Shown here: piece after piece, positions 1 to 51,513 of the stretch
How positions within the stretch are numbered: position 1 is the stretch's first letter
How the letters are laid out: each line of letters starts with the position of its first letter
From: Nitrospirota bacterium
Lineage (GTDB): Bacteria > Nitrospirota > Thermodesulfovibrionia > Thermodesulfovibrionales > UBA6898
Assembly: GCA_024275975.1 (NCBI GenBank)
Contig: JAJRYC010000026.1
Span: forward strand, 1 to 51,513
DNA length: 51,513 nt
Direction of reading: 5' to 3'
Notes under the pieces: generated by a model
Told to the model about the DNA's origin: nothing
The model's input: only the letters and a program-made list of their open reading frames with translations
Databases searched by the model: none
Translations under genes and position numbers: made by a program

Positions 1-1
1 A

Positions 2-82
2 ACGAAGACCCAAGCCGAAGTCCTATCGGCCTTTGGCCACTATGTGGATGACAGTGGGGTCTTACAACCGGTGCGCAGCTAA
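2..82 (+). CDS. C-terminal tail of an unidentified protein (partial)
   Basis: An open frame enters from the left edge and stops at a TAA at 80-82. It gives 26 residues ending DDSGVLQPVRS. The residue mix looks protein-like and nothing contradicts coding, but the piece is too short to assign to a family. It ends just before the integrase remnant on the other strand, so it could belong to the same decayed mobile region. Confidence 0.25.
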   Translation, partial: TKTQAEVLSAFGHYVDDSGVLQPVRS

Positions 83-99
83 AGTACCGTCAATACTGG

Positions 100-297
100 C
101 TATGCGGCGTGGTCTAATAAGTTATCTCTTAAACTCCTGTTTGATTGCCCCCCCGGTAATTTCCTGATGAAATGCGCAAGCCTTTCCGGTCCGGATGGTT
201 CGAAATCCAGATAGTAGCTCAGCCATTTCTTGTATAAACTGAAGGACTTATCAGGGACATTTTCTCTGTTGAGGCACGCATCGTAATGCGTCGTCAA
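100..297 (-). pseudogene. Remnant of a tyrosine recombinase/integrase N-terminal domain
   Basis: The 65-residue product reads like the N-terminal SAM-like, DNA-binding domain of phage or integron-type integrases. It has a short helix with 'FSLYKKWLSYYLDF' followed by 'LAHFIRKL', which fits the usual 'YKKWLRYYLDFC..F...FL.KL' pattern. Full-length members have about 300-470 residues with the catalytic R-H-R-Y set in the C-terminal half, and none of that is present. It is therefore a truncated remnant, probably of a lost genomic island. The assignment rests on motif memory only. Confidence 0.45.
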
Positions 298-401
298 ATC
301 AGCCGGAATATCAATTATATGTCGCTATCATCTTTCCATCCAACCTACATGAAACTTCCTTCAACGAGATTATCGGCTCTTATGTCGGACAGGACAAGAG
401 G

Positions 402-949
402 ATGAAGTTGAGTACGGAAAAAACTCTTTCCGTCTTAATCCATAATATTTTAACAGCCCCGATGCCATCTGATCTTCTTAATATGGGACCCTTGGTTCTG
501 TCGTTCTTCCGTGGTTCCTGGTGTCCGTATTGTAATCTTGAAATGTCTGAATTGCAAAGGGTGGTAGATGAAGTAAGAGCATGTGGGGCTAACATTGCGG
601 CAGTCAGTCCTCAATCTGTGGAAGAGTCAGGGAATATGCAAAAAAATGCAATGTCAGTTTTGATTTATTATCTGATGAAGATAGTATGGTTATGAAAAAC
701 TATAAGGTTTGGTTTAAAGTTTCGGATGAAATAGGATTTATCTATAAAAATATTTTTAAGTTTGACCTGGATAAATATAATGGCGTTGGTAGATGGGAGC
801 TCCCTGCTCCTGCAACGTATATAATTGATGTTGATTACACTGTAGTTGCTAAACATGTGGATCCTGTCTATTGGTCAAGGATGGAACCTGAAACAATTAT
901 TTATGAATTAAAGAAGCTTGGTCAGCCCATTGGGGATATTAAAACATGA
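402..949 (+). pseudogene. AhpC/TSA-type peroxiredoxin-like protein, frameshifted
   Basis: Two reading frames together give one thioredoxin-fold peroxidase-like protein. The first carries 'VLSFFRGSWCPYCNLEM', with a CxxC active site like the peroxiredoxin-like family. The second runs from 'SFDLLSDEDSMVMKNY' to a C-terminal 'RMEPETIIYELKKLG'. The frames join if one A is added to the A7 run at 640-646, so a single-base deletion separates them. The N-terminus also looks short: the usual opening strands before the CxxC are missing or unrecognisable, although the frame stays open upstream. It would reduce peroxides or act as a thiol reductase if intact. It converges on the ccm operon. The lesion may be real or a homopolymer sequencing error. 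Confidence 0.72.
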
Positions 950-957
950 TGAAACGG

Positions 958-979
958 TTGTGCCGAAAGACCGGCACAA
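958..979. terminator. Perfect 8-bp hairpin between convergent genes
   Basis: TTGTGCCG and CGGCACAA form an 8-bp stem around a 6-base loop. It sits between the end of the peroxiredoxin remnant (949) and the end of the minus-strand ccm operon (1019), which is where a two-way terminator would be expected. There is no clear T-run on either strand, so terminator function is only suggested by position. Confidence 0.3.
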
Positions 980-1018
980 ACAAACATAAAGATACAACTC
1001 TCTTCAAGAGCCTTTCCA

Positions 1019-1162
1019 CTATTCTTTATCCTTCAACTGGGCCTCGAGATCCGTTAGCCGTTCCTCGATCCCCTTCTGCTTTTTTGCGTTGATATAAAGA
1101 TAGAAGGAGACTCCAAGCCATGCAATTGTATACGCCCCGAAGAGATAAATCCCGTTTTCCAT
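1019..1162 (-). CDS. ccmD: CcmD-like small haem exporter subunit
   Basis: This 47-residue protein begins MENGIYLFGAYTIAWLGVSF. It has a single membrane helix followed by a basic then charged cytoplasmic tail (NAKKQKGIEERL...DKE). That is the layout of CcmD, the small subunit that helps release haem-loaded CcmE from the CcmABC transporter. The ATG lies 2 bp after the ccmC stop, and the position as last gene of the operon also fits. CcmD sequences are poorly conserved, so the call depends on size, topology and context. Confidence 0.82.
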   Translation of the reverse strand: MENGIYLFGAYTIAWLGVSFYLYINAKKQKGIEERLTDLEAQLKDKE

Positions 1163-1164
1163 GT

Positions 1165-1839
1165 TCAATCCTCCATTTTTTTCTTTAGTATCTCTAATCT
1201 TTCTTCTATCCCTGCCAGCCTGAACCTGAAAAGGAACAGGAAGATAGTGAGGACGGCAAAGGTGGCCAGGCTGAATAACATCACCTTTTTCATCACAGGG
1301 TCAAGACCGCCGCCTTCCTGCGAAAGAAGGGGATGTATGGAATTCCACCATTTTGTTGCATACCTTACTAACGGAATGTCCACGTACCCGATTATTCCTA
1401 TGACAGCCGAATATTGTGCTTTTTTGAATTTATCCGCAATGCCGCCCCGCAGTAGAAAGTACCCTATATAGATAAACCAGAGGATAAGCACGGTAAGGAG
1501 TCGCGGGTCCCATGTCCACCATACATTCCAGATAGGCCGCGCCCACATGGAGCCTGTTATAAGAACAAGGGTCGAAAAAAGCAGTCCGATCCCGGCGCAA
1601 GTGCTGGCAACCGAGTCCCAGACGATTTTTTTCTTCCAGAGGAAGATAATGCTGGAGACGAATACTCCGGTAAATGCCAGAAGCGCCCCGAGGGCCAGTG
1701 ATACATGCAGATAAAAAATCCTCTGCACATCACCCATTACTTTTTCGGTTGGCGCCACCCTGAATATCAGGAAAAAATCCAGCGGTATCAATACCAGAAG
1801 GAGAAAGAAAAGTATAGTTATGGTTCTGTCTGTTTTCAT
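1165..1839 (-). CDS. ccmC: Haem exporter protein CcmC
   Basis: CcmC is an inner-membrane haem-handling protein that presents haem to CcmE. This 224-residue product has six predicted membrane segments and the tryptophan-rich periplasmic motif 'WNVWWTWDPRLLTVLILW', the hallmark of the CcmC/CcmF/CcsA haem-handling family. The flanking external histidines are visible in 'FYLHVSLA' and 'WWNSIHPLL'. It starts 6 bp after ccmB and ends 2 bp before ccmD, as a translationally coupled CcmABCD unit would. Length is normal for the family. Confidence 0.95.
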   Translation of the reverse strand: MKTDRTITILFFLLLVLIPLDFFLIFRVAPTEKVMGDVQRIFYLHVSLALGALLAFTGVFVSSIIFLWKKKIVWDSVASTCAGIGLLFSTLVLITGSMWARPIWNVWWTWDPRLLTVLILWFIYIGYFLLRGGIADKFKKAQYSAVIGIIGYVDIPLVRYATKWWNSIHPLLSQEGGGLDPVMKKVMLFSLATFAVLTIFLFLFRFRLAGIEERLEILKKKMED

Positions 1840-1845
1840 CTTCGG

Positions 1846-2523
1846 TTATTCCTCTATAAGATACCTGAATACCAGCAGGGAGATAGCAAGATAGAGCATA
1901 TCAAAAACAACCAGCAGCTGAATCCACTTGCCTGCCTCCCCTGACTTTCCATTCAGGATCATATCCATGGAAGTTACACCTCCCAGGATGACCGGGACCA
2001 CCACCGGCAGGTAGAGAAAAGGCAGCAGTATCTCGCCGTACCTCGATGCGGTCGAGAGAAAAGAGAAGAGTGTCCCCACAAGGGCGAACCCCAGGGTGCC
2101 AAGAAAAAGGGCCGGAAGCAGTTGTGGAAGCAGGCCTATGATTTTTTCGAAATCGAACAGGACCGCGAAAAAAAACAGGGTGAAACATTCCATGATCATA
2201 AGAAAGAGAAGATTGCCCAATGCCTTTCCCAGATAAAAACTTTCGGCTGACACAGGCGAAAAAATTACGCTCAGGTATGCGTCTTCATCCCTTTCCGCCA
2301 CCGACATTCTGCCCATGCCCAGGATACCCGAAAACGCAAAGATCACCCAGAGGATTCCGGCCGCCATTGATGAGACATTATCTTTATCCGGATTAAAGGC
2401 GAAATTAAATATTACGAGGATGAGTAATGAAAGAAAGAGCATCAGACTGAGTGACTCCCTGCCCCTCAGCTCAAGAAGAAGGTCTTTTATCAGTATCGTC
2501 AGGGCATCCCCGATAAAACTCAT
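1846..2523 (-). CDS. ccmB: Haem exporter membrane subunit CcmB
   Basis: The 225-residue, six-helix membrane protein has the CcmB pattern: an N-terminal 'KDLLLELRGRESLSLMLFLS' segment, then 'ERDEDAYLSVIFSPVS...YLGKALGNLLF'. It is the permease partner of CcmA in the CcmAB ABC transporter. ATP hydrolysis there drives release of holo-CcmE from CcmCD. Its ATG overlaps the ccmA stop by 4 bp. Length is normal. Confidence 0.94.
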   Translation of the reverse strand: MSFIGDALTILIKDLLLELRGRESLSLMLFLSLLILVIFNFAFNPDKDNVSSMAAGILWVIFAFSGILGMGRMSVAERDEDAYLSVIFSPVSAESFYLGKALGNLLFLMIMECFTLFFFAVLFDFEKIIGLLPQLLPALFLGTLGFALVGTLFSFLSTASRYGEILLPFLYLPVVVPVILGGVTSMDMILNGKSGEAGKWIQLLVVFDMLYLAISLLVFRYLIEE

Positions 2524-3224
2524 GACCGCGCCTCTCCCATGGAAGCAAAAAGCCTGTAAATCTCTTTTGTGTCCACTTCTTCTCTCTTGTTAATAAACAA
2601 TAATTTTCCCTTACGCAGAAACGCCACATGATCCGCAAGCTCACAGCCCTCTTCCACCAGGTGGGTCGAGACAATGACCGACTTCCCCCGCCTCCTGATC
2701 TCTTTTATCTTTGAAAGGATGGTTGATCTCCATCGAATGTCGAGTCCGGTAAAAGGCTCATCCAGGATAACGACCTTCGGATCCGTAATAAAGCCCTTTG
2801 CAAGTGCGAGCCGCTTCTTCATTCCCTGGGAGAGATCATTAACCGGATCATTTCTCCTCTCCCATAGCCCGTTCTCTTTCAGGGCGCTCTCAACGGATTT
2901 CTCCCTCTGTTTGAAGGAATAGAGTCTGCATACAAAGTCCATATTCTCCATAACCGTGAGGGCATTGTAAAGTGAGGTCTTGTGTCCGAGGTAAAAGGTC
3001 TCTTTTTTTATCTCACTTTCAGAATATGACCTGCTGTTATAGAATGCCTTTCCCTCGGTAGGGGCCATAATGCCGGAGATTATTTTTAGCAGGGTTGTTT
3101 TACCGGCCCCGTTGGGGCCGAAGACAGTAATGCAAGCGCCGGCCCCGATATCCATATCAATTCCCTTCAGTGCCGTCTTGGCATGATAATGCTTGCTGAT
3201 CCCTTTCAGCTTTATAATGTTCAA
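2520..3224 (-). CDS. ccmA: CcmA ATP-binding subunit of the haem exporter
   Basis: This 234-residue ABC ATPase is complete. It has Walker A GPNGAGKT near residue 36, the signature 'LSQGMKKRLALAKG', Walker B 'VVILDEPFTGLD' and the switch histidine in 'VSTHL'. Context makes it CcmA. It overlaps ccmB by 4 bp, and its start overlaps the stop of the upstream exported protein by 4 bp. Confidence 0.95.
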   Translation of the reverse strand: MNIIKLKGISKHYHAKTALKGIDMDIGAGACITVFGPNGAGKTTLLKIISGIMAPTEGKAFYNSRSYSESEIKKETFYLGHKTSLYNALTVMENMDFVCRLYSFKQREKSVESALKENGLWERRNDPVNDLSQGMKKRLALAKGFITDPKVVILDEPFTGLDIRWRSTILSKIKEIRRRGKSVIVSTHLVEEGCELADHVAFLRKGKLLFINKREEVDTKEIYRLFASMGEARS

Positions 3225-4354
3225 GACCCGAGTCTCTCCTGTATTGCCCCTTTTCTCTTCTCCAGGACTTTCCTGAAAGTCATATAATATCCGCTTAAAT
3301 CCTCTTCAACCGCCTCGGCTTCGAGTCCGGCAAGGATTCCTTCCAGTCTCTTTTTTTCTCTCATCAGATTCCATCTGTAAATTTTATCTTTCATTATAAA
3401 AATACCGGAGCCGGCCAATATAAAGGCCGCAAGAATTGAGACCTGCCAACAGCTGAAGACGCCCCTGTAAGAAGGCCCGGTCACTCTGAGGTCAATCGTT
3501 CTTAAGTCTCTTCCCTCCAGGAGGCTGTAAGTTCCGGAATCATCCCCTTCAAATCTTCTCTTTCCCATCTCCCCAAGGTTTGAGGAGTTCACCTGCCAGC
3601 CCGTACTGTCTGCAAAAAAGACTGATATTTGTTTTGCGGGCGGGCTGTAATCTTCACCGTGAAAAGAGAGGTCGAATATGCCTATGTCGCTCTTTAAAAA
3701 ATATTCGAGTAAAATAGTGCTTTTCCCCGGCGGAATTTTATTTTGAGATACCACGCCCTGTGACAGTGTAAAGATACCCTCCCTGTCGGTTCCCACAACG
3801 CTGACCAATGAATATGACGCCGGAAGGGGAATAAACATGGCCTGATTTATCTTTAATTTATCATTATATCCGCCCACATAAGTTAACCTGCTGTTGTTTT
3901 CGATGTCTATCGTATCGTACACAACGACTGTCTTATCATCATAGGGGGTTATCATCAGGGTCCTACGTGGTATCTCCACAGTTTCCATCCTGTCGGTTAT
4001 TTCATATACATTGAAATTCAGGGTATAATCTTGCCGCTGCTTTTTTATCAGGACTGGAGGGGAATAATAAACAACCCCACTGTAACTCACTTCGCCTGTT
4101 ATGGCTTCGGCGGAGGAGACATCCAACACCCCTTCAAATATGCCGGACGGGCCGGTCCTGAGTTCATAGGCCCGCAGGATTTCATGCCCCCCGGTCTTTT
4201 TCAGGTTAACCGCAAGTAGCTTAAAAGGGTAGTCGGAAAGCCTCTCGCCTTTTGAGGCATTGGAGACATTTACTCTTACGGATATTGCAAAAGCGCCGCT
4301 TGTCATCAGTAGTATGCTTAACAATGTTATTAAGAAGATAATTTTTTTCCGCAA
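3221..4354 (-). CDS. Uncharacterised exported, membrane-anchored protein inside the ccm operon
   Basis: The 377-residue protein has a signal peptide (KKIIFLITLLSILLMTSGAFA). A mostly beta-rich periplasmic region follows, then one membrane helix at about 303-320 and a charged, coiled-coil-prone cytoplasmic tail of about 55 residues. The periplasmic part resembles carboxypeptidase-regulatory or CNA-type beta domains in texture, but I do not recognise a family. It is not a standard Ccm subunit. It overlaps the CcmI-like gene upstream by 25 bp and ccmA downstream by 4 bp, so it is translated with the pathway. A role in apocytochrome or haem handling is a guess from position only. Confidence 0.8.
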   Translation of the reverse strand: MRKKIIFLITLLSILLMTSGAFAISVRVNVSNASKGERLSDYPFKLLAVNLKKTGGHEILRAYELRTGPSGIFEGVLDVSSAEAITGEVSYSGVVYYSPPVLIKKQRQDYTLNFNVYEITDRMETVEIPRRTLMITPYDDKTVVVYDTIDIENNSRLTYVGGYNDKLKINQAMFIPLPASYSLVSVVGTDREGIFTLSQGVVSQNKIPPGKSTILLEYFLKSDIGIFDLSFHGEDYSPPAKQISVFFADSTGWQVNSSNLGEMGKRRFEGDDSGTYSLLEGRDLRTIDLRVTGPSYRGVFSCWQVSILAAFILAGSGIFIMKDKIYRWNLMREKKRLEGILAGLEAEAVEEDLSGYYMTFRKVLEKRKGAIQERLGS

Positions 4355-4695
4355 ATTCTGAGCACCTCTTTATTGATATCCCGCTTAAGTTTTCTTGAAA
4401 TCTCCTGCTTTGGGTTTAATCCCATCCTGTCAAGGAGGTCCCTTTCCATTTTCAGGGCGGGGAGCGCCTGTCTTTTCAGGTATTCCCTTGTGGAGGCATG
4501 ATCTTCTTCTGTCAGCTTGCCCATTTCGAACTCAAAATCTATATCCGATATCGCCTGGACGCCCTCCTTCTTCTCTGTCTGTATGCCGGCAAGCGTTCCT
4601 TCGCTCACAAAAGGCCAGTAATTCTCACCTGCGAGCGGAAGAAGGATATAGGCGAGAGATGCTGAAATCAGAATGAAAAAGAGTATAACCATCAT
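4330..4695 (-). CDS. CcmI-like N-terminal domain protein
   Basis: The 121-residue protein has an N-terminal membrane helix and a short periplasmic or cytoplasmic segment with 'DFEFEMGKLTEEDHASTREYLKRQA'-type spacing. This resembles the first cytoplasmic segment of CcmI and related short proteins ('.DF..GKLSEEDY..LR..YE.'). CcmI holds apocytochrome c for haem ligation. The C-terminal TPR part of classical CcmI is absent. It overlaps ccmF by 4 bp. The call is moderate because the region of similarity is short. Confidence 0.62.
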   Translation of the reverse strand: MMVILFFILISASLAYILLPLAGENYWPFVSEGTLAGIQTEKKEGVQAISDIDFEFEMGKLTEEDHASTREYLKRQALPALKMERDLLDRMGLNPKQEISRKLKRDINKEVLRICGKKLSS

Positions 4696-6695
4696 TCAAC
4701 TCCTGTCGCTTTCAGGCGCATAATAACTTCTTTCTCGATAACATCAATCCCATCCTCTCTCCTCCTTGTGGGCAGGACCGCCCAGACAATGCCGAAGAGG
4801 ACAACACCGGTGCCTGTCCATATCCATGAGAGGAGAGGGTTTATCACCACCGTCAAGGTGATGGAGCCGTCACCGTTCCAGCCGCCCAGGATCAGGTAAA
4901 GATCTTCAGAGATGCTGCTCATTATGGCGACTTCCGTGGTCGGCTCCTGTTTTTTGTAAAACCTCTTCTCGGGCTTCAGCGTGCCTTTAAACTCCCCGGA
5001 TTTATAAACCTCTATCAGTGAGCCTACACTTTCATAATTCCATCTGTCGAGATTTGTCAGATCCACATATTTCAACCGGTAGTTTTTTACCGTAACCTCC
5101 TGCCCCTTTACCAGGCCGAAGTCTTCCTTGTACTGATAATAACCGTAACTTGCCAGCCCCAGGACTATAAAAACCATGCCGATATGGACAATGAAGCCTC
5201 CGTACCTCCTCCTGTTTATGCTGACAAGACGCCGGAATGACGCGAGCCACCCTCTGCCGTGATTTTTCACCCCGGCCTTTGTGCCGAGATAAAACTCTCT
5301 CATCAGCGTAACTATGACAAATACCGAAAGGGAATAGAAAAAAATGGGCATAAATTCCCTGATACCTGAAATATATAAAATGGGCAGAGATACTGTTGTC
5401 AATGAGAGGGGAACCACCAGGTTTTTTAATATTCCCTTTGAAGAGGTCTTGCGCCATCCAAGAAGCGGACTCACCCCCATCAGCAGGAGAAGCAGCAGAA
5501 ATAACGGCGAATTAATTGTATTAAAGAAAGGGGGACCGACCGAGATCTTTACGCCTTTTACGGCCTCGGAGATCAGGGGGAAAATTGTTCCCCAGAAAGT
5601 CGCGAAACAGATACCGACAAAGATTATGTTGTTGTACAGGAATGTGCTTTCCCTTGAGAGAAACGCCTCGATCCTCGGGTTTTTTTCCTTCAACTGATCA
5701 TATCTTGTCCATATAAGATAAATCCCGGCAGCCAGGGTCACAAACAAAAAACCCAGAAAGACAAAACCAACCGGTGACTGGCCAAAGGCATGGACGGAAG
5801 AAATAATCCCGCTTCTGGTTATAAAAGTACCGAATATACACAAAGAAAAGGTGAGCAGGATCAGGACGAGGTTCCATATCTTGAGCATTCCCCTCTTCTC
5901 CTGAATAATAACGGAGTGAAGAAAGGCTGTTGCCGTAAGCCATGGCATGAAAGAGGAATTTTCAACCGGGTCCCATGCCCAGACGCCCCCCCATCCAAGC
6001 TCTTTATAAGCCCACCAACCCCCGAAGATTATGCCCAGGGTCAGGAATACCCACGAAAACAGTATCCAGGCCCTTGTCTTCTTTATCCACCAGTCGCCGA
6101 GGTCCCCCATCACAAGCGCCGCCATGGCAAAGGCAAAGGGGACGGTAAAACCCACATATCCAAGATAAAGTGTCGGCGGGTGAAAAACCATGCCCGGATT
6201 CTGCAGCATGGGATTGAGGCCATTGCCGTCACTGCGGAATATTGTGGCCAGTTCAAAAGGCGGGGTGACAAAATTAAGAAGGACGAGAAAAAAGATGAGC
6301 GTGAGGTTTAAAAACACAAGAACATATGGAAGGAACAGAGTGTTCAGGTTTTTTTCATCACGTTTAACGGTAATAAAAGTAAACAGTGAGAGCAGCCATC
6401 CCCAGAATAGGAGAGAGCCTTTCTGCCCGGCCCACAACCCGGTTATCTTATAAAAGATCGGCAGGCTCCTCTCGGAATATGACGCAACATATTCAATCCT
6501 GAAGTCGTCCGTGATAAAAGCATAGATAAGAATGAAAGTAGCGAATGTCAGAAAGGCAAAGATTGTTTTCGCCCCCCTGTATGACAGATCAATAAACCTT
6601 CCGTCCTTTTTTCTGATGCCGACTGTTAATCCGATTGCAACGAAAATTGCGAGAACCAGGGAAAAGAGCAGTGAGTATCTTCCAAAATCCATCAT
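4692..6695 (-). CDS. ccmF: CcmF haem lyase subunit
   Basis: The 667-residue polytopic membrane protein carries the CcmF haem-handling motif 'WGGVWAWDPVENSSFMPWL' and the upstream 'GLWAGQKGSLLFWGW' segment. CcmF works with CcmH-type proteins at the periplasmic face to attach haem from CcmE to the CxxCH motifs of apocytochromes c. The length and the large C-terminal periplasmic loop are typical. It overlaps ccmE upstream and the CcmI-like gene downstream by 4 bp each. Two adjacent ATGs are possible at the start, and I used the first. Confidence 0.96.
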   Translation of the reverse strand: MMDFGRYSLLFSLVLAIFVAIGLTVGIRKKDGRFIDLSYRGAKTIFAFLTFATFILIYAFITDDFRIEYVASYSERSLPIFYKITGLWAGQKGSLLFWGWLLSLFTFITVKRDEKNLNTLFLPYVLVFLNLTLIFFLVLLNFVTPPFELATIFRSDGNGLNPMLQNPGMVFHPPTLYLGYVGFTVPFAFAMAALVMGDLGDWWIKKTRAWILFSWVFLTLGIIFGGWWAYKELGWGGVWAWDPVENSSFMPWLTATAFLHSVIIQEKRGMLKIWNLVLILLTFSLCIFGTFITRSGIISSVHAFGQSPVGFVFLGFLFVTLAAGIYLIWTRYDQLKEKNPRIEAFLSRESTFLYNNIIFVGICFATFWGTIFPLISEAVKGVKISVGPPFFNTINSPLFLLLLLLMGVSPLLGWRKTSSKGILKNLVVPLSLTTVSLPILYISGIREFMPIFFYSLSVFVIVTLMREFYLGTKAGVKNHGRGWLASFRRLVSINRRRYGGFIVHIGMVFIVLGLASYGYYQYKEDFGLVKGQEVTVKNYRLKYVDLTNLDRWNYESVGSLIEVYKSGEFKGTLKPEKRFYKKQEPTTEVAIMSSISEDLYLILGGWNGDGSITLTVVINPLLSWIWTGTGVVLFGIVWAVLPTRRREDGIDVIEKEVIMRLKATGVE

Positions 6696-7111
6696 ACTTC
6701 GCCCCCCTTCTTTTCATACTTTGAAGGGCACTTAACAAGAAGCTTTTTTGCTTCAAATACACCTTTTTCCCTGTTGTAGGGACCTTCAGCCACAAGGGTG
6801 ACGCCTTCCTGTTCGAGCATGTCCGGCGGTGATCCTCTATATACGACATTCAGCTTCGGTGCATCTTCCAGATCTTTATCTTTCAGGTCAAAGCTGAGAT
6901 TCAGTGTGTCGGTGTTATAATTCAGACTGCCCGGGATAATCCTGCCGTTGACCCTGACTTTCCCATCTCCCATATCATCAAGCCTTGCGAAGAATTCCGA
7001 GACCTCGAGATAATACATACTGCCTTCCTTCATCCCGAGAAATCCCAGATAGATGAAAGCAAATAAAATTAAAATCACCGAGAAAACTATCGTGGCCTGT
7101 CTACCTCTCAT
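6692..7111 (-). CDS. ccmE: CcmE haem chaperone, cysteine (CxxxY) type
   Basis: CcmE is the periplasmic haem chaperone. The 139-residue protein has one N-terminal membrane anchor and the OB-fold body ('KVRVNGRIIPGSL', 'VVYRGSPPDML', 'VTLVAEGPY'). The usual haem-binding histidine of the HxxxY motif is replaced: Cys128 and Tyr132 form CPSKY. This Cys variant is known from Desulfovibrio, archaea and related groups, in the System I* described for them. It overlaps the CcmG-like gene by 11 bp and ccmF by 4 bp. Confidence 0.94.
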   Translation of the reverse strand: MRGRQATIVFSVILILFAFIYLGFLGMKEGSMYYLEVSEFFARLDDMGDGKVRVNGRIIPGSLNYNTDTLNLSFDLKDKDLEDAPKLNVVYRGSPPDMLEQEGVTLVAEGPYNREKGVFEAKKLLVKCPSKYEKKGGEV

Positions 7112-7685
7112 TTTCCGTCTCCATATCCGGTTCTTCCGTCAGGCCCCTTATCAGCGCCTGCTTTTTCGGGTCTGTCCAGTTGCCAGGCCCGATCTCAACA
7201 AAGGCGACCCTGCCTTTTTTATCGATTATGAAAGATTCTGGTACGCCGGTTGTGCCGTAAAGCAGCTGGATCGACCCCGTTGTATCCAGAAGCGCCTGGA
7301 ATGTGTAGCGGTTTTTCTCCATATACGGAGCAACCGCCTTTTTGCCGGCAGCGTCTATGCTTACAGCCAGCATCTCAAAGTCGTCTCCCCTGAACTTCTC
7401 ATATAGTCTCTGCAGACCGGGCAGTTCATCTCTGCACGAGGGACACCATGTCGCCCAGATATTCAGGAAGAGGACCTTTTTCCCGTAGAAATCCGACAGA
7501 GAAACTTCTTTTCCTTCAAGATCTACAAATGTAAGATCCCTTGCCTGCTCTCCTATTACCGGTCGCGGTTTTCTCTCTCTCCCGTCCTGCTGCCCGTTCA
7601 ACGCCACTATTACAATCACCGCGCCTAAAATAACAATCGGCAGCCAGAGTAAAAATTTTAACAGATTTTTCATCACAAACTCCAT
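7101..7685 (-). CDS. ccmG: Membrane-anchored thioredoxin-like protein (CcmG/ResA type)
   Basis: The 194-residue protein has an N-terminal membrane helix (about residues 8-29) and a TlpA/ResA-like thioredoxin fold. The active site is WCPSC (Cys81, Cys84) and the cis-Pro loop reads 'GTTGVPESFIID'. Such proteins reduce the CxxCH cysteines of apocytochromes before haem attachment. It lies 6 bp after ccmH and overlaps ccmE. A start at Met5 is also possible. CcmG and ResA cannot be separated by sequence alone here, and the ccm context favours CcmG. Confidence 0.9.
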   Translation of the reverse strand: MEFVMKNLLKFLLWLPIVILGAVIVIVALNGQQDGRERKPRPVIGEQARDLTFVDLEGKEVSLSDFYGKKVLFLNIWATWCPSCRDELPGLQRLYEKFRGDDFEMLAVSIDAAGKKAVAPYMEKNRYTFQALLDTTGSIQLLYGTTGVPESFIIDKKGRVAFVEIGPGNWTDPKKQALIRGLTEEPDMETENER

Positions 7686-7691
7686 TTCATG

Positions 7692-8192
7692 CTATTCACC
7701 ATCCCCGATCCTGCGCACCTCATCTTCGAGAAGCGTTTCCAGCTCCGGATTAATAGCATCCTGCACCGTCTCTTGCCGACCGGATTTCCTGCGCCACAGA
7801 ATAAGAAAAACCCCTGCTATCAAAAACAGATCGAACAGCAGGAAATACGGAAACCACCATGCAACAAAATAAAAACCCTTCTTTGACGGCTGCGCCAGCA
7901 CTTTCGGTCCGTAAACGTCTTCAAAATAAGCCAGAATCGATTCTCCGCTTTCACCCTTTGCCAGCCTATCCTTTATAAGCTCTTTCATCTGCTGTGCCTG
8001 GGCGGATGGACAGTTTGTAAGCGTGTAGACATAATCACACCCAGGGCTCATGATGAGGTCCGTAACTTTTTCAAGCTCCATCCGCGATACATCCTTGCCG
8101 TAAGATGTGTTGAATGTCAGCAACAGGATACAGGTCATCAGGAGGAATATCTTCCCGTGAATCTTCTTTTTATTAACCTCAATTATCCGCAT
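7692..8192 (-). CDS. ccmH: CcmH-family protein with a non-standard cysteine motif
   Basis: CcmH-family proteins are thiol-reducing partners of CcmF in haem ligation. The 166-residue protein has a signal peptide, a helical domain and one C-terminal membrane helix. The family C-terminus is clear: 'YFEDVYGPKVLAQPSKKGFYFVAWW'. The usual LRCxxCQ motif is absent. In its place is 'MSPGCDYVYTLTNCPSAQA', with Cys52 and Cys61 (CX8C). It is the first gene of the ccm operon, 6 bp before the CcmG-like gene. Confidence 0.85.
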   Translation of the reverse strand: MRIIEVNKKKIHGKIFLLMTCILLLTFNTSYGKDVSRMELEKVTDLIMSPGCDYVYTLTNCPSAQAQQMKELIKDRLAKGESGESILAYFEDVYGPKVLAQPSKKGFYFVAWWFPYFLLFDLFLIAGVFLILWRRKSGRQETVQDAINPELETLLEDEVRRIGDGE

Positions 8193-8267
8193 TTATCCTG
8201 ATGATTATGAAATCCTGCCGTTGATGCAGTGCCTTTTCCGCGGTTCAACCTGCTCTTCATTCCACAT

Positions 8268-10226
8268 TCAGACCAACTTAACTCTTGTTAATCTCATGGC
8301 GTTTAATATTACCGTAATGGTTAATCCCATATCTCCCACGGCCACGGCGACCCATAAATTAATCATACCCAGCAATGCCATTATTGTAAGGCTTCCCTTA
8401 ACAAGGATCGAAAGGGACACATTCTGCCTTACAACTTGCATGGTCTTTCTGCTGAGATGCATGACGTACTCAATTTTACTTAAGTCATCGTGCATCAGCG
8501 CCACGTTCGCGGTTTCTATCGCAATGTCGGTGCCGGCAGCGCCCATGGCTATTCCAACGTTGGCCGCGGCAAGGGCTGGGGCGTCGTTTATGCCGTCGCC
8601 GACCATTGCTACAGAGCCGTATCTGCCGGCAAGCTTTTCAATAATCTCTATCTTGTCGTCGGGCAATAGTTGAGCGTGGTATTCATCGATACCGATTTTT
8701 TCCGCTAATAACCCGGCGACCCTTTTATTGTCCCCTGTAAGCATTTCAGTTCTGATGTTTAATTTTTTGAGCCGGGATATTATATCAGGGGCATTGTCCC
8801 TGACCCTGTCACCCAGTGCAATAACCCCGATCGCCCTCTCCTCATCGGAGATAAAAACAGCTGTCTTGCCCTCCAGTTCAAATTGTGACAACTCCATTGG
8901 AAGATCCATGGACAAGCCCTCAAAGAGGTTTTTTGCGCCCGCATAATACTTTCTGCCGTTGATCCGGGCTTCCAGCCCCTTGCCCTTTATCGCACTGAAC
9001 CTCTCGAGAGCTTTAAATTTTATATTTTCTTTGCGCGCTGCTTTAAGGACCGCTTTTGCGATAGGGTGTTCCGACCGGGATTCGAGAGATGCGGCTAAAG
9101 AAAGCACTTCTTCCGTGGAGTGGCCGTTGAAACCGACGATGTCCGTCACTTCCAGTCTGCCTTTAGTCAAAGTACCTGTTTTGTCGAATGCGACGGCCTT
9201 GACCCTGCTCAGCTCTTCCAGGTAAGTCGCCCCTTTTATTAATACGCCGTGTCTGGCGGAACCGGTCAATGCCGAGACCATGGCGACCGGTGTTGAGATG
9301 GCCAGGGCGCATGGACAGGAGACCACCAGCAGCACCAGCGCCCGGTAAAACCAGACCTCCCATGAATAGCCCAGAATAAAAGTTGGGACAAGAAAGGCCG
9401 CTAATGCCATGGCTATGACGATCGGCGTATAATAGGCGGCGAATTTATCTATGAATTTCTCGGTGTTTGATTTTTTTCTCTCGGCCTCTTCAACCAGCTT
9501 GACGATCCTGGAAAGGACAGTGTCTCCGGCTTTCTTCGTCACCTCCAGTTCAAGATAACCTTCCTCGTTCATCGTGCCCGCGTAAACTTCATCACCTGTT
9601 GTCTTTTCCACTGGGAGCGACTCACCTGTTATGGGCGACTCATTTATGGATGAATGGCCGGTCAGGACTTTTCCATCCAGCGGAATTTTTTCTCCGGGAC
9701 GGATGACGATTGTATCTCCAGGCCTGATTTCGTGCACATGCAGTTCGATCTCTTTATCTTCCCTCTTTACCCGCGCCGTTTCAGGAGCGAGTTTCAGCAG
9801 CCGGCTGATCGATTTTTTGGCATTATCCGCGGCATACTCTTCCAGTGTTTCCGCTATAAAAAAAAGAAATATTACCGCCGCGCCTTCTTCCCCGTGTCCG
9901 ATAAAAAAAGATCCGAAGGCCGCAAGCGCTATAAGACAGTTCATGTCCAGTCGCCGCCGCAGTATGGAACGCGCTGCCTTTTTCAGGATTTCCCTGCCGG
10001 CGACCGCAATTACCGAAACAAAGACAATCTGCGCGATAATATTCAGTGGCGTAAAAAATTCCAGCGCCAGTCCCGCCAGCAGAAGGGTCAGCGCGATACC
10101 ACCGGTTATTAATTGCCGGCGTCTCCAGAGTAGCGGTTTTTCCACAAGGAAACCGCCCGCGCCGCAGGCACAGCTCTTTTCTTCCCCGCACGTGTCATTC
10201 AACATCTGTAGTTTTGTGTTTTGCAT
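8268..10226 (-). CDS. Zn/Cd/Pb-type heavy-metal P1B-ATPase
   Basis: The 652-residue transporter has all the P-type ATPase elements. These are the metal-site CPC in helix 6 (residues 304-306), the phosphorylated Asp348 in DKTGT, the TGES actuator loop, the 'SEHPIA' His-Pro of P1B pumps and 'GDGINDAPALAAANVGIAMG'. The C-terminal 'VGDMGLTITVILNAMRL' segment fits the ZntA/CadA (P1B-2) group. There is no N-terminal HMA domain, only a short Cys-rich stretch (CGEEKSCACG) that may bind metal. It likely exports zinc, cadmium or lead to the periplasm. It follows the ArsR gene by about 115 bp and is probably co-transcribed with it. Confidence 0.93.
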   Translation of the reverse strand: MQNTKLQMLNDTCGEEKSCACGAGGFLVEKPLLWRRRQLITGGIALTLLLAGLALEFFTPLNIIAQIVFVSVIAVAGREILKKAARSILRRRLDMNCLIALAAFGSFFIGHGEEGAAVIFLFFIAETLEEYAADNAKKSISRLLKLAPETARVKREDKEIELHVHEIRPGDTIVIRPGEKIPLDGKVLTGHSSINESPITGESLPVEKTTGDEVYAGTMNEEGYLELEVTKKAGDTVLSRIVKLVEEAERKKSNTEKFIDKFAAYYTPIVIAMALAAFLVPTFILGYSWEVWFYRALVLLVVSCPCALAISTPVAMVSALTGSARHGVLIKGATYLEELSRVKAVAFDKTGTLTKGRLEVTDIVGFNGHSTEEVLSLAASLESRSEHPIAKAVLKAARKENIKFKALERFSAIKGKGLEARINGRKYYAGAKNLFEGLSMDLPMELSQFELEGKTAVFISDEERAIGVIALGDRVRDNAPDIISRLKKLNIRTEMLTGDNKRVAGLLAEKIGIDEYHAQLLPDDKIEIIEKLAGRYGSVAMVGDGINDAPALAAANVGIAMGAAGTDIAIETANVALMHDDLSKIEYVMHLSRKTMQVVRQNVSLSILVKGSLTIMALLGMINLWVAVAVGDMGLTITVILNAMRLTRVKLV

Positions 10227-10340
10227 AAATTTTAGTTTATTAACCTGCGAATAAAAATCCGCAATCTCCCGATTAAAGTTAAAAAAAGTGCATATCGCTC
10301 AGAACTCTGATTCCGACCAGGGCAGTCCTGAAGTATTACC

Positions 10341-10694
10341 TCATTCCCTTACATGTTTTAAGCCTTCATTAAACAACCCGTTAATATGCCTGTCATCCAG
10401 TGAGTAATAAACCCTCTTCGCCTCTTTCCTGAATTTAACCAGCCGCATGTTCCTTAAAATTCTCAGCTGGTGGGAAACAGCGGAGATACTGCTTCCCAGG
10501 ATGCTTGATATATCGCATACGCAGAGTTCTTCCTTCGTCAGGGCGTATATTATCTTCAGCCGTGTAGTGTCCGACAATATGCCGAAGATTTCCGTCAGAT
10601 GCAATGCGTCCTTATCAGAAAGCATCGCTTTTTTAACGACCTCAACCTTCGTCGTATCTACTGATTTAACTTCACATACATCCTGCTGTTTCAT
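10341..10694 (-). CDS. ArsR/SmtB-family metal-sensing repressor
   Basis: The 117-residue winged-helix protein has the ArsR fold and an 'ELCVCDISSILGSSISAVSHQLRILR' recognition region. The ELCVCD site in helix 3 is the classic metal-binding motif of ArsR, CadC and SmtB sensors. The first possible start (TTG at 10733) lies inside the operator and -10 region. I therefore chose the ATG at 10694, which has an AGAGG ribosome binding site just upstream. It would repress itself and the P-type ATPase until metal binds. Confidence 0.92.
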   Translation of the reverse strand: MKQQDVCEVKSVDTTKVEVVKKAMLSDKDALHLTEIFGILSDTTRLKIIYALTKEELCVCDISSILGSSISAVSHQLRILRNMRLVKFRKEAKRVYYSLDDRHINGLFNEGLKHVRE

Positions 10695-10713
10695 TCGCCT
10701 CTCAACCCCCTTG

Positions 10714-10737
10714 ATAGTTGAACACTTGTTCAACTAT
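10714..10737. promoter_or_regulatory. ArsR/SmtB-type operator, perfect 11-2-11 palindrome
   Basis: Half-sites ATAGTTGAACA and TGTTCAACTAT flank a 2-bp centre and match perfectly. The core TGAACA-N2-TGTTCA is the established SmtB/CadC/CzrA operator core. The site overlaps the -10 element and lies 20 bp upstream of the repressor start. Metal-controlled autoregulation follows directly from this arrangement. Confidence 0.9.
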
Positions 10738-10762
10738 ACTATGAATAATACAAGGTTGTCAA
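10733..10762 (-). promoter_or_regulatory. Promoter of the metal-resistance operon
   Basis: Read on the minus strand, TTGACA (10757-10762) is followed after 18 bp by TATAGT (10733-10738). This is a strong sigma-70-like pair. The -10 box is partly inside the ArsR operator, so bound repressor would block polymerase. Confidence 0.7.
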
Positions 10763-10888
10763 GGGCTCTAAGTTAATGCGTTTTTAAATATATTTTTATC
10801 TGATTCTTCATAATATCTTCATAAATTTAAAGTATGTTATGGTGATTTTCAGCGGAAAGAGATAAAGAAGCGTTACAATAATCATACT

Positions 10889-12067
10889 ATGAAACTCAGA
10901 GTTATATTTATACATATCCTCATGCAGCTACTTCTGTTATCAGTCGTGGCGTACGGACAGGAAGGAAGAATCAACATTGTCTACACCGGCGACATGGATG
11001 GTGAGCTCGAACCCTGCGGCTGTTCACCAAAAACCGATTTTGGCGGAGTAGCAAGGATATCAGGCTATCTGGCTGAACATAAAAATGAACTCGCTCCATA
11101 TATCCTGTTAGACTCGGGCAATTTTTCAGACAAGGATACGCCTCAGGGAAGGCTGAAGGCTGCGGCCATGCTGAAATCCTTCAGCCTTATGAAATATGAT
11201 GCAGTGGCTTTGTCAGCCAGGGAAGAGATATTGCCGGATGATTTCCTCCGGCCGCTTCTGAAAGAATATAAAGTCCCTGTTGTTTCCACCCTGCCCGCAT
11301 ACAGTCAATCGGTTGCAATTGAGCGGGGGGGCTTTAAAATAAATGTGAGCACTGGACCCGGAAGCTACCGTAAGGATATGCTGAATATCTTTCTGACCGG
11401 CCTTTCGATCCCCGAAGCAAAGCTTATAACCGGATGGGATGTTATAATCAGTTCATCAGGCGAAATACTCGATGTCCCACTGAAAGTCAACAATACAATT
11501 ATTATATCGGGATATCCAAAGGGAAAGAAACTGGGTATTTTAACCGTTCAGACCGACAGTACCGGAAAGATTCTGGAATTTCAGCACAGCTGGCAATCTC
11601 TCGGCACTGATATCAGGGAAGATAAAAGTATTCGTAATATTCTGAACGAGTATGACATGAAAGTCGCCCGGCTGTTAAAAGAGGCGGAAAGGCCTTTGAC
11701 TGGAACAACATATCTTGGCGTCTCAAAGTGCGCGGAATGTCATCAGCCCTTTGCGGAAAGCTGGCAAAAAACGCGCCACGCCAAGGCATTTTCGAGTCTG
11801 GAACAGGCCGGTAAATCAGCTGATCCCGAATGTCTGGAGTGTCACACTGCAGGGTTTGGGGAAGAAGGGGGATTTTTCAGCATTGAGACAACGCCGGGAC
11901 TTTCAAATGTACAATGTGAAGTCTGTCATGGATTGGACAGAGAGCACCTGTCGGACTATTCCCGGCCCATGAAGCCTGTGACAGAGGCTGTCTGCCTGAA
12001 ATGTCATACCGAAAGCAGCAGCCCCGACTTCAATTATCAGCTTTATCTTGAAAAGATCAAACATTAA
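10889..12067 (+). CDS. Exported UshA-like domain fused to a tetraheme cytochrome c domain
   Basis: The 392-residue protein has a signal peptide (about 1-22). The N-terminal domain resembles calcineurin/UshA-type metallophosphoesterase relatives: 'VYTGDMDGELEPCGCSP..DFGGVARISGYL', then 'ILLDSGNFS'. The C-terminal region carries four c-type haem motifs: CAECH (281-285), CLECH (315-319), CEVCH (343-347) and CLKCH (369-373). The catalytic His/Asn set of real 5'-nucleotidases is not evident, so phosphatase activity is doubtful. The Cys43-Gly-Cys45 pair looks like a redox or metal site. Some relatives of this N-domain are, from memory, selenoproteins at this site. It is periplasmic and probably takes part in electron transfer. 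It depends on the ccm operon in this window. Confidence 0.85.
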   Translation: MKLRVIFIHILMQLLLLSVVAYGQEGRINIVYTGDMDGELEPCGCSPKTDFGGVARISGYLAEHKNELAPYILLDSGNFSDKDTPQGRLKAAAMLKSFSLMKYDAVALSAREEILPDDFLRPLLKEYKVPVVSTLPAYSQSVAIERGGFKINVSTGPGSYRKDMLNIFLTGLSIPEAKLITGWDVIISSSGEILDVPLKVNNTIIISGYPKGKKLGILTVQTDSTGKILEFQHSWQSLGTDIREDKSIRNILNEYDMKVARLLKEAERPLTGTTYLGVSKCAECHQPFAESWQKTRHAKAFSSLEQAGKSADPECLECHTAGFGEEGGFFSIETTPGLSNVQCEVCHGLDREHLSDYSRPMKPVTEAVCLKCHTESSSPDFNYQLYLEKIKH

Positions 12068-12086
12068 TAAAAATACGGAGGATTAA

Positions 12087-12734
12087 ATGTTCATGAAAAA
12101 AATGTTTATGGCCCTGATATCATTCGCCCTGCTGCCCCTGCTTTTTTCCTGTAAGGCCAGCGAGCCCGAACCAACCGTCATAAAGGGAATTCATACTGTA
12201 TTGGAAGGAAAGCAGTTTGAATATGACGGCAAAACCGTCGAAATAATGGAGTTTCTGAGTTTCTCTTGCCACACCTGTTACGACTTTGAAAAATCCATCC
12301 CGGTGATAAAGGGGAACTTTCCTAAAAAAATCACATGGAAATTTGTCCCTGTTTACTGGGGGCGGAACGGCTCTTCCAAACCTGGTGAGGCTTACCTTTT
12401 GGCGGAAGAAGCCGGAAAGGGCGAAGAGATGAAGAAGGCGCTCTTTAACGCAAAAATGGTCCAGAAGAAAAATATCGCGGATCTTGACGTCCTTGAGAGT
12501 ATCGGCAATGAGATAGGTCTTGGTCCTGATTTCGGGAGCAGGCTCAGGGCGGGGGACAAGGCCAGTGGTGTTCAGGAGAACCTGAAGATGGCCGCGGCAT
12601 ACAAGATTGAGGAGACTCCCACCTTAATCATAGCCGGAAACATTGCGACAAATCCGCACGCGGTTGATCATAACATTGATGCTTTCAGGGATAATGTTAT
12701 AACGATTTTAAAGAGCATACTTACTAAGGAGTAA
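12087..12734 (+). CDS. DsbA-like thiol-disulfide lipoprotein
   Basis: The 215-residue product has a lipoprotein signal ending LLFSC (lipidated Cys22). A DsbA-like domain follows with active site CHTC (Cys61, Cys64), preceded by 'EIMEFLSFS', and a cis-Pro loop 'EETPTLIIAG'. It has a clear GGAGG ribosome binding site and starts 19 bp after the tetraheme gene. This suggests the pair is one operon and that it may help oxidise or reduce the many cysteines of its partner. The active-site dipeptide HT differs from DsbA's PH. Confidence 0.9.
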   Translation: MFMKKMFMALISFALLPLLFSCKASEPEPTVIKGIHTVLEGKQFEYDGKTVEIMEFLSFSCHTCYDFEKSIPVIKGNFPKKITWKFVPVYWGRNGSSKPGEAYLLAEEAGKGEEMKKALFNAKMVQKKNIADLDVLESIGNEIGLGPDFGSRLRAGDKASGVQENLKMAAAYKIEETPTLIIAGNIATNPHAVDHNIDAFRDNVITILKSILTKE

Positions 12735-12791
12735 GAGGTCCGCTTGTAACGGAATCTCAAATCGGACATGTTTTTGTAAAGGAACCGGGAA

Positions 12792-12828
12792 GGCCGTGTC
12801 TCTCCCTGCTTTCCGGATTGACACGGTC
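12792..12828. terminator. Candidate hairpin between convergent operons
   Basis: GGCCGTGTC and GACACGGTC form a 9-bp stem with one G-T pair around a 19-base loop. It lies in the 234-bp gap where the DsbA-like gene and the UPF0158 gene converge. It is followed by only a short T-stretch, so support is positional. Confidence 0.33.
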
Positions 12829-12968
12829 TTTGCCGTTCGCGCCGGGACAGGCCTTTTCGTGAAGTGACTTTCTTTCAATTCCTTACTTCTCTTCGCCTGT
12901 AGTCATGCGCCTTAACTATCCATGCTCTTCATATCCTCAGTTTCTATCGTCTGCAACCATTCCACCAT

Positions 12969-13454
12969 CTACTGCCGCGCCGCCTTTGCGTTAAAGCCAT
13001 ACCATAGTTTTCTCTCTTTCGGGTATGATTCAAGCGCGTCCTTGAATTTCCTGAACGCCCCTTTCCCATCAAGAATACTCTGGAGGTCTTCTTTGAGCCC
13101 GCTATCTTCGAGGCCGTCCGTAAATTCTTTCATCGCGGCGAACCCTTTGCGGCTATCTCGTTCCGGAATTCTTTTGTAGCGGTCTTTTTCGAAGATAAAG
13201 ATATCGAGCGCGAGTTCGATCTCTTCATCCATCCATTCAGGGATATCGTAATCCTCGTCGAATTCCACCTCTTCATATTCCGACATATCGTCATCAACGG
13301 CCTCATCAAGTATTTCCCGCGCCTTGTTGATGATATCTTCCGACAGGATAATGATTTCGCCGGTCCTGGTATCCAGGAAATAATCGAACGCCTCCCTGGC
13401 GAGGTCTTCCATCGCCTTCTGTAATGCATCGAAATCAATGTAAGGTTTGCTCAT
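12969..13454 (-). CDS. UPF0158 family protein
   Basis: The 161-residue acidic soluble protein matches the UPF0158 pattern. 'YFLDTRTGEIIILSED' sits near the start, an acidic middle follows, then 'IPERDSRKGFAAMKEFTDGL' and the C-terminal 'GKGAFRKFKDALES...RKLWYGF'. The function of the family is not known to me. It overlaps the MurU/AmgK-like gene by 4 bp and so appears to be the last gene of that operon. Confidence 0.85.
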   Translation of the reverse strand: MSKPYIDFDALQKAMEDLAREAFDYFLDTRTGEIIILSEDIINKAREILDEAVDDDMSEYEEVEFDEDYDIPEWMDEEIELALDIFIFEKDRYKRIPERDSRKGFAAMKEFTDGLEDSGLKEDLQSILDGKGAFRKFKDALESYPKERKLWYGFNAKAARQ

Positions 13455-15388
13455 AAGCCCTTTATCAACAAATATAGAACGGGATATTCATCCCTTGCTG
13501 TGGCCGTTTCCTCATTGAGGTATCGCAGGGTCAAGGGTATATATTTCAGAAAAAACAACTTTCCCTTTGCCTTTGATAGAAATCCATATGCGCCAAGAGC
13601 CTGCATATGTCTCTGGAGCCGGCAGGGAAGAAGCGTCTCCCTGAATTCTGTTTCATTGAAATTCTGATCTAACTTCTTCATCCCTTTAATATAATAATCG
13701 AGCAGCCGCTGACGCGTCTCTTCATCGAGACGGAAATAGGGGTCCCACAGAATGGATGCGATGTCGTATCCCGGTGGACCCATCCTTGCGCCCTGATAGT
13801 CGATAATCCGGGGAATATCGCCCCTGGTCACCATGATATTGCGGGACTGAAAATCCCTGTGCACGATAGTTTTTCCGAATGCATCGACCTTTACGGCAAG
13901 ACTATGGAATTCCTTGTCAAGCCGACCCCGGTCGTTGATGTCAGTTCCTTTCAGCCCGGAGACAAACATCTCGATAAAATAGTTGGTTTCCCACCTGAGA
14001 TGCCGGTAATCAAAAATCCTCGATTGCAGAGGGGGACAGTCGGAGACATTCTTTGTTGCGGAGGTATGCAACAATACCAGGGTGTCGATAACCCTCCGGT
14101 AAAGTTTCTCTATTGTTTCTGGAGACTTTCTGCATTTAAGCCATGAATAGAGGGTAATATCTCCGAGGTCTTCAAACAGCGAGTATAAAGCCATACCGTC
14201 CGGATCTTTATTAAAACAGGGCGGACAGGTGTTTTCATGATTCAGACTTAACATTTCGGGGACGGGCAGGGAATATTTTCTGAAAAATTGTGTGTATATA
14301 ATATGCCTCTGGTAATCGGGGTCGGTCTTCGGGCATTCCATCAGAACAGTCGTCTTTCCCTTGTCCCTGACCCTGTAGTATCTCCTGTCAGAGCCGCCGC
14401 CGCCTATTAATACCGTCTCCGCTTTCTCTGAAAAACAGGATAGTATATGGTCCGGGGGGGAGATGCCGTTAATTATGCCCGATGCTCCGGCCGGCACTCT
14501 GAATCCAGGCCCAACAATAATATTTTCGAGATATTCACCTTCAGCTATTCCGGAGCCCGGAAGGATGATGCAGTTATTAAGATATGCCTCGCCCTGAATT
14601 TCGCAGTCTCTTTCCAATACGGCATAGCCTTCAATCTCTGCCTTGCCGCAGTCTGCTGAGGGGTGAATATAAAGGGTCTCCCCGTCCCTTTCTAATGCCC
14701 CGAAGATTGCATCGGAGTAAGCCCCGGGCGTACCGATATCATTCCACTCACAGCCGGCAAAATCCACTGTTCCGATCGTATAACCGGCGGATAAGGCCCT
14801 CTGCCAGGCATGAACCACGCTGGAAATACCTTCCGGCAGAAACTCCAGAAACTCCGGAGAATATACGGCGATGCCTGTAAATGCCGACAGGCTCGATGTT
14901 TCGTGATCAGGGAGGTCTGTCGGCCGGATTGATTTCAACCGGCCCCTGTCATCTATCAGCATGTTGTTGAATTTTTGATGGTTGTGGACGGCGAGTGTTG
15001 CCAAATCACCTGATGAGAGGTGTCTTTCTATTAATATTTCGAGGCTGATATCCGAAAAAATATCCGAGTTATGTACAAGAAATACGGATTTACGCAGCAG
15101 TTGCTCCGCGTTTTTTAATGCGCCGCCGGTATCAAGCGCCCGGGCTTCATGAAAAAGTCTGACTTTTCCAGCATATGGTGAACCATCCACCCAGTCTCTG
15201 ATCATCTCCCATTTATGGTGCATATTAATGCCGACACGATTGAGAGGGACCCCGAAGACCTTTTCGAGCACTTTTTCAAGGATGGGCTTGCCAAGGACCG
15301 GCAGCAATGATTTCGGAATGTAATTGGTTATCGGCCGGAGTCTCTCGCCGGAGCCTGCCGCTAAAATGAATACATTAATCCCCTTCAT
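13451..15388 (-). CDS. Fusion of MurU-like nucleotidyltransferase and AmgK-like sugar kinase
   Basis: The 645-residue protein has three parts. Residues 1 to about 235 form a sugar-nucleotidyltransferase ('LAAGSGERLRPITNYIPKSLLPVLGKP', then 'EARALDTGGAL' and 'HNSDIF'). Residues about 240-330 form a left-handed beta-helix stretch of hexapeptide type. About 330-645 is an aminoglycoside-phosphotransferase-like kinase with the catalytic loop 'IVHRDFQSRNIMV' (His510-Arg-Asp512) and the metal-binding Asp530 in 'IIDYQGARMGPPGYD'. MurU and AmgK, separate enzymes in Pseudomonas, convert MurNAc to MurNAc-1-P and then UDP-MurNAc. The overlapping gene upstream is a NamZ-type exo-muramidase, which makes this substrate likely. 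Other sugars cannot be excluded. Confidence 0.85.
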   Translation of the reverse strand: MKGINVFILAAGSGERLRPITNYIPKSLLPVLGKPILEKVLEKVFGVPLNRVGINMHHKWEMIRDWVDGSPYAGKVRLFHEARALDTGGALKNAEQLLRKSVFLVHNSDIFSDISLEILIERHLSSGDLATLAVHNHQKFNNMLIDDRGRLKSIRPTDLPDHETSSLSAFTGIAVYSPEFLEFLPEGISSVVHAWQRALSAGYTIGTVDFAGCEWNDIGTPGAYSDAIFGALERDGETLYIHPSADCGKAEIEGYAVLERDCEIQGEAYLNNCIILPGSGIAEGEYLENIIVGPGFRVPAGASGIINGISPPDHILSCFSEKAETVLIGGGGSDRRYYRVRDKGKTTVLMECPKTDPDYQRHIIYTQFFRKYSLPVPEMLSLNHENTCPPCFNKDPDGMALYSLFEDLGDITLYSWLKCRKSPETIEKLYRRVIDTLVLLHTSATKNVSDCPPLQSRIFDYRHLRWETNYFIEMFVSGLKGTDINDRGRLDKEFHSLAVKVDAFGKTIVHRDFQSRNIMVTRGDIPRIIDYQGARMGPPGYDIASILWDPYFRLDEETRQRLLDYYIKGMKKLDQNFNETEFRETLLPCRLQRHMQALGAYGFLSKAKGKLFFLKYIPLTLRYLNEETATARDEYPVLYLLIKGL

Positions 15389-16566
15389 CGGTATAGAAGA
15401 TATTTTTTTCTGAATTTTTTGTCAAACTCTCTTAGTTCGGCGTTCCACCAGGCCTCCATCTTACTTAATTCGGTCCCCATTGTTATCTCTTCCCGCAATC
15501 TGTCCGTGCCGGAGAGTATATCTATAGGCAGGAGATTTTCTTCATACTCATAAGGTGGATTTTTCCAGGCAAAGATGCCGGGATAAAGGTCATGTACAGC
15601 TTTCAATATGGCTACGGCTGTTTTAAAAGGCTTATACTTCTCCCTGTTAATAACATGGATCTGGGCGCCGCCGCAGAGCTTTCCGGCATATTTCTGGAAC
15701 GTTGGCATAAAGTATAACGGCCTAAAGACAGCCCCGGGCAATCTGAACTCCCCCAGCCGCTTCACCAGGTCCTCGGGATCGACAAATGGTGCGCCGAATA
15801 TCTCGAACGGCCTTGTGGTCCCGCGTCCCTCACTCAGATTAGTTCCCTCAAGGAGGCAGACACCCGGATAAACCGTAGACGTTTCGATCGTCGGCATGTT
15901 TGGAGAGGGTGGGATCCATGGAAGGCCTGTATCATCGAACCACATCGCGCGTTTCCAGCCCTTCATCGGGACCACATGAAGTCTCAGGTCCGGATAGAAT
16001 ACATCTTGCAGATAAAGTGCTATTTCTCCGATCGTCATCCCATGACGGACGGGAAGCCGGTGCAGTCCCACAAAAGAAGCGTATTCCGGCTTAAGAACCG
16101 GCCCCTCGACTATATGCCCGCCGATCGGATTCGGCCTGTCAAGCACAACTATCGTTTTTCCCAATGCCAGGCATGACTGCATGGCAAGCGCCAGCGTCCA
16201 GATAAAGGTATAAAAGCGGGCGCCGGTATCCTGCAGATCGACTACCATAACATCCATGCCTTTGAGCATCCGGGGGTCCGGCTTTCTGGTTTTTCCGTAA
16301 AGGCTGAAGACCCGGATTCCTGTTTTATGGTCGCGATATCCTTCCCACTCGATCATATTGTCCTGGGTTTCGCCCTTTATACCATGCTGGGGGCCGAAAA
16401 ATGCCTTTACCCGGAACTTTTTTGATCTCAAAAAGATATCCGAGGCATGCCTGACCCGGCTGTCCATGGATGCGGGATGGACCAGGAGTCCTATCTGTGC
16501 GCCCTGAAGGTCTTTTGGCCACGATCTTTCGAGGAGATCCAGTCCTGTCTTCACTTTACCGCGCAA
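15385..16566 (-). CDS. namZ: NamZ-like exo-beta-N-acetylmuramidase (DUF1343 / GH171)
   Basis: The 393-residue protein matches DUF1343 throughout: 'FGPQHGIKGETQDNM', 'VFSLYGKTRKPDP', 'MVVDLQDTGARFYTFIWTL', 'VLDRPNPIGG', 'PSPNMPTIETSTVYPGVCLLEGTNLSEGRGTTRPFE'-type blocks. Bacillus NamZ of this family cleaves terminal MurNAc from peptidoglycan. No signal peptide is visible, so this version may act in the cytoplasm on recycled muropeptides. The TTG start has AAGGA 8 bp upstream. It overlaps the MurU/AmgK-like gene by 4 bp, which supports MurNAc release followed by salvage. Confidence 0.9.
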   Translation of the reverse strand: MRGKVKTGLDLLERSWPKDLQGAQIGLLVHPASMDSRVRHASDIFLRSKKFRVKAFFGPQHGIKGETQDNMIEWEGYRDHKTGIRVFSLYGKTRKPDPRMLKGMDVMVVDLQDTGARFYTFIWTLALAMQSCLALGKTIVVLDRPNPIGGHIVEGPVLKPEYASFVGLHRLPVRHGMTIGEIALYLQDVFYPDLRLHVVPMKGWKRAMWFDDTGLPWIPPSPNMPTIETSTVYPGVCLLEGTNLSEGRGTTRPFEIFGAPFVDPEDLVKRLGEFRLPGAVFRPLYFMPTFQKYAGKLCGGAQIHVINREKYKPFKTAVAILKAVHDLYPGIFAWKNPPYEYEENLLPIDILSGTDRLREEITMGTELSKMEAWWNAELREFDKKFRKKYLLYR

Positions 16567-16587
16567 TTAAGAGTTCCTTCCGACGTT

Positions 16588-17112
16588 TTAACCCAGCAGG
16601 ATGTCCCTGAGCTGCATGGTAAGCTCCTTGAGCCGCTGGTTGAAGTTATCCTCATTCAGCTCGATAAGCTTGATATCGTCCCGTTTTTTTATATCACTGA
16701 TGAAACCGGTGCCCCTATGGGCGATTGAGGCGACAACAGGCTTGTCCGCATTAAACCGTTCCGTGATAAGTTTGGGGAATTTTCGGGACTGACATTCCAT
16801 TTTCGTGATCCCGTCGAAGATATATAACCCTGTCTTTTTCTCTCTTGCGAATATATTCTCAAGAAATTCATCAAAGCCTTTAATGTCGACCTTGTATTTC
16901 CCGACGACATACCGGCTTTTCAGTGCAATGCTTGCAAGGATCCTGCTGTCACCGTAAGAACTGACAAGCTCAAAGCCCGTTTTGACGCCGTTTTCCACGA
17001 TTTCGGACGTATAAAATCCGACCGGATTAAACTCCTTGAAGATTTCAAAGAGTTTTTTAATTATAGTTGTCTTCCCAGAGCCAGGTGCTCCTGTAATTAA
17101 AATATTCTTCAT
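16588..17112 (-). CDS. THEP1-type nucleoside-triphosphatase
   Basis: The 174-residue P-loop protein has Walker A GAPGSGKT (residues 8-15). The THEP1/NTPase_1 segments 'PVGFYTSEIVENGVKTGFELV' and 'YIFDGITKMECQSRKF' correspond to the family's FxTxEIR and DEIGKMEL blocks. The Walker B acidic pair is altered (DGITKM rather than DEIGKM), so activity may differ. Family members hydrolyse NTPs broadly and their cellular role is unclear. It overlaps parB by 4 bp and lies 21 bp before namZ. Confidence 0.83.
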   Translation of the reverse strand: MKNILITGAPGSGKTTIIKKLFEIFKEFNPVGFYTSEIVENGVKTGFELVSSYGDSRILASIALKSRYVVGKYKVDIKGFDEFLENIFAREKKTGLYIFDGITKMECQSRKFPKLITERFNADKPVVASIAHRGTGFISDIKKRDDIKLIELNEDNFNQRLKELTMQLRDILLG

Positions 17113-17930
17113 CCCAATAAGATATCTAAAAGCCTGTCGAATTCTTCAAGCGAGTAATATTCCAGCTCTATTTTCCCGCCTTTTCTGTTTTTATGTAAAA
17201 TACGGACTTTGGTCCCTAAATGTTTAATCAGCTTTTCTTCGAGCGACAGGATCTGCGGATCTTTCGTCGGAATTGTTTTCCGTGAGTTTGAGCTTTTATT
17301 CATCAACTGCTCTGTTTCTCTCACGCTAAGACCGTTTTTAATGATTTTCCGTGCGCTTGATATCTGGACTGCTCGTTCTGAGATTGACAATAAGGCCTTA
17401 GCGTGACCCATGCTTAATGCGCCGCTGTACAGCATGGATTTAATTTCATCCGGCAACTTTAAAAGTCGCAGGTAATTAGCGACGGTGGCCCTGTCTTTCC
17501 CTACCCTGGCCGACATTTCCTCCTGTGTCAGATTAAATTCCTGCATCAGGCGGTTGAATGCCTCAGCAGTCTCTACGGGATTGAGGTCTTCACGCTGAAT
17601 ATTCTCTATCAGGGCGATTTCAAGGGAAGCTCCGGATGCGACGTTCTTGATCAATGCCGGGAGTTTCCGGAGTCCGGCGAGCGTTGCGGCCCTCCACCGG
17701 CGTTCACCGGTAATTAGATTAAAGGAACCGTCCCCGGTTCTGGAGACGATAATCGGCTGCAAAACCCCTTTTTCCTTTATCGACGATGAAAGCTCTTCAA
17801 GTGCCTTGGTGTCAAAAAACTTCCTCGGCTGCTGTTTGCCGGGCCGTATACGGTCAATATCTATATATAACAGCTCTTCTCCCTTTTCAGGGATGAGGGC
17901 ATTAAGCCCTTTGCCTAACGCCGTTTTCAT
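17109..17930 (-). CDS. parB: Chromosome-partitioning protein ParB
   Basis: The 273-residue protein begins with the chromosomal ParB hallmark 'LGKGLNALIP'. It has the CTPase motif GERRWRAA (75-82), 'ALIENIQREDLNPVETAEAF' and the helix-turn-helix 'EEMSARVGKDRATVANYLRLLKLP'. The C-terminal dimerisation region is present. ParB loads at parS as a CTP-dependent clamp. A parS-like site lies about 1 kb upstream. It overlaps parA by 29 bp. Confidence 0.97.
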   Translation of the reverse strand: MKTALGKGLNALIPEKGEELLYIDIDRIRPGKQQPRKFFDTKALEELSSSIKEKGVLQPIIVSRTGDGSFNLITGERRWRAATLAGLRKLPALIKNVASGASLEIALIENIQREDLNPVETAEAFNRLMQEFNLTQEEMSARVGKDRATVANYLRLLKLPDEIKSMLYSGALSMGHAKALLSISERAVQISSARKIIKNGLSVRETEQLMNKSSNSRKTIPTKDPQILSLEEKLIKHLGTKVRILHKNRKGGKIELEYYSLEEFDRLLDILLG

Positions 17931-18681
17931 TTAATATCTCCTTTGCCAGTGCTAGATAACTCTGCGCTCCACTAGACCGGATATCATAAAGCATTACCGG
18001 CTTACCGTGGCTCGGCGCCTCGCCCAGTGCAACGTTTCTCGGTATTATCGTCTGATACACCTTATCCCCGAAATGTTTTTTAATTTCGGTTGAAACCTGA
18101 TGTGACAGGCTGTTTCTTGTGTCAAACATGGTGAGTAAAATTCCTTCAATATCAAGGCCGGGATTAAACGCCCCTCTAACAAGACGCAGGGTCCTGGTCA
18201 GGAGTCCCAGACCCTCAAGTGCGTAATATTCGCATTGCACCGGCACAATGACGGATTCGGCTGCCACAAGCGCGTTTAATGTTAACAGACCGAGAGAAGG
18301 TGGGCAGTCGATGAATATATAACGATAAGTGTTTTTTACCTCTGCTAACGCAGATGCCAGAATTCTCTCGCGTTCTTCCCTGGCGACAAGCTCAATCTCT
18401 GCGCCCAGCAGGCCGAGACTGGATGGAACGAGCATCAGGTGCTCCACTGATGTTTTCATTGAGGCGTCACTGATGCCGCATGTTCCCGAAAGAACCTCGT
18501 ACAATGTGTTGTCGATTCCGTCTCTCGAGATACCAAGCCCTGAAGTTGAGTTCCCCTGCGGATCAGCGTCAATAATAAGGATTTTCTCTCCCGAAAGGGC
18601 GATAGAAGCGGCAAGATTAATAGCAGTAGTTGTTTTGCCCACCCCACCTTTTTGATTGACGATAGCTAAAGTTTTATTCAT
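17902..18681 (-). CDS. parA: Chromosome-partitioning ATPase ParA/Soj
   Basis: The 259-residue protein has the deviant Walker A KGGVGKTT (11-18), 'LIIDADPQGNSTSGLG' and the 'YIFIDCPPSLGLLTLNAL' Walker B segment. Its length fits short chromosomal ParA/Soj proteins without an N-terminal DNA-binding domain. It is the first gene of the operon. It works with ParB and parS to segregate origin regions. Confidence 0.97.
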   Translation of the reverse strand: MNKTLAIVNQKGGVGKTTTAINLAASIALSGEKILIIDADPQGNSTSGLGISRDGIDNTLYEVLSGTCGISDASMKTSVEHLMLVPSSLGLLGAEIELVAREERERILASALAEVKNTYRYIFIDCPPSLGLLTLNALVAAESVIVPVQCEYYALEGLGLLTRTLRLVRGAFNPGLDIEGILLTMFDTRNSLSHQVSTEIKKHFGDKVYQTIIPRNVALGEAPSHGKPVMLYDIRSSGAQSYLALAKEILNENGVRQRA

Positions 18682-18904
18682 AAGGATTGGACGTATTATA
18701 GCATGTTACGATTTCATGAAGCCATAAAATTCAACTTTTTTCAATTAAGGACAGTCTTTCGCCCGCAACGGGCCGGATTTCCTGCAATCCCTCGCCATTG
18801 TCCGCCCGTGATACTACCGAAAATTCCCGTCAGAGGGTCCCGTGAGTATATGCCCTGAATAATATTTCATGCTGAAAGGAACTGCTTGCCGGAATATCTC
18901 CTGG

Positions 18905-18922
18905 TTGTTCCACGTGGAACAA
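18905..18922. promoter_or_regulatory. parS-like centromere site
   Basis: TTGTTCCACGTGGAACAA is a perfect 18-bp palindrome containing the 16-bp core TGTTCCACGTGGAACA. This differs from the canonical parS TGTTTCACGTGAAACA only by one symmetric change per arm. It lies 224 bp upstream of parA in a 347-bp gap otherwise without genes. I saw no DnaA-box cluster or AT-rich unwinding element in this gap. Confidence 0.9.
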
Positions 18923-19028
18923 TCGTTATTGTCTCCATTAATCGGGCGCTCGCAACTCATTAAAAAGGCGGGATTCCAGTCAACGGACTGCTGGACCAGA
19001 GGATAGAGACTAAACCTGCAAACAGAAG

Positions 19029-19640
19029 CTATTTGAGGTCAAAGATTTTAAATAGTTTGAGACTTAACGGGGTTAAGGAATACCCTTTTTTGTCATTGCT
19101 GTAAATTAGGTGCATTTCCTTGAGTTTGCGCATATTCTGCTTTACAGTGACGGCAGGCAGCTTCAGGAGGCTCTCGAGGTCCCGGGAAAACAGGGATCCC
19201 CTTGCTGATAAATTCTCGAGGGTCTTGATTATCCAGGGCGGGCGGCAACTCTCTTCCAAATTTAAAATTTTTTCTTTAATTTCAAATAGTTCTATCGGTG
19301 TTACACTTCCCTTAAGCTTTTTACTGTCTTCAATATCCTCGCCCACATACTCAAACTCAACCATTACAGCCGATTCCGCCTTGAAGTCCACCTTTCTCTT
19401 CGCTGACGCTTCATATTCGCCCTTGAACTGATGGATGCTCCTGCAGCCGCACTTTTTTATATCGTCGACCGTTATTTCAGCAAGCTTTATGAAATTTACA
19501 TCGATTATCTTCACCAGTCCAAGGTTATATGATCTGTATAGCTTATTGATCTGTACCGTAAGAGTATCCCAGTCCCTGAAGGATAAGGTGATTGTACCGG
19601 CCTTTATTGCTTCATGATATTTTAGCGCAAATGGAAGCAT
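19029..19640 (-). CDS. ASCH-like domain fused to a winged helix-turn-helix
   Basis: The 203-residue protein has an N-terminal ASCH/PUA-like region: 'LPFALKYHEAIKAGTITLSFRDW', 'NLGLVKIIDVNFIKLAEITVDDIKKCGCRS'. ASCH domains bind RNA or modified nucleotides. The C-terminal third reads as a winged helix ('SLFSRDLESLLKLPAVTVKQNMRKLKEMHLI'). It is upstream of parS and parA on the same strand but separated by about 350 bp. The combination suggests a nucleic-acid-sensing regulator, which is inference. Confidence 0.75.
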   Translation of the reverse strand: MLPFALKYHEAIKAGTITLSFRDWDTLTVQINKLYRSYNLGLVKIIDVNFIKLAEITVDDIKKCGCRSIHQFKGEYEASAKRKVDFKAESAVMVEFEYVGEDIEDSKKLKGSVTPIELFEIKEKILNLEESCRPPWIIKTLENLSARGSLFSRDLESLLKLPAVTVKQNMRKLKEMHLIYSNDKKGYSLTPLSLKLFKIFDLK

Positions 19641-19779
19641 TGCTAATAATTTTCCCCGAATATAAGATAAGACATCTTTATTATTTTACCTGAAAACAAC
19701 AAAAAAATGAAGTGAAATCGAGTTAACAGGTGTATTTTTCGGAACGATTGCTTTACAGGCTGACCTTCCAGCACTAATT

Positions 19780-19976
19780 AGAGTCTGTTTATAAATTGCC
19801 ATTTTTTATTTTTGTCCATGCCCGAAGCCTGCCCTCGAGTCCGATCGGAGGTCTCGGGCATCCAGAACTTACTGGAAAGACTGGATTCTCGATGTAAGTC
19901 TTCGCGGGAGTCGCTTCGACCGGCTCAAAGACTGCCGGAATGACAGATAGAGAGACTGACTTTATAAACAGACACT
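19780..19976. mobile_element. MITE-like element with 16-bp inverted ends
   Basis: AGAGTCTGTTTATAAA (19780-19795) and TTTATAAACAGACACT (19961-19976) are inverted repeats matching at 15 of 16 positions. They enclose 165 bp with no credible gene. Inside is a GCCCGA...TCGGGC hairpin and one copy of a repeat that also occurs at 24331-24398. No clear target duplication is visible. Confidence 0.6.
19881..19947 (+). repeat. Interspersed repeat family A, copy 1
   Basis: This 67-bp unit starts CTGGATTCTCGATGTAAGTC and ends GGAATGACAGA. A second copy in the same orientation lies at 24331-24398, with a few substitutions and a short gap. Copy 1 sits inside the MITE-like element; copy 2 lacks the terminal repeats. 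Confidence 0.75.
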
Positions 19977-20150
19977 ATTTAATTAAATGTGGCTCCGCCC
20001 CTTCCCCCGGTTCTTTAAGAAGCAACAGCGCAACGGATAAAGACGCATAGCGCAAAGCGCATAGCAAGAACAAAGACATAAAGAACGGAACCAAGAAATT
20101 GCGCCCCGCGATTATTTTTTTAACGGTCTGTTTCCGGCCGGCCCGATAAA

Positions 20151-20265
20151 AAGCATAGCGCAGAGAGCAAAGCGCATAGCGTAACGGATAAAAGAAGTTC
20201 AATGCTCAAGGCGCAAACAACAGCAAAGCGTAACAGACTAAGACGAAAAAAAAGCTCAGACAGTC
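20151..20265 (-). repeat. Interspersed repeat family B, copy 1
   Basis: Read on the minus strand this 115-bp unit starts GACTGTCTGAGC. It contains 'GTCTGTTACGCTTTGC' and 'GAACTTCTTTTATCCGTTACG', then a slippery run of GCTATGCG/CTTTGCG words. A similar unit lies in the opposite orientation at 33134-33250. More GCGCATAGC words occur just to the left (20044-20075). It lies in the 876-bp gene-free stretch 19641-20516, and the rest of that stretch shows nothing I can name. Confidence 0.75.
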
Positions 20266-20516
20266 TTAACCCTTGAATTGTAGTTATCCTCAATTTGCGC
20301 TCTGCGCCAAGCACGTTTCGTTCCATAAGCAGCGGTGACACCGCAGTCTGCGTCTTCAGCCAGAACGATCCATCTTATTGACCTGCTTTTTCCGTTAATA
20401 TTACAATAATAACCACAACAAGTGATTAGAGATCCGGTCGGATGGAAGTCAACATTCAACTCCGGGCCGGATGATAACCGGATTACATGCTGAACTAACG
20501 GATATTAAAAAGAGAA

Positions 20517-22037
20517 ATGGATTTAAGTCAGAAAATTGATTCGGTAAAAAAAAATCTTGAGCCGACGTATTTTGGCTTTTTTCTGCTCAGGAGCATAGTC
20601 CTTGTAGGCGGGCTTGGATGGCTCTCATTCTCGACAATTCCACCGGAAGAAAGCATTGCCGTCCTTAAAATATACTTTTATTATCTTTTCTATACTCTGT
20701 TTTTGTACGGACTTATTTTCCTCTGGCCATGGAAAGTCAGGCGTCTATATGTCATAGGCCTATTATTTGACCTGCTTTTTGTCTTTCTGCTCGTAAGTGC
20801 CACTGGTGGATTTTACAGTGACTTTTATCTCGGCTTTTATCTTCTGACCGCTCTCCATACGTTTTACTACGGACTGAATTACGGCATAGTCCTTGCCTTT
20901 GCATCATCCCTGGTGTATCTCTTCGGGGGAAAGATGGACTTCGAAGTTCTGCAGTGGACCGATTTTATGTTAAGAATATCATTTCTGTTTCTGATGGCCG
21001 TTCCTCTCGGAATACTGTCCGACAAGCTAAAAAAAGATAAGATGCAGATAGAAGCGCTCAATCGTGAACTTGAAAAATCCATGGCTTCCCTGCGGCAGAC
21101 ACAGAAAAGACTTGTAGAGGTCGAAAAATTCTCCGCCTTAGGGAGATTGACGGCGGATGTCGCGCATGAAATCCGGAACCCGCTTACATCTATCGGTGGT
21201 TTTGCCAGAAGACTCCGGGAGAATCTTGCGGACGGCTCAAAGGAACGGATTTATGCCGACCTGATCGTTACCGAATCAATTAAATTAGAGCAGACATTAA
21301 GGGATGTCCTGATATTCTCAAGGGGGGCCGGGATACAGTGCGTGCTTCTCACAGCGGAGAGCGTTATTGATTAATACCTTGACGTGGCGGTTATTTTAAA
21401 GAGTACCGATGTCAGTATAAAAAAAGAATACGGTGCCGCCCCGTTAAAGGCCCTGATTGATAAAGAACAATTAAAGCAGGTCTTAAATAATCTCATTATA
21501 AATGCACTGGACGCCATGTCCGGGCAAGGACCTATCACACTGAGAACAAGGATAGAGCGCCTGAATGAGATTCAATATATTGTTATTGATGTCGAGGACA
21601 CCGGATCGGGGATACCGGATGATAAACTCGGCATAATTTTCGAGCCGTTTTATTCTACCAAAAGCATCGGCGCCGGTACCGGCCTTGGTCTGGCGATATG
21701 CAAAAAAATCATGGATGAACATAACGGATTAATAAAAGTCAGGAGCAAATTAAATGAAGGAAGTACATTCAGCCTATATTTTCCCCTTCAATCGGAAGAA
21801 GACAAAGACAAGATAAAATGCTGGCAATTCATGGAATGCGGCATCGAAAGCGACAGTGAAATGACATGCGGCGCTTATCCTGATTTCGGACGGATGTGCT
21901 GGGCTGTCGCCGGCACTTTCTGTGAAAAGAAGGTCCAGGGCAAATACGCCCAGAAAATAACCGACTGTAGTAAATGCGATTTCTTTCGGGCGCTGACTGC
22001 CGGAAAGTCCGGCCAGGCCCGCCTTTTAAAGTCATGA
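20517..22037 (+). pseudogene. Membrane sensor histidine kinase with an in-frame TAA and C-terminal two-CW-like domain
   Basis: The first part (285 residues) has several membrane helices, a coiled coil and the phosphoacceptor block 'LTADVAHEIRNPLTSIGGF' (His217). A single TAA (21372-21374) interrupts it. The same frame then continues with the HATPase domain ('VLNNLIINALDAMSG', 'DTGSGIPDDKLGIIFEPFYSTK', 'GTGLGLAICKKIMDEH'). A Cys-rich tail follows (CWQFMECG, then CGAYPDFGRMCWAVAGTFC, then CSKCDFF), like the two-CW domain. The stop is one base from GAA (Glu) and everything else is intact. If real, it separates the His-bearing half from the ATP-binding half, and a GTG at 21384 could restart translation. 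Confidence 0.85.
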
Positions 22038-22127
22038 TTGCATTTTTTGAGTCAAATAATTTAAAGTGAAAATAATCGCTTTTCGGCGCTGCAAGGCGAT
22101 CGCAAAGGGTGAAACGCCCTATTTATC

Positions 22128-22661
22128 ATGAGATTAAGAAGACAAAGCCATGAAATTCGATTCAGCACATCTGTCCTGCTTACCCTGGCGGTTTCCATGG
22201 CCTTATATGCTTTTTCATCACCTGCCTTTGCGGAAAGCTGCCAATTGCGAGAGAGCAGGGATAGCATCCTTTATTCATACCTTTCGGCCACCGGCGTTGA
22301 TGCCCGGGCGAAAACGCTTGACGCAAAAAAACAGAGGGATGTCAGCGAGATCAAGGTAATCATGTATATGACGGACTGGTGCCCTTATTGCAAAAAGGCG
22401 CGGGAATATCTTGTTTCTACCGGCGTTAACCTGATCGAATATAATATTGATAAGGATAGAGACAGGCGGCAAGAGATGAGGAACAAGAGCGGATCGGGGG
22501 CGGTGCCCGTTATTGATATTGAAGGGATAATAATAAGAGGGTACAATCTCCGGGCTATCAGCGCCGCTATTATGAGCAGAAGGAATTCGGTTGATTTAGT
22601 GCCGGCTCCGTATGCATCTTCCGCCAATATAAGTATAAATCGCATTTCGATGAAGACATGA
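22128..22661 (+). CDS. Exported glutaredoxin-like protein
   Basis: The 177-residue protein has a signal peptide ending AFA at about residue 35. A glutaredoxin fold follows: 'VIMYMTDWCPYCKKAREYLVS' (CPYC active site) and 'GSGAVPVIDIEGIIIRGY', with the TVP-like cis-Pro loop as AVP. Glutaredoxins are normally cytosolic, so a periplasmic form is unusual. It fits the thiol-handling theme of the ccm and DsbA-like genes. The last 30 residues have no clear role. Confidence 0.85.
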   Translation: MRLRRQSHEIRFSTSVLLTLAVSMALYAFSSPAFAESCQLRESRDSILYSYLSATGVDARAKTLDAKKQRDVSEIKVIMYMTDWCPYCKKAREYLVSTGVNLIEYNIDKDRDRRQEMRNKSGSGAVPVIDIEGIIIRGYNLRAISAAIMSRRNSVDLVPAPYASSANISINRISMKT

Positions 22662-22666
22662 ACCTG

Positions 22667-22788
22667 CCCCGTTCTGTAAACGGGGATGCAACATGTTTGT
22701 TTTCATCTCTTCCCCTTTTACTAAAAGGAGGAAATAACAGGCGGTTAATCTTTTTTGAAGCACTGCCTTCCAGGCCGGGAGCTTCACT
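22667..22788. repeat. Palindromic repeat family C, copy 1
   Basis: The unit opens with the hairpin CCCCGTT-CTGTA-AACGGGG (22667-22685). An internal CCTTTTACTAAAAGG stem follows. It closes with 'GTTAATCTTTTTTGAA', a GCCTTCCAGGC stem and GGGAGCTTCACT. The second copy at 24540-24615 has the two end hairpins and the shared middle. The hairpin pair with 'GGGAGCTTCACT' resembles ends of IS200/IS605-type elements, but there is no transposase. Confidence 0.7.
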
Positions 22789-22835
22789 TATTAATGTCAT
22801 ACAACACACAGCGAATTTATCAACCAGGAGGATAG

Positions 22836-24188
22836 ATGAGAGGTTTTTCGAATAAAAGAAGCAGTAAAAACAGGATAAAAAAGTATTGCCGGATTCTTTT
22901 TGTTTCAGGTGTTATCGCCATGTCTGTTTATGCGGCCGATAAACTCTATTTTATTCCGGCGCCAGTGGTTGAGGGTATCAATGCCTTCACATCTCTGCCG
23001 GTGGACAAAACAGTTACACTAAGCACCAGGAACCTGAAGTTCCTGAATATATTTATAAATCAGGACATAAGGAAGATTGAACTCGTACGGGATTTTCCCG
23101 ATGGAGATGAAAAAACATATACGATACAGATAAAACCGAAAGAACTCGGGCTACGCAATGGCCCCGCCAGGGTTGTTATTAAAGCGGAATCAGGCATATT
23201 AAAAAAAATTGACTACGAGATTAACGCCATGGTTGATACAGTGCCGCCTTCTCTCGAGATAATAAACGCGCCGTCCGTGGTCGATCAGGGCAGTGGCGGC
23301 TTTGCACTGCTCAGAGCTGAAGATGCGGAATCAGTAACGGTCAAGCTGGGAGGTTATTCCTTTAAAGGTTTTAAAGCACCATCCGTTTCAGGTCGGGACG
23401 CCGCCGTGGCTCCAGGCGCCCGCGACAGACCCGCTTCCACCTATTTCGTCTTCTTCCCCGCGCCGATTGATATAAAGGGTGACAGTGTTTTTTACGCCGT
23501 TGCCGAGGATGCCGCCGGTAACCGGGTTGTAAAAACCCTGCCGACAAGACTGAAAACAAAGAGGTTTAAAAGGTCTTCAATGAACATTAGTGATTCCTTT
23601 ATCAACAAGGTTGTTTTGCCGCTTCTGGATAAGACTGATATCCATGACCCGGTCAGCGCCTTTAAGGAAGTGAATGCACAACAGAGGGAGAAGAGCGCGA
23701 AAAGGCTTATCGAAATTGCCGGTAAGACCGGCCCGGAGATTCTATGGAAGGGCCCTTTTCTCCAGTTAAAAAATAGTAAGGTGATGGCAGGATACGGCGA
23801 CAAAAGGACATATTTATACAAAGGGAAAAAGATCAGCAGGAGCATTCATCTCGGATATGACCTTGCCTCTCTGGCGAACGCGCCGGTTGAGGCATCTAAT
23901 ACGGGGATTGTCGTTTTCGCCGGAGACCTCGGTATTTATGGAAACGCCGTAATAATAGACCATGGTCTCGGACTGATGAGCCTTTATGGGCATCTCTCAT
24001 CCATAACCGTTGAAGAAGGGCGGAAGATTGAAAAAGGTGAGATAATCGGCAGAACGGGTTCCACCGGGCTTGCCGGCGGCGACCATCTGCATTTCAGCAT
24101 ACTTTTACACGGCTACCAGGTTTCTCCCTTATACTGGTGGGATTCTCACTGGATTAAAGTTAATCTGACCGATAACTTCAAGCCATAA
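22836..24188 (+). CDS. Membrane-anchored M23-family peptidase
   Basis: The 450-residue protein has one N-terminal membrane helix or uncleaved signal (about 18-36), a long beta-rich region and a C-terminal lysostaphin-like domain. The metal site is present: 'HLGYDLAS' (HxxxD), 'IDHGLGLMSLYGHLS' and 'DHLHFSILLHG' (HxH). Such enzymes cut peptidoglycan cross-links or act as LytM-type activators, and intact ligands favour real hydrolysis. A GGAGG-like site (AGGAGGATAG) precedes the ATG. It belongs with the wall-metabolism genes of the window in theme but is not in their operon. Confidence 0.9.
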   Translation: MRGFSNKRSSKNRIKKYCRILFVSGVIAMSVYAADKLYFIPAPVVEGINAFTSLPVDKTVTLSTRNLKFLNIFINQDIRKIELVRDFPDGDEKTYTIQIKPKELGLRNGPARVVIKAESGILKKIDYEINAMVDTVPPSLEIINAPSVVDQGSGGFALLRAEDAESVTVKLGGYSFKGFKAPSVSGRDAAVAPGARDRPASTYFVFFPAPIDIKGDSVFYAVAEDAAGNRVVKTLPTRLKTKRFKRSSMNISDSFINKVVLPLLDKTDIHDPVSAFKEVNAQQREKSAKRLIEIAGKTGPEILWKGPFLQLKNSKVMAGYGDKRTYLYKGKKISRSIHLGYDLASLANAPVEASNTGIVVFAGDLGIYGNAVIIDHGLGLMSLYGHLSSITVEEGRKIEKGEIIGRTGSTGLAGGDHLHFSILLHGYQVSPLYWWDSHWIKVNLTDNFKP

Positions 24189-24200
24189 ATGTTTATGGCT
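24181..24200 (+). terminator. Hairpin at the end of the M23 gene
   Basis: AGCCATAAATGTTTATGGCT is self-complementary and includes the TAA stop. It is followed by GGGTACC and then six T residues. This is a plausible but weak Rho-independent terminator, because the T-run begins 7 bases after the stem. Confidence 0.4.
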
Positions 24201-24330
24201 GGGTACCTTTTTTATCGCAAAATATTGCCTGAATATGTCTCTAAGACCATATGCCGGGACCCTTTCCGACAGTGACATGGGTTTTCTTTTTAATATAGGG
24301 GCTTCGGGTATTCAGAAAGCATTGAAAACA

Positions 24331-24398
24331 CTGGATTCTCGATGTAAGTCCTCGCGAGAGTCGCGTCGACCCGCTCAAAAGACCAAGGGAATGACAGA
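24331..24398 (+). repeat. Interspersed repeat family A, copy 2
   Basis: It is the second copy of the unit at 19881-19947, starting CTGGATTCTCGATGTAAGTC and ending GGAATGACAGA with about ten differences between. It lies in the 445-bp gene-free interval 24189-24633, which otherwise holds only family C copy 2. Confidence 0.75.
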
Positions 24399-24539
24399 GG
24401 TGTTGACCACGGGAATGGCTAAGAGAATGACCGCGATAAATCAGGAGATAAATGCTGAATATATACCCACAGATAAGCCTTAATATATAACGTTATTAAA
24501 GATTGCAGCTTTTGGTTTATGAAGAAATGAGCTTGAATA

Positions 24540-24615
24540 CCCCATTTTGTAAACGGGGGAATAATAGGTAGTTAATCTTTTTTGAAACCCCGCCTTGTAG
24601 GCGGGGAGCTTCACT
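24540..24615. repeat. Palindromic repeat family C, copy 2
   Basis: It has the same design as copy 1 but is shorter. A left hairpin CCCCATT-TTGTA-AACGGGG and the shared GTTAATCTTTTTTGAA are followed by a perfect right hairpin CCCCGCC-TTGTA-GGCGGGG and GAGCTTCACT. It ends 18 bp before the Toprim gene, so it may affect that gene's leader. Confidence 0.75.
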
Positions 24616-24633
24616 ATGTAAAATATACTGTTT

Positions 24634-25071
24634 ATGCTTAATACGGATAAAAAAAGACCGTTAACTAACGATCTGGAGAGGGCCGAGAAATTGAGGAAGG
24701 TCATCGATCTGCTCCATGAGGCGAATAAAAGCGTCCCTGTAATAGTGGAAGGCAAAAAAGACGCAGTTGCCCTGAAGCAGCTCGGGCTCTCGGGAGAGAT
24801 GATAATCCTTCACAGGGGAAAGGGCCTGTATGAATTTTGTGAGGATATTGCCGGGCGCTTTGCAAAGGTGATTCTCCTGATGGACTGGGATACCAGAGGA
24901 GAAAGACTTTATAAATCCATAAGCGAAAGCCTGGTTGGACACTGGGAAGAATTCGCATCCCTCAGGGAGATTTTAAAGATACTCTGCCGGAAGGACATAA
25001 ACGATATAGAAGGGATACCCAAACTACTTTCGAGGCTGGAGGGAAATGAACACACTCGGCAGGGAGGGTGA
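24634..25071 (+). CDS. Small stand-alone Toprim-domain protein
   Basis: The 145-residue protein is essentially one Toprim domain: the catalytic Glu in 'VPVIVEGKKDAVALKQLGL', then 'IILHRGKGL' and the acidic pair in 'VILLMDWDTRGERL'. Small bacterial Toprim proteins include RNase M5 and related predicted nucleases. It overlaps the YraN gene by 26 bp, so both are probably translated together. It is not close enough to RNase M5 for me to name it so. Confidence 0.82.
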   Translation: MLNTDKKRPLTNDLERAEKLRKVIDLLHEANKSVPVIVEGKKDAVALKQLGLSGEMIILHRGKGLYEFCEDIAGRFAKVILLMDWDTRGERLYKSISESLVGHWEEFASLREILKILCRKDINDIEGIPKLLSRLEGNEHTRQGG

Positions 25072-25402
25072 AGAGCTTGCGGTTGAATTCTGCAAAAAAA
25101 AGGGCTACAGGATCCTGGAGAAAAACTACAGGACCGTCTTCGGAGAAATCGATATTATTGCCATGGATAAAGGTGTAATTGTTTTTATAGAGGTTAAGAC
25201 AAGGGCTGATATGGCGTTCGGATATCCTTTCGAAGCCGTAACCCGGAGAAAAAGAGAGAAGATCAGGAAAGTGGCGCTCTCTTTTTTGAAGAGATTCAGG
25301 AAAGAGCTTCCAGCCAGATTTGATGTGCTGAGTATTAATATCCATGGCGGCAGAAAGCAGATCGAGCATATAAAAGATGCCTTCGAGGTTGAAAATCCGT
25401 AA
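25046..25402 (+). CDS. YraN/UPF0102 family predicted endonuclease
   Basis: The 118-residue protein has the UPF0102 core: 'GREGEELAVEFCKKKGYRILEKNYR', 'GEIDIIAMDKGVIVFIEVKTR' and 'ARFDVLSI'. The E-D-ExK arrangement (GEID...IEVK) is the restriction-endonuclease-like active site of the Holliday-junction-resolvase fold. It starts inside the Toprim gene. The cellular role of the family is poorly known. Confidence 0.93.
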   Translation: MNTLGREGEELAVEFCKKKGYRILEKNYRTVFGEIDIIAMDKGVIVFIEVKTRADMAFGYPFEAVTRRKREKIRKVALSFLKRFRKELPARFDVLSINIHGGRKQIEHIKDAFEVENP

Positions 25403-25605
25403 CCGGTAACAGTTCCATTCCCGGCTCCAGCCGGCAGCGATGTCAGGGCGCTTTCCACTGGGATGTGGCTGACAAGGCTTAACTGTAAAATCACTGAAGT
25501 CCGTCCCATCCTTCCTCGAACGCATGAAACAAAGTGGTCTGTCCCAGGCATGCAAATCCTCTCCCCGCTCCTGCCCGGTCTTTTGCCGGAGATAATCGTC
25601 ATTTT

Positions 25606-25621
25606 TGGCATTAAAATTGCA
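25606..25621 (+). promoter_or_regulatory. Sigma-54 promoter upstream of the diguanylate cyclase
   Basis: TGGCAT-TAAAA-TTGCA matches the sigma-54 consensus TGGCAC-N5-TTGCW with one difference. The GG and GC dinucleotides have the exact 10-bp spacing. It lies 37 bp before the chosen ATG of the GGDEF gene. Sigma-54 promoters need a NtrC-type activator, and one is encoded in this window at 45843-47207, though the pairing is not shown. Confidence 0.72.
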
Positions 25622-25657
25622 TAATTGCAAGGCGATATATTAAACAAGGACCATTTT

Positions 25658-26707
25658 ATGACATATAACTTTAAGAGAATATTCGACCATACCGTAAAAA
25701 CCATGAAAACTTTTTATACAACGGGTATACGTATAGATTACAAAACATTATGCGGATATATGTTAAACATCAATCAGAGTCAGGACTTTGAAAGTTTACT
25801 GGATGGGGTTGCAAGGTGTTTAAAAGAGCTTCTGGGCTATGAATTAATAGGGTTTGTAATTAAGAATGGCGAAACAATAGACGCCTTGATAGATTCCCCG
25901 GTCAGCAACAGGTCTTTTTTCGGAATTATCGAAGAAGATTTTTTTAGTCAAAATATTGACTATACAGTACACCATTTTGATAATGCCTCGCCGGTCCAGG
26001 ACCAGGATACAGCGGCTTTTAAACTCAAGAATCTCCTTTCTTACAAGCTTACCGGAAATCATTATGATGCAAGAATTTATATCATACCCAGGCAAAAATT
26101 ACTCAATTACCAATGTGAAACAATAAATATCGTAATAAGAACAATAGGCATTGCTTTAGAAAATCATATAAATATGAAAAAACTTGAAAATGCGGCAACT
26201 ATTGACCCACTGACAAACTGCTATAACAGGCGGGCCTTAAATCGCTACATAGAACATGATATAGCAAAGGCCCGGAGACACAAAACCGACCTCTCTGTTA
26301 TCATGTTCGACCTGGACTACTTCAAGAAAACTAATGACGCGTATGGACACCTGGCTGGTGACAATGTCTTGCAGGAGGTATCAAAAACAGTGCAGTCCAA
26401 AATCAGGAAGAGCGATTACCTCGCGCGTTACGGGGGAGAAGAATTTATTCTGGTTCTCCCGAATACAAAATTTTCCAGTTCTATAGAACTGGCTGAAAAG
26501 CTCAGGAACAAAATTGAGAATTTCACGTTACGTCTGGACAATTACATAATAAATACAACGATAAGTCTCGGCGTGGCGACTTTAAGAAGCGGCATAGACA
26601 GAGACGGACTGATGATGGAGGCGGACAAAATGCTATATATGGCCAAAGCGAACGGAAGAAATATAGTCATGCCAAACACAAGGGTATACGCGACAAATAT
26701 CTTCTGA
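25658..26707 (+). CDS. Diguanylate cyclase (GGDEF) with an N-terminal sensor region
   Basis: The 349-residue protein has a GAF-like N-terminal region (about 1-160) and a C-terminal GGDEF domain: 'DPLTNCYNRRAL', 'IMFDLDYFKKTNDAYGH', active site 'RYGGEEF'. An RxxD inhibitory site (RKSD) sits five residues before GGEEF, so both catalysis and product inhibition are expected. I chose the ATG at 25658 because it has AAGGA upstream; an earlier TTG at 25625 is close to the promoter. It would make cyclic-di-GMP. Confidence 0.93.
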   Translation: MTYNFKRIFDHTVKTMKTFYTTGIRIDYKTLCGYMLNINQSQDFESLLDGVARCLKELLGYELIGFVIKNGETIDALIDSPVSNRSFFGIIEEDFFSQNIDYTVHHFDNASPVQDQDTAAFKLKNLLSYKLTGNHYDARIYIIPRQKLLNYQCETINIVIRTIGIALENHINMKKLENAATIDPLTNCYNRRALNRYIEHDIAKARRHKTDLSVIMFDLDYFKKTNDAYGHLAGDNVLQEVSKTVQSKIRKSDYLARYGGEEFILVLPNTKFSSSIELAEKLRNKIENFTLRLDNYIINTTISLGVATLRSGIDRDGLMMEADKMLYMAKANGRNIVMPNTRVYATNIF

Positions 26708-26713
26708 TGGGGT

Positions 26714-26806
26714 CTAATCCGACATTTCCTCTAAGTCACACCAGTTGTCATCGCATTCCAGAGAATGTTCAAGCCAGTCATAGGCCGTAAGTATACGCTG
26801 CTCCAT
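26714..26806 (-). CDS. Possible 30-residue acidic protein
   Basis: Starting 9 bp after the stop of the HSDR_N gene, an ATG with GGAGAG just upstream opens a frame of 30 codons (MEQRILTAYDWLEHSLECDD, then an acidic end, then TAG). The site and position support coding as the last gene of a two-gene unit. I recognise no family, and a frame this short can arise by chance. Confidence 0.33.
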   Translation of the reverse strand: MEQRILTAYDWLEHSLECDDNWCDLEEMSD

Positions 26807-26815
26807 ATCTCTCCG

Positions 26816-27280
26816 TTACGGCGACAGACTGTGAGGCGCGGTATATTCAGACTTTCCTGAAGCTGAATTTTTATCAGGAATAGACTCCAGGCCTGAAGCT
26901 ATAACCTTGCCCGAAACTGTATCAAGAACTTCGGCATCCACGCCGTTTGTTACTACCGTCAGAGGTATCTGGTACGGCTCAACAATGCGGGCTGCCGCAA
27001 GCGCGGGCCGTTCGCGTGTAACAATAGAGCCCGGACCGTACCTGATCGCGATAACACTTCTGCCGTCAATCCGCACTATAAAATCAACCATGGATAGGAC
27101 CTTTTTGCCTTCAATGACCATCTCAATCCGGCGTTTCACCTGAATGTCTTTTCTGGAATACCCCTTTTTTTCGACAAGAAAACGCGCAAGCTTCTGACGA
27201 AATCGTTCATCGTCCGTATCCGTAATCATACGTCCCGTTATAAAATCCACTGCCTTCCCTAATATTCTCCTGTGACCCAA
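26816..27280 (-). CDS. Stand-alone HSDR_N-like (type I restriction R N-terminal) domain protein
   Basis: The 154-residue protein has the pattern of the HSDR_N nuclease-like domain: 'ERFRQKLARFLVEKKGYSRKDIQVKRRIEM', 'VDFIVRIDGRSVIAIRYGPGSI', and 'YQIPLTVVTNGVDAEVLDTVSG'. In restriction enzymes the core is D...ExK. Here the segment reads 'VDFIV...IAIRY', so the catalytic ExK is lost and nuclease activity is doubtful. There is no helicase, methylase or specificity gene nearby. Confidence 0.75.
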   Translation of the reverse strand: MGHRRILGKAVDFITGRMITDTDDERFRQKLARFLVEKKGYSRKDIQVKRRIEMVIEGKKVLSMVDFIVRIDGRSVIAIRYGPGSIVTRERPALAAARIVEPYQIPLTVVTNGVDAEVLDTVSGKVIASGLESIPDKNSASGKSEYTAPHSLSP

Positions 27281-27448
27281 ATCAACCTCGATATGATTGA
27301 ATTAATATAATAATCTCATTATATTGAAACATTTTTATGAATAACGGACCGCTGACTGTAAGCAGACCGTCCAACAAGGTTTTCCATGCCAACGCCTGCG
27401 CTAGATCGCATTTCCCGGCAGGGACCGCCCAGTGCTTTTAAGTCTGTT

Positions 27449-28330
27449 TCAATTAAAAACCCCTTTGATATGCGATAGAATTTTCAGGCAAGAAGCGGCA
27501 TACGTATATTTAAGGGCCGCCCGTGCGCCTTTTTTTGTGAGGGCCGCCCTGCCTGAATCGTCGTTCAGGTATTCTTCGATCAACCCGCGCAGTTCCGCCG
27601 GTGTATCGTATGTAATCACGCTGTTGTCAAGTAATTTATTCATTCCTGGAACATTGTCGGAGATAACAAATCCTCCGCTCGCAAGGCCGTCAAGAACCCT
27701 GGGATTGAGGAACCCTTCCCTGCGCATGTCTTCATGGTGGTCATTAAGAATAATTTTTGAGGCGGCATAAAGCTGATTGAGTTTCCTGTTTTCGTAATAA
27801 TCTCCGGCAAACCATTCATCCGGGACCAGCCCTCTCCAGCCCCAGCCCCATATTTTAATATTATACGGAAGCATTCCCATATCTCTGATAATCTTTCTCG
27901 CCAGATTTCGCTTTGTATTGCCTACAAAGACGATATCATATACCTTTCTCATTTTCAACAGTGTCATGTTTGTGGGTATCATCATCGTCTCGGCGTCAAA
28001 CCCCATCCCGGTGATCTTCTGCGTGAAATGTTCCGAGATGCAGTATATCTTCCGGTACTTGCCGAGAATTGCTGGAGTAATCCAGTCGGGGTGGCTGTGT
28101 ATCCATAATATGTTATAAGTGTCCGAAGGCAGGTCCAGGACCGGCTCGCCAAAGAGATGGAGCAGTATTCAGGGCCTGGAATGGTCAACGGGGTAGCCGA
28201 GCTTTACGAATTCCCCCGCCAGGTTCTCCTTCAACCAATAATCTCCCCAGACCCTCCGTTCCGGCAGATCATAAAAGTCCGAGTAAGCGATTATGCCGAT
28301 CGGGGGCGATAATGACAAATCCGTGGCCAT
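27449..28330 (-). pseudogene. Glycosyltransferase (CgeB/GT1-like) with an in-frame TGA
   Basis: The intact-looking frame from the ATG at 28330 runs 53 codons, meets a TGA at 28169-28171, and continues in the same frame for about 240 residues. The later part has 'IHSHPDW', 'YDIVFVGNTKRNLARKII' and 'REGFLNPRVLDGLASGGFVISDN'-type blocks of CgeB-like and group-1 glycosyltransferases. The TGA is one transition from CGA (Arg), and 'SRP-x-ILLHLFGEPV' reads naturally across it. An internal ATG at 28006 would yield only the C-terminal half. The gene follows another with the same kind of lesion. Confidence 0.78.
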
Positions 28331-28375
28331 TTATAGCTTATCCACCACTGCCGGGTCAGCCGCGAACAGGGGCCT

Positions 28376-29032
28376 TTATTTCCCGTGCTCGTCCGGCTTC
28401 TGAATGCAATTCATCCATACAAGATTAAAGATGTCCCCATATGCCTTAAGATAACTCTTCTTCGTTCCTTCCGGATTTTCATTTTTGATATAGCGTTTAA
28501 ACTGCCTGGTAACATAATCAAGGACCTTTTTCTTCTGACCGGTGGCGAAGGGAAACACACACCCGCTCATCACATATTTGCCGTCAAGGTGTCAAAGCCT
28601 TGTCGCGAATATGTCCCCCCTGTTAATGCCTTTCGACAGGATTTTATCTTTCATATCATATTCGCCGTCCTGAAGCAGGTCCCTGAGAATGACCCTCTTG
28701 TCCCTGGAGACGGATACGACCTCGTAAAGACTCAGCATGGAATACTTAATCTTATTCAGGACATTCAGTTCATCATCGGTCAATTCCTTATGATTCCTGA
28801 TATAAAGATCAATAAACAACTCCTTGTTATCATTGACTTTGTAGTCGAAGACAAACCAGTCTTCAAAATTCACAAAGCCGAGTTCCAGCGCGGTACCGGC
28901 GAGAAAGTCGCCCGGATACTGCTCATCCCAGAAATATTCATACGCCCGGTCTATATCATCCTTATGCTTTTCACGGGCGTAACTTATCATCGATCCCATG
29001 AGTCCTGTCTTAATCTCTGATTCTCTACCCAT
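28376..29032 (-). pseudogene. Uncharacterised protein with an in-frame TGA
   Basis: The frame encodes 218 residues with one TGA (28592-28594) after residue 146. Before it are 'GFVNFEDWFVFDYKV', 'LFIDLYIRNHKELTDDELNVL' and 'YEVVSVSRDKRVILRDLL'. After it 'HLDGKYVMSGCVFPFATG' continues the same frame. The TGA is one transition from CGA. I recognise no named domain and the protein looks soluble. It ends 45 bp before the glycosyltransferase start, so the two may be co-transcribed. Confidence 0.7.
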
Positions 29033-29197
29033 TTCACCTTCTCCTTTTTAGTACATTTTCTTGATTAAATAAGTTATAATTAACAATTATAAAATATGCG
29101 AGTGTGTTATGTCTGAAAAAACAACTGAAACCTTCTTATTGAGAGGTCTCCATGCTAAACGTTTTCAGCAATATTACAATTAATAAACGAGGTTCTA

Positions 29198-30328
29198 TTG
29201 CCAGAGTCTGAATCAGTATTGTCGCCTTTGATCATTAAAGGCATAAAAATAGATGTTCCGATCATACAGGGTGGAATGGGCGTTGGGGTGTCCCTGCATC
29301 CACTTGCGAGCGCGGTTGCCAGGGAAGGGGGCGTCGGCGTTGTATCCAGCGCCTGCCTGGACAAGCTTGTAACAAAGAGGTCCGGTAAAAAGGTCGACAT
29401 ATATGATGCCGTATATGAAGAAATATCGCTTGCAAAGGCCGGGGGGGGGGTCGCGGGCATAAACATAATGGTCGCCCTTGTCAGGGACTATGAAGCCACC
29501 GTGCGTGGGGCCATTGACGCAGGCGCTGATATAATCATCTCAGGCGCGGGGTTGCCGTTAAGCCTGCCATCTATTCAGCCTCCAAAGGATACGGCGTTGG
29601 TGCCGATAGTATCTTCGGCTCGGGCGCTTGAGCTGATCTGCCGGAAATGGGCGAGATTTGGCTGCAGGCCGGATGCGGTTGTGCTTGAGGGCCCGCTGGC
29701 TGGTGGACATCTGGGATTCAAGATGGGCCAGATCGACCTCGAATCGAACAAAATTGAGAACCTCTTCCCGCCGGTTAAAGATATGGCAATGAAATATGGT
29801 GACTTTCCGGTCATTGTAGCGGGAGGAATTTATACACATGCCGATATAGTCAGATTTCTGGAAATGGGAGCGGACGGCGTTCAGATGGGCACAAGGTTCC
29901 TCGCGACCGACGAAAGCAGCGCTACTCCTGAATATAAAGCAGCGGTTGTAAATGCCGGGGAAGAAGATATTGTTATTGCGGATCCAGTGGAAAACCCTCC
30001 GGGTTCTCCGTGCGGATTGCCCTTCCGGGTAATAAAACAATCTCCCATGTTTGTCTCTACGCGTGAAAGGCTGAGAGAACCTAAATGCGATAAGGGATAC
30101 GTACTTCTGCAAGATGACGAAGGGAAATTTACGCGTTGTCCAGCAAAAGAGAGCAATGAAAAGCATTTCTGCATCTGTAACGGCCTGCTGAGCTCCGCTG
30201 GGTATAATCAGGACAAGGAGCAGCCACTCTATACAGTGGGCACTAATGCTTACAGGATAGACAGGATAGTCCCTGTCAAGACGATCATGGATGAGCTGGT
30301 GGGCAAGTCGCTTGCCTCCACAACATAA
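29198..30328 (+). CDS. Nitronate monooxygenase / 2-nitropropane dioxygenase family protein
   Basis: The 376-residue FMN-dependent TIM-barrel protein has the family blocks 'IIQGGMGVGVSLHPLASAVAREGGVGVVS', 'GADIIISGAGLP', 'EGPLAGGHLG' and 'VIVAGGIYTHADIVRFLEMGADGVQMGTRF'. The C-terminal part has several cysteines ('CRxK...RCPAK...FCICNG'), an extension that may hold a metal or cluster. Family members oxidise alkyl nitronates or act as enoyl reductases, and the exact substrate is unknown. The start is a TTG with GAGG 6 bp upstream. There is no obvious operon partner. Confidence 0.88.
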   Translation: MPESESVLSPLIIKGIKIDVPIIQGGMGVGVSLHPLASAVAREGGVGVVSSACLDKLVTKRSGKKVDIYDAVYEEISLAKAGGGVAGINIMVALVRDYEATVRGAIDAGADIIISGAGLPLSLPSIQPPKDTALVPIVSSARALELICRKWARFGCRPDAVVLEGPLAGGHLGFKMGQIDLESNKIENLFPPVKDMAMKYGDFPVIVAGGIYTHADIVRFLEMGADGVQMGTRFLATDESSATPEYKAAVVNAGEEDIVIADPVENPPGSPCGLPFRVIKQSPMFVSTRERLREPKCDKGYVLLQDDEGKFTRCPAKESNEKHFCICNGLLSSAGYNQDKEQPLYTVGTNAYRIDRIVPVKTIMDELVGKSLASTT

Positions 30329-30398
30329 CCAGGCTGTAGCAATATTCCTTCCTTCTGAAATTATTTAATCATCGATACCTTCCGATAGGAGCGCCAAT

Positions 30399-31097
30399 AT
30401 GCTGATTATTACCGGGACTGGACGGTCAGGCACCGCAACGATGGCGAAGATGTTCGGCGGTCGCCATGAGTTCAGGGTCGATTATATCCTTGATAAATAC
30501 TTCACAAAAGCGGACCCCCACTCAGACCTGTTTAGTACAATCGAAGAGCGTGTTAAGGCTGTACTGGACCTTCACCAGGGCATTGACAGCATGAGTTTTG
30601 TGGATTCATCAAACCTGTATATACATTTCATCGACGCCGTATATTTACTGAACCCATCCGCCAGGTTTATCCTTGTGGTGAGGCACGGCAAGGACTTCGC
30701 AAGGTCGGCCCTGAGCCGCGGATGGCATAAGCAGAGGTTGTTCGGTATTGTCCCCCGGTACGATGACCCCTATTACAACCAATGGGAGACGATGGGCCCT
30801 CTGCAAAGAAATGCCTGGATATGGACTTACAGGAACAGGAAGGCGGCCGACGGGTTAAGTATTCTGCCTGAAGACCGGAAGCTTATTGTGAGAATAGAGG
30901 ACATTAAGGTCCGGAAAACCATCGAAATGCTCGAAGACTTTTCAGGCATAAAAATTAAAGGCGGGGGTAATAAAGCGCGGATGTGTAATACAAACCCTTC
31001 TTTTTGTTTCCCTCCCAAGGAAGAATGGACCGACGCACAGAATAGTGAATTTGATGGAATTGCCGGTAAGATGATGAAGTTCTTTAACTATGTCTGA
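30399..31097 (+). CDS. Sulfotransferase-like P-loop protein
   Basis: The 232-residue protein opens with the PAPS-binding loop 'IITGTGRSGTATMAKMF', and the 3'-phosphate motif is 'FILVVRHGKDFARSALSRG' (R...S). These are the two standard features of bacterial sulfotransferases. The acceptor is unknown; surface glycans are common for such small enzymes and a glycosyltransferase relic is nearby. No signal peptide is seen. Confidence 0.82.
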   Translation: MLIITGTGRSGTATMAKMFGGRHEFRVDYILDKYFTKADPHSDLFSTIEERVKAVLDLHQGIDSMSFVDSSNLYIHFIDAVYLLNPSARFILVVRHGKDFARSALSRGWHKQRLFGIVPRYDDPYYNQWETMGPLQRNAWIWTYRNRKAADGLSILPEDRKLIVRIEDIKVRKTIEMLEDFSGIKIKGGGNKARMCNTNPSFCFPPKEEWTDAQNSEFDGIAGKMMKFFNYV

Positions 31098-31119
31098 CCC
31101 GCAGTGCCGAATGTTTGCG

Positions 31120-31746
31120 CTACACAAACGGATTTCTGGTTTTTTCCGATAGTCTGCCGGTTTCATCGAATAAAAGTATATCGCCACTGCTATATTCAAT
31201 TCCCTGGATAACCATATTTCTTGTGAGCTTGCAGTTTTCCAGCCTGCCGTTTTCGTGGAAAGCTGCCCAGTCGCCAGGACTGAACAATATGCCCTGTATG
31301 AGCATATCTTCGGCGATTACACACCTTTTGACGGAGCCATCATCGTAAAATCCTATCCATGCGCCTGATCTGCATTTGACACCGTTATATTCGATGTCCC
31401 TGCTCAGCCTGCATGCGGACAGCCTGCCGTTTTCATGAAACAGCAGGAAAGTGTCTGAGCGGACAGGGATACCGTCTATCAGTCCGTCCTCAGGCAGGCA
31501 ACATCTCATCAGCCTGCAGTTTTCATGGAAATAGATCCTCATGCCGGCCCTGCATGGGATGCCGTCGATTGTTATATTCTGAACGGGCTCGCAGCTTGAG
31601 ATGCAGCCGTTTTCATGCAGCCATAGCCATGAGGCTTTTCCGCATCTTATCCCGTTGACATCCTCATCATCAGCAAGGAATTTCCCCCAGACCTCACCGT
31701 TGTCATAATAAAAAATATTATCCAAACTGCTTTTAAGTCCTTCCAT
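31120..31746 (-). CDS. Tandem-repeat protein (MORN-like ~25-residue repeats)
   Basis: The 208-residue protein is built from about seven degenerate units of 24-26 residues. Each unit has 'GI.C..G.W..FHENGRLS.C.L', e.g. 'WLWLHENGCISSC', 'FLLFHENGRLSAC', 'WIGFYDDGSVKRC', 'WAAFHENGRLENC'. The pattern is similar to MORN/YwqK-type beta-hairpin repeats. Cysteines recur once or twice per unit, which is unusual. There is no signal peptide. It converges on the sulfotransferase-like gene. Confidence 0.75.
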   Translation of the reverse strand: MEGLKSSLDNIFYYDNGEVWGKFLADDEDVNGIRCGKASWLWLHENGCISSCEPVQNITIDGIPCRAGMRIYFHENCRLMRCCLPEDGLIDGIPVRSDTFLLFHENGRLSACRLSRDIEYNGVKCRSGAWIGFYDDGSVKRCVIAEDMLIQGILFSPGDWAAFHENGRLENCKLTRNMVIQGIEYSSGDILLFDETGRLSEKTRNPFV

Positions 31747-32143
31747 ACTCTCTTTTTATCTTAATGGGTATACGTCGAGACTATTTTAACCCAAACCATC
31801 GCAAAACACAGCATAATGGTATTTGCAGGTCGATTTTCGTCTGCTGGAGGACCCGGGCGCTATGATACTCATTAAGCTATCTCCGGCGCATGTACGGGAA
31901 ACCAGTCAACGGGTATAATCTTCCCTGCATTTACAGAAAAGCAGGACATAATGCCGGCTGCAGGGGAGTTGCTGAAATTATTTTCTCTAGAGCCTGATGG
32001 CTAAATACAAGCCCTCCCGGCTGGGCGTATTCGTGTGCGGGCGTAATTTGAAGCATGCTCCGAAATGCAGAAAATGAAATTGTATTGCAAAAAATCAAAC
32101 AAACAGTTAATCTATCAAAAAAATTTCACTGGAGAGGTTATTT
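31747..32143. other. Gene-free stretch before the HU gene
   Basis: No credible reading frame or RNA gene is seen. There is a weak CCTGC...GCAGG hairpin near 31932-31954. A possible -35/-10 pair, TTGCAA then TAATCT with 17-bp spacing, lies upstream of the HU start, and a strong GGAGAGG ribosome binding site lies near 32131. Confidence 0.3.
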
Positions 32144-32427
32144 ATGAGCAAAAAAGATTTAATTGAAAACGTGGCAAAGGCAGCGGACTTAGCAAAGGCC
32201 AAGGCTACACAAGCCGTCAACGCAGTATTCGAGAATATTTCAGCATCCCTGAAAAAAGGCAAAGACGTAACCCTTGTCGGCTTCGGCACTTTCAGTGTTA
32301 CAAAAAGAAAAGCAAGAAAAGGTAGAAATCCCCAGACCGGAGAGGCCATCAAAATAAAGGCTACAAAGCTCCGAAATTTAAGGCGGGTAAAGGGCTGAAG
32401 GAAGCAGTGGCCGGCAAAAAGAAGTAA
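32144..32427 (+). pseudogene. hup: HU-family DNA-binding protein, frameshifted near the C-terminus
   Basis: The first 70 residues are a normal HU: 'MSKKDLIENVAKAADLAKAK', 'LVGFGTFSVTKRKARKGRNPQTGE', 'IKIKATK'. After AAAG at 32365-32368 the frame changes. As given, the protein ends ...LRNLRRVKG at 32398. Adding one G gives 'APKFKAGKGLKEAVAGKKK' ending at TAA 32427, which is the typical HU end. Either the last helix is altered in this strain or one base is missing in the sequence. HU bends and compacts DNA. The truncated product keeps the beta-arms and could still dimerise. Confidence 0.88.
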
Positions 32428-32462
32428 TAGCAACTAACCGGCAGCTTATTTAAAGATAAGTT

Positions 32463-32816
32463 GTGAATGAAAAAATGTTTCCTGACATCATAAAGACATT
32501 GCCCAGGGCTGATATTCCTCTGGATGGCTTAAGCGCATACATATCCCAGGGAGATTCGCATCAGATCTTATTCATGGAATTTGAGAAGGACATTGAAATA
32601 CCCGGACATTCTCATTGTGCGCAATGGGGCGTGGTCATCGCCGGAGAGATCGAATTAACCGTTAATGGCAAGAAAAAATCATACAAAAACGGAGACAGGT
32701 ATTTCATACCCGAGGGAATAATACATTCCGCCGGGATAAAGGCGGGGTATTCCGACTTAACCTTCTTTGCCGATGCAGGCAGATATAAAAAGAAAAAGTT
32801 CCAAAACAGCGGATAG
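32463..32816 (+). CDS. Single-domain cupin protein
   Basis: The 117-residue protein has both cupin motifs: 'PGHSHCAQWGVVIAGEIELTV' (HxH with a downstream E) and 'GDRYFIPEGIIHSAGI'. Metal ligands appear as two His, Glu and a late His. Small cupins bind a metal and can be enzymes or sensors. The GTG start lacks a strong ribosome binding site and an ATG four codons later is possible. It is separate from its neighbours. Confidence 0.85.
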   Translation: MNEKMFPDIIKTLPRADIPLDGLSAYISQGDSHQILFMEFEKDIEIPGHSHCAQWGVVIAGEIELTVNGKKKSYKNGDRYFIPEGIIHSAGIKAGYSDLTFFADAGRYKKKKFQNSG

Positions 32817-33133
32817 CTGTAAATAATATCTACCGTATTGTGATAACGGTAAAAGATATTCAAAGAACACGCAATTTTCAGGCTGACGTTCCTGGTATGA
32901 ATATCGTTGACTGTGGCAAAGAAAGAAAAGCACTTAAGTCTGGACAACAAAAAATCAATTCACACCAATAAGGTAAAGAGTTCGACCCAAAGGCTGTCGG
33001 TGCAGCTCCGGGTCCCGTTTCTTACTCCTTACTCCCTTACTTTCGTTACTATGCTCTCCGCGCTATGCCTTTTTTTCATTCCCCTTTGATTATTTTAGGG
33101 ATGCTTCCGAGGCTGAACGAGTTAATAATGAAC

Positions 33134-33250
33134 GACTGTCTGAGCTTTAAGTCTTTCGTCTTTAGTCTGTTACGCTTTGCTTTTGTTTGCGCCTTAAACA
33201 TTGAACTTCTTTTATCCGTTACGCTATGCTCTCTGCGCCATGCGCTTTGC
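33134..33250 (+). repeat. Interspersed repeat family B, copy 2
   Basis: This is the counterpart of 20151-20265 in the opposite orientation and shares 'GACTGTCTGAGC', 'AGTCTGTTACGCTTTGC' and 'TTGAACTTCTTTTATCCGTTACG'. It lies in the 466-bp gene-free interval 32817-33282. That interval also has a Ctctccg/CGCTATGCC fragment near 33050, so a further decayed unit may lie upstream. Confidence 0.75.
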
Positions 33251-33282
33251 TGTTGTTCATCTCCTTACTCCTTATGTCCCCA

Positions 33283-34068
33283 TCATACAACTGGTCTCAA
33301 CCATGTCGTATCATCAATATCCAACGACGGGAACAACTGATGAAACACATTGTCACCCAGTAATTTTTTTGCACCATACAAAGCCGCCGCAGCAATAATC
33401 GACAACTCCGGATAAAAATCAAAATCTTTCCCGGCAACCTTCTTACGCAAGCCAGCTATTGCTATTCGGGCAGTACCGCGAATAATTAATAATTCGGCCT
33501 GCTGATCAGCAGGGACATACTGATTCATAAATGACAAAAAATCATCTCCGGGCAATTTAATACCCGGTACGTATTTTTGCCGGATTTTTTCCCACATTGC
33601 AATATTCAGTCCGTAGGTTCCAAAGAAGAAAGTTGACAGTGGATAGCCCTTCGCCTGTTGAACACGCAAGGGCTCCGTGGTCGCCGTACCAGTGGCGCAA
33701 AGTATCCCGTTAGCGACATTGTGGCAAACACCATCCAGGCCATAATAGACAATCGCACCACTCGTCGAAGATGGGGAGTATTGTTTGTCGCCGGACGGCA
33801 TAGCTGTTACGTTGTAAGGAGTAATATTATTGGCTGTACTTAAGCTTGCAGCGGCATCACCCAATGCCTGACTGGCTACGTCATGGGGGGAACCCCAGCA
33901 ATACCAATACGACTCAGGGGGTGTCCACCCCTTGGGCGGGTCGGTTTGATGGTCCGGGTCAACCTTTTCAGGAAAATTGGTAACCCAGGTGTGATCAAGA
34001 TTACTGACAACGGGGGTTGAGGTTTGCATCAACGGCCTCGCCCAGGCATAAAGTATTACATCAGTCAT
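33283..34068 (-). CDS. Uncharacterised protein with conserved-looking His/Cys blocks
   Basis: The 261-residue protein has no signal peptide and no family I recognise. Visible blocks are 'LDHTWVTNFPEK', 'YWYCWGSPHDVA', 'YGLDGVCHNVANGILCATG' and a C-terminal alpha-rich region with 'LLIIRGTARIAIAGLRKK'. The HTWV, CHN and downstream Asp order could suit a papain-like Cys/His enzyme, but that is a guess. A good GGAG ribosome binding site precedes the ATG. It sits alone in the accessory stretch, next to a repeat copy and 160 bp from the cyclase-like gene. Confidence 0.72.
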   Translation of the reverse strand: MTDVILYAWARPLMQTSTPVVSNLDHTWVTNFPEKVDPDHQTDPPKGWTPPESYWYCWGSPHDVASQALGDAAASLSTANNITPYNVTAMPSGDKQYSPSSTSGAIVYYGLDGVCHNVANGILCATGTATTEPLRVQQAKGYPLSTFFFGTYGLNIAMWEKIRQKYVPGIKLPGDDFLSFMNQYVPADQQAELLIIRGTARIAIAGLRKKVAGKDFDFYPELSIIAAAALYGAKKLLGDNVFHQLFPSLDIDDTTWLRPVV

Positions 34069-34229
34069 AGATTTCTCCTTCAGTTGTTATTTAATTTCAC
34101 CACTGGCTTAATATAGTGTGCTACCAAAGCTTGAATCAAGTTTAAAATCTATCGTTCAGTTCAGCGAAATTAGCTCGTATAGTAAATTACGTTAAAGTTC
34201 ATTTCCCTTAATGCTGTTGTTATATGTCT

Positions 34230-34979
34230 TTATATATACAAGTCTTGATTGAAACCTGGTTTGAGGTTGCTTTTTAAGAAAGTGTTGTGATAATCCGCCA
34301 ACCATTTATAGTTGTTCAAAATATTAGGGCAGGAAGCATATTTTACCAAATTTTTATTGATTAACTCCCTGTGCTTGAATATTATTCCTTTCGTACGGCT
34401 TTCTTCAACCACTCCCAGCATTACTTTCAGGTAGTTTATGTAGTCCAGGCCGTTTTTCCTGAATATGAGTTCTGAAATATCACACTGGTCATTCTTTACG
34501 AGCATATCGTGCTCATCAAAAAACGCTTCCTTTTCTTCTAATATTTGAGAGATTTTCGGAGATAGCGCGATCATCGGATAAATTACACTTTTACTCTCAA
34601 GATTATATGCGTCAATCAGCGCAGGCCCATAAAAAGTATTTTCTGATGAAAAGAAGTCCCCTGCATGAATGCATCCACGTATTAAGGTGTCCTGAAATAA
34701 CAGATGGCATTGAATCATTCCAATATTAATTATTTCGAAAAGCAATAATCCGAATGGTAGCTTTTTTATTTTGTAAAATCGTAAAGATGTGTCAGAATAT
34801 GTTATAACCTTAAGATCAAATAGTTTCTTTAAATCATCAGCTTCACCAGTGACATTATAAAAGTTTTTCAAACTTCCATAGATTTCATCACAATTATTAT
34901 TCTCTACTTTTTCTCCAAATCCTAGAATATCAATATAAGTTACCAGTGTTTCGCTATAATTTTTGCTTGTATTTTCCAT
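34230..34979 (-). CDS. Nucleotidyl-cyclase-like protein of the 'DILGF' type
   Basis: The 249-residue AT-rich gene encodes a soluble protein. It begins 'TLVTYIDILGFGEKV', has 'VITYSDTSLRF', then 'LIRGCIHAGDFFSSENTFYGPALIDAYNLES'. The two Asp-bearing blocks (YIDILGF and YSDT) and the 'GxAL..AY.LE' block fit a class-III cyclase-like fold that is common among unassigned bacterial proteins. The product is unknown. The low GC compared with neighbours suggests horizontal transfer. Confidence 0.72.
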   Translation of the reverse strand: MENTSKNYSETLVTYIDILGFGEKVENNNCDEIYGSLKNFYNVTGEADDLKKLFDLKVITYSDTSLRFYKIKKLPFGLLLFEIINIGMIQCHLLFQDTLIRGCIHAGDFFSSENTFYGPALIDAYNLESKSVIYPMIALSPKISQILEEKEAFFDEHDMLVKNDQCDISELIFRKNGLDYINYLKVMLGVVEESRTKGIIFKHRELINKNLVKYASCPNILNNYKWLADYHNTFLKSNLKPGFNQDLYI

Positions 34980-35188
34980 GTTTAATTAAGCAAAGATCAT
35001 TAATTAAAAGAACAAGTCGTTGTTATATAGTATGCAACAACATTCATAAGTAAGCAATGGGAATGCCAGTCGATAAAAGAATATAAGACTTTGTTTTATA
35101 AGAATTTTAGATATTTTCTGCCTGTACTCAGGAAGGAAAAAACAATAAAATATTTCTATAATCTATAAAGAAAGTTTATAGTCCCGTA

Positions 35189-35218
35189 GTTAGAGGCATG
35201 GCGCGCCATGCCCCTAAC
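35189..35218. repeat. 30-bp near-perfect palindrome
   Basis: GTTAGAGGCATGGCG and CGCCATGCCCCTAAC pair with one mismatch, giving a 15-bp stem with no loop. It lies just beyond the 3' end of the IS3 remnant. It could be the element's hairpin or a terminator, but no T-run follows. The surrounding 34980-35230 stretch has no gene. Confidence 0.6.
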
Positions 35219-35230
35219 CCGGAACCATTT

Positions 35231-35473
35231 TTATGGAAAAATAAATATCTCCACTTTGCACAACATAAGAACATGAGAGGAGGTCTCATTAGCCTGACCG
35301 GGATTACCCACGCAATCCTCGAAATATATTTCAATTGGTGTCTTATATCCCAGAAACTCATGGAGCCTCACTGTGTTATAAAAATGAAAGTATCTTGCCA
35401 GACCCAAACGAGTTTCCCTAACTGTCTGGTAGTTGTGAAGATAAACTTCCGCATACTTCACTGTTCGCCATAG
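35231..35473 (-). pseudogene. IS3-family transposase (OrfB) C-terminal remnant
   Basis: The decoded piece 'LWRTVKYAEVYLHNYQTV', 'RYFHFYNTVRLHEFLGYKTP' matches the end of the DDE integrase domain of IS3/IS150-type OrfB (typically '..FYN..R.H..LGY.TP.E.Y'). Upstream of residue 26 of this frame the similarity stops, so the DDE core and OrfA are missing. It abuts the 3' end of the lipoprotein gene and may have truncated it. Confidence 0.75.
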
Positions 35474-35480
35474 TCTGATT

Positions 35481-35924
35481 TTACTGTGGAAGGGAATCTT
35501 CGTGAATAAACAGGGGCTGGCCCCTTTGTCTTTCCTCCCTTGTCTCTCCATGTTGCCGCAAAATTCGGTCCCATTCTACTTGCAAGGCAAAATCCAAATC
35601 CACTTCTATGCCAGGAACATCCGGACGAATAAAAATAAAATGAACATTATTCCCCTCGCTCAAATCTGCCTTAAGCGACTTCACACTCGCTGATGCGCCG
35701 CTTGCCCACACAACGTTTGTGCCTTTTAATAACATGTAGCCTCTTTCCCTGTCCTGGGGAGTAATTGGGTACACAAGAGTAAGAGGGGTATAACCAAAAG
35801 CTTTTTGGTCCTCATAAAGAGTAGCACTTGCCGGGTCGGCATAATATGTCACTTTAAGCTGATTTGTTGCACATCCAGCAAGAAAAAGCAGCCCCCAAAA
35901 TAGGACTTTAATGATATTTTTAAT
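35481..35924 (-). CDS. Small lipoprotein with a non-standard or lost start codon
   Basis: The frame encodes a lipoprotein signal 'IKVLFWGLLFLAGCATNQ' (lipobox LAGC), followed by a beta-rich domain ('YADPASATLYEDQKAFGYTPLTLVYPI', 'VKSLKADLSE'). No ATG or GTG precedes the signal. The only candidate in the open frame is an ATT at 35922-35924, with GGAAGGA four bases upstream. A GTG at 35852 would drop the signal. ATT starts are rare, so either it is used or an ATG was changed. The C-terminus (after about residue 130) runs into IS sequence and may be foreign. Confidence 0.6.
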   Translation of the reverse strand: MKNIIKVLFWGLLFLAGCATNQLKVTYYADPASATLYEDQKAFGYTPLTLVYPITPQDRERGYMLLKGTNVVWASGASASVKSLKADLSEGNNVHFIFIRPDVPGIEVDLDFALQVEWDRILRQHGETREERQRGQPLFIHEDSLPQ

Positions 35925-36025
35925 TTAATCCTTCCATTAACTTTTAGATGACTCCGTCTTCTAAAACTACGATGTAAAATTAGCTTCAGCAGGTTTTGGG
36001 ACAGCGTCACCGTCAATGTAAAGGG

Positions 36026-36220
36026 TCATCTGCATATCTCTTTGACTCGTCCTACATCTCCACTAGCCAATCTTACTTTTATGCCATGAGGATGTGAAGG
36101 AGAATTTGTCAGGATATCCTTGACAACTCCTTCAGTTAATTTACCACTTTTTTGGTCTTGTTTTAATACTATCTTGACCTTAAGGCCTCGCGTTATATTT
36201 AATCTTTCTTTTCCATCCAT
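36026..36220 (-). CDS. ywbE: YwbE family protein
   Basis: The 64-residue protein reads 'RLNITRGLKVKIVLKQDQ' then 'KLTEGVVKDILTNSPSHPHGIKVRL' and 'GRVKEI', the full YwbE (DUF2196) pattern. It is a small beta-rich domain. Its role is not known to me, though the family is often described as predicted RNA-interacting. It stands alone with about 200 bp on each side. Confidence 0.92.
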   Translation of the reverse strand: MDGKERLNITRGLKVKIVLKQDQKSGKLTEGVVKDILTNSPSHPHGIKVRLASGDVGRVKEICR

Positions 36221-36423
36221 AATAATAATATTATATACCCCAAACTGCTTTCATAAGTAGTCATTTTATTTTTTGAATATAACGCCTCATATTGAGGTGA
36301 CGCAGAGGGGGTTTCCGACAAAAGACAAAGTCAGGGGCTTAACATTTCCCTGAAGATACCCCCAACGTGGCCAGATTGAAGCAGGAATTGAAACCTTATT
36401 AATCGTTTGTGTGATTCTGGACT

Positions 36424-37428
36424 CTAAGTCTTCCCAACAACCTTTGCGAATTCCCTCAGGTGTTTTATCTCTCCCATGGCAATCAGCGTATCGCCTTTCA
36501 TTATATTGGTTGTAGATTTGGGATTAAATTCCATTTCGCCTGTAACCCTTTTTATTGCAACTATTATTATCCCCAGGTCTTTGCGAATTCCGCATTTGTC
36601 AAGACTGCACCCTATAAACTTTGAGTCTTCCTTAACCTTGATCTCTTCTATCTGAAGCTCAAGGTTACCGCTTTTGGTCGCAAATTCCAGGAAGTCCACA
36701 ACAGCAGGTTTCAGCGCTGTGTGGGCGATTCTTATACCGCCTATATAATAAGGAGATATAACACTGTCCGCGCCTGCCCTCAGAAGTTTTCTTTCAACTC
36801 CGTCCTCGCTTGCCCTTGCAACTATTGAAAGCTTGGGGTTGAGTTCCCTCGCGGACAGTACGGCATACAGGTTATCGGCATCCGATGAAAGGACATAGAT
36901 AAGGCCACGTGCCTTTTCTATTCCGGCCGCTTTTAAAACAGCATCCTGGGTGGAATCACCCTGTAAGGCGAGCATATCCGTATCCATTGAAGCAAGTATT
37001 TCAGGGGATTTTTCAACGACCACAAAAGGTGCATGGTTGTGTCTCATTTCATTGGCGACAATCTTGCCCATTCTGCCATACCCGCATATTATATAATGGT
37101 TTTTAATCTCCGCAATTTTTTTAATCAATTTTCTCCTCCCGAATATCTCTCTTATTTCTCCTTCAATAATTATTCTTGCCCCCGCCCCAAGCGCATAAAA
37201 CATGGTGCCGACGCCCGAAAGCACAAGGATGATTGTAAAAGTCCTTCCCGGTGTTGAGAGCTCGTGAATTTCTTCGTAACCGACAGTTGAAAGAGTGATG
37301 ACAGTCATGTAAAGGGCATCGAAGATATTCCATTTCTCTATAACGGAATAACCTATTGTGCCAAAAGAAATGACTCCGAGAACCAGTGCTGTTATAACTG
37401 CTATACGCCTTTTGAGTAACACAATCAA
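36424..37428 (-). CDS. Two-helix potassium channel with RCK (TrkA-N/C) domains
   Basis: The 334-residue protein has two membrane helices with a pore loop 'LSTVGYEEIHEL', an RCK N-domain with 'IICGYGRMGKIVANEM' (a Rossmann GxGxxG) and a TrkA-C end. It is like MthK. The filter reads TVGYE where most channels have TVGYG. The TTG start at 37428 lacks a clear ribosome binding site, and a GTG two codons later is as likely. It stands alone. Confidence 0.92.
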   Translation of the reverse strand: MIVLLKRRIAVITALVLGVISFGTIGYSVIEKWNIFDALYMTVITLSTVGYEEIHELSTPGRTFTIILVLSGVGTMFYALGAGARIIIEGEIREIFGRRKLIKKIAEIKNHYIICGYGRMGKIVANEMRHNHAPFVVVEKSPEILASMDTDMLALQGDSTQDAVLKAAGIEKARGLIYVLSSDADNLYAVLSARELNPKLSIVARASEDGVERKLLRAGADSVISPYYIGGIRIAHTALKPAVVDFLEFATKSGNLELQIEEIKVKEDSKFIGCSLDKCGIRKDLGIIIVAIKRVTGEMEFNPKSTTNIMKGDTLIAMGEIKHLREFAKVVGKT

Positions 37429-37712
37429 TTATAAATTATTCCGGCTAAATTATTCCGATTCCTGATTTCCTCCTCTGTTTTCTATATATAGATTCCCATT
37501 TTGGGCGCGGATTATTCGGAGGCGCGCCCGAACGCATCATGGCCGCGGATGACAGCCTTATGCCGATCACTGCGTCAGGCAGTGCCGCTGCCGCAACATC
37601 CAGTCATGGGCTGCTCTGCTATACGGGATGCCCCTGACCTGCTCATTAAGAAGAGAAGAATGAGGCCGGAGGATGCCCGGACGTGGAGATACTTGCCGGG
37701 GACGGTGCCGCT

Positions 37713-39623
37713 CTATGGCTTGGGGCTTGCCTCCTTTATTATGCGTTCCACATCATCTCTGTCCAGAACCTCCTCTTTTATAAGAGCCCCTGCTAAATTA
37801 TCAAGGACATGCCTTTTATCTGCCAATATCTCTTCTGCCTTTGATTCTGCATCGGTTATTAACTTTCGTATCTCCTGGTCCATAAGCCATGTCATTTCCT
37901 CACTGAAACGTTTGGGCTGGGCAAGTTCTCTTCCTAAAAATGGATGTTCTTCTCCCCTTCCAAGGTTTAAAGGACCGACTTTATCACTCATACCCCACTG
38001 AGCTACCATCTTCTCTGCAAGAGAAGTCGCTTCTTTCAGATCATTCTGCGCGCCTGTACTCACGTCATTAAAGACGATCTTCTCAGCAACTCTTCCGGCA
38101 AGAGCTACGCTTAATTTGTCCATAAGGTACGCCTTGGGATAATAATGCCTGTCTTCTTCAGGCAGAAGCTGCGTTATCCCCATAGCCATTCCGCGCGGCA
38201 GGATGCTGACTTTGTGGATAGGGTCGGTATCAGGCAGTTCCGAGGCAGCAAGGGCATGTCCTGCCTCGTGGTAGGCTGTTATCCGTTTTTCCATATCGCT
38301 GATGGTTTCTTCTCTTACGGAACCCATCAGGATTTTATCCTTCGCCTCTTCAAAATCAGTCGTATCTATTCTGTCTTTTTTCTTTCTTACCGCAGTAAGG
38401 GCAGCCTAATTCGCGAGGTTTTCGAGATCAGCACCTGTCATACCGGGAGTCCCTTTTGCTATGCTCTCAAGGTCAATATCGTCCGCCAGTATCTTGTTCC
38501 TCACGTGGACATCGAGAATGGCTTTGCGGTCTTTCCACCCCGGCCTGTCAATAACGATAAGCCTGTCAAAACGGCCCGGCCTGAGAAGTGCGGGGTCAAG
38601 GACATCCGGCCTGTTTGTTGCCGCCAGAACAATTACTTCTTCGTGAGGCTCAAATCCATCAAGTTCACTTAAAAGCTGATTCAGCGTCTGTTCCCTTTCA
38701 TCATGTCCACCTCCAAGGCCTGTTCCACGGGTGCGCCCGACAGAATCAAGCTCGTCAATAAAAATTATACTCGGCTGAGAGGCTTTTGCCTTCTGGAACA
38801 TGTCCCTGACACGGGCGGCCCCTACCCCTACAAACATCTCTATAAACTCAGACGCACTGATGCTGTAAAAAGGAACACCTGCTTCACCTGCTACCGAGCG
38901 CGCAAGAAGAGTTTTCCCTGTGCCGGGAGGACCGACCAAAAGCACCCCCCTGGGGATTTTTGCCCCAAGTTTCCTGTACTCAGCAGGATTCCTCAGAAAC
39001 TCTACTGTTTCCCACAGTTCCTGTTTCACATTTTGCATCCCGGCCACATCCTTGAAAGTTATGGTGGATTTTCTGACATCATGAAGTTTTGCCTTGCTTG
39101 AACCGAAAGTGAAGAGCCCTCCGGGGCCTCCCTGAATCTGCCGTGACTTCCTCATTATGAACAACCAGATGCCGATAATCAAAACCCATGGCAGAATCCC
39201 GAATAAAAGCTTTTCAAAAAAGGAGACCTCCTCTGAAGGTTCAACATTTATAACTACATGCTTCTCTTCAAGTCTTGAAAGGAGTTTTTCGCCCTGGAAG
39301 GAAGGCAGAAAAGTGCGAAAGTATTTTACATCCGCGGTTTCTTTTTTACCCGGCGGACGTATTTTTATCTCTTTAACAAACTCCCCGCTGACCCGCAGAT
39401 TTTTTATTGTGACGGATTTTACGTTGTCGGAGTTAAGTTGTTCAATAAACCGGCTGTAATTAATCTCATACCGTTCAGGGACTTCAGCAGTAAAGAATTG
39501 TCCCCAGAAATATAAAAAAATGACAATGAGTAAAAGGGCGATACTAAATCTCCACTGAGGGCTTTTAATCTTGTCAGTTATACTTTTGCCATTATCATAT
39601 GGTGCGGAGGTCGAATCCTTCAT
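37713..39623 (-). pseudogene. ftsH: FtsH ATP-dependent zinc protease with an in-frame TAG
   Basis: The N-terminal part (405 residues) has a membrane region, a periplasmic domain, Walker A GPPGTGKT, Walker B '[11 protein letters not shown]', the SRH and '[12 protein letters not shown]'. TAG at 38406-38408 interrupts it. In the same frame the sequence then gives 'AALTAVRKKKDRID', 'AYHEAGHALAA' with the zinc site HEAGH, and the rest of the protease up to 'DRDDVERIIKEASPKP'. TAG is one base from GAG, and Glu is normal in the FtsH 'NL.NEAAL' block. The genome may have another FtsH. If the stop is real, an AAA-only fragment is made. Confidence 0.9.
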
Positions 39624-40107
39624 ATTGCCGACCGCTGCCCTGTTCGATTGAGAGATTTCTTCAGCTTCCGCTCTTTTTTCATCTTTCCCCCGGTCTTTTT
39701 CTCTACTTGTTTACCATATTTTAGTCTACTCCCGCCAACTCACCTGTTTCAATCTCCTTTAACCCACCTGTCTTATTATATTCATAATCAATAATCAATA
39801 ATCAATCCTGCCCCGCATATCGATACGGGGTGCGCTGAGGATTACGGTTTCCATAATCCTGATGGCTTGCGGTTCTGTTGTATTTTGCAATATTACCGGT
39901 TGATTTTAACCTGCGTCAACATCTCTCCCGTTTTCATTTCTTTCCCGATCAGGAGGCCCGGGAGGCTCCTGGTTAATCAGTCATATCGTAATCATCAAAT
40001 GCTGCTATCCATAATCTCTTTTAGCTGTATAATTAGCAACATAGACATACTATTTTATTAGGTTATGTCAGTTGACAACCTATATAGTATTAAGATATGT
40101 TAGTCAT
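39624..40107. other. Gene-free stretch upstream of the pil operon
   Basis: It holds an AATCAAT word repeated in tandem (39786-39806), a CCCCG...CGGGG hairpin (about 39810-39829) and an AGGATTA...TAATCCT hairpin. A TTGACA hexamer at 40072 could be a -35 box, but no good -10 lies at 17 bp. I see no gene here. Confidence 0.35.
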
Positions 40108-41928
40108 ATGGCAGCCAAGCTAGGTCAACTGTTGATAGCCTCTAATATTATCACTGAAGAACAGTTAAAAGAGGCTCTGAATGTCCAGAAAAAAGATGGC
40201 GGGAGACTCGGCACGAACCTTGTGACCCTGGGGTTTATTACTGAAGACAAACTTGTCGCGTTTCTGAGCAAACAATACGGCGTGCCCGCCATTAATCTGA
40301 CCGAATATAAGATTGACCAGTCTATTCTGAAATTAATCTCCGCGGATATCGCAAAAAAATACCTGATTATGCCTGTTGCGAGAGTAGGGGCGACGCTTAC
40401 AATTGCTATGGCGGATCCTTCAAATGTCTTTGCCATAGATGACGTGAAGTTTATGACTGGATATAATGTTGAGGTTGTTGTCTCAAGCGAATCAGCAATA
40501 ATAAATACAATCTCAAGTTATTACCTCGGCAAAGGCGAAAACATGCTGGAGACATCGGTGGACGCCAGTCCGGCCACGCTCCAGGCTAAAGATTATACCT
40601 TCTCCGATGATGATCTCACCGGGAATCAGTCATTTGACTACGGCGGCCTGGATGACGCGCCGAGCGTCGATGTCGATGATTTTGACAAGATAGTCGGCAG
40701 CGCCCTCGATAATGTTGATGTACTTGAAGAGAGAGAAGACACCGAGGTCGTCAGGGATGTCGAGGCGCCGATAGTAAAGCTTGTTAACGGAATATTCGTC
40801 AATGCGATCAAGTCAGGCGCGAGTGACATTCATATAGAACCATACGAGAATTCTCTAAGGGTGAGGTACAGGGTCGACGGCGTTATGTATACGGTGATGA
40901 ACCTCCCGATCAAAATAAGGGCTGCGCTGACTTCAAGAGTTAAGATTATGTCAAAGCTCGATATCGCAGAGAGGAGACTTCCGCAGGACGGCAGGATCAA
41001 GCTGAAACTCGGGAAAAAACGCGAAATAGATTTTCGTGTCTCGACTCTTCCCTGCCTTTTTGGAGAAAAAACGGTCCTGAGAATTCTGGATAAAGCAAAT
41101 CTCCAGGTAGACCTTACAAAATTGGGTTTTGAGGATGCGGCGCTGAGGGATTTCATGGGGGCGCTGGACAAGCCATACGGAATGATACTTGTGACGGGTC
41201 CGACCGGGAGCGGAAAAACCACGACGCTTTATTCCGCGCTCAATCACCTGAACAAGCCGGATACCAATATAATGACCGCCGAGGACCCCGTGGAATATAA
41301 TTTCATGGGAATTAACCAGGTGCAGGTCAAGGAAGAGATAGGCCTTACTTTCGCGTCCGCGCTCAGATCCTTCCTGAGGCAGGACCCCGACATTATAATG
41401 GTTGGAGAGATTCGTGATTTTGAGACGGCCGAGATTGGAGTAAAGGCCGCGCTTACAGGCCACCTTGTTCTGAGTACTCTGCACACTAATGATGCCCCAA
41501 GTACTATCAGCCGACTGCTGAATATGGGTATTGAGCCTTTTCTGGTTTCTTCCTCTGTTATCCTTATGGTTGCTCAAAGACTCGCGAGAAAACTGTGTCT
41601 GCAGTGCAGGGAAGAGGAAAAAGCGCCTGAATCAGCACTTATTAAAATCGGTTTTTCGGAAGAAGAGGCGAAGACTGTAAGATGTTATAGAGGCAAAGGC
41701 TGTCCTGCGTGCAATAATTCAGGGTATAAAGGCAGGATAGCGCTTTATGAGGTGATGCTTGTAAAGGACGAAATAAAAGAGCTGATTCTGGAAGGCGCAT
41801 CTTCGGCTGAACTGAAAAAAACAGCCGTCCGACTGGGGATGAAGACCCTGAGAATGAGCGGACTGACAAAAGTGGCTGAAGGAGTAACATCCATGGAAGA
41901 GGTGCTGCGCGTAACTTTTGGTGATTAA
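40108..41928 (+). CDS. pilB: Type IV pilus assembly ATPase PilB
   Basis: The 606-residue protein is a secretion/pilus ATPase. An N-terminal MshEN-like domain ('KLGQLLIASNIITEEQLKEAL', 'RLGTNLVTLGFITEDKLVAFL') may bind cyclic-di-GMP. Then come Walker A GPTGSGKTT, the Asp box, Walker B 'DPDIIMVGEIRD', the His box and the zinc CxxC pairs (CLQC, CPAC). I chose the ATG at 40108 over a TTG at 40072, since 'MAAKLGQLL' is the natural MshEN start. It powers pilus extension and heads the pilB-T-C-S-R operon. Confidence 0.95.
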   Translation: MAAKLGQLLIASNIITEEQLKEALNVQKKDGGRLGTNLVTLGFITEDKLVAFLSKQYGVPAINLTEYKIDQSILKLISADIAKKYLIMPVARVGATLTIAMADPSNVFAIDDVKFMTGYNVEVVVSSESAIINTISSYYLGKGENMLETSVDASPATLQAKDYTFSDDDLTGNQSFDYGGLDDAPSVDVDDFDKIVGSALDNVDVLEEREDTEVVRDVEAPIVKLVNGIFVNAIKSGASDIHIEPYENSLRVRYRVDGVMYTVMNLPIKIRAALTSRVKIMSKLDIAERRLPQDGRIKLKLGKKREIDFRVSTLPCLFGEKTVLRILDKANLQVDLTKLGFEDAALRDFMGALDKPYGMILVTGPTGSGKTTTLYSALNHLNKPDTNIMTAEDPVEYNFMGINQVQVKEEIGLTFASALRSFLRQDPDIIMVGEIRDFETAEIGVKAALTGHLVLSTLHTNDAPSTISRLLNMGIEPFLVSSSVILMVAQRLARKLCLQCREEEKAPESALIKIGFSEEEAKTVRCYRGKGCPACNNSGYKGRIALYEVMLVKDEIKELILEGASSAELKKTAVRLGMKTLRMSGLTKVAEGVTSMEEVLRVTFGD

Positions 41929-41939
41929 AGGAGAAATCG

Positions 41940-43031
41940 ATGGCGAATATATATGACCAGTTAAAGAACATGGTGGAAAAAGGGGCCTCGGACCTGCATA
42001 TCACAACCGGGAGTCCGCCAAGGCTGAGAATAGACGGAAAGCTTATTCCCCTTGAACTCCCAAGTCTTACACCCGCGGACACAAAGGCGTTATGCTATAG
42101 CATATTAACTGATGCGCAGAAGTATAAATTCGAGGAAAGCAACGAACTGGATCTGTCCTTTGGAGTAAAAGGGCTGAGCAGATTCAGGGGAAATATTTTT
42201 ATGCAGAGAGGGGCCGTAGCGGGTGCATTCAGGACCATACCCTTTGAAATCAGATCCTTCAATGAACTGGGACTTCCCCCGATAATAAATGACCTGGTTA
42301 AAAAACCAAGCGGGCTTATACTTGTCACCGGTCCCACGGGAAGCGGAAAATCCACTACACTGGCGGCGATGATCGATAAGATTAATTCGGAAAGATATGA
42401 CCATATTATAACCATTGAAGACCCGATAGAATATCTGCACGCGCACAAGAAATCTCTTATTAACCAGAGAGAAGTCCATGCTGATACAACTTCTTTCAAG
42501 GCTGCTCTCAGGTATGTATTGAGGCAGGATCCGGATGTTGTGCTTATCGGTGAAATGAGAGACCTCGAGACGATCGAAGCGGCCCTTACAGTTTCGGAAA
42601 CCGGTCATTTGACCCTTGCGACTCTTCATACAAATTCAGCCGTGCAGACAATAAACCGTATTATCGACGTCTTTCCGCCCCATCAGCAGGAGCAGATAAG
42701 GGTCCAGCTTTCCTTTGTTCTTGAAGGGGTGTTTTCCCAGCATCTGATCCCCAAAAAATCAGGTAAGGGGAGGGTGTTGACGGCGGAACTGCTTGTGCCG
42801 AACGCCGCGATAAGAAACCTGATAAGAGAAGATAAAATACACCAGATATACTCAATGATGCAGACCGGCCAGTCAAAGTTCGGGATGCAGACAATGAATC
42901 AATCTCTGCTGAATCTTTATACAAAAGGTCTTATTTTATATGAGGATGCAGTCAACAGGTCTCCAGTATCCGAAGAATTAATTACAATGCTCCAGAGGCT
43001 GTCGAGTGCGGACTCTGGCCGCAGGAGGTGA
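41940..43031 (+). CDS. pilT: Pilus retraction ATPase PilT
   Basis: The 363-residue protein has 'KGASDLHITTGSPPRLRIDGKL', Walker A GPTGSGKST, Walker B 'DPDVVLIGEMRD' and the PilT-specific 'NAAIRNLIRE' motif. It drives pilus retraction. It starts 11 bp after pilB with a GGAG site. Confidence 0.97.
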   Translation: MANIYDQLKNMVEKGASDLHITTGSPPRLRIDGKLIPLELPSLTPADTKALCYSILTDAQKYKFEESNELDLSFGVKGLSRFRGNIFMQRGAVAGAFRTIPFEIRSFNELGLPPIINDLVKKPSGLILVTGPTGSGKSTTLAAMIDKINSERYDHIITIEDPIEYLHAHKKSLINQREVHADTTSFKAALRYVLRQDPDVVLIGEMRDLETIEAALTVSETGHLTLATLHTNSAVQTINRIIDVFPPHQQEQIRVQLSFVLEGVFSQHLIPKKSGKGRVLTAELLVPNAAIRNLIREDKIHQIYSMMQTGQSKFGMQTMNQSLLNLYTKGLILYEDAVNRSPVSEELITMLQRLSSADSGRRR

Positions 43032-43037
43032 TAAGCA

Positions 43038-44249
43038 ATGGCGAATGTCTTTCAATGGTCAGGGAAAACAAGCAAGGGGATTGTCGAAACAGGAGAAACA
43101 ACAGCCAATTCAAGAGAGGAGGTTATTGCCCAGTTAAGGAAGCGCAATATACTTCCTACCATTATAAAAGCAAAAGAGAAAAAGGCGCCGTTTAGCGGAT
43201 TGTCGTTTGGAGGGGGCGTCAAGGACAAGGACCTTGTTGTCTTTACCAGGCAGTTCGCCACGATGATCGATGCCGGCCTTCCTCTTGTGCAGGCGCTCGA
43301 AATACTCTCCTCTCAGGTCGAAAACAAGGTGCTTGCCAAAAATCTTGTGGACATAAAAAACGATGTTGAATCAGGTTCGACATTTGCCGATGCCCTGAGG
43401 AAACATCCGAAAACATTCAGCGACCTGTATACAAACATGGTTGCCGCCGGTGAATCCGGCGGTATTCTCGATACGATCCTGAACAGGCTCGCGGCTTATA
43501 TAGAAAAAACCATGAAGCTCAAGAAGCAGGTTAAGGGGGCGATGATATATCCTGCCGTGGTGACATCGGTGGCAGTTATCGTTATAGCGGTAATAATGAT
43601 TTTCGTGGTGCCGACCTTTTCACAGATGTTTTCACAGTTAGGTGGAACTCTTCCCCTGCCTACGCAAATTATCCTGGGTATAAGCAACTTTATCGCGGGC
43701 ATCGGTGGTTTGTTAGTCATTGCTGTAATTGTGACCATCATTGTGGCTGTGATACAGATACGAAAGACAGAGGGAGGCAAAAGGGCGACGGACGCACTGC
43801 TTTTGAAGTTGCCCATATTCGGTATCCTCCTTAAAAAAGTGTCCGTGGCCAAATTCACGAGGACACTGGGTACATTAATAAGCAGCGGTGTTCCGATACT
43901 TGACGGTCTCGAGATAACCGCCAAGACGGCAGGAAACAAAGTCATTGAATATGCCGTGATGGACGTGAGGCAGGCGGTTTCCGAAGGCAAGACAGTGGCG
44001 GAGCCACTGATGAAGGGAAAAGTGTTTCCGCCTATGGTTACCCATATGATCGCGGTTGGAGAATCGACCGGAGCGCTCGATGCGATGCTCTCTAAAATTG
44101 CCGATTTTTACGATGACGAGGTAGACAACGCGGTCGCCAACCTGACGGCTATGATGGAGCCGATGCTGATGGTCTTCCTGGGAGGGGCGGTAGGATTTAT
44201 TGTAGTGGCCATGTATCTCCCGATATTCAGACTTATTACCCTGATTTAA
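43038..44249 (+). CDS. pilC: Type IV pilus inner-membrane platform protein PilC
   Basis: The 403-residue protein has two T2SSF domains and three membrane helices. The 'FTRQFATMIDAGLPLVQAL' block begins the first domain and 'KFTRTLGTLISSGVPILDGLE' the second. It carries PilB/PilT force to the pilin. It starts 6 bp after pilT. Confidence 0.97.
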   Translation: MANVFQWSGKTSKGIVETGETTANSREEVIAQLRKRNILPTIIKAKEKKAPFSGLSFGGGVKDKDLVVFTRQFATMIDAGLPLVQALEILSSQVENKVLAKNLVDIKNDVESGSTFADALRKHPKTFSDLYTNMVAAGESGGILDTILNRLAAYIEKTMKLKKQVKGAMIYPAVVTSVAVIVIAVIMIFVVPTFSQMFSQLGGTLPLPTQIILGISNFIAGIGGLLVIAVIVTIIVAVIQIRKTEGGKRATDALLLKLPIFGILLKKVSVAKFTRTLGTLISSGVPILDGLEITAKTAGNKVIEYAVMDVRQAVSEGKTVAEPLMKGKVFPPMVTHMIAVGESTGALDAMLSKIADFYDDEVDNAVANLTAMMEPMLMVFLGGAVGFIVVAMYLPIFRLITLI

Positions 44250-44259
44250 ATAAAGTTTA

Positions 44260-45846
44260 ATGGTGGAGAATGCCCTGATTCGGAGACTAAAGGCCCTGAC
44301 CGGATTCAGGGCCTTTTTTGTTACTCTCCTTCTCGGTTCGTTCTTTTTGTTTGATATACGATATTTTACTCTCCCTTATTCCAACGCGATATCCTATTTT
44401 ATTGTTTTCCAGTATCTTCTGACGATTTTCTATTCCATTTTCATTCACAGGATAAAAAACCTCTATCTGTTCGCTTACACTCAATTGATCCTGGACGTTC
44501 TTTCAGAGATAGTGCTGATTTACCTTACAGGCGGAATTGAGAGCTGGTTTTCTTTCACTTTAATACTGACGGTTCTGTCTTCAAGCATCGTCCTGAATAA
44601 AAATGCAGGATATATTACAGCAAGCTTAAGCGGCATACTTTACGGCACGCTTATAGATTTGCAGTTTTATAATCTACTGCCGATAACCTATGAAAAGACA
44701 GTCCTTGAAAATGAATTCCTTTATAACATCTTTATACATATACTCTCTCTCTATGTTACGGCATATCTGGGCGGGTATATTTCGCACAGACTCGAAAGGA
44801 CTGTCCTGAAGCTTGAAGAAAAAGACTCGCATCTTAAAGACCTGGAACTGTTTAATACCGAGGTGATAGAAAGTCTCCCCAGCGGTCTGTTCACAACGGA
44901 CACAGCCGGCGTTGCATTAATCTTCAACCGGGCTGCCGAAGAAATAACAGGCAAAAAAAAAGGCGAGGTGATCGGCCTCGGCATAGAAACCGCCCTGCCG
45001 TTTCTCAAATTCCCGTTTAAATATATCCGCCGGGAAGAGGTGCTGGAGTTCAAAAGTGAAGATCGGAAAATCATCGGAATTACCATTTCCGTCCTTAAGG
45101 ACACCCGCGGACAGGAGACAGGATTCATCGGGGTTTTTCAGGACCTGACCCAGCTCCAGAAGCTCGAAGCAGAGATGAAGCAGAAGGAAAAATGGGCGGC
45201 CATAGGTGAATTGTCGGCAAACATAGCGCATGAAATCAGGAATCCGCTCGCGTCGTTGAGGGGCTCTATCGAGATGCTTCGGGAAGACAGGATTCCGGCA
45301 AGCCACAAGTCCGAACTCATGGATATAGCATTGAAGGAGATGGAACGGCTGAACGGTATAATAACTGATTTCCTGACCTATTCCAGTCCCAGATCGCTTG
45401 ATCTGCAAAGAATCGACCTGCATCTGCTCCTGAATGAGACGCTTGAACTTCTCGGTAACATTGAGCAGAGTAAGCACAATATATCAATTAAAAAAGAATT
45501 TAATGGCCCGCTTTATATTGATGTCGACCCCCAGAAATTCAAGCAGGTCTTCTGGAATCTCGGGATAAACGCGATCGAGGCGATGCAGGGGGGAGGAGAA
45601 CTGACTGTATCGACGGAAAACAGTCCCGGCAGCATTAAAATCATTTTTTCAGACACAGGCGCCGGAATCTCTCCCTCTGATATAGAGAAAATTTTTTATC
45701 CCTTTTTCACTACCAAAGAGGCCGGCACCGGCCTTGGGCTCGCGATTGCTTTCAGGATCATAGAGGAGCATAACGGCAGGATTAGAGTCCGGAGCGATCC
45801 TGGAATTTATACTGCATTTGAGATTATACTACCATCCAGCATATGA
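44260..45846 (+). CDS. pilS: PilS-like sensor histidine kinase
   Basis: The 528-residue protein has six membrane helices, a PAS domain (about 205-305), HisKA 'NIAHEIRNPLASLRGSIEML' and HATPase with 'DTGAGISPSDIEKIFYPFFTTKEAGTGLGLAI'. It is placed 10 bp after pilC and overlaps pilR by 4 bp, so PilS is the fitting name. It would phosphorylate PilR. The start ATG lacks a strong ribosome binding site. Confidence 0.92.
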   Translation: MVENALIRRLKALTGFRAFFVTLLLGSFFLFDIRYFTLPYSNAISYFIVFQYLLTIFYSIFIHRIKNLYLFAYTQLILDVLSEIVLIYLTGGIESWFSFTLILTVLSSSIVLNKNAGYITASLSGILYGTLIDLQFYNLLPITYEKTVLENEFLYNIFIHILSLYVTAYLGGYISHRLERTVLKLEEKDSHLKDLELFNTEVIESLPSGLFTTDTAGVALIFNRAAEEITGKKKGEVIGLGIETALPFLKFPFKYIRREEVLEFKSEDRKIIGITISVLKDTRGQETGFIGVFQDLTQLQKLEAEMKQKEKWAAIGELSANIAHEIRNPLASLRGSIEMLREDRIPASHKSELMDIALKEMERLNGIITDFLTYSSPRSLDLQRIDLHLLLNETLELLGNIEQSKHNISIKKEFNGPLYIDVDPQKFKQVFWNLGINAIEAMQGGGELTVSTENSPGSIKIIFSDTGAGISPSDIEKIFYPFFTTKEAGTGLGLAIAFRIIEEHNGRIRVRSDPGIYTAFEIILPSSI

Positions 45847-47207
45847 AAGATTATAAGGGCAGGATACTTATCGTAGAAGACGAGAGGAGTATGAGGGAAG
45901 TACTCAGGATACTCCTCGAAGAGGAGATGTACGAGGTCACGTCCGCGCCGGACGGAGAGGCTGGCATAGAGCTTATAAAGAAAGACATCTTCGACCTGGT
46001 TATCACGGATATCAAGATGCCGAGGGCTGATGGGTTTGAAGTCCTTAAAAAGGTGAAGGAGATATCGCCTGATACCATTGTGATAATGATTACCGCTTTC
46101 GGCACCACTGAATCCGGTATCGAGGCGATGAAGCTGGGCGCTTACGACTATATCAACAAGCCGTTCAAGATTGATGAAATAAGGCTGGTGGTCAAAAAGG
46201 CGCTGGAAAAGAAAAATTTAAGCGAAGAAATCATATGTCTGAGGGAGAAGGTCCAGTCAACATACAGCCTGGAAAACATTATCGGCAAGAGTCCGAAGAT
46301 GCTGGAGCTTTTTAAGCTGATCTCCCGGATCGCTCCGAGTAATTCCTCTGTGCTTATTACAGGAGAAAGCGGATCAGGGAAGGAGCTTGTAGCAACCGCG
46401 CTTCACAACCTAAGCCAGAGGAAAGACAGGAATTTTGTTACGATAAACTGCGCGACTTTTCCCGAGGGCCTGCTGGAGTCGGAACTGTTCGGCCATATGA
46501 AGGGCTCGTTTACCGGCGCGCTTTACAACAAGGCGGGTCTCTTCGAAATCGCCGACGGCGGGACTATCTTCCTTGACGAGATTTACGAGATGCCTTTATC
46601 GCTGCAGCCTAAACTTCTTCGGGTCCTCGAGAACGGGACTTTCAGGCGGGTCGGCGGCACAACCGAAGTCAAGGTCGATGTAAGGGTGATATCCGCGACA
46701 AACAGCGATATACTCGGTTCGGTCTCCTCCGGAACTTTCAGGAAGGACCTCTATTACAGGCTTAATGTTGTTCCAGTTAATATACCACCGCTCAGGGAAA
46801 GGCCCGAAGACATCCCTATGCTTATCGAACATTTCCTGAACAGGTTTTCGGCGGGCCGGAAAAAGTTTTCTCCTGAAGTATTGCGTCTTTTTATGGATTA
46901 TTCCTGGAAGGGCAACGTAAGAGAACTGGAAAATATGGTTGAGCGGGTAGTCCTGCTTTCCGATAACGAAGTTATCACTCTCGATGATATCCCGGAGGAG
47001 ATTTTAAAGGCCGGGGATGAACTGAAGCATCATTATGATATCGGCGATGAAGGTGTTGATCTTGAGCAGATTATAGAGAAGATGGAAAAGGACCTTCTCT
47101 TAAAGGCCCTTGAGAAATCGCGCGGAGTTAAAACAGAGGCGGCAAAGTTCCTGAGACTCTCCTTCCGCTCCTTCAGGCACAGGCTTTATAAATATGGGAT
47201 AAAATAA
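45843..47207 (+). CDS. pilR: PilR-like sigma-54-dependent response regulator
   Basis: The 454-residue protein has a receiver domain (Asp in 'LVITDIKMPRADGFEVL'), an AAA+ domain with Walker A GESGSGKE and a Fis-type HTH at the end ('GVKTEAAKFLRLSFRSFRHRLYKYG'). The sigma-54-contact loop reads GSFTGA in place of the usual GAFTGA. It likely activates a pilin gene that is not in this window, and perhaps the sigma-54 promoter at 25606. Confidence 0.94.
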   Translation: MKDYKGRILIVEDERSMREVLRILLEEEMYEVTSAPDGEAGIELIKKDIFDLVITDIKMPRADGFEVLKKVKEISPDTIVIMITAFGTTESGIEAMKLGAYDYINKPFKIDEIRLVVKKALEKKNLSEEIICLREKVQSTYSLENIIGKSPKMLELFKLISRIAPSNSSVLITGESGSGKELVATALHNLSQRKDRNFVTINCATFPEGLLESELFGHMKGSFTGALYNKAGLFEIADGGTIFLDEIYEMPLSLQPKLLRVLENGTFRRVGGTTEVKVDVRVISATNSDILGSVSSGTFRKDLYYRLNVVPVNIPPLRERPEDIPMLIEHFLNRFSAGRKKFSPEVLRLFMDYSWKGNVRELENMVERVVLLSDNEVITLDDIPEEILKAGDELKHHYDIGDEGVDLEQIIEKMEKDLLLKALEKSRGVKTEAAKFLRLSFRSFRHRLYKYGIK

Positions 47208-47269
47208 TGCCCGGACCAAGTATCTGCCGGCTGCCGCGCCTGTCTTTTTGATTCCGCCTACTGAAGTTT

Positions 47270-47896
47270 TCAGCTTAATTGCCCGAATCCCCGCAGGATC
47301 ATCGATTTAACCGGATTGACTCCTTTTGTCCGGAGAATGTAGAGAGTTTTTTCAGAAGCAAGGCTTTTCAGGAAATCCTCCCTCGTCTTTTTTTCTGTAA
47401 TCTCCGTCAACGCCCTCGCCCTTATTTTTTTGACGAAATTCAGATATTCAGTAAATTCAGGGCCGTACCATCTTTCAAGCTCTTTTCTTGCAGCCTTTGA
47501 GAGAGCAGGGGCAGCCCCGCTTGTTGAGACTGCGATAATCATATCTCCCCTCCTGACTGAAGAAGGAACGATAAAGTTGCATTGTGACGGGGTGTCAACA
47601 ACATTTACGAGAGCAGGCGCGTCCCAGGCAACCTTCTTATTTATTTCGGAAGAATCTGTTGCCGCAATCACGAGAAAGGCGCCCGCAAGATCCCCTGTTT
47701 TATAGTCCCGTGCTAAATGGCCGATCTTTCTTTCCGCCTTTTTTGTCAGGAGTCTTTTGGTGAGCCGGGGGCTGACAACCGTGATGTCAGCTCCTGATCT
47801 GATCAGAGAAAATATCTTTCTTTCCGCAACCTTTCCTCCGCCGACAACCACCGTTTTTTTGCCTTCCAGGTTAAGGAATACAGGGTAATAACTCAT
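47270..47896 (-). CDS. Precorrin-2 dehydrogenase / sirohydrochlorin ferrochelatase (Met8/CysG-N type)
   Basis: The 208-residue protein has 'YYPVFLNLEGKKTVVVGGGKVAERKIFSLIRSGA' (Rossmann fold), 'AATDSSEINKKV' and 'VNVVDTPSQCNFIVPSSVRRGDMIIAVSTSGAAPALSKAAR'. It makes sirohydrochlorin or sirohaem from precorrin-2. There is no methyltransferase domain. Sirohaem is also a precursor for haem in many anaerobes, which would fit the cytochrome load. It converges on pilR and lies about 25 bp downstream of the BamD gene. Confidence 0.93.
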   Translation of the reverse strand: MSYYPVFLNLEGKKTVVVGGGKVAERKIFSLIRSGADITVVSPRLTKRLLTKKAERKIGHLARDYKTGDLAGAFLVIAATDSSEINKKVAWDAPALVNVVDTPSQCNFIVPSSVRRGDMIIAVSTSGAAPALSKAARKELERWYGPEFTEYLNFVKKIRARALTEITEKKTREDFLKSLASEKTLYILRTKGVNPVKSMILRGFGQLS

Positions 47897-47920
47897 CTCA
47901 GTACCCGGCCGGGAAAAGCT

Positions 47921-48691
47921 TCACCGGCTTTTTGGGCCGGCCTTTAATGAAGCAAGTTCCTTTTCAGCGTAAGGAACCAGGGAGCTGTTCGGGTAATTTT
48001 TCAGAAGGCGGTCGAGATATTCGGCGGCCTTCTCCTTCTGTCCGGATTTTCTGTGAGCAACGCCCAGATTCAGCAGCACCCGCGGCATCTTCCTGTAATC
48101 AGGAAAGGTCTTAATCAGGGTCTCAAATCGCCCGATAGCCGCTTTGTACGACTCCTTTTTCAGGTAAAATTCTCCAACGAGAAACTCATAATCCGCCATT
48201 ATATTCCTGCACTTCTCGATCCTGATATTAATAATATCCCTATAAGGGTTGCGCCTGTAATCTCTGTTTAGTTTCTCGAACTCGGCTAATGCCTTCGCTG
48301 CTCCGCTGTAGCCTCTCTCGGGGCTTTCGATCTGGTTAAAATATATCATCGCGATCTGGTACTGGGCATAGGACGCATATCTGTGGCCCGGATACATCTC
48401 GATGAATTTCCTGTATTCCGCAACAGCGAGATCGGGTTCGTCTTCCCGTACATAAGTGTCGGCGATTCTGAGCTGGCTTAAAGGAGCGTATTTTTTTGAT
48501 GTATCCCTGTTTTTGATCTTGATCAGAATAGCCCTTGCCTTCTCATATTCATCATTGCTTGCAAGTTCGTTCGCCTCTGCAAAAGACTTTTCCGCATCGA
48601 ATACCTCTACCGGTTTGATAGAGGCTTTCCCGGAGCAGGAAGAAAGATACAGTAACAGAAAAATTATATATAAATACCTCATTATCTTCAT
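47921..48691 (-). CDS. bamD: BamD-like outer-membrane lipoprotein with TPR repeats
   Basis: The 256-residue protein has a lipoprotein signal ending YLSSC (Cys19) and five TPR-like units, e.g. 'LAVAEYRKFIEMYPGHRYASYAQYQIAMIYF' and 'KESYKAAIGRFETLIKTFPDY'. This matches BamD of the outer-membrane assembly complex and close YfiO relatives. It points to a Gram-negative envelope. It may share a transcript with the downstream precorrin-2 dehydrogenase. Confidence 0.87.
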   Translation of the reverse strand: MKIMRYLYIIFLLLYLSSCSGKASIKPVEVFDAEKSFAEANELASNDEYEKARAILIKIKNRDTSKKYAPLSQLRIADTYVREDEPDLAVAEYRKFIEMYPGHRYASYAQYQIAMIYFNQIESPERGYSGAAKALAEFEKLNRDYRRNPYRDIINIRIEKCRNIMADYEFLVGEFYLKKESYKAAIGRFETLIKTFPDYRKMPRVLLNLGVAHRKSGQKEKAAEYLDRLLKNYPNSSLVPYAEKELASLKAGPKSR

Positions 48692-49166
48692 CTGATATTA
48701 AAACGTTAAATTCTCTTTTAAGTCAAGCTGTTGGGATTTGTTGATCATCTGTCTTTGTCGTAATGTCTTTCTCCGGCCTATTGGTGTTTTTCGATAAATT
48801 TATGAATAACTTCAGAATCCCGGGCCCGAACCGCCTGAAAACCTTTTTTTGAGTTCCACGACTGTCCCGGCCACGTGCCTTCTTTTCCTGCGCGGCGGCC
48901 CGGAGTTCATAGTCTGGTATGCCTCCATGGATGTCCGGTATTCGTGACCGGTGCTTCTTTAATCTTTCAATTGTGCGAAAGTTTTCGTGATAATTGCATT
49001 TTAGCTGAAGAAGAATCCAGCGGCGGGCTCCGCCCCATCTACCCGGCTTATTTTTTGTTTTGATATGCCTATTATTAAATATTATCGACTCAGACGGCAT
49101 TTGTTTCGGGTAATGCCCGGATTAACCGCCTTGCCAAAGCATCATTGAGGGTGTTATCTTTAAAAG
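48692..49166. other. Gene-free stretch
   Basis: A minus-strand frame at 48723-49100 (125 residues) is open but reads as low-complexity, highly charged text with no ribosome binding site, so I do not call it a gene. I found no strong promoter or RNA feature in this 475-bp gap. Confidence 0.3.
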
Positions 49167-51513
49167 GTGAATCTATTATCTTTTAAAAAACCCGGCAGGT
49201 ACATTAACAGCGAGGTCAACTCGATTCATAAAAAAGCGCCTGTTACATTCGCGCTTGCCTTCCCGGATATGTACGAAATAGGCATGTCTCATCTCGGGCA
49301 TAAGATTCTTTACGATATAATGAATAATATCCCGTATGCCTCGGCGGAGCGGGTTTTTTCTCCATGGCTGGATCTTGGAGACGCCATGAGAAAAAGCGGC
49401 GTGTTACTTTCCTCTCTTGAATCTAACCGGCCACTGAAGGACTTCGACATTGTGGGATTCAGTCTGCAGTATGAACTTTCATATACCACTGTACTGGATA
49501 TGCTTGATCTTGGCGGAATCCCCCTGAGGTCCGGGGAGCGGCTGGACTCGAAAAAAAAATATCCCCTTGTTATCGCCGGAGGCCCGTGCACGGTGAACCC
49601 TTTTCCGATGTCGGCGTTTATCGATGCCTTCCTGATAGGGGACGGCGAGGAGGCGGTAACGGAAATTCTGGAGGTTTATCATGAGTGGCAAAACAGCGGC
49701 CTGAACGATAAGCATTCACTTTTAAAATCACTCGCTGAAATAGAAGGTCTGTTTGTGCCTTCGCTGGGTAAAGACAGAAGAGTAAACCGCCGGTTTATCG
49801 CTTCGCTTGAAGACGCCCCTTTTCCTGACAGCCCTGTATTGCCTTTTGTGAATATCGTTCATGACAGGGTGAATATAGAGATAGCGAGGGGATGCTCGAG
49901 GGGATGCAGGTTCTGTCAGGCAGGCATGATCTGCAGGCCGGTGCGTGAAAGGTCCCCGGAGAACATTATCGGGTTGGCGGAGAGGTCTCTGCGGAATACG
50001 GGATACGACAGTATATCGTTCACTTCTCTGAGCGCCGGCGATTATTCCTGTCTTCCCAGGCTGATGAAAGAGGTGAACAGGAGGTTCCATAAGAAGAGGA
50101 TATCCATGTCGCTTCCGTCTCTCCGGGTTGCATCCGTGAACAGAGATATCCTGACTGAGATAAGGGCTGTCAGGAAGACAGGTTTTACAATTGCGCCCGA
50201 GGCTGGCACTGACAGGCTCAGGGCCGTGATAAACAAGGATTTCTCCGAAGAAACTTACGCGAACGCGCTGGAAACACTTTTCAGGGAGGGCTGGCGGAAT
50301 CTTAAACTCTACTTCATGACCGGTCTTCCGACAGAGACGGACGCAGACATTGCCGCCATACCTGAAATGGTTTTTCAGGCGATCAGGACGTCAAAAAGAC
50401 TTAGGGGAAGACACGTGAATATCAGCGCGGGGGTATCTCCTTTTATACCGAAACCCCATACCCCGTTTCAGTGGTCCGGCCAGAATGACCTGGCTGTACT
50501 GAGAGAAAAGAACCATTTTCTGAAAAGGGCGTTTCTGAGAAGGGGGGTGAAATTCAAGGGGCACAACGAGGAGATGTCTCTGCTTGAGGCCGTTTTTGCG
50601 CGGGGCGATGAAAGCCTTGCGGACTTGATCGAAAGCGCCTGGGCGCTTGGCTGCAGGCTGGATGCATGGACGGAGGCGTTTGATTTCGAAAAATGGAAGA
50701 AGGCCATGGATGCCACCGGAATTGAAGCGCCTGCTTTTGCCGTGAAAGAATATCAGGAAGATTCGCCCCTGCCGTGGGATAATATAAACACAGGGATATC
50801 AAGGGAATATCTCCTGAAGGAATACCGGAACGCCCTTGCGGGCATTCGTACACCGGACTGTAAAACTCAGTGCCACAACTGCGGCCTCAAATGCAAGGAC
50901 GGTAAGGGTCCGGATACGGATGAAATAGCGATCGATCTTCCCGCGGCCACTGTCATTGCTTCTGAAAACGGACGGGAAGGGATTGGACCCGTCGGTTCCG
51001 CCCTCGGCTATTCATCTCCCCGTCCCGGGAATGTTAATAATCCCGCTTATGCCGACCAGGGCGCCGCCGTCAAGGTCAGACTGCGGTTTTCAAAGACCGG
51101 CAAGGCCAGATATCTTTCACATCTTGAGACGACCACTGCGATTATACGCGCGATGAGGAGGGCTGAATTCAACTTCAGATACTCCAGCGGGTTTCACCCT
51201 TCGCCGCGAATATCATTCGGTCCCGCGCTCAGGGTCGGTATTGCCGGGCTGAGAGAATATCTTGATCTGGAGCTTATCCCGCCTGTCAGGACGGAAGCCG
51301 CTCTGCGGGATTTAAACCGGACATTACCGGAGGGGTTCCACGCGGACCGGATGGACATGTTATTCAGCAGGGAAAATCACTCAATAGCTTTATAATAAGA
51401 TACACATATGAGATAAAACACGGGGAATATCTGGATATCGATGGGTTCATGGATAAAAAAGAGGTTTCTGTTCAGAGGGACGATAAGCTTATCGATATCA
51501 GAAAATTAGTTGA
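49167..51513 (+). pseudogene. Radical SAM (TIGR03960-type) fused to DUF2344, frameshifted near the end; runs off the window
   Basis: The long frame has an N-terminal B12-binding-like part, the radical SAM cluster motif 'RGCSRGCRFCQAG' (CxxxCxxC) and a C-terminal DUF2344 domain ('VKVRLRFSKTGKARYLSHLET', 'SSGFHPSPRISFGPALRVGI'). A second Cys cluster (CKTQCHNCGLKC) lies between the two. It stops at 51395 after residue 742. If one A is added to the A4 run at 51373-51376, the frame continues with 'LNSFIIRYTYEIKHGEYLDI' to the window edge, as DUF2344 should. So a single-base deletion is likely, real or technical. The GTG start fits the family N-terminus. Function of the family is uncertain. Confidence 0.88.

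Follow-up and report, generated by a model that had tools for sequence, protein, structure and literature searches.

A 392-residue protein of a Nitrospirota bacterium joins a decayed 5'-nucleotidase-type domain, in which a CGC site is kept, to a tetrahaem cytochrome region, and its gene stands in an operon-like pair with a gene for a DsbA-like protein. The protein is a divergent Cys form of the described, functionally orphan NF041198 group and falls in a Cys clade of shortened, DsbA-coupled proteins; the DsbA pairing and the DsbA-like fusions reported below are new here for this family. We propose, as an evenly balanced judgement, that it acts as a periplasmic haem-wired thiol-disulfide oxidoreductase exchanging electrons with the DsbA-like partner. 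The gene lies in a stretch of 51,513 nucleotides (contig JAJRYC010000026.1), which was analysed as a whole and is called the window, and its features are collected in Table 1.

Table 1. Features of the window around the UshA-like tetrahaem cytochrome gene
Feature	Coordinates	Strand	Basis
Cytochrome c maturation genes CcmF, CcmE, CcmG-like (redoxin), CcmH	4692..8192	-	Pfam
Heavy-metal (Cd/Zn/Pb-type) P-type ATPase	8268..10226	-	TIGR01525 639.4 bits, TIGR01512 547.2 bits, both above cut-off
ArsR/SmtB metalloregulator with ELCVCD; start more likely ATG at 10694	10341..10733	-	ORF, NCBIfam
24-bp palindrome ATAGTTGAACA-CT-TGTTCAACTAT, probable ArsR operator	10714..10737		sequence
UshA-like PCGC tetrahaem cytochrome, 392 aa, ATG start	10889..12067	+	ORF, Pfam, NCBIfam, AlphaFold
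5'-nucleotidase-fold domain, residues 24-265, metal ligands lost	10958..11683	+	structure comparison, alignment
C43-G44-C45, codons TGC GGC TGT; third is the TGA position in Sec-form relatives	11015..11023	+	sequence, alignment
Haem site 1, CAECH, residues 281-285	11729..11743	+	sequence, 54-row alignment
Haem site 2, CLECH, residues 315-319	11831..11845	+	sequence, 54-row alignment
Haem site 3, CEVCH, residues 343-347	11915..11929	+	sequence, 54-row alignment
Haem site 4, CLKCH, residues 369-373	11993..12007	+	sequence, 54-row alignment
DsbA-like putative lipoprotein, 215 aa; CHTC residues 61-64 (12267-12278)	12087..12734	+	ORF, Pfam

Domain make-up and loss of the hydrolase ligands

A scan of genome contigs gave 419 confirmed relatives, and the 80 loci among the matches listed come from many phyla. 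Two alignments were used: one of 20 rows, comprising the window protein, 16 same-phylum short forms (presumed Nitrospirota) and three long forms, and one of 54 rows, comprising the window protein and 53 of the 80 listed loci, the other 27 being set aside for length, truncation or redundancy. In the latter, 24 rows carry selenocysteine (U), which the aligner displayed as C. Loci L078 and L065 apparently lie on one contig of 45,282 bases, and L079 and L058 on another of 35,809 bases, and each pair was counted once in the locus counts.

The best NCBIfam match of the protein is NF041198, 'UshA-like (seleno)protein' (UshA_like_PCGU), which scores 202.9 bits against a cut-off of 275 and matches in two stretches, residues 225-384 to model positions 344-519 and the N-terminal part to positions 4-136. 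Short-form relatives also fall under this cut-off (L058, 221.2; L067, 209.5; L082, 200.0 bits). With NF041198 the protein shares the UshA-like domain, the PCG[C/U] motif and the C-terminal cytochrome region, while it differs in its score, in its shortened UshA domain and in the pairing of its gene with a DsbA-like gene. Separately, the same genome encodes on another contig (L002, contig C38) a 167-residue protein with four CxxCH that matches the haem half of NF041198, and short four-CxxCH proteins of this kind occur in many relatives.

The family is in print as UshA-like CxU selenoproteins (COG0737), in agreement with the selenocysteine link that the earlier note had drawn; in the portions of these sources available, selenoproteome tables have included it since 2008, with no function tested (PMC2398784, PMC9312934, PMC13188914). 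The 2008 survey, in its available text, excepts the UshA-like family from those with conserved Cys-based redox motifs, though it is tabulated as CxU (PMC2398784). No paper on the function of the UshA-like family or on a DsbA link was found in the literature searched, as far as its available text extends.

An UshA-like N-domain bearing a CGC and joined to four CxxCH sites had been read from the letters, and both halves of this description are borne out. C43-G44-C45 follows P42, the four CxxCH start at C281, C315, C343 and C369, and the tetrahaem part matches PF13435 (Cytochrome_C554) over residues 280-348 in Pfam (E 2.6e-19, 70.4 bits against a gathering score of 20.8). The solved structures matched in phmmer are cytochrome c554 and 5'-nucleotidases, the match to cytochrome c554 of Nitrosomonas (1bvb) having an E value of 1.4e-11. 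An AlphaFold model made from the 54-row alignment (mean pLDDT 91.1, pTM 0.87) aligns with 5'-nucleotidase 2z1a over 239 residues (Z 27.2, rmsd 2.4; the best Z for a 5'-nucleotidase) and with SoxB 2wdc at Z 24.8, and most structural alignments end near residue 265 or about 315. These matches to 5'-nucleotidases and SoxB indicate that the protein has retained the catalytic domain of UshA and that the tetrahaem region occupies the place of the UshA C-terminal domain. The four CxxCH are shared with cytochrome c554, in which, unlike here, the haem region is not fused to an UshA-like domain.

Although the catalytic-domain fold is that of UshA/CD73 5'-nucleotidases and SoxB, the N-side metal ligands are gone. 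The N-side di-metal ligand pattern of UshA/5'-nucleotidase enzymes, which we take to be DxH, GD and GNH and which is visible in the alignments, is replaced in the window protein by D35-M-D37, GN78 and SAR109-111. D, H, D and N occur jointly at these four columns in 0 of the 54 rows (D at 35 in 20, H at 37 in 2, D at 78 in 18, N at 110 in 0), and the earlier remark that obvious catalytic residues were lacking holds at these columns. An active phosphatase is ruled out for the window protein by this loss. At positions 171 and 190, where the window protein has G171 and S190, His is found in 21 and 20 of the 54 rows, respectively; these positions may be equivalents of the second-half His ligands of UshA, so that some relatives may bind metal there.

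The likeness to SoxB also bears on a very unlikely reading, in which the protein would be a SoxB/SoxYZ-like sulfur carrier whose CGC bears a persulfide or sulfane that is oxidised or reduced by the haems. Besides the fold, it could draw on the rhodanese and MauE/DoxX genes that, together with one for DUF1573, lie upstream of the Sec form L100. However, the SoxB model TIGR04486 scores 17.9 bits against a cut-off of 550, the metal ligands are lost, and no sox family was found among the Pfam-scanned neighbours, a small fraction of the full set. DUF1573 itself is fused to the family in L098 (Pfam) and L143 (by eye), and is encoded upstream in L106 as well as L100.

The CG[C/U] site and selenocysteine

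Conservation of the CGC in orthologues was the point that the earlier note had named beforehand as able to overturn its reading, and the site is kept. In the 20-row alignment, the CGC and all CxxCH residues are unchanged in every row. CG[C/U] is present in all 54 rows of the broader alignment, preceded by P in 50 of them, at a mean column identity of 22%. The 20 invariant columns, three of which are the motif itself, are C43, G44, C/U45, G52, G77, the twelve CxxCH positions, H297, V341 and H353; of these, H297 and H353 may act as distal haem ligands. Over the relatives among the matches listed, 78 of 80 have CG[C/U]; of the two without it, L142 is cut by a contig edge and L156 is a different, eight-haem protein.

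In 31 of the 80 relatives among the matches listed, the second motif codon is TGA, exactly at the position of C45, and none of these 31 loci has a further in-frame TGA downstream. The window gene, in contrast to the Sec forms of NF041198, has TGT and thus Cys at this codon, and the suggestion that it is the Cys version of a Sec-bearing site is upheld by these homologues. SelB scores above its cut-off in 24/24 genomes with a Sec form versus 10/26 with a Cys form (Fisher p = 1.2e-6), a comparison that took 24 of the 31 Sec loci and 26 of the 47 Cys loci and omitted L137, L141 and L144 of the 54-row alignment. A test for a SECIS hairpin in the 48 bases past the codon gave a mean z of -0.85 for 24 Sec loci versus -0.44 for 29 Cys loci (one-sided p = 0.063). 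In a tree from which the motif columns were left out, the window protein falls within a nine-row Cys clade (support 100/100). Four changes of the Sec/Cys label are required on this tree, so that the 31 Sec loci represent far fewer events.

The invariance of CG[C/U], the TGA codon in these relatives and the co-occurrence with SelB argue that the site is chemically used. A mere structural disulfide, or a remnant of the fold within a tetrahaem electron carrier, would be in keeping with the cysteines that CD73-type enzymes have in the same loop of the alignment; we consider it extremely improbable, since a Sec codon at the second position and a motif held invariant while the hydrolase site decays both speak against it.

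The genome of the window organism has SelB as well (371.4 bits against a cut-off of 242.25). It also holds a second DsbA-like gene (L158, minus strand of contig C46, 261-1106), in which one in-frame TGA, the only one, stands for the first cysteine of the CxxC (FEDFQ-U-PYC); the product is likely a selenoprotein DsbA. Judging from these genes, the organism seems to decode selenocysteine yet to place Cys in the window gene.

The DsbA-like partner and the direction of electron flow

The DsbA-like gene begins with an ATG 19 bases past the cytochrome stop codon, with AGGA ahead of it, and its product also has a TP and a lipobox-like FSC. Its best NCBIfam models are DsbA, at 50.1 and 34.5 bits, far under their cut-offs. 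This gene had been pointed out as a partner of the cytochrome, and the pairing proves to be conserved: a same-strand DsbA-like gene lies directly downstream in 16 of the 17 same-phylum short forms, a set that excludes L074, whose cytochrome is truncated. L070 is among the 16, and in L068 the gene is broken by N's, leaving a 132-residue fragment without a Pfam match whose sequence is still recognisable. The lone exception is L072, which has an FGE-sulfatase gene instead. A DsbA-like gene is also downstream in 7/7 further short forms (L080-L086) and in three Nitrospinota loci (L089, L090 and L092). CxxC and the TP of the cis-proline loop are kept in all 26 clustered DsbA-like partners, two of which are duplicates. 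Around most of the Sec forms and around the Cys forms of gammaproteobacteria, no DsbA neighbour was seen among the ORFs listed, lists that rest on a greedy ORF choice and may miss genes.

Moreover, nine relatives carry DsbA-like sequence within the same polypeptide (62 of the 80 listed loci were scanned with Pfam), namely L102, L112, L116, L119, L120, L125, L131, L145 and L148, in records labelled Poribacteria, Latescibacterota and Gemmatimonadota. All nine fused domains match PF01323 (DSBA) at E 1e-3 or better, clearly exceeding the gathering score in four and equalling it in one, and all nine show CPFG or CPYG instead of CxxC. The longer five fusions (L116, L119, L120, L131 and L145) hold an additional, later CxVC motif.

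In the proposed oxidoreductase, the dead 5'-nucleotidase domain would serve as a scaffold that displays P-C-G-C in the loop following its first strand, with the c554-like tetrahaem domain in place of the substrate-binding C-terminal domain of UshA. The CGC would cycle between dithiol and disulfide (in the CGU form, a selenenylsulfide) and would trade electrons both with the DsbA-like protein and with the four haems. For this proposal we infer the cell location, the thiol cycle, the contact with DsbA, the electron path and its direction. Against it stand the CPFG or CPYG of the fused domains, the many family members around which no DsbA neighbour was seen, the exception made for the UshA-like family in the 2008 survey, and the His residues that some relatives have at positions 171 and 190. 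The version favoured for the clade of the window protein would run from reduced DsbA through the CGC and the haems to the respiratory chain and replace DsbB or VKOR, a direction that we hold to be doubtful. The likeness to DsbB and VKOR would lie in this job only, i.e., in accepting electrons from DsbA-like thiols; unlike them, the protein carries haem and is predicted to have one N-terminal helix, and no homology was found.

DsbB and VKOR have no match in the window's own genome, which fits a DsbA-oxidising role, yet 37 of 54 non-carrier genomes also lack both. DsbB or VKOR occurs in 3 of 18 carriers, i.e., genomes found with a family gene (one of them, G225, with a fragment only), versus 17 of 54 non-carriers (p = 0.36), and replacement of DsbB/VKOR is thus without statistical support.

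Electrons may also run the other way, from quinol or low-potential cytochromes through the haems to CGC/CGU and on to a reductase or isomerase of the DsbA-like or CcmG-like kind. Apocytochrome or thiols damaged by metal would thereby stay reduced, a role in cytochrome maturation and repair. Two Sec forms, L134 and L110, are followed after about 40 bases by NapC/NirT-type multihaem genes, which suggests electrons arriving from quinol. Among the 17 same-phylum short forms, ResB-like genes are found in eight neighbourhoods and Ccm genes in two, and ResB and CcsA near L061 were confirmed by Pfam. Selenocysteine in general favours reduction, which would also suit such a flow. On the other hand, a DsbD/CcdA transmembrane protein is already encoded in 18/18 carriers, and the best models of the partner are those of DsbA, though far under cut-offs. 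On balance, this reductive role seems unlikely to us.

Neighbouring genes and meaning for the family

The heavy-metal P-type ATPase, found in 10 of the 17 same-phylum short-form neighbourhoods, and the divergent ArsR gene, which has palindromic operators both in the window and in L068, could point to a role in metal or metalloid defence. CGC/CGU would then bind or reduce soft metals or oxyanions outside the inner membrane, while the ATPase would export the metal and the ArsR/SmtB regulator, whose ELCVCD we take to be CadC-like, would sense it. We regard this as quite unlikely, since ArsR adjoins in only 4 of the 17, the palindrome is located at arsR, so that its control of the cytochrome gene is at best conjectural, and an unsystematic look by eye at the gene starts around Sec forms gave one efflux gene (RND-type, near L114).

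The palindrome core TTGAACA..TGTTCAA occurs once in the window. Among 20 upstream regions (19 loci and the window), a palindrome of this type with 8-base arms is found only in the window and L068, and looser copies were seen by eye upstream of L064 and L070. With the palindrome at arsR and such copies in 2/20 regions, a metal regulon is not established.

Elsewhere in the window, an FtsH-like protease recognised by eye lies in two minus-strand frames of 405 and 204 residues (38406-39623 and 37713-38327), representing either a broken gene or an assembly error. A sensor kinase, also recognised by eye, is split into adjacent plus-strand ORFs (20517-21374 and 21384-22037), possibly by a frameshift.

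Returning to the oxidoreductase proposal, disulfide chemistry outside the inner membrane might be coupled directly to c-type cytochromes, from DsbA-like thiols over CG[C/U] in the decayed phosphoesterase domain to the four haems, in place of or beside DsbB/VKOR. This novel route, which would take the form of paired genes in Nitrospirota and relatives and of a single polypeptide in the fusions, is a tentative suggestion that we hold to be possible rather than probable. The DsbA pairing and the fused domains provide a concrete, testable hypothesis for the UshA-like family. If true, such a coupling would assign a function to an orphan selenoprotein family and would link disulfide formation or repair directly to multihaem respiration.
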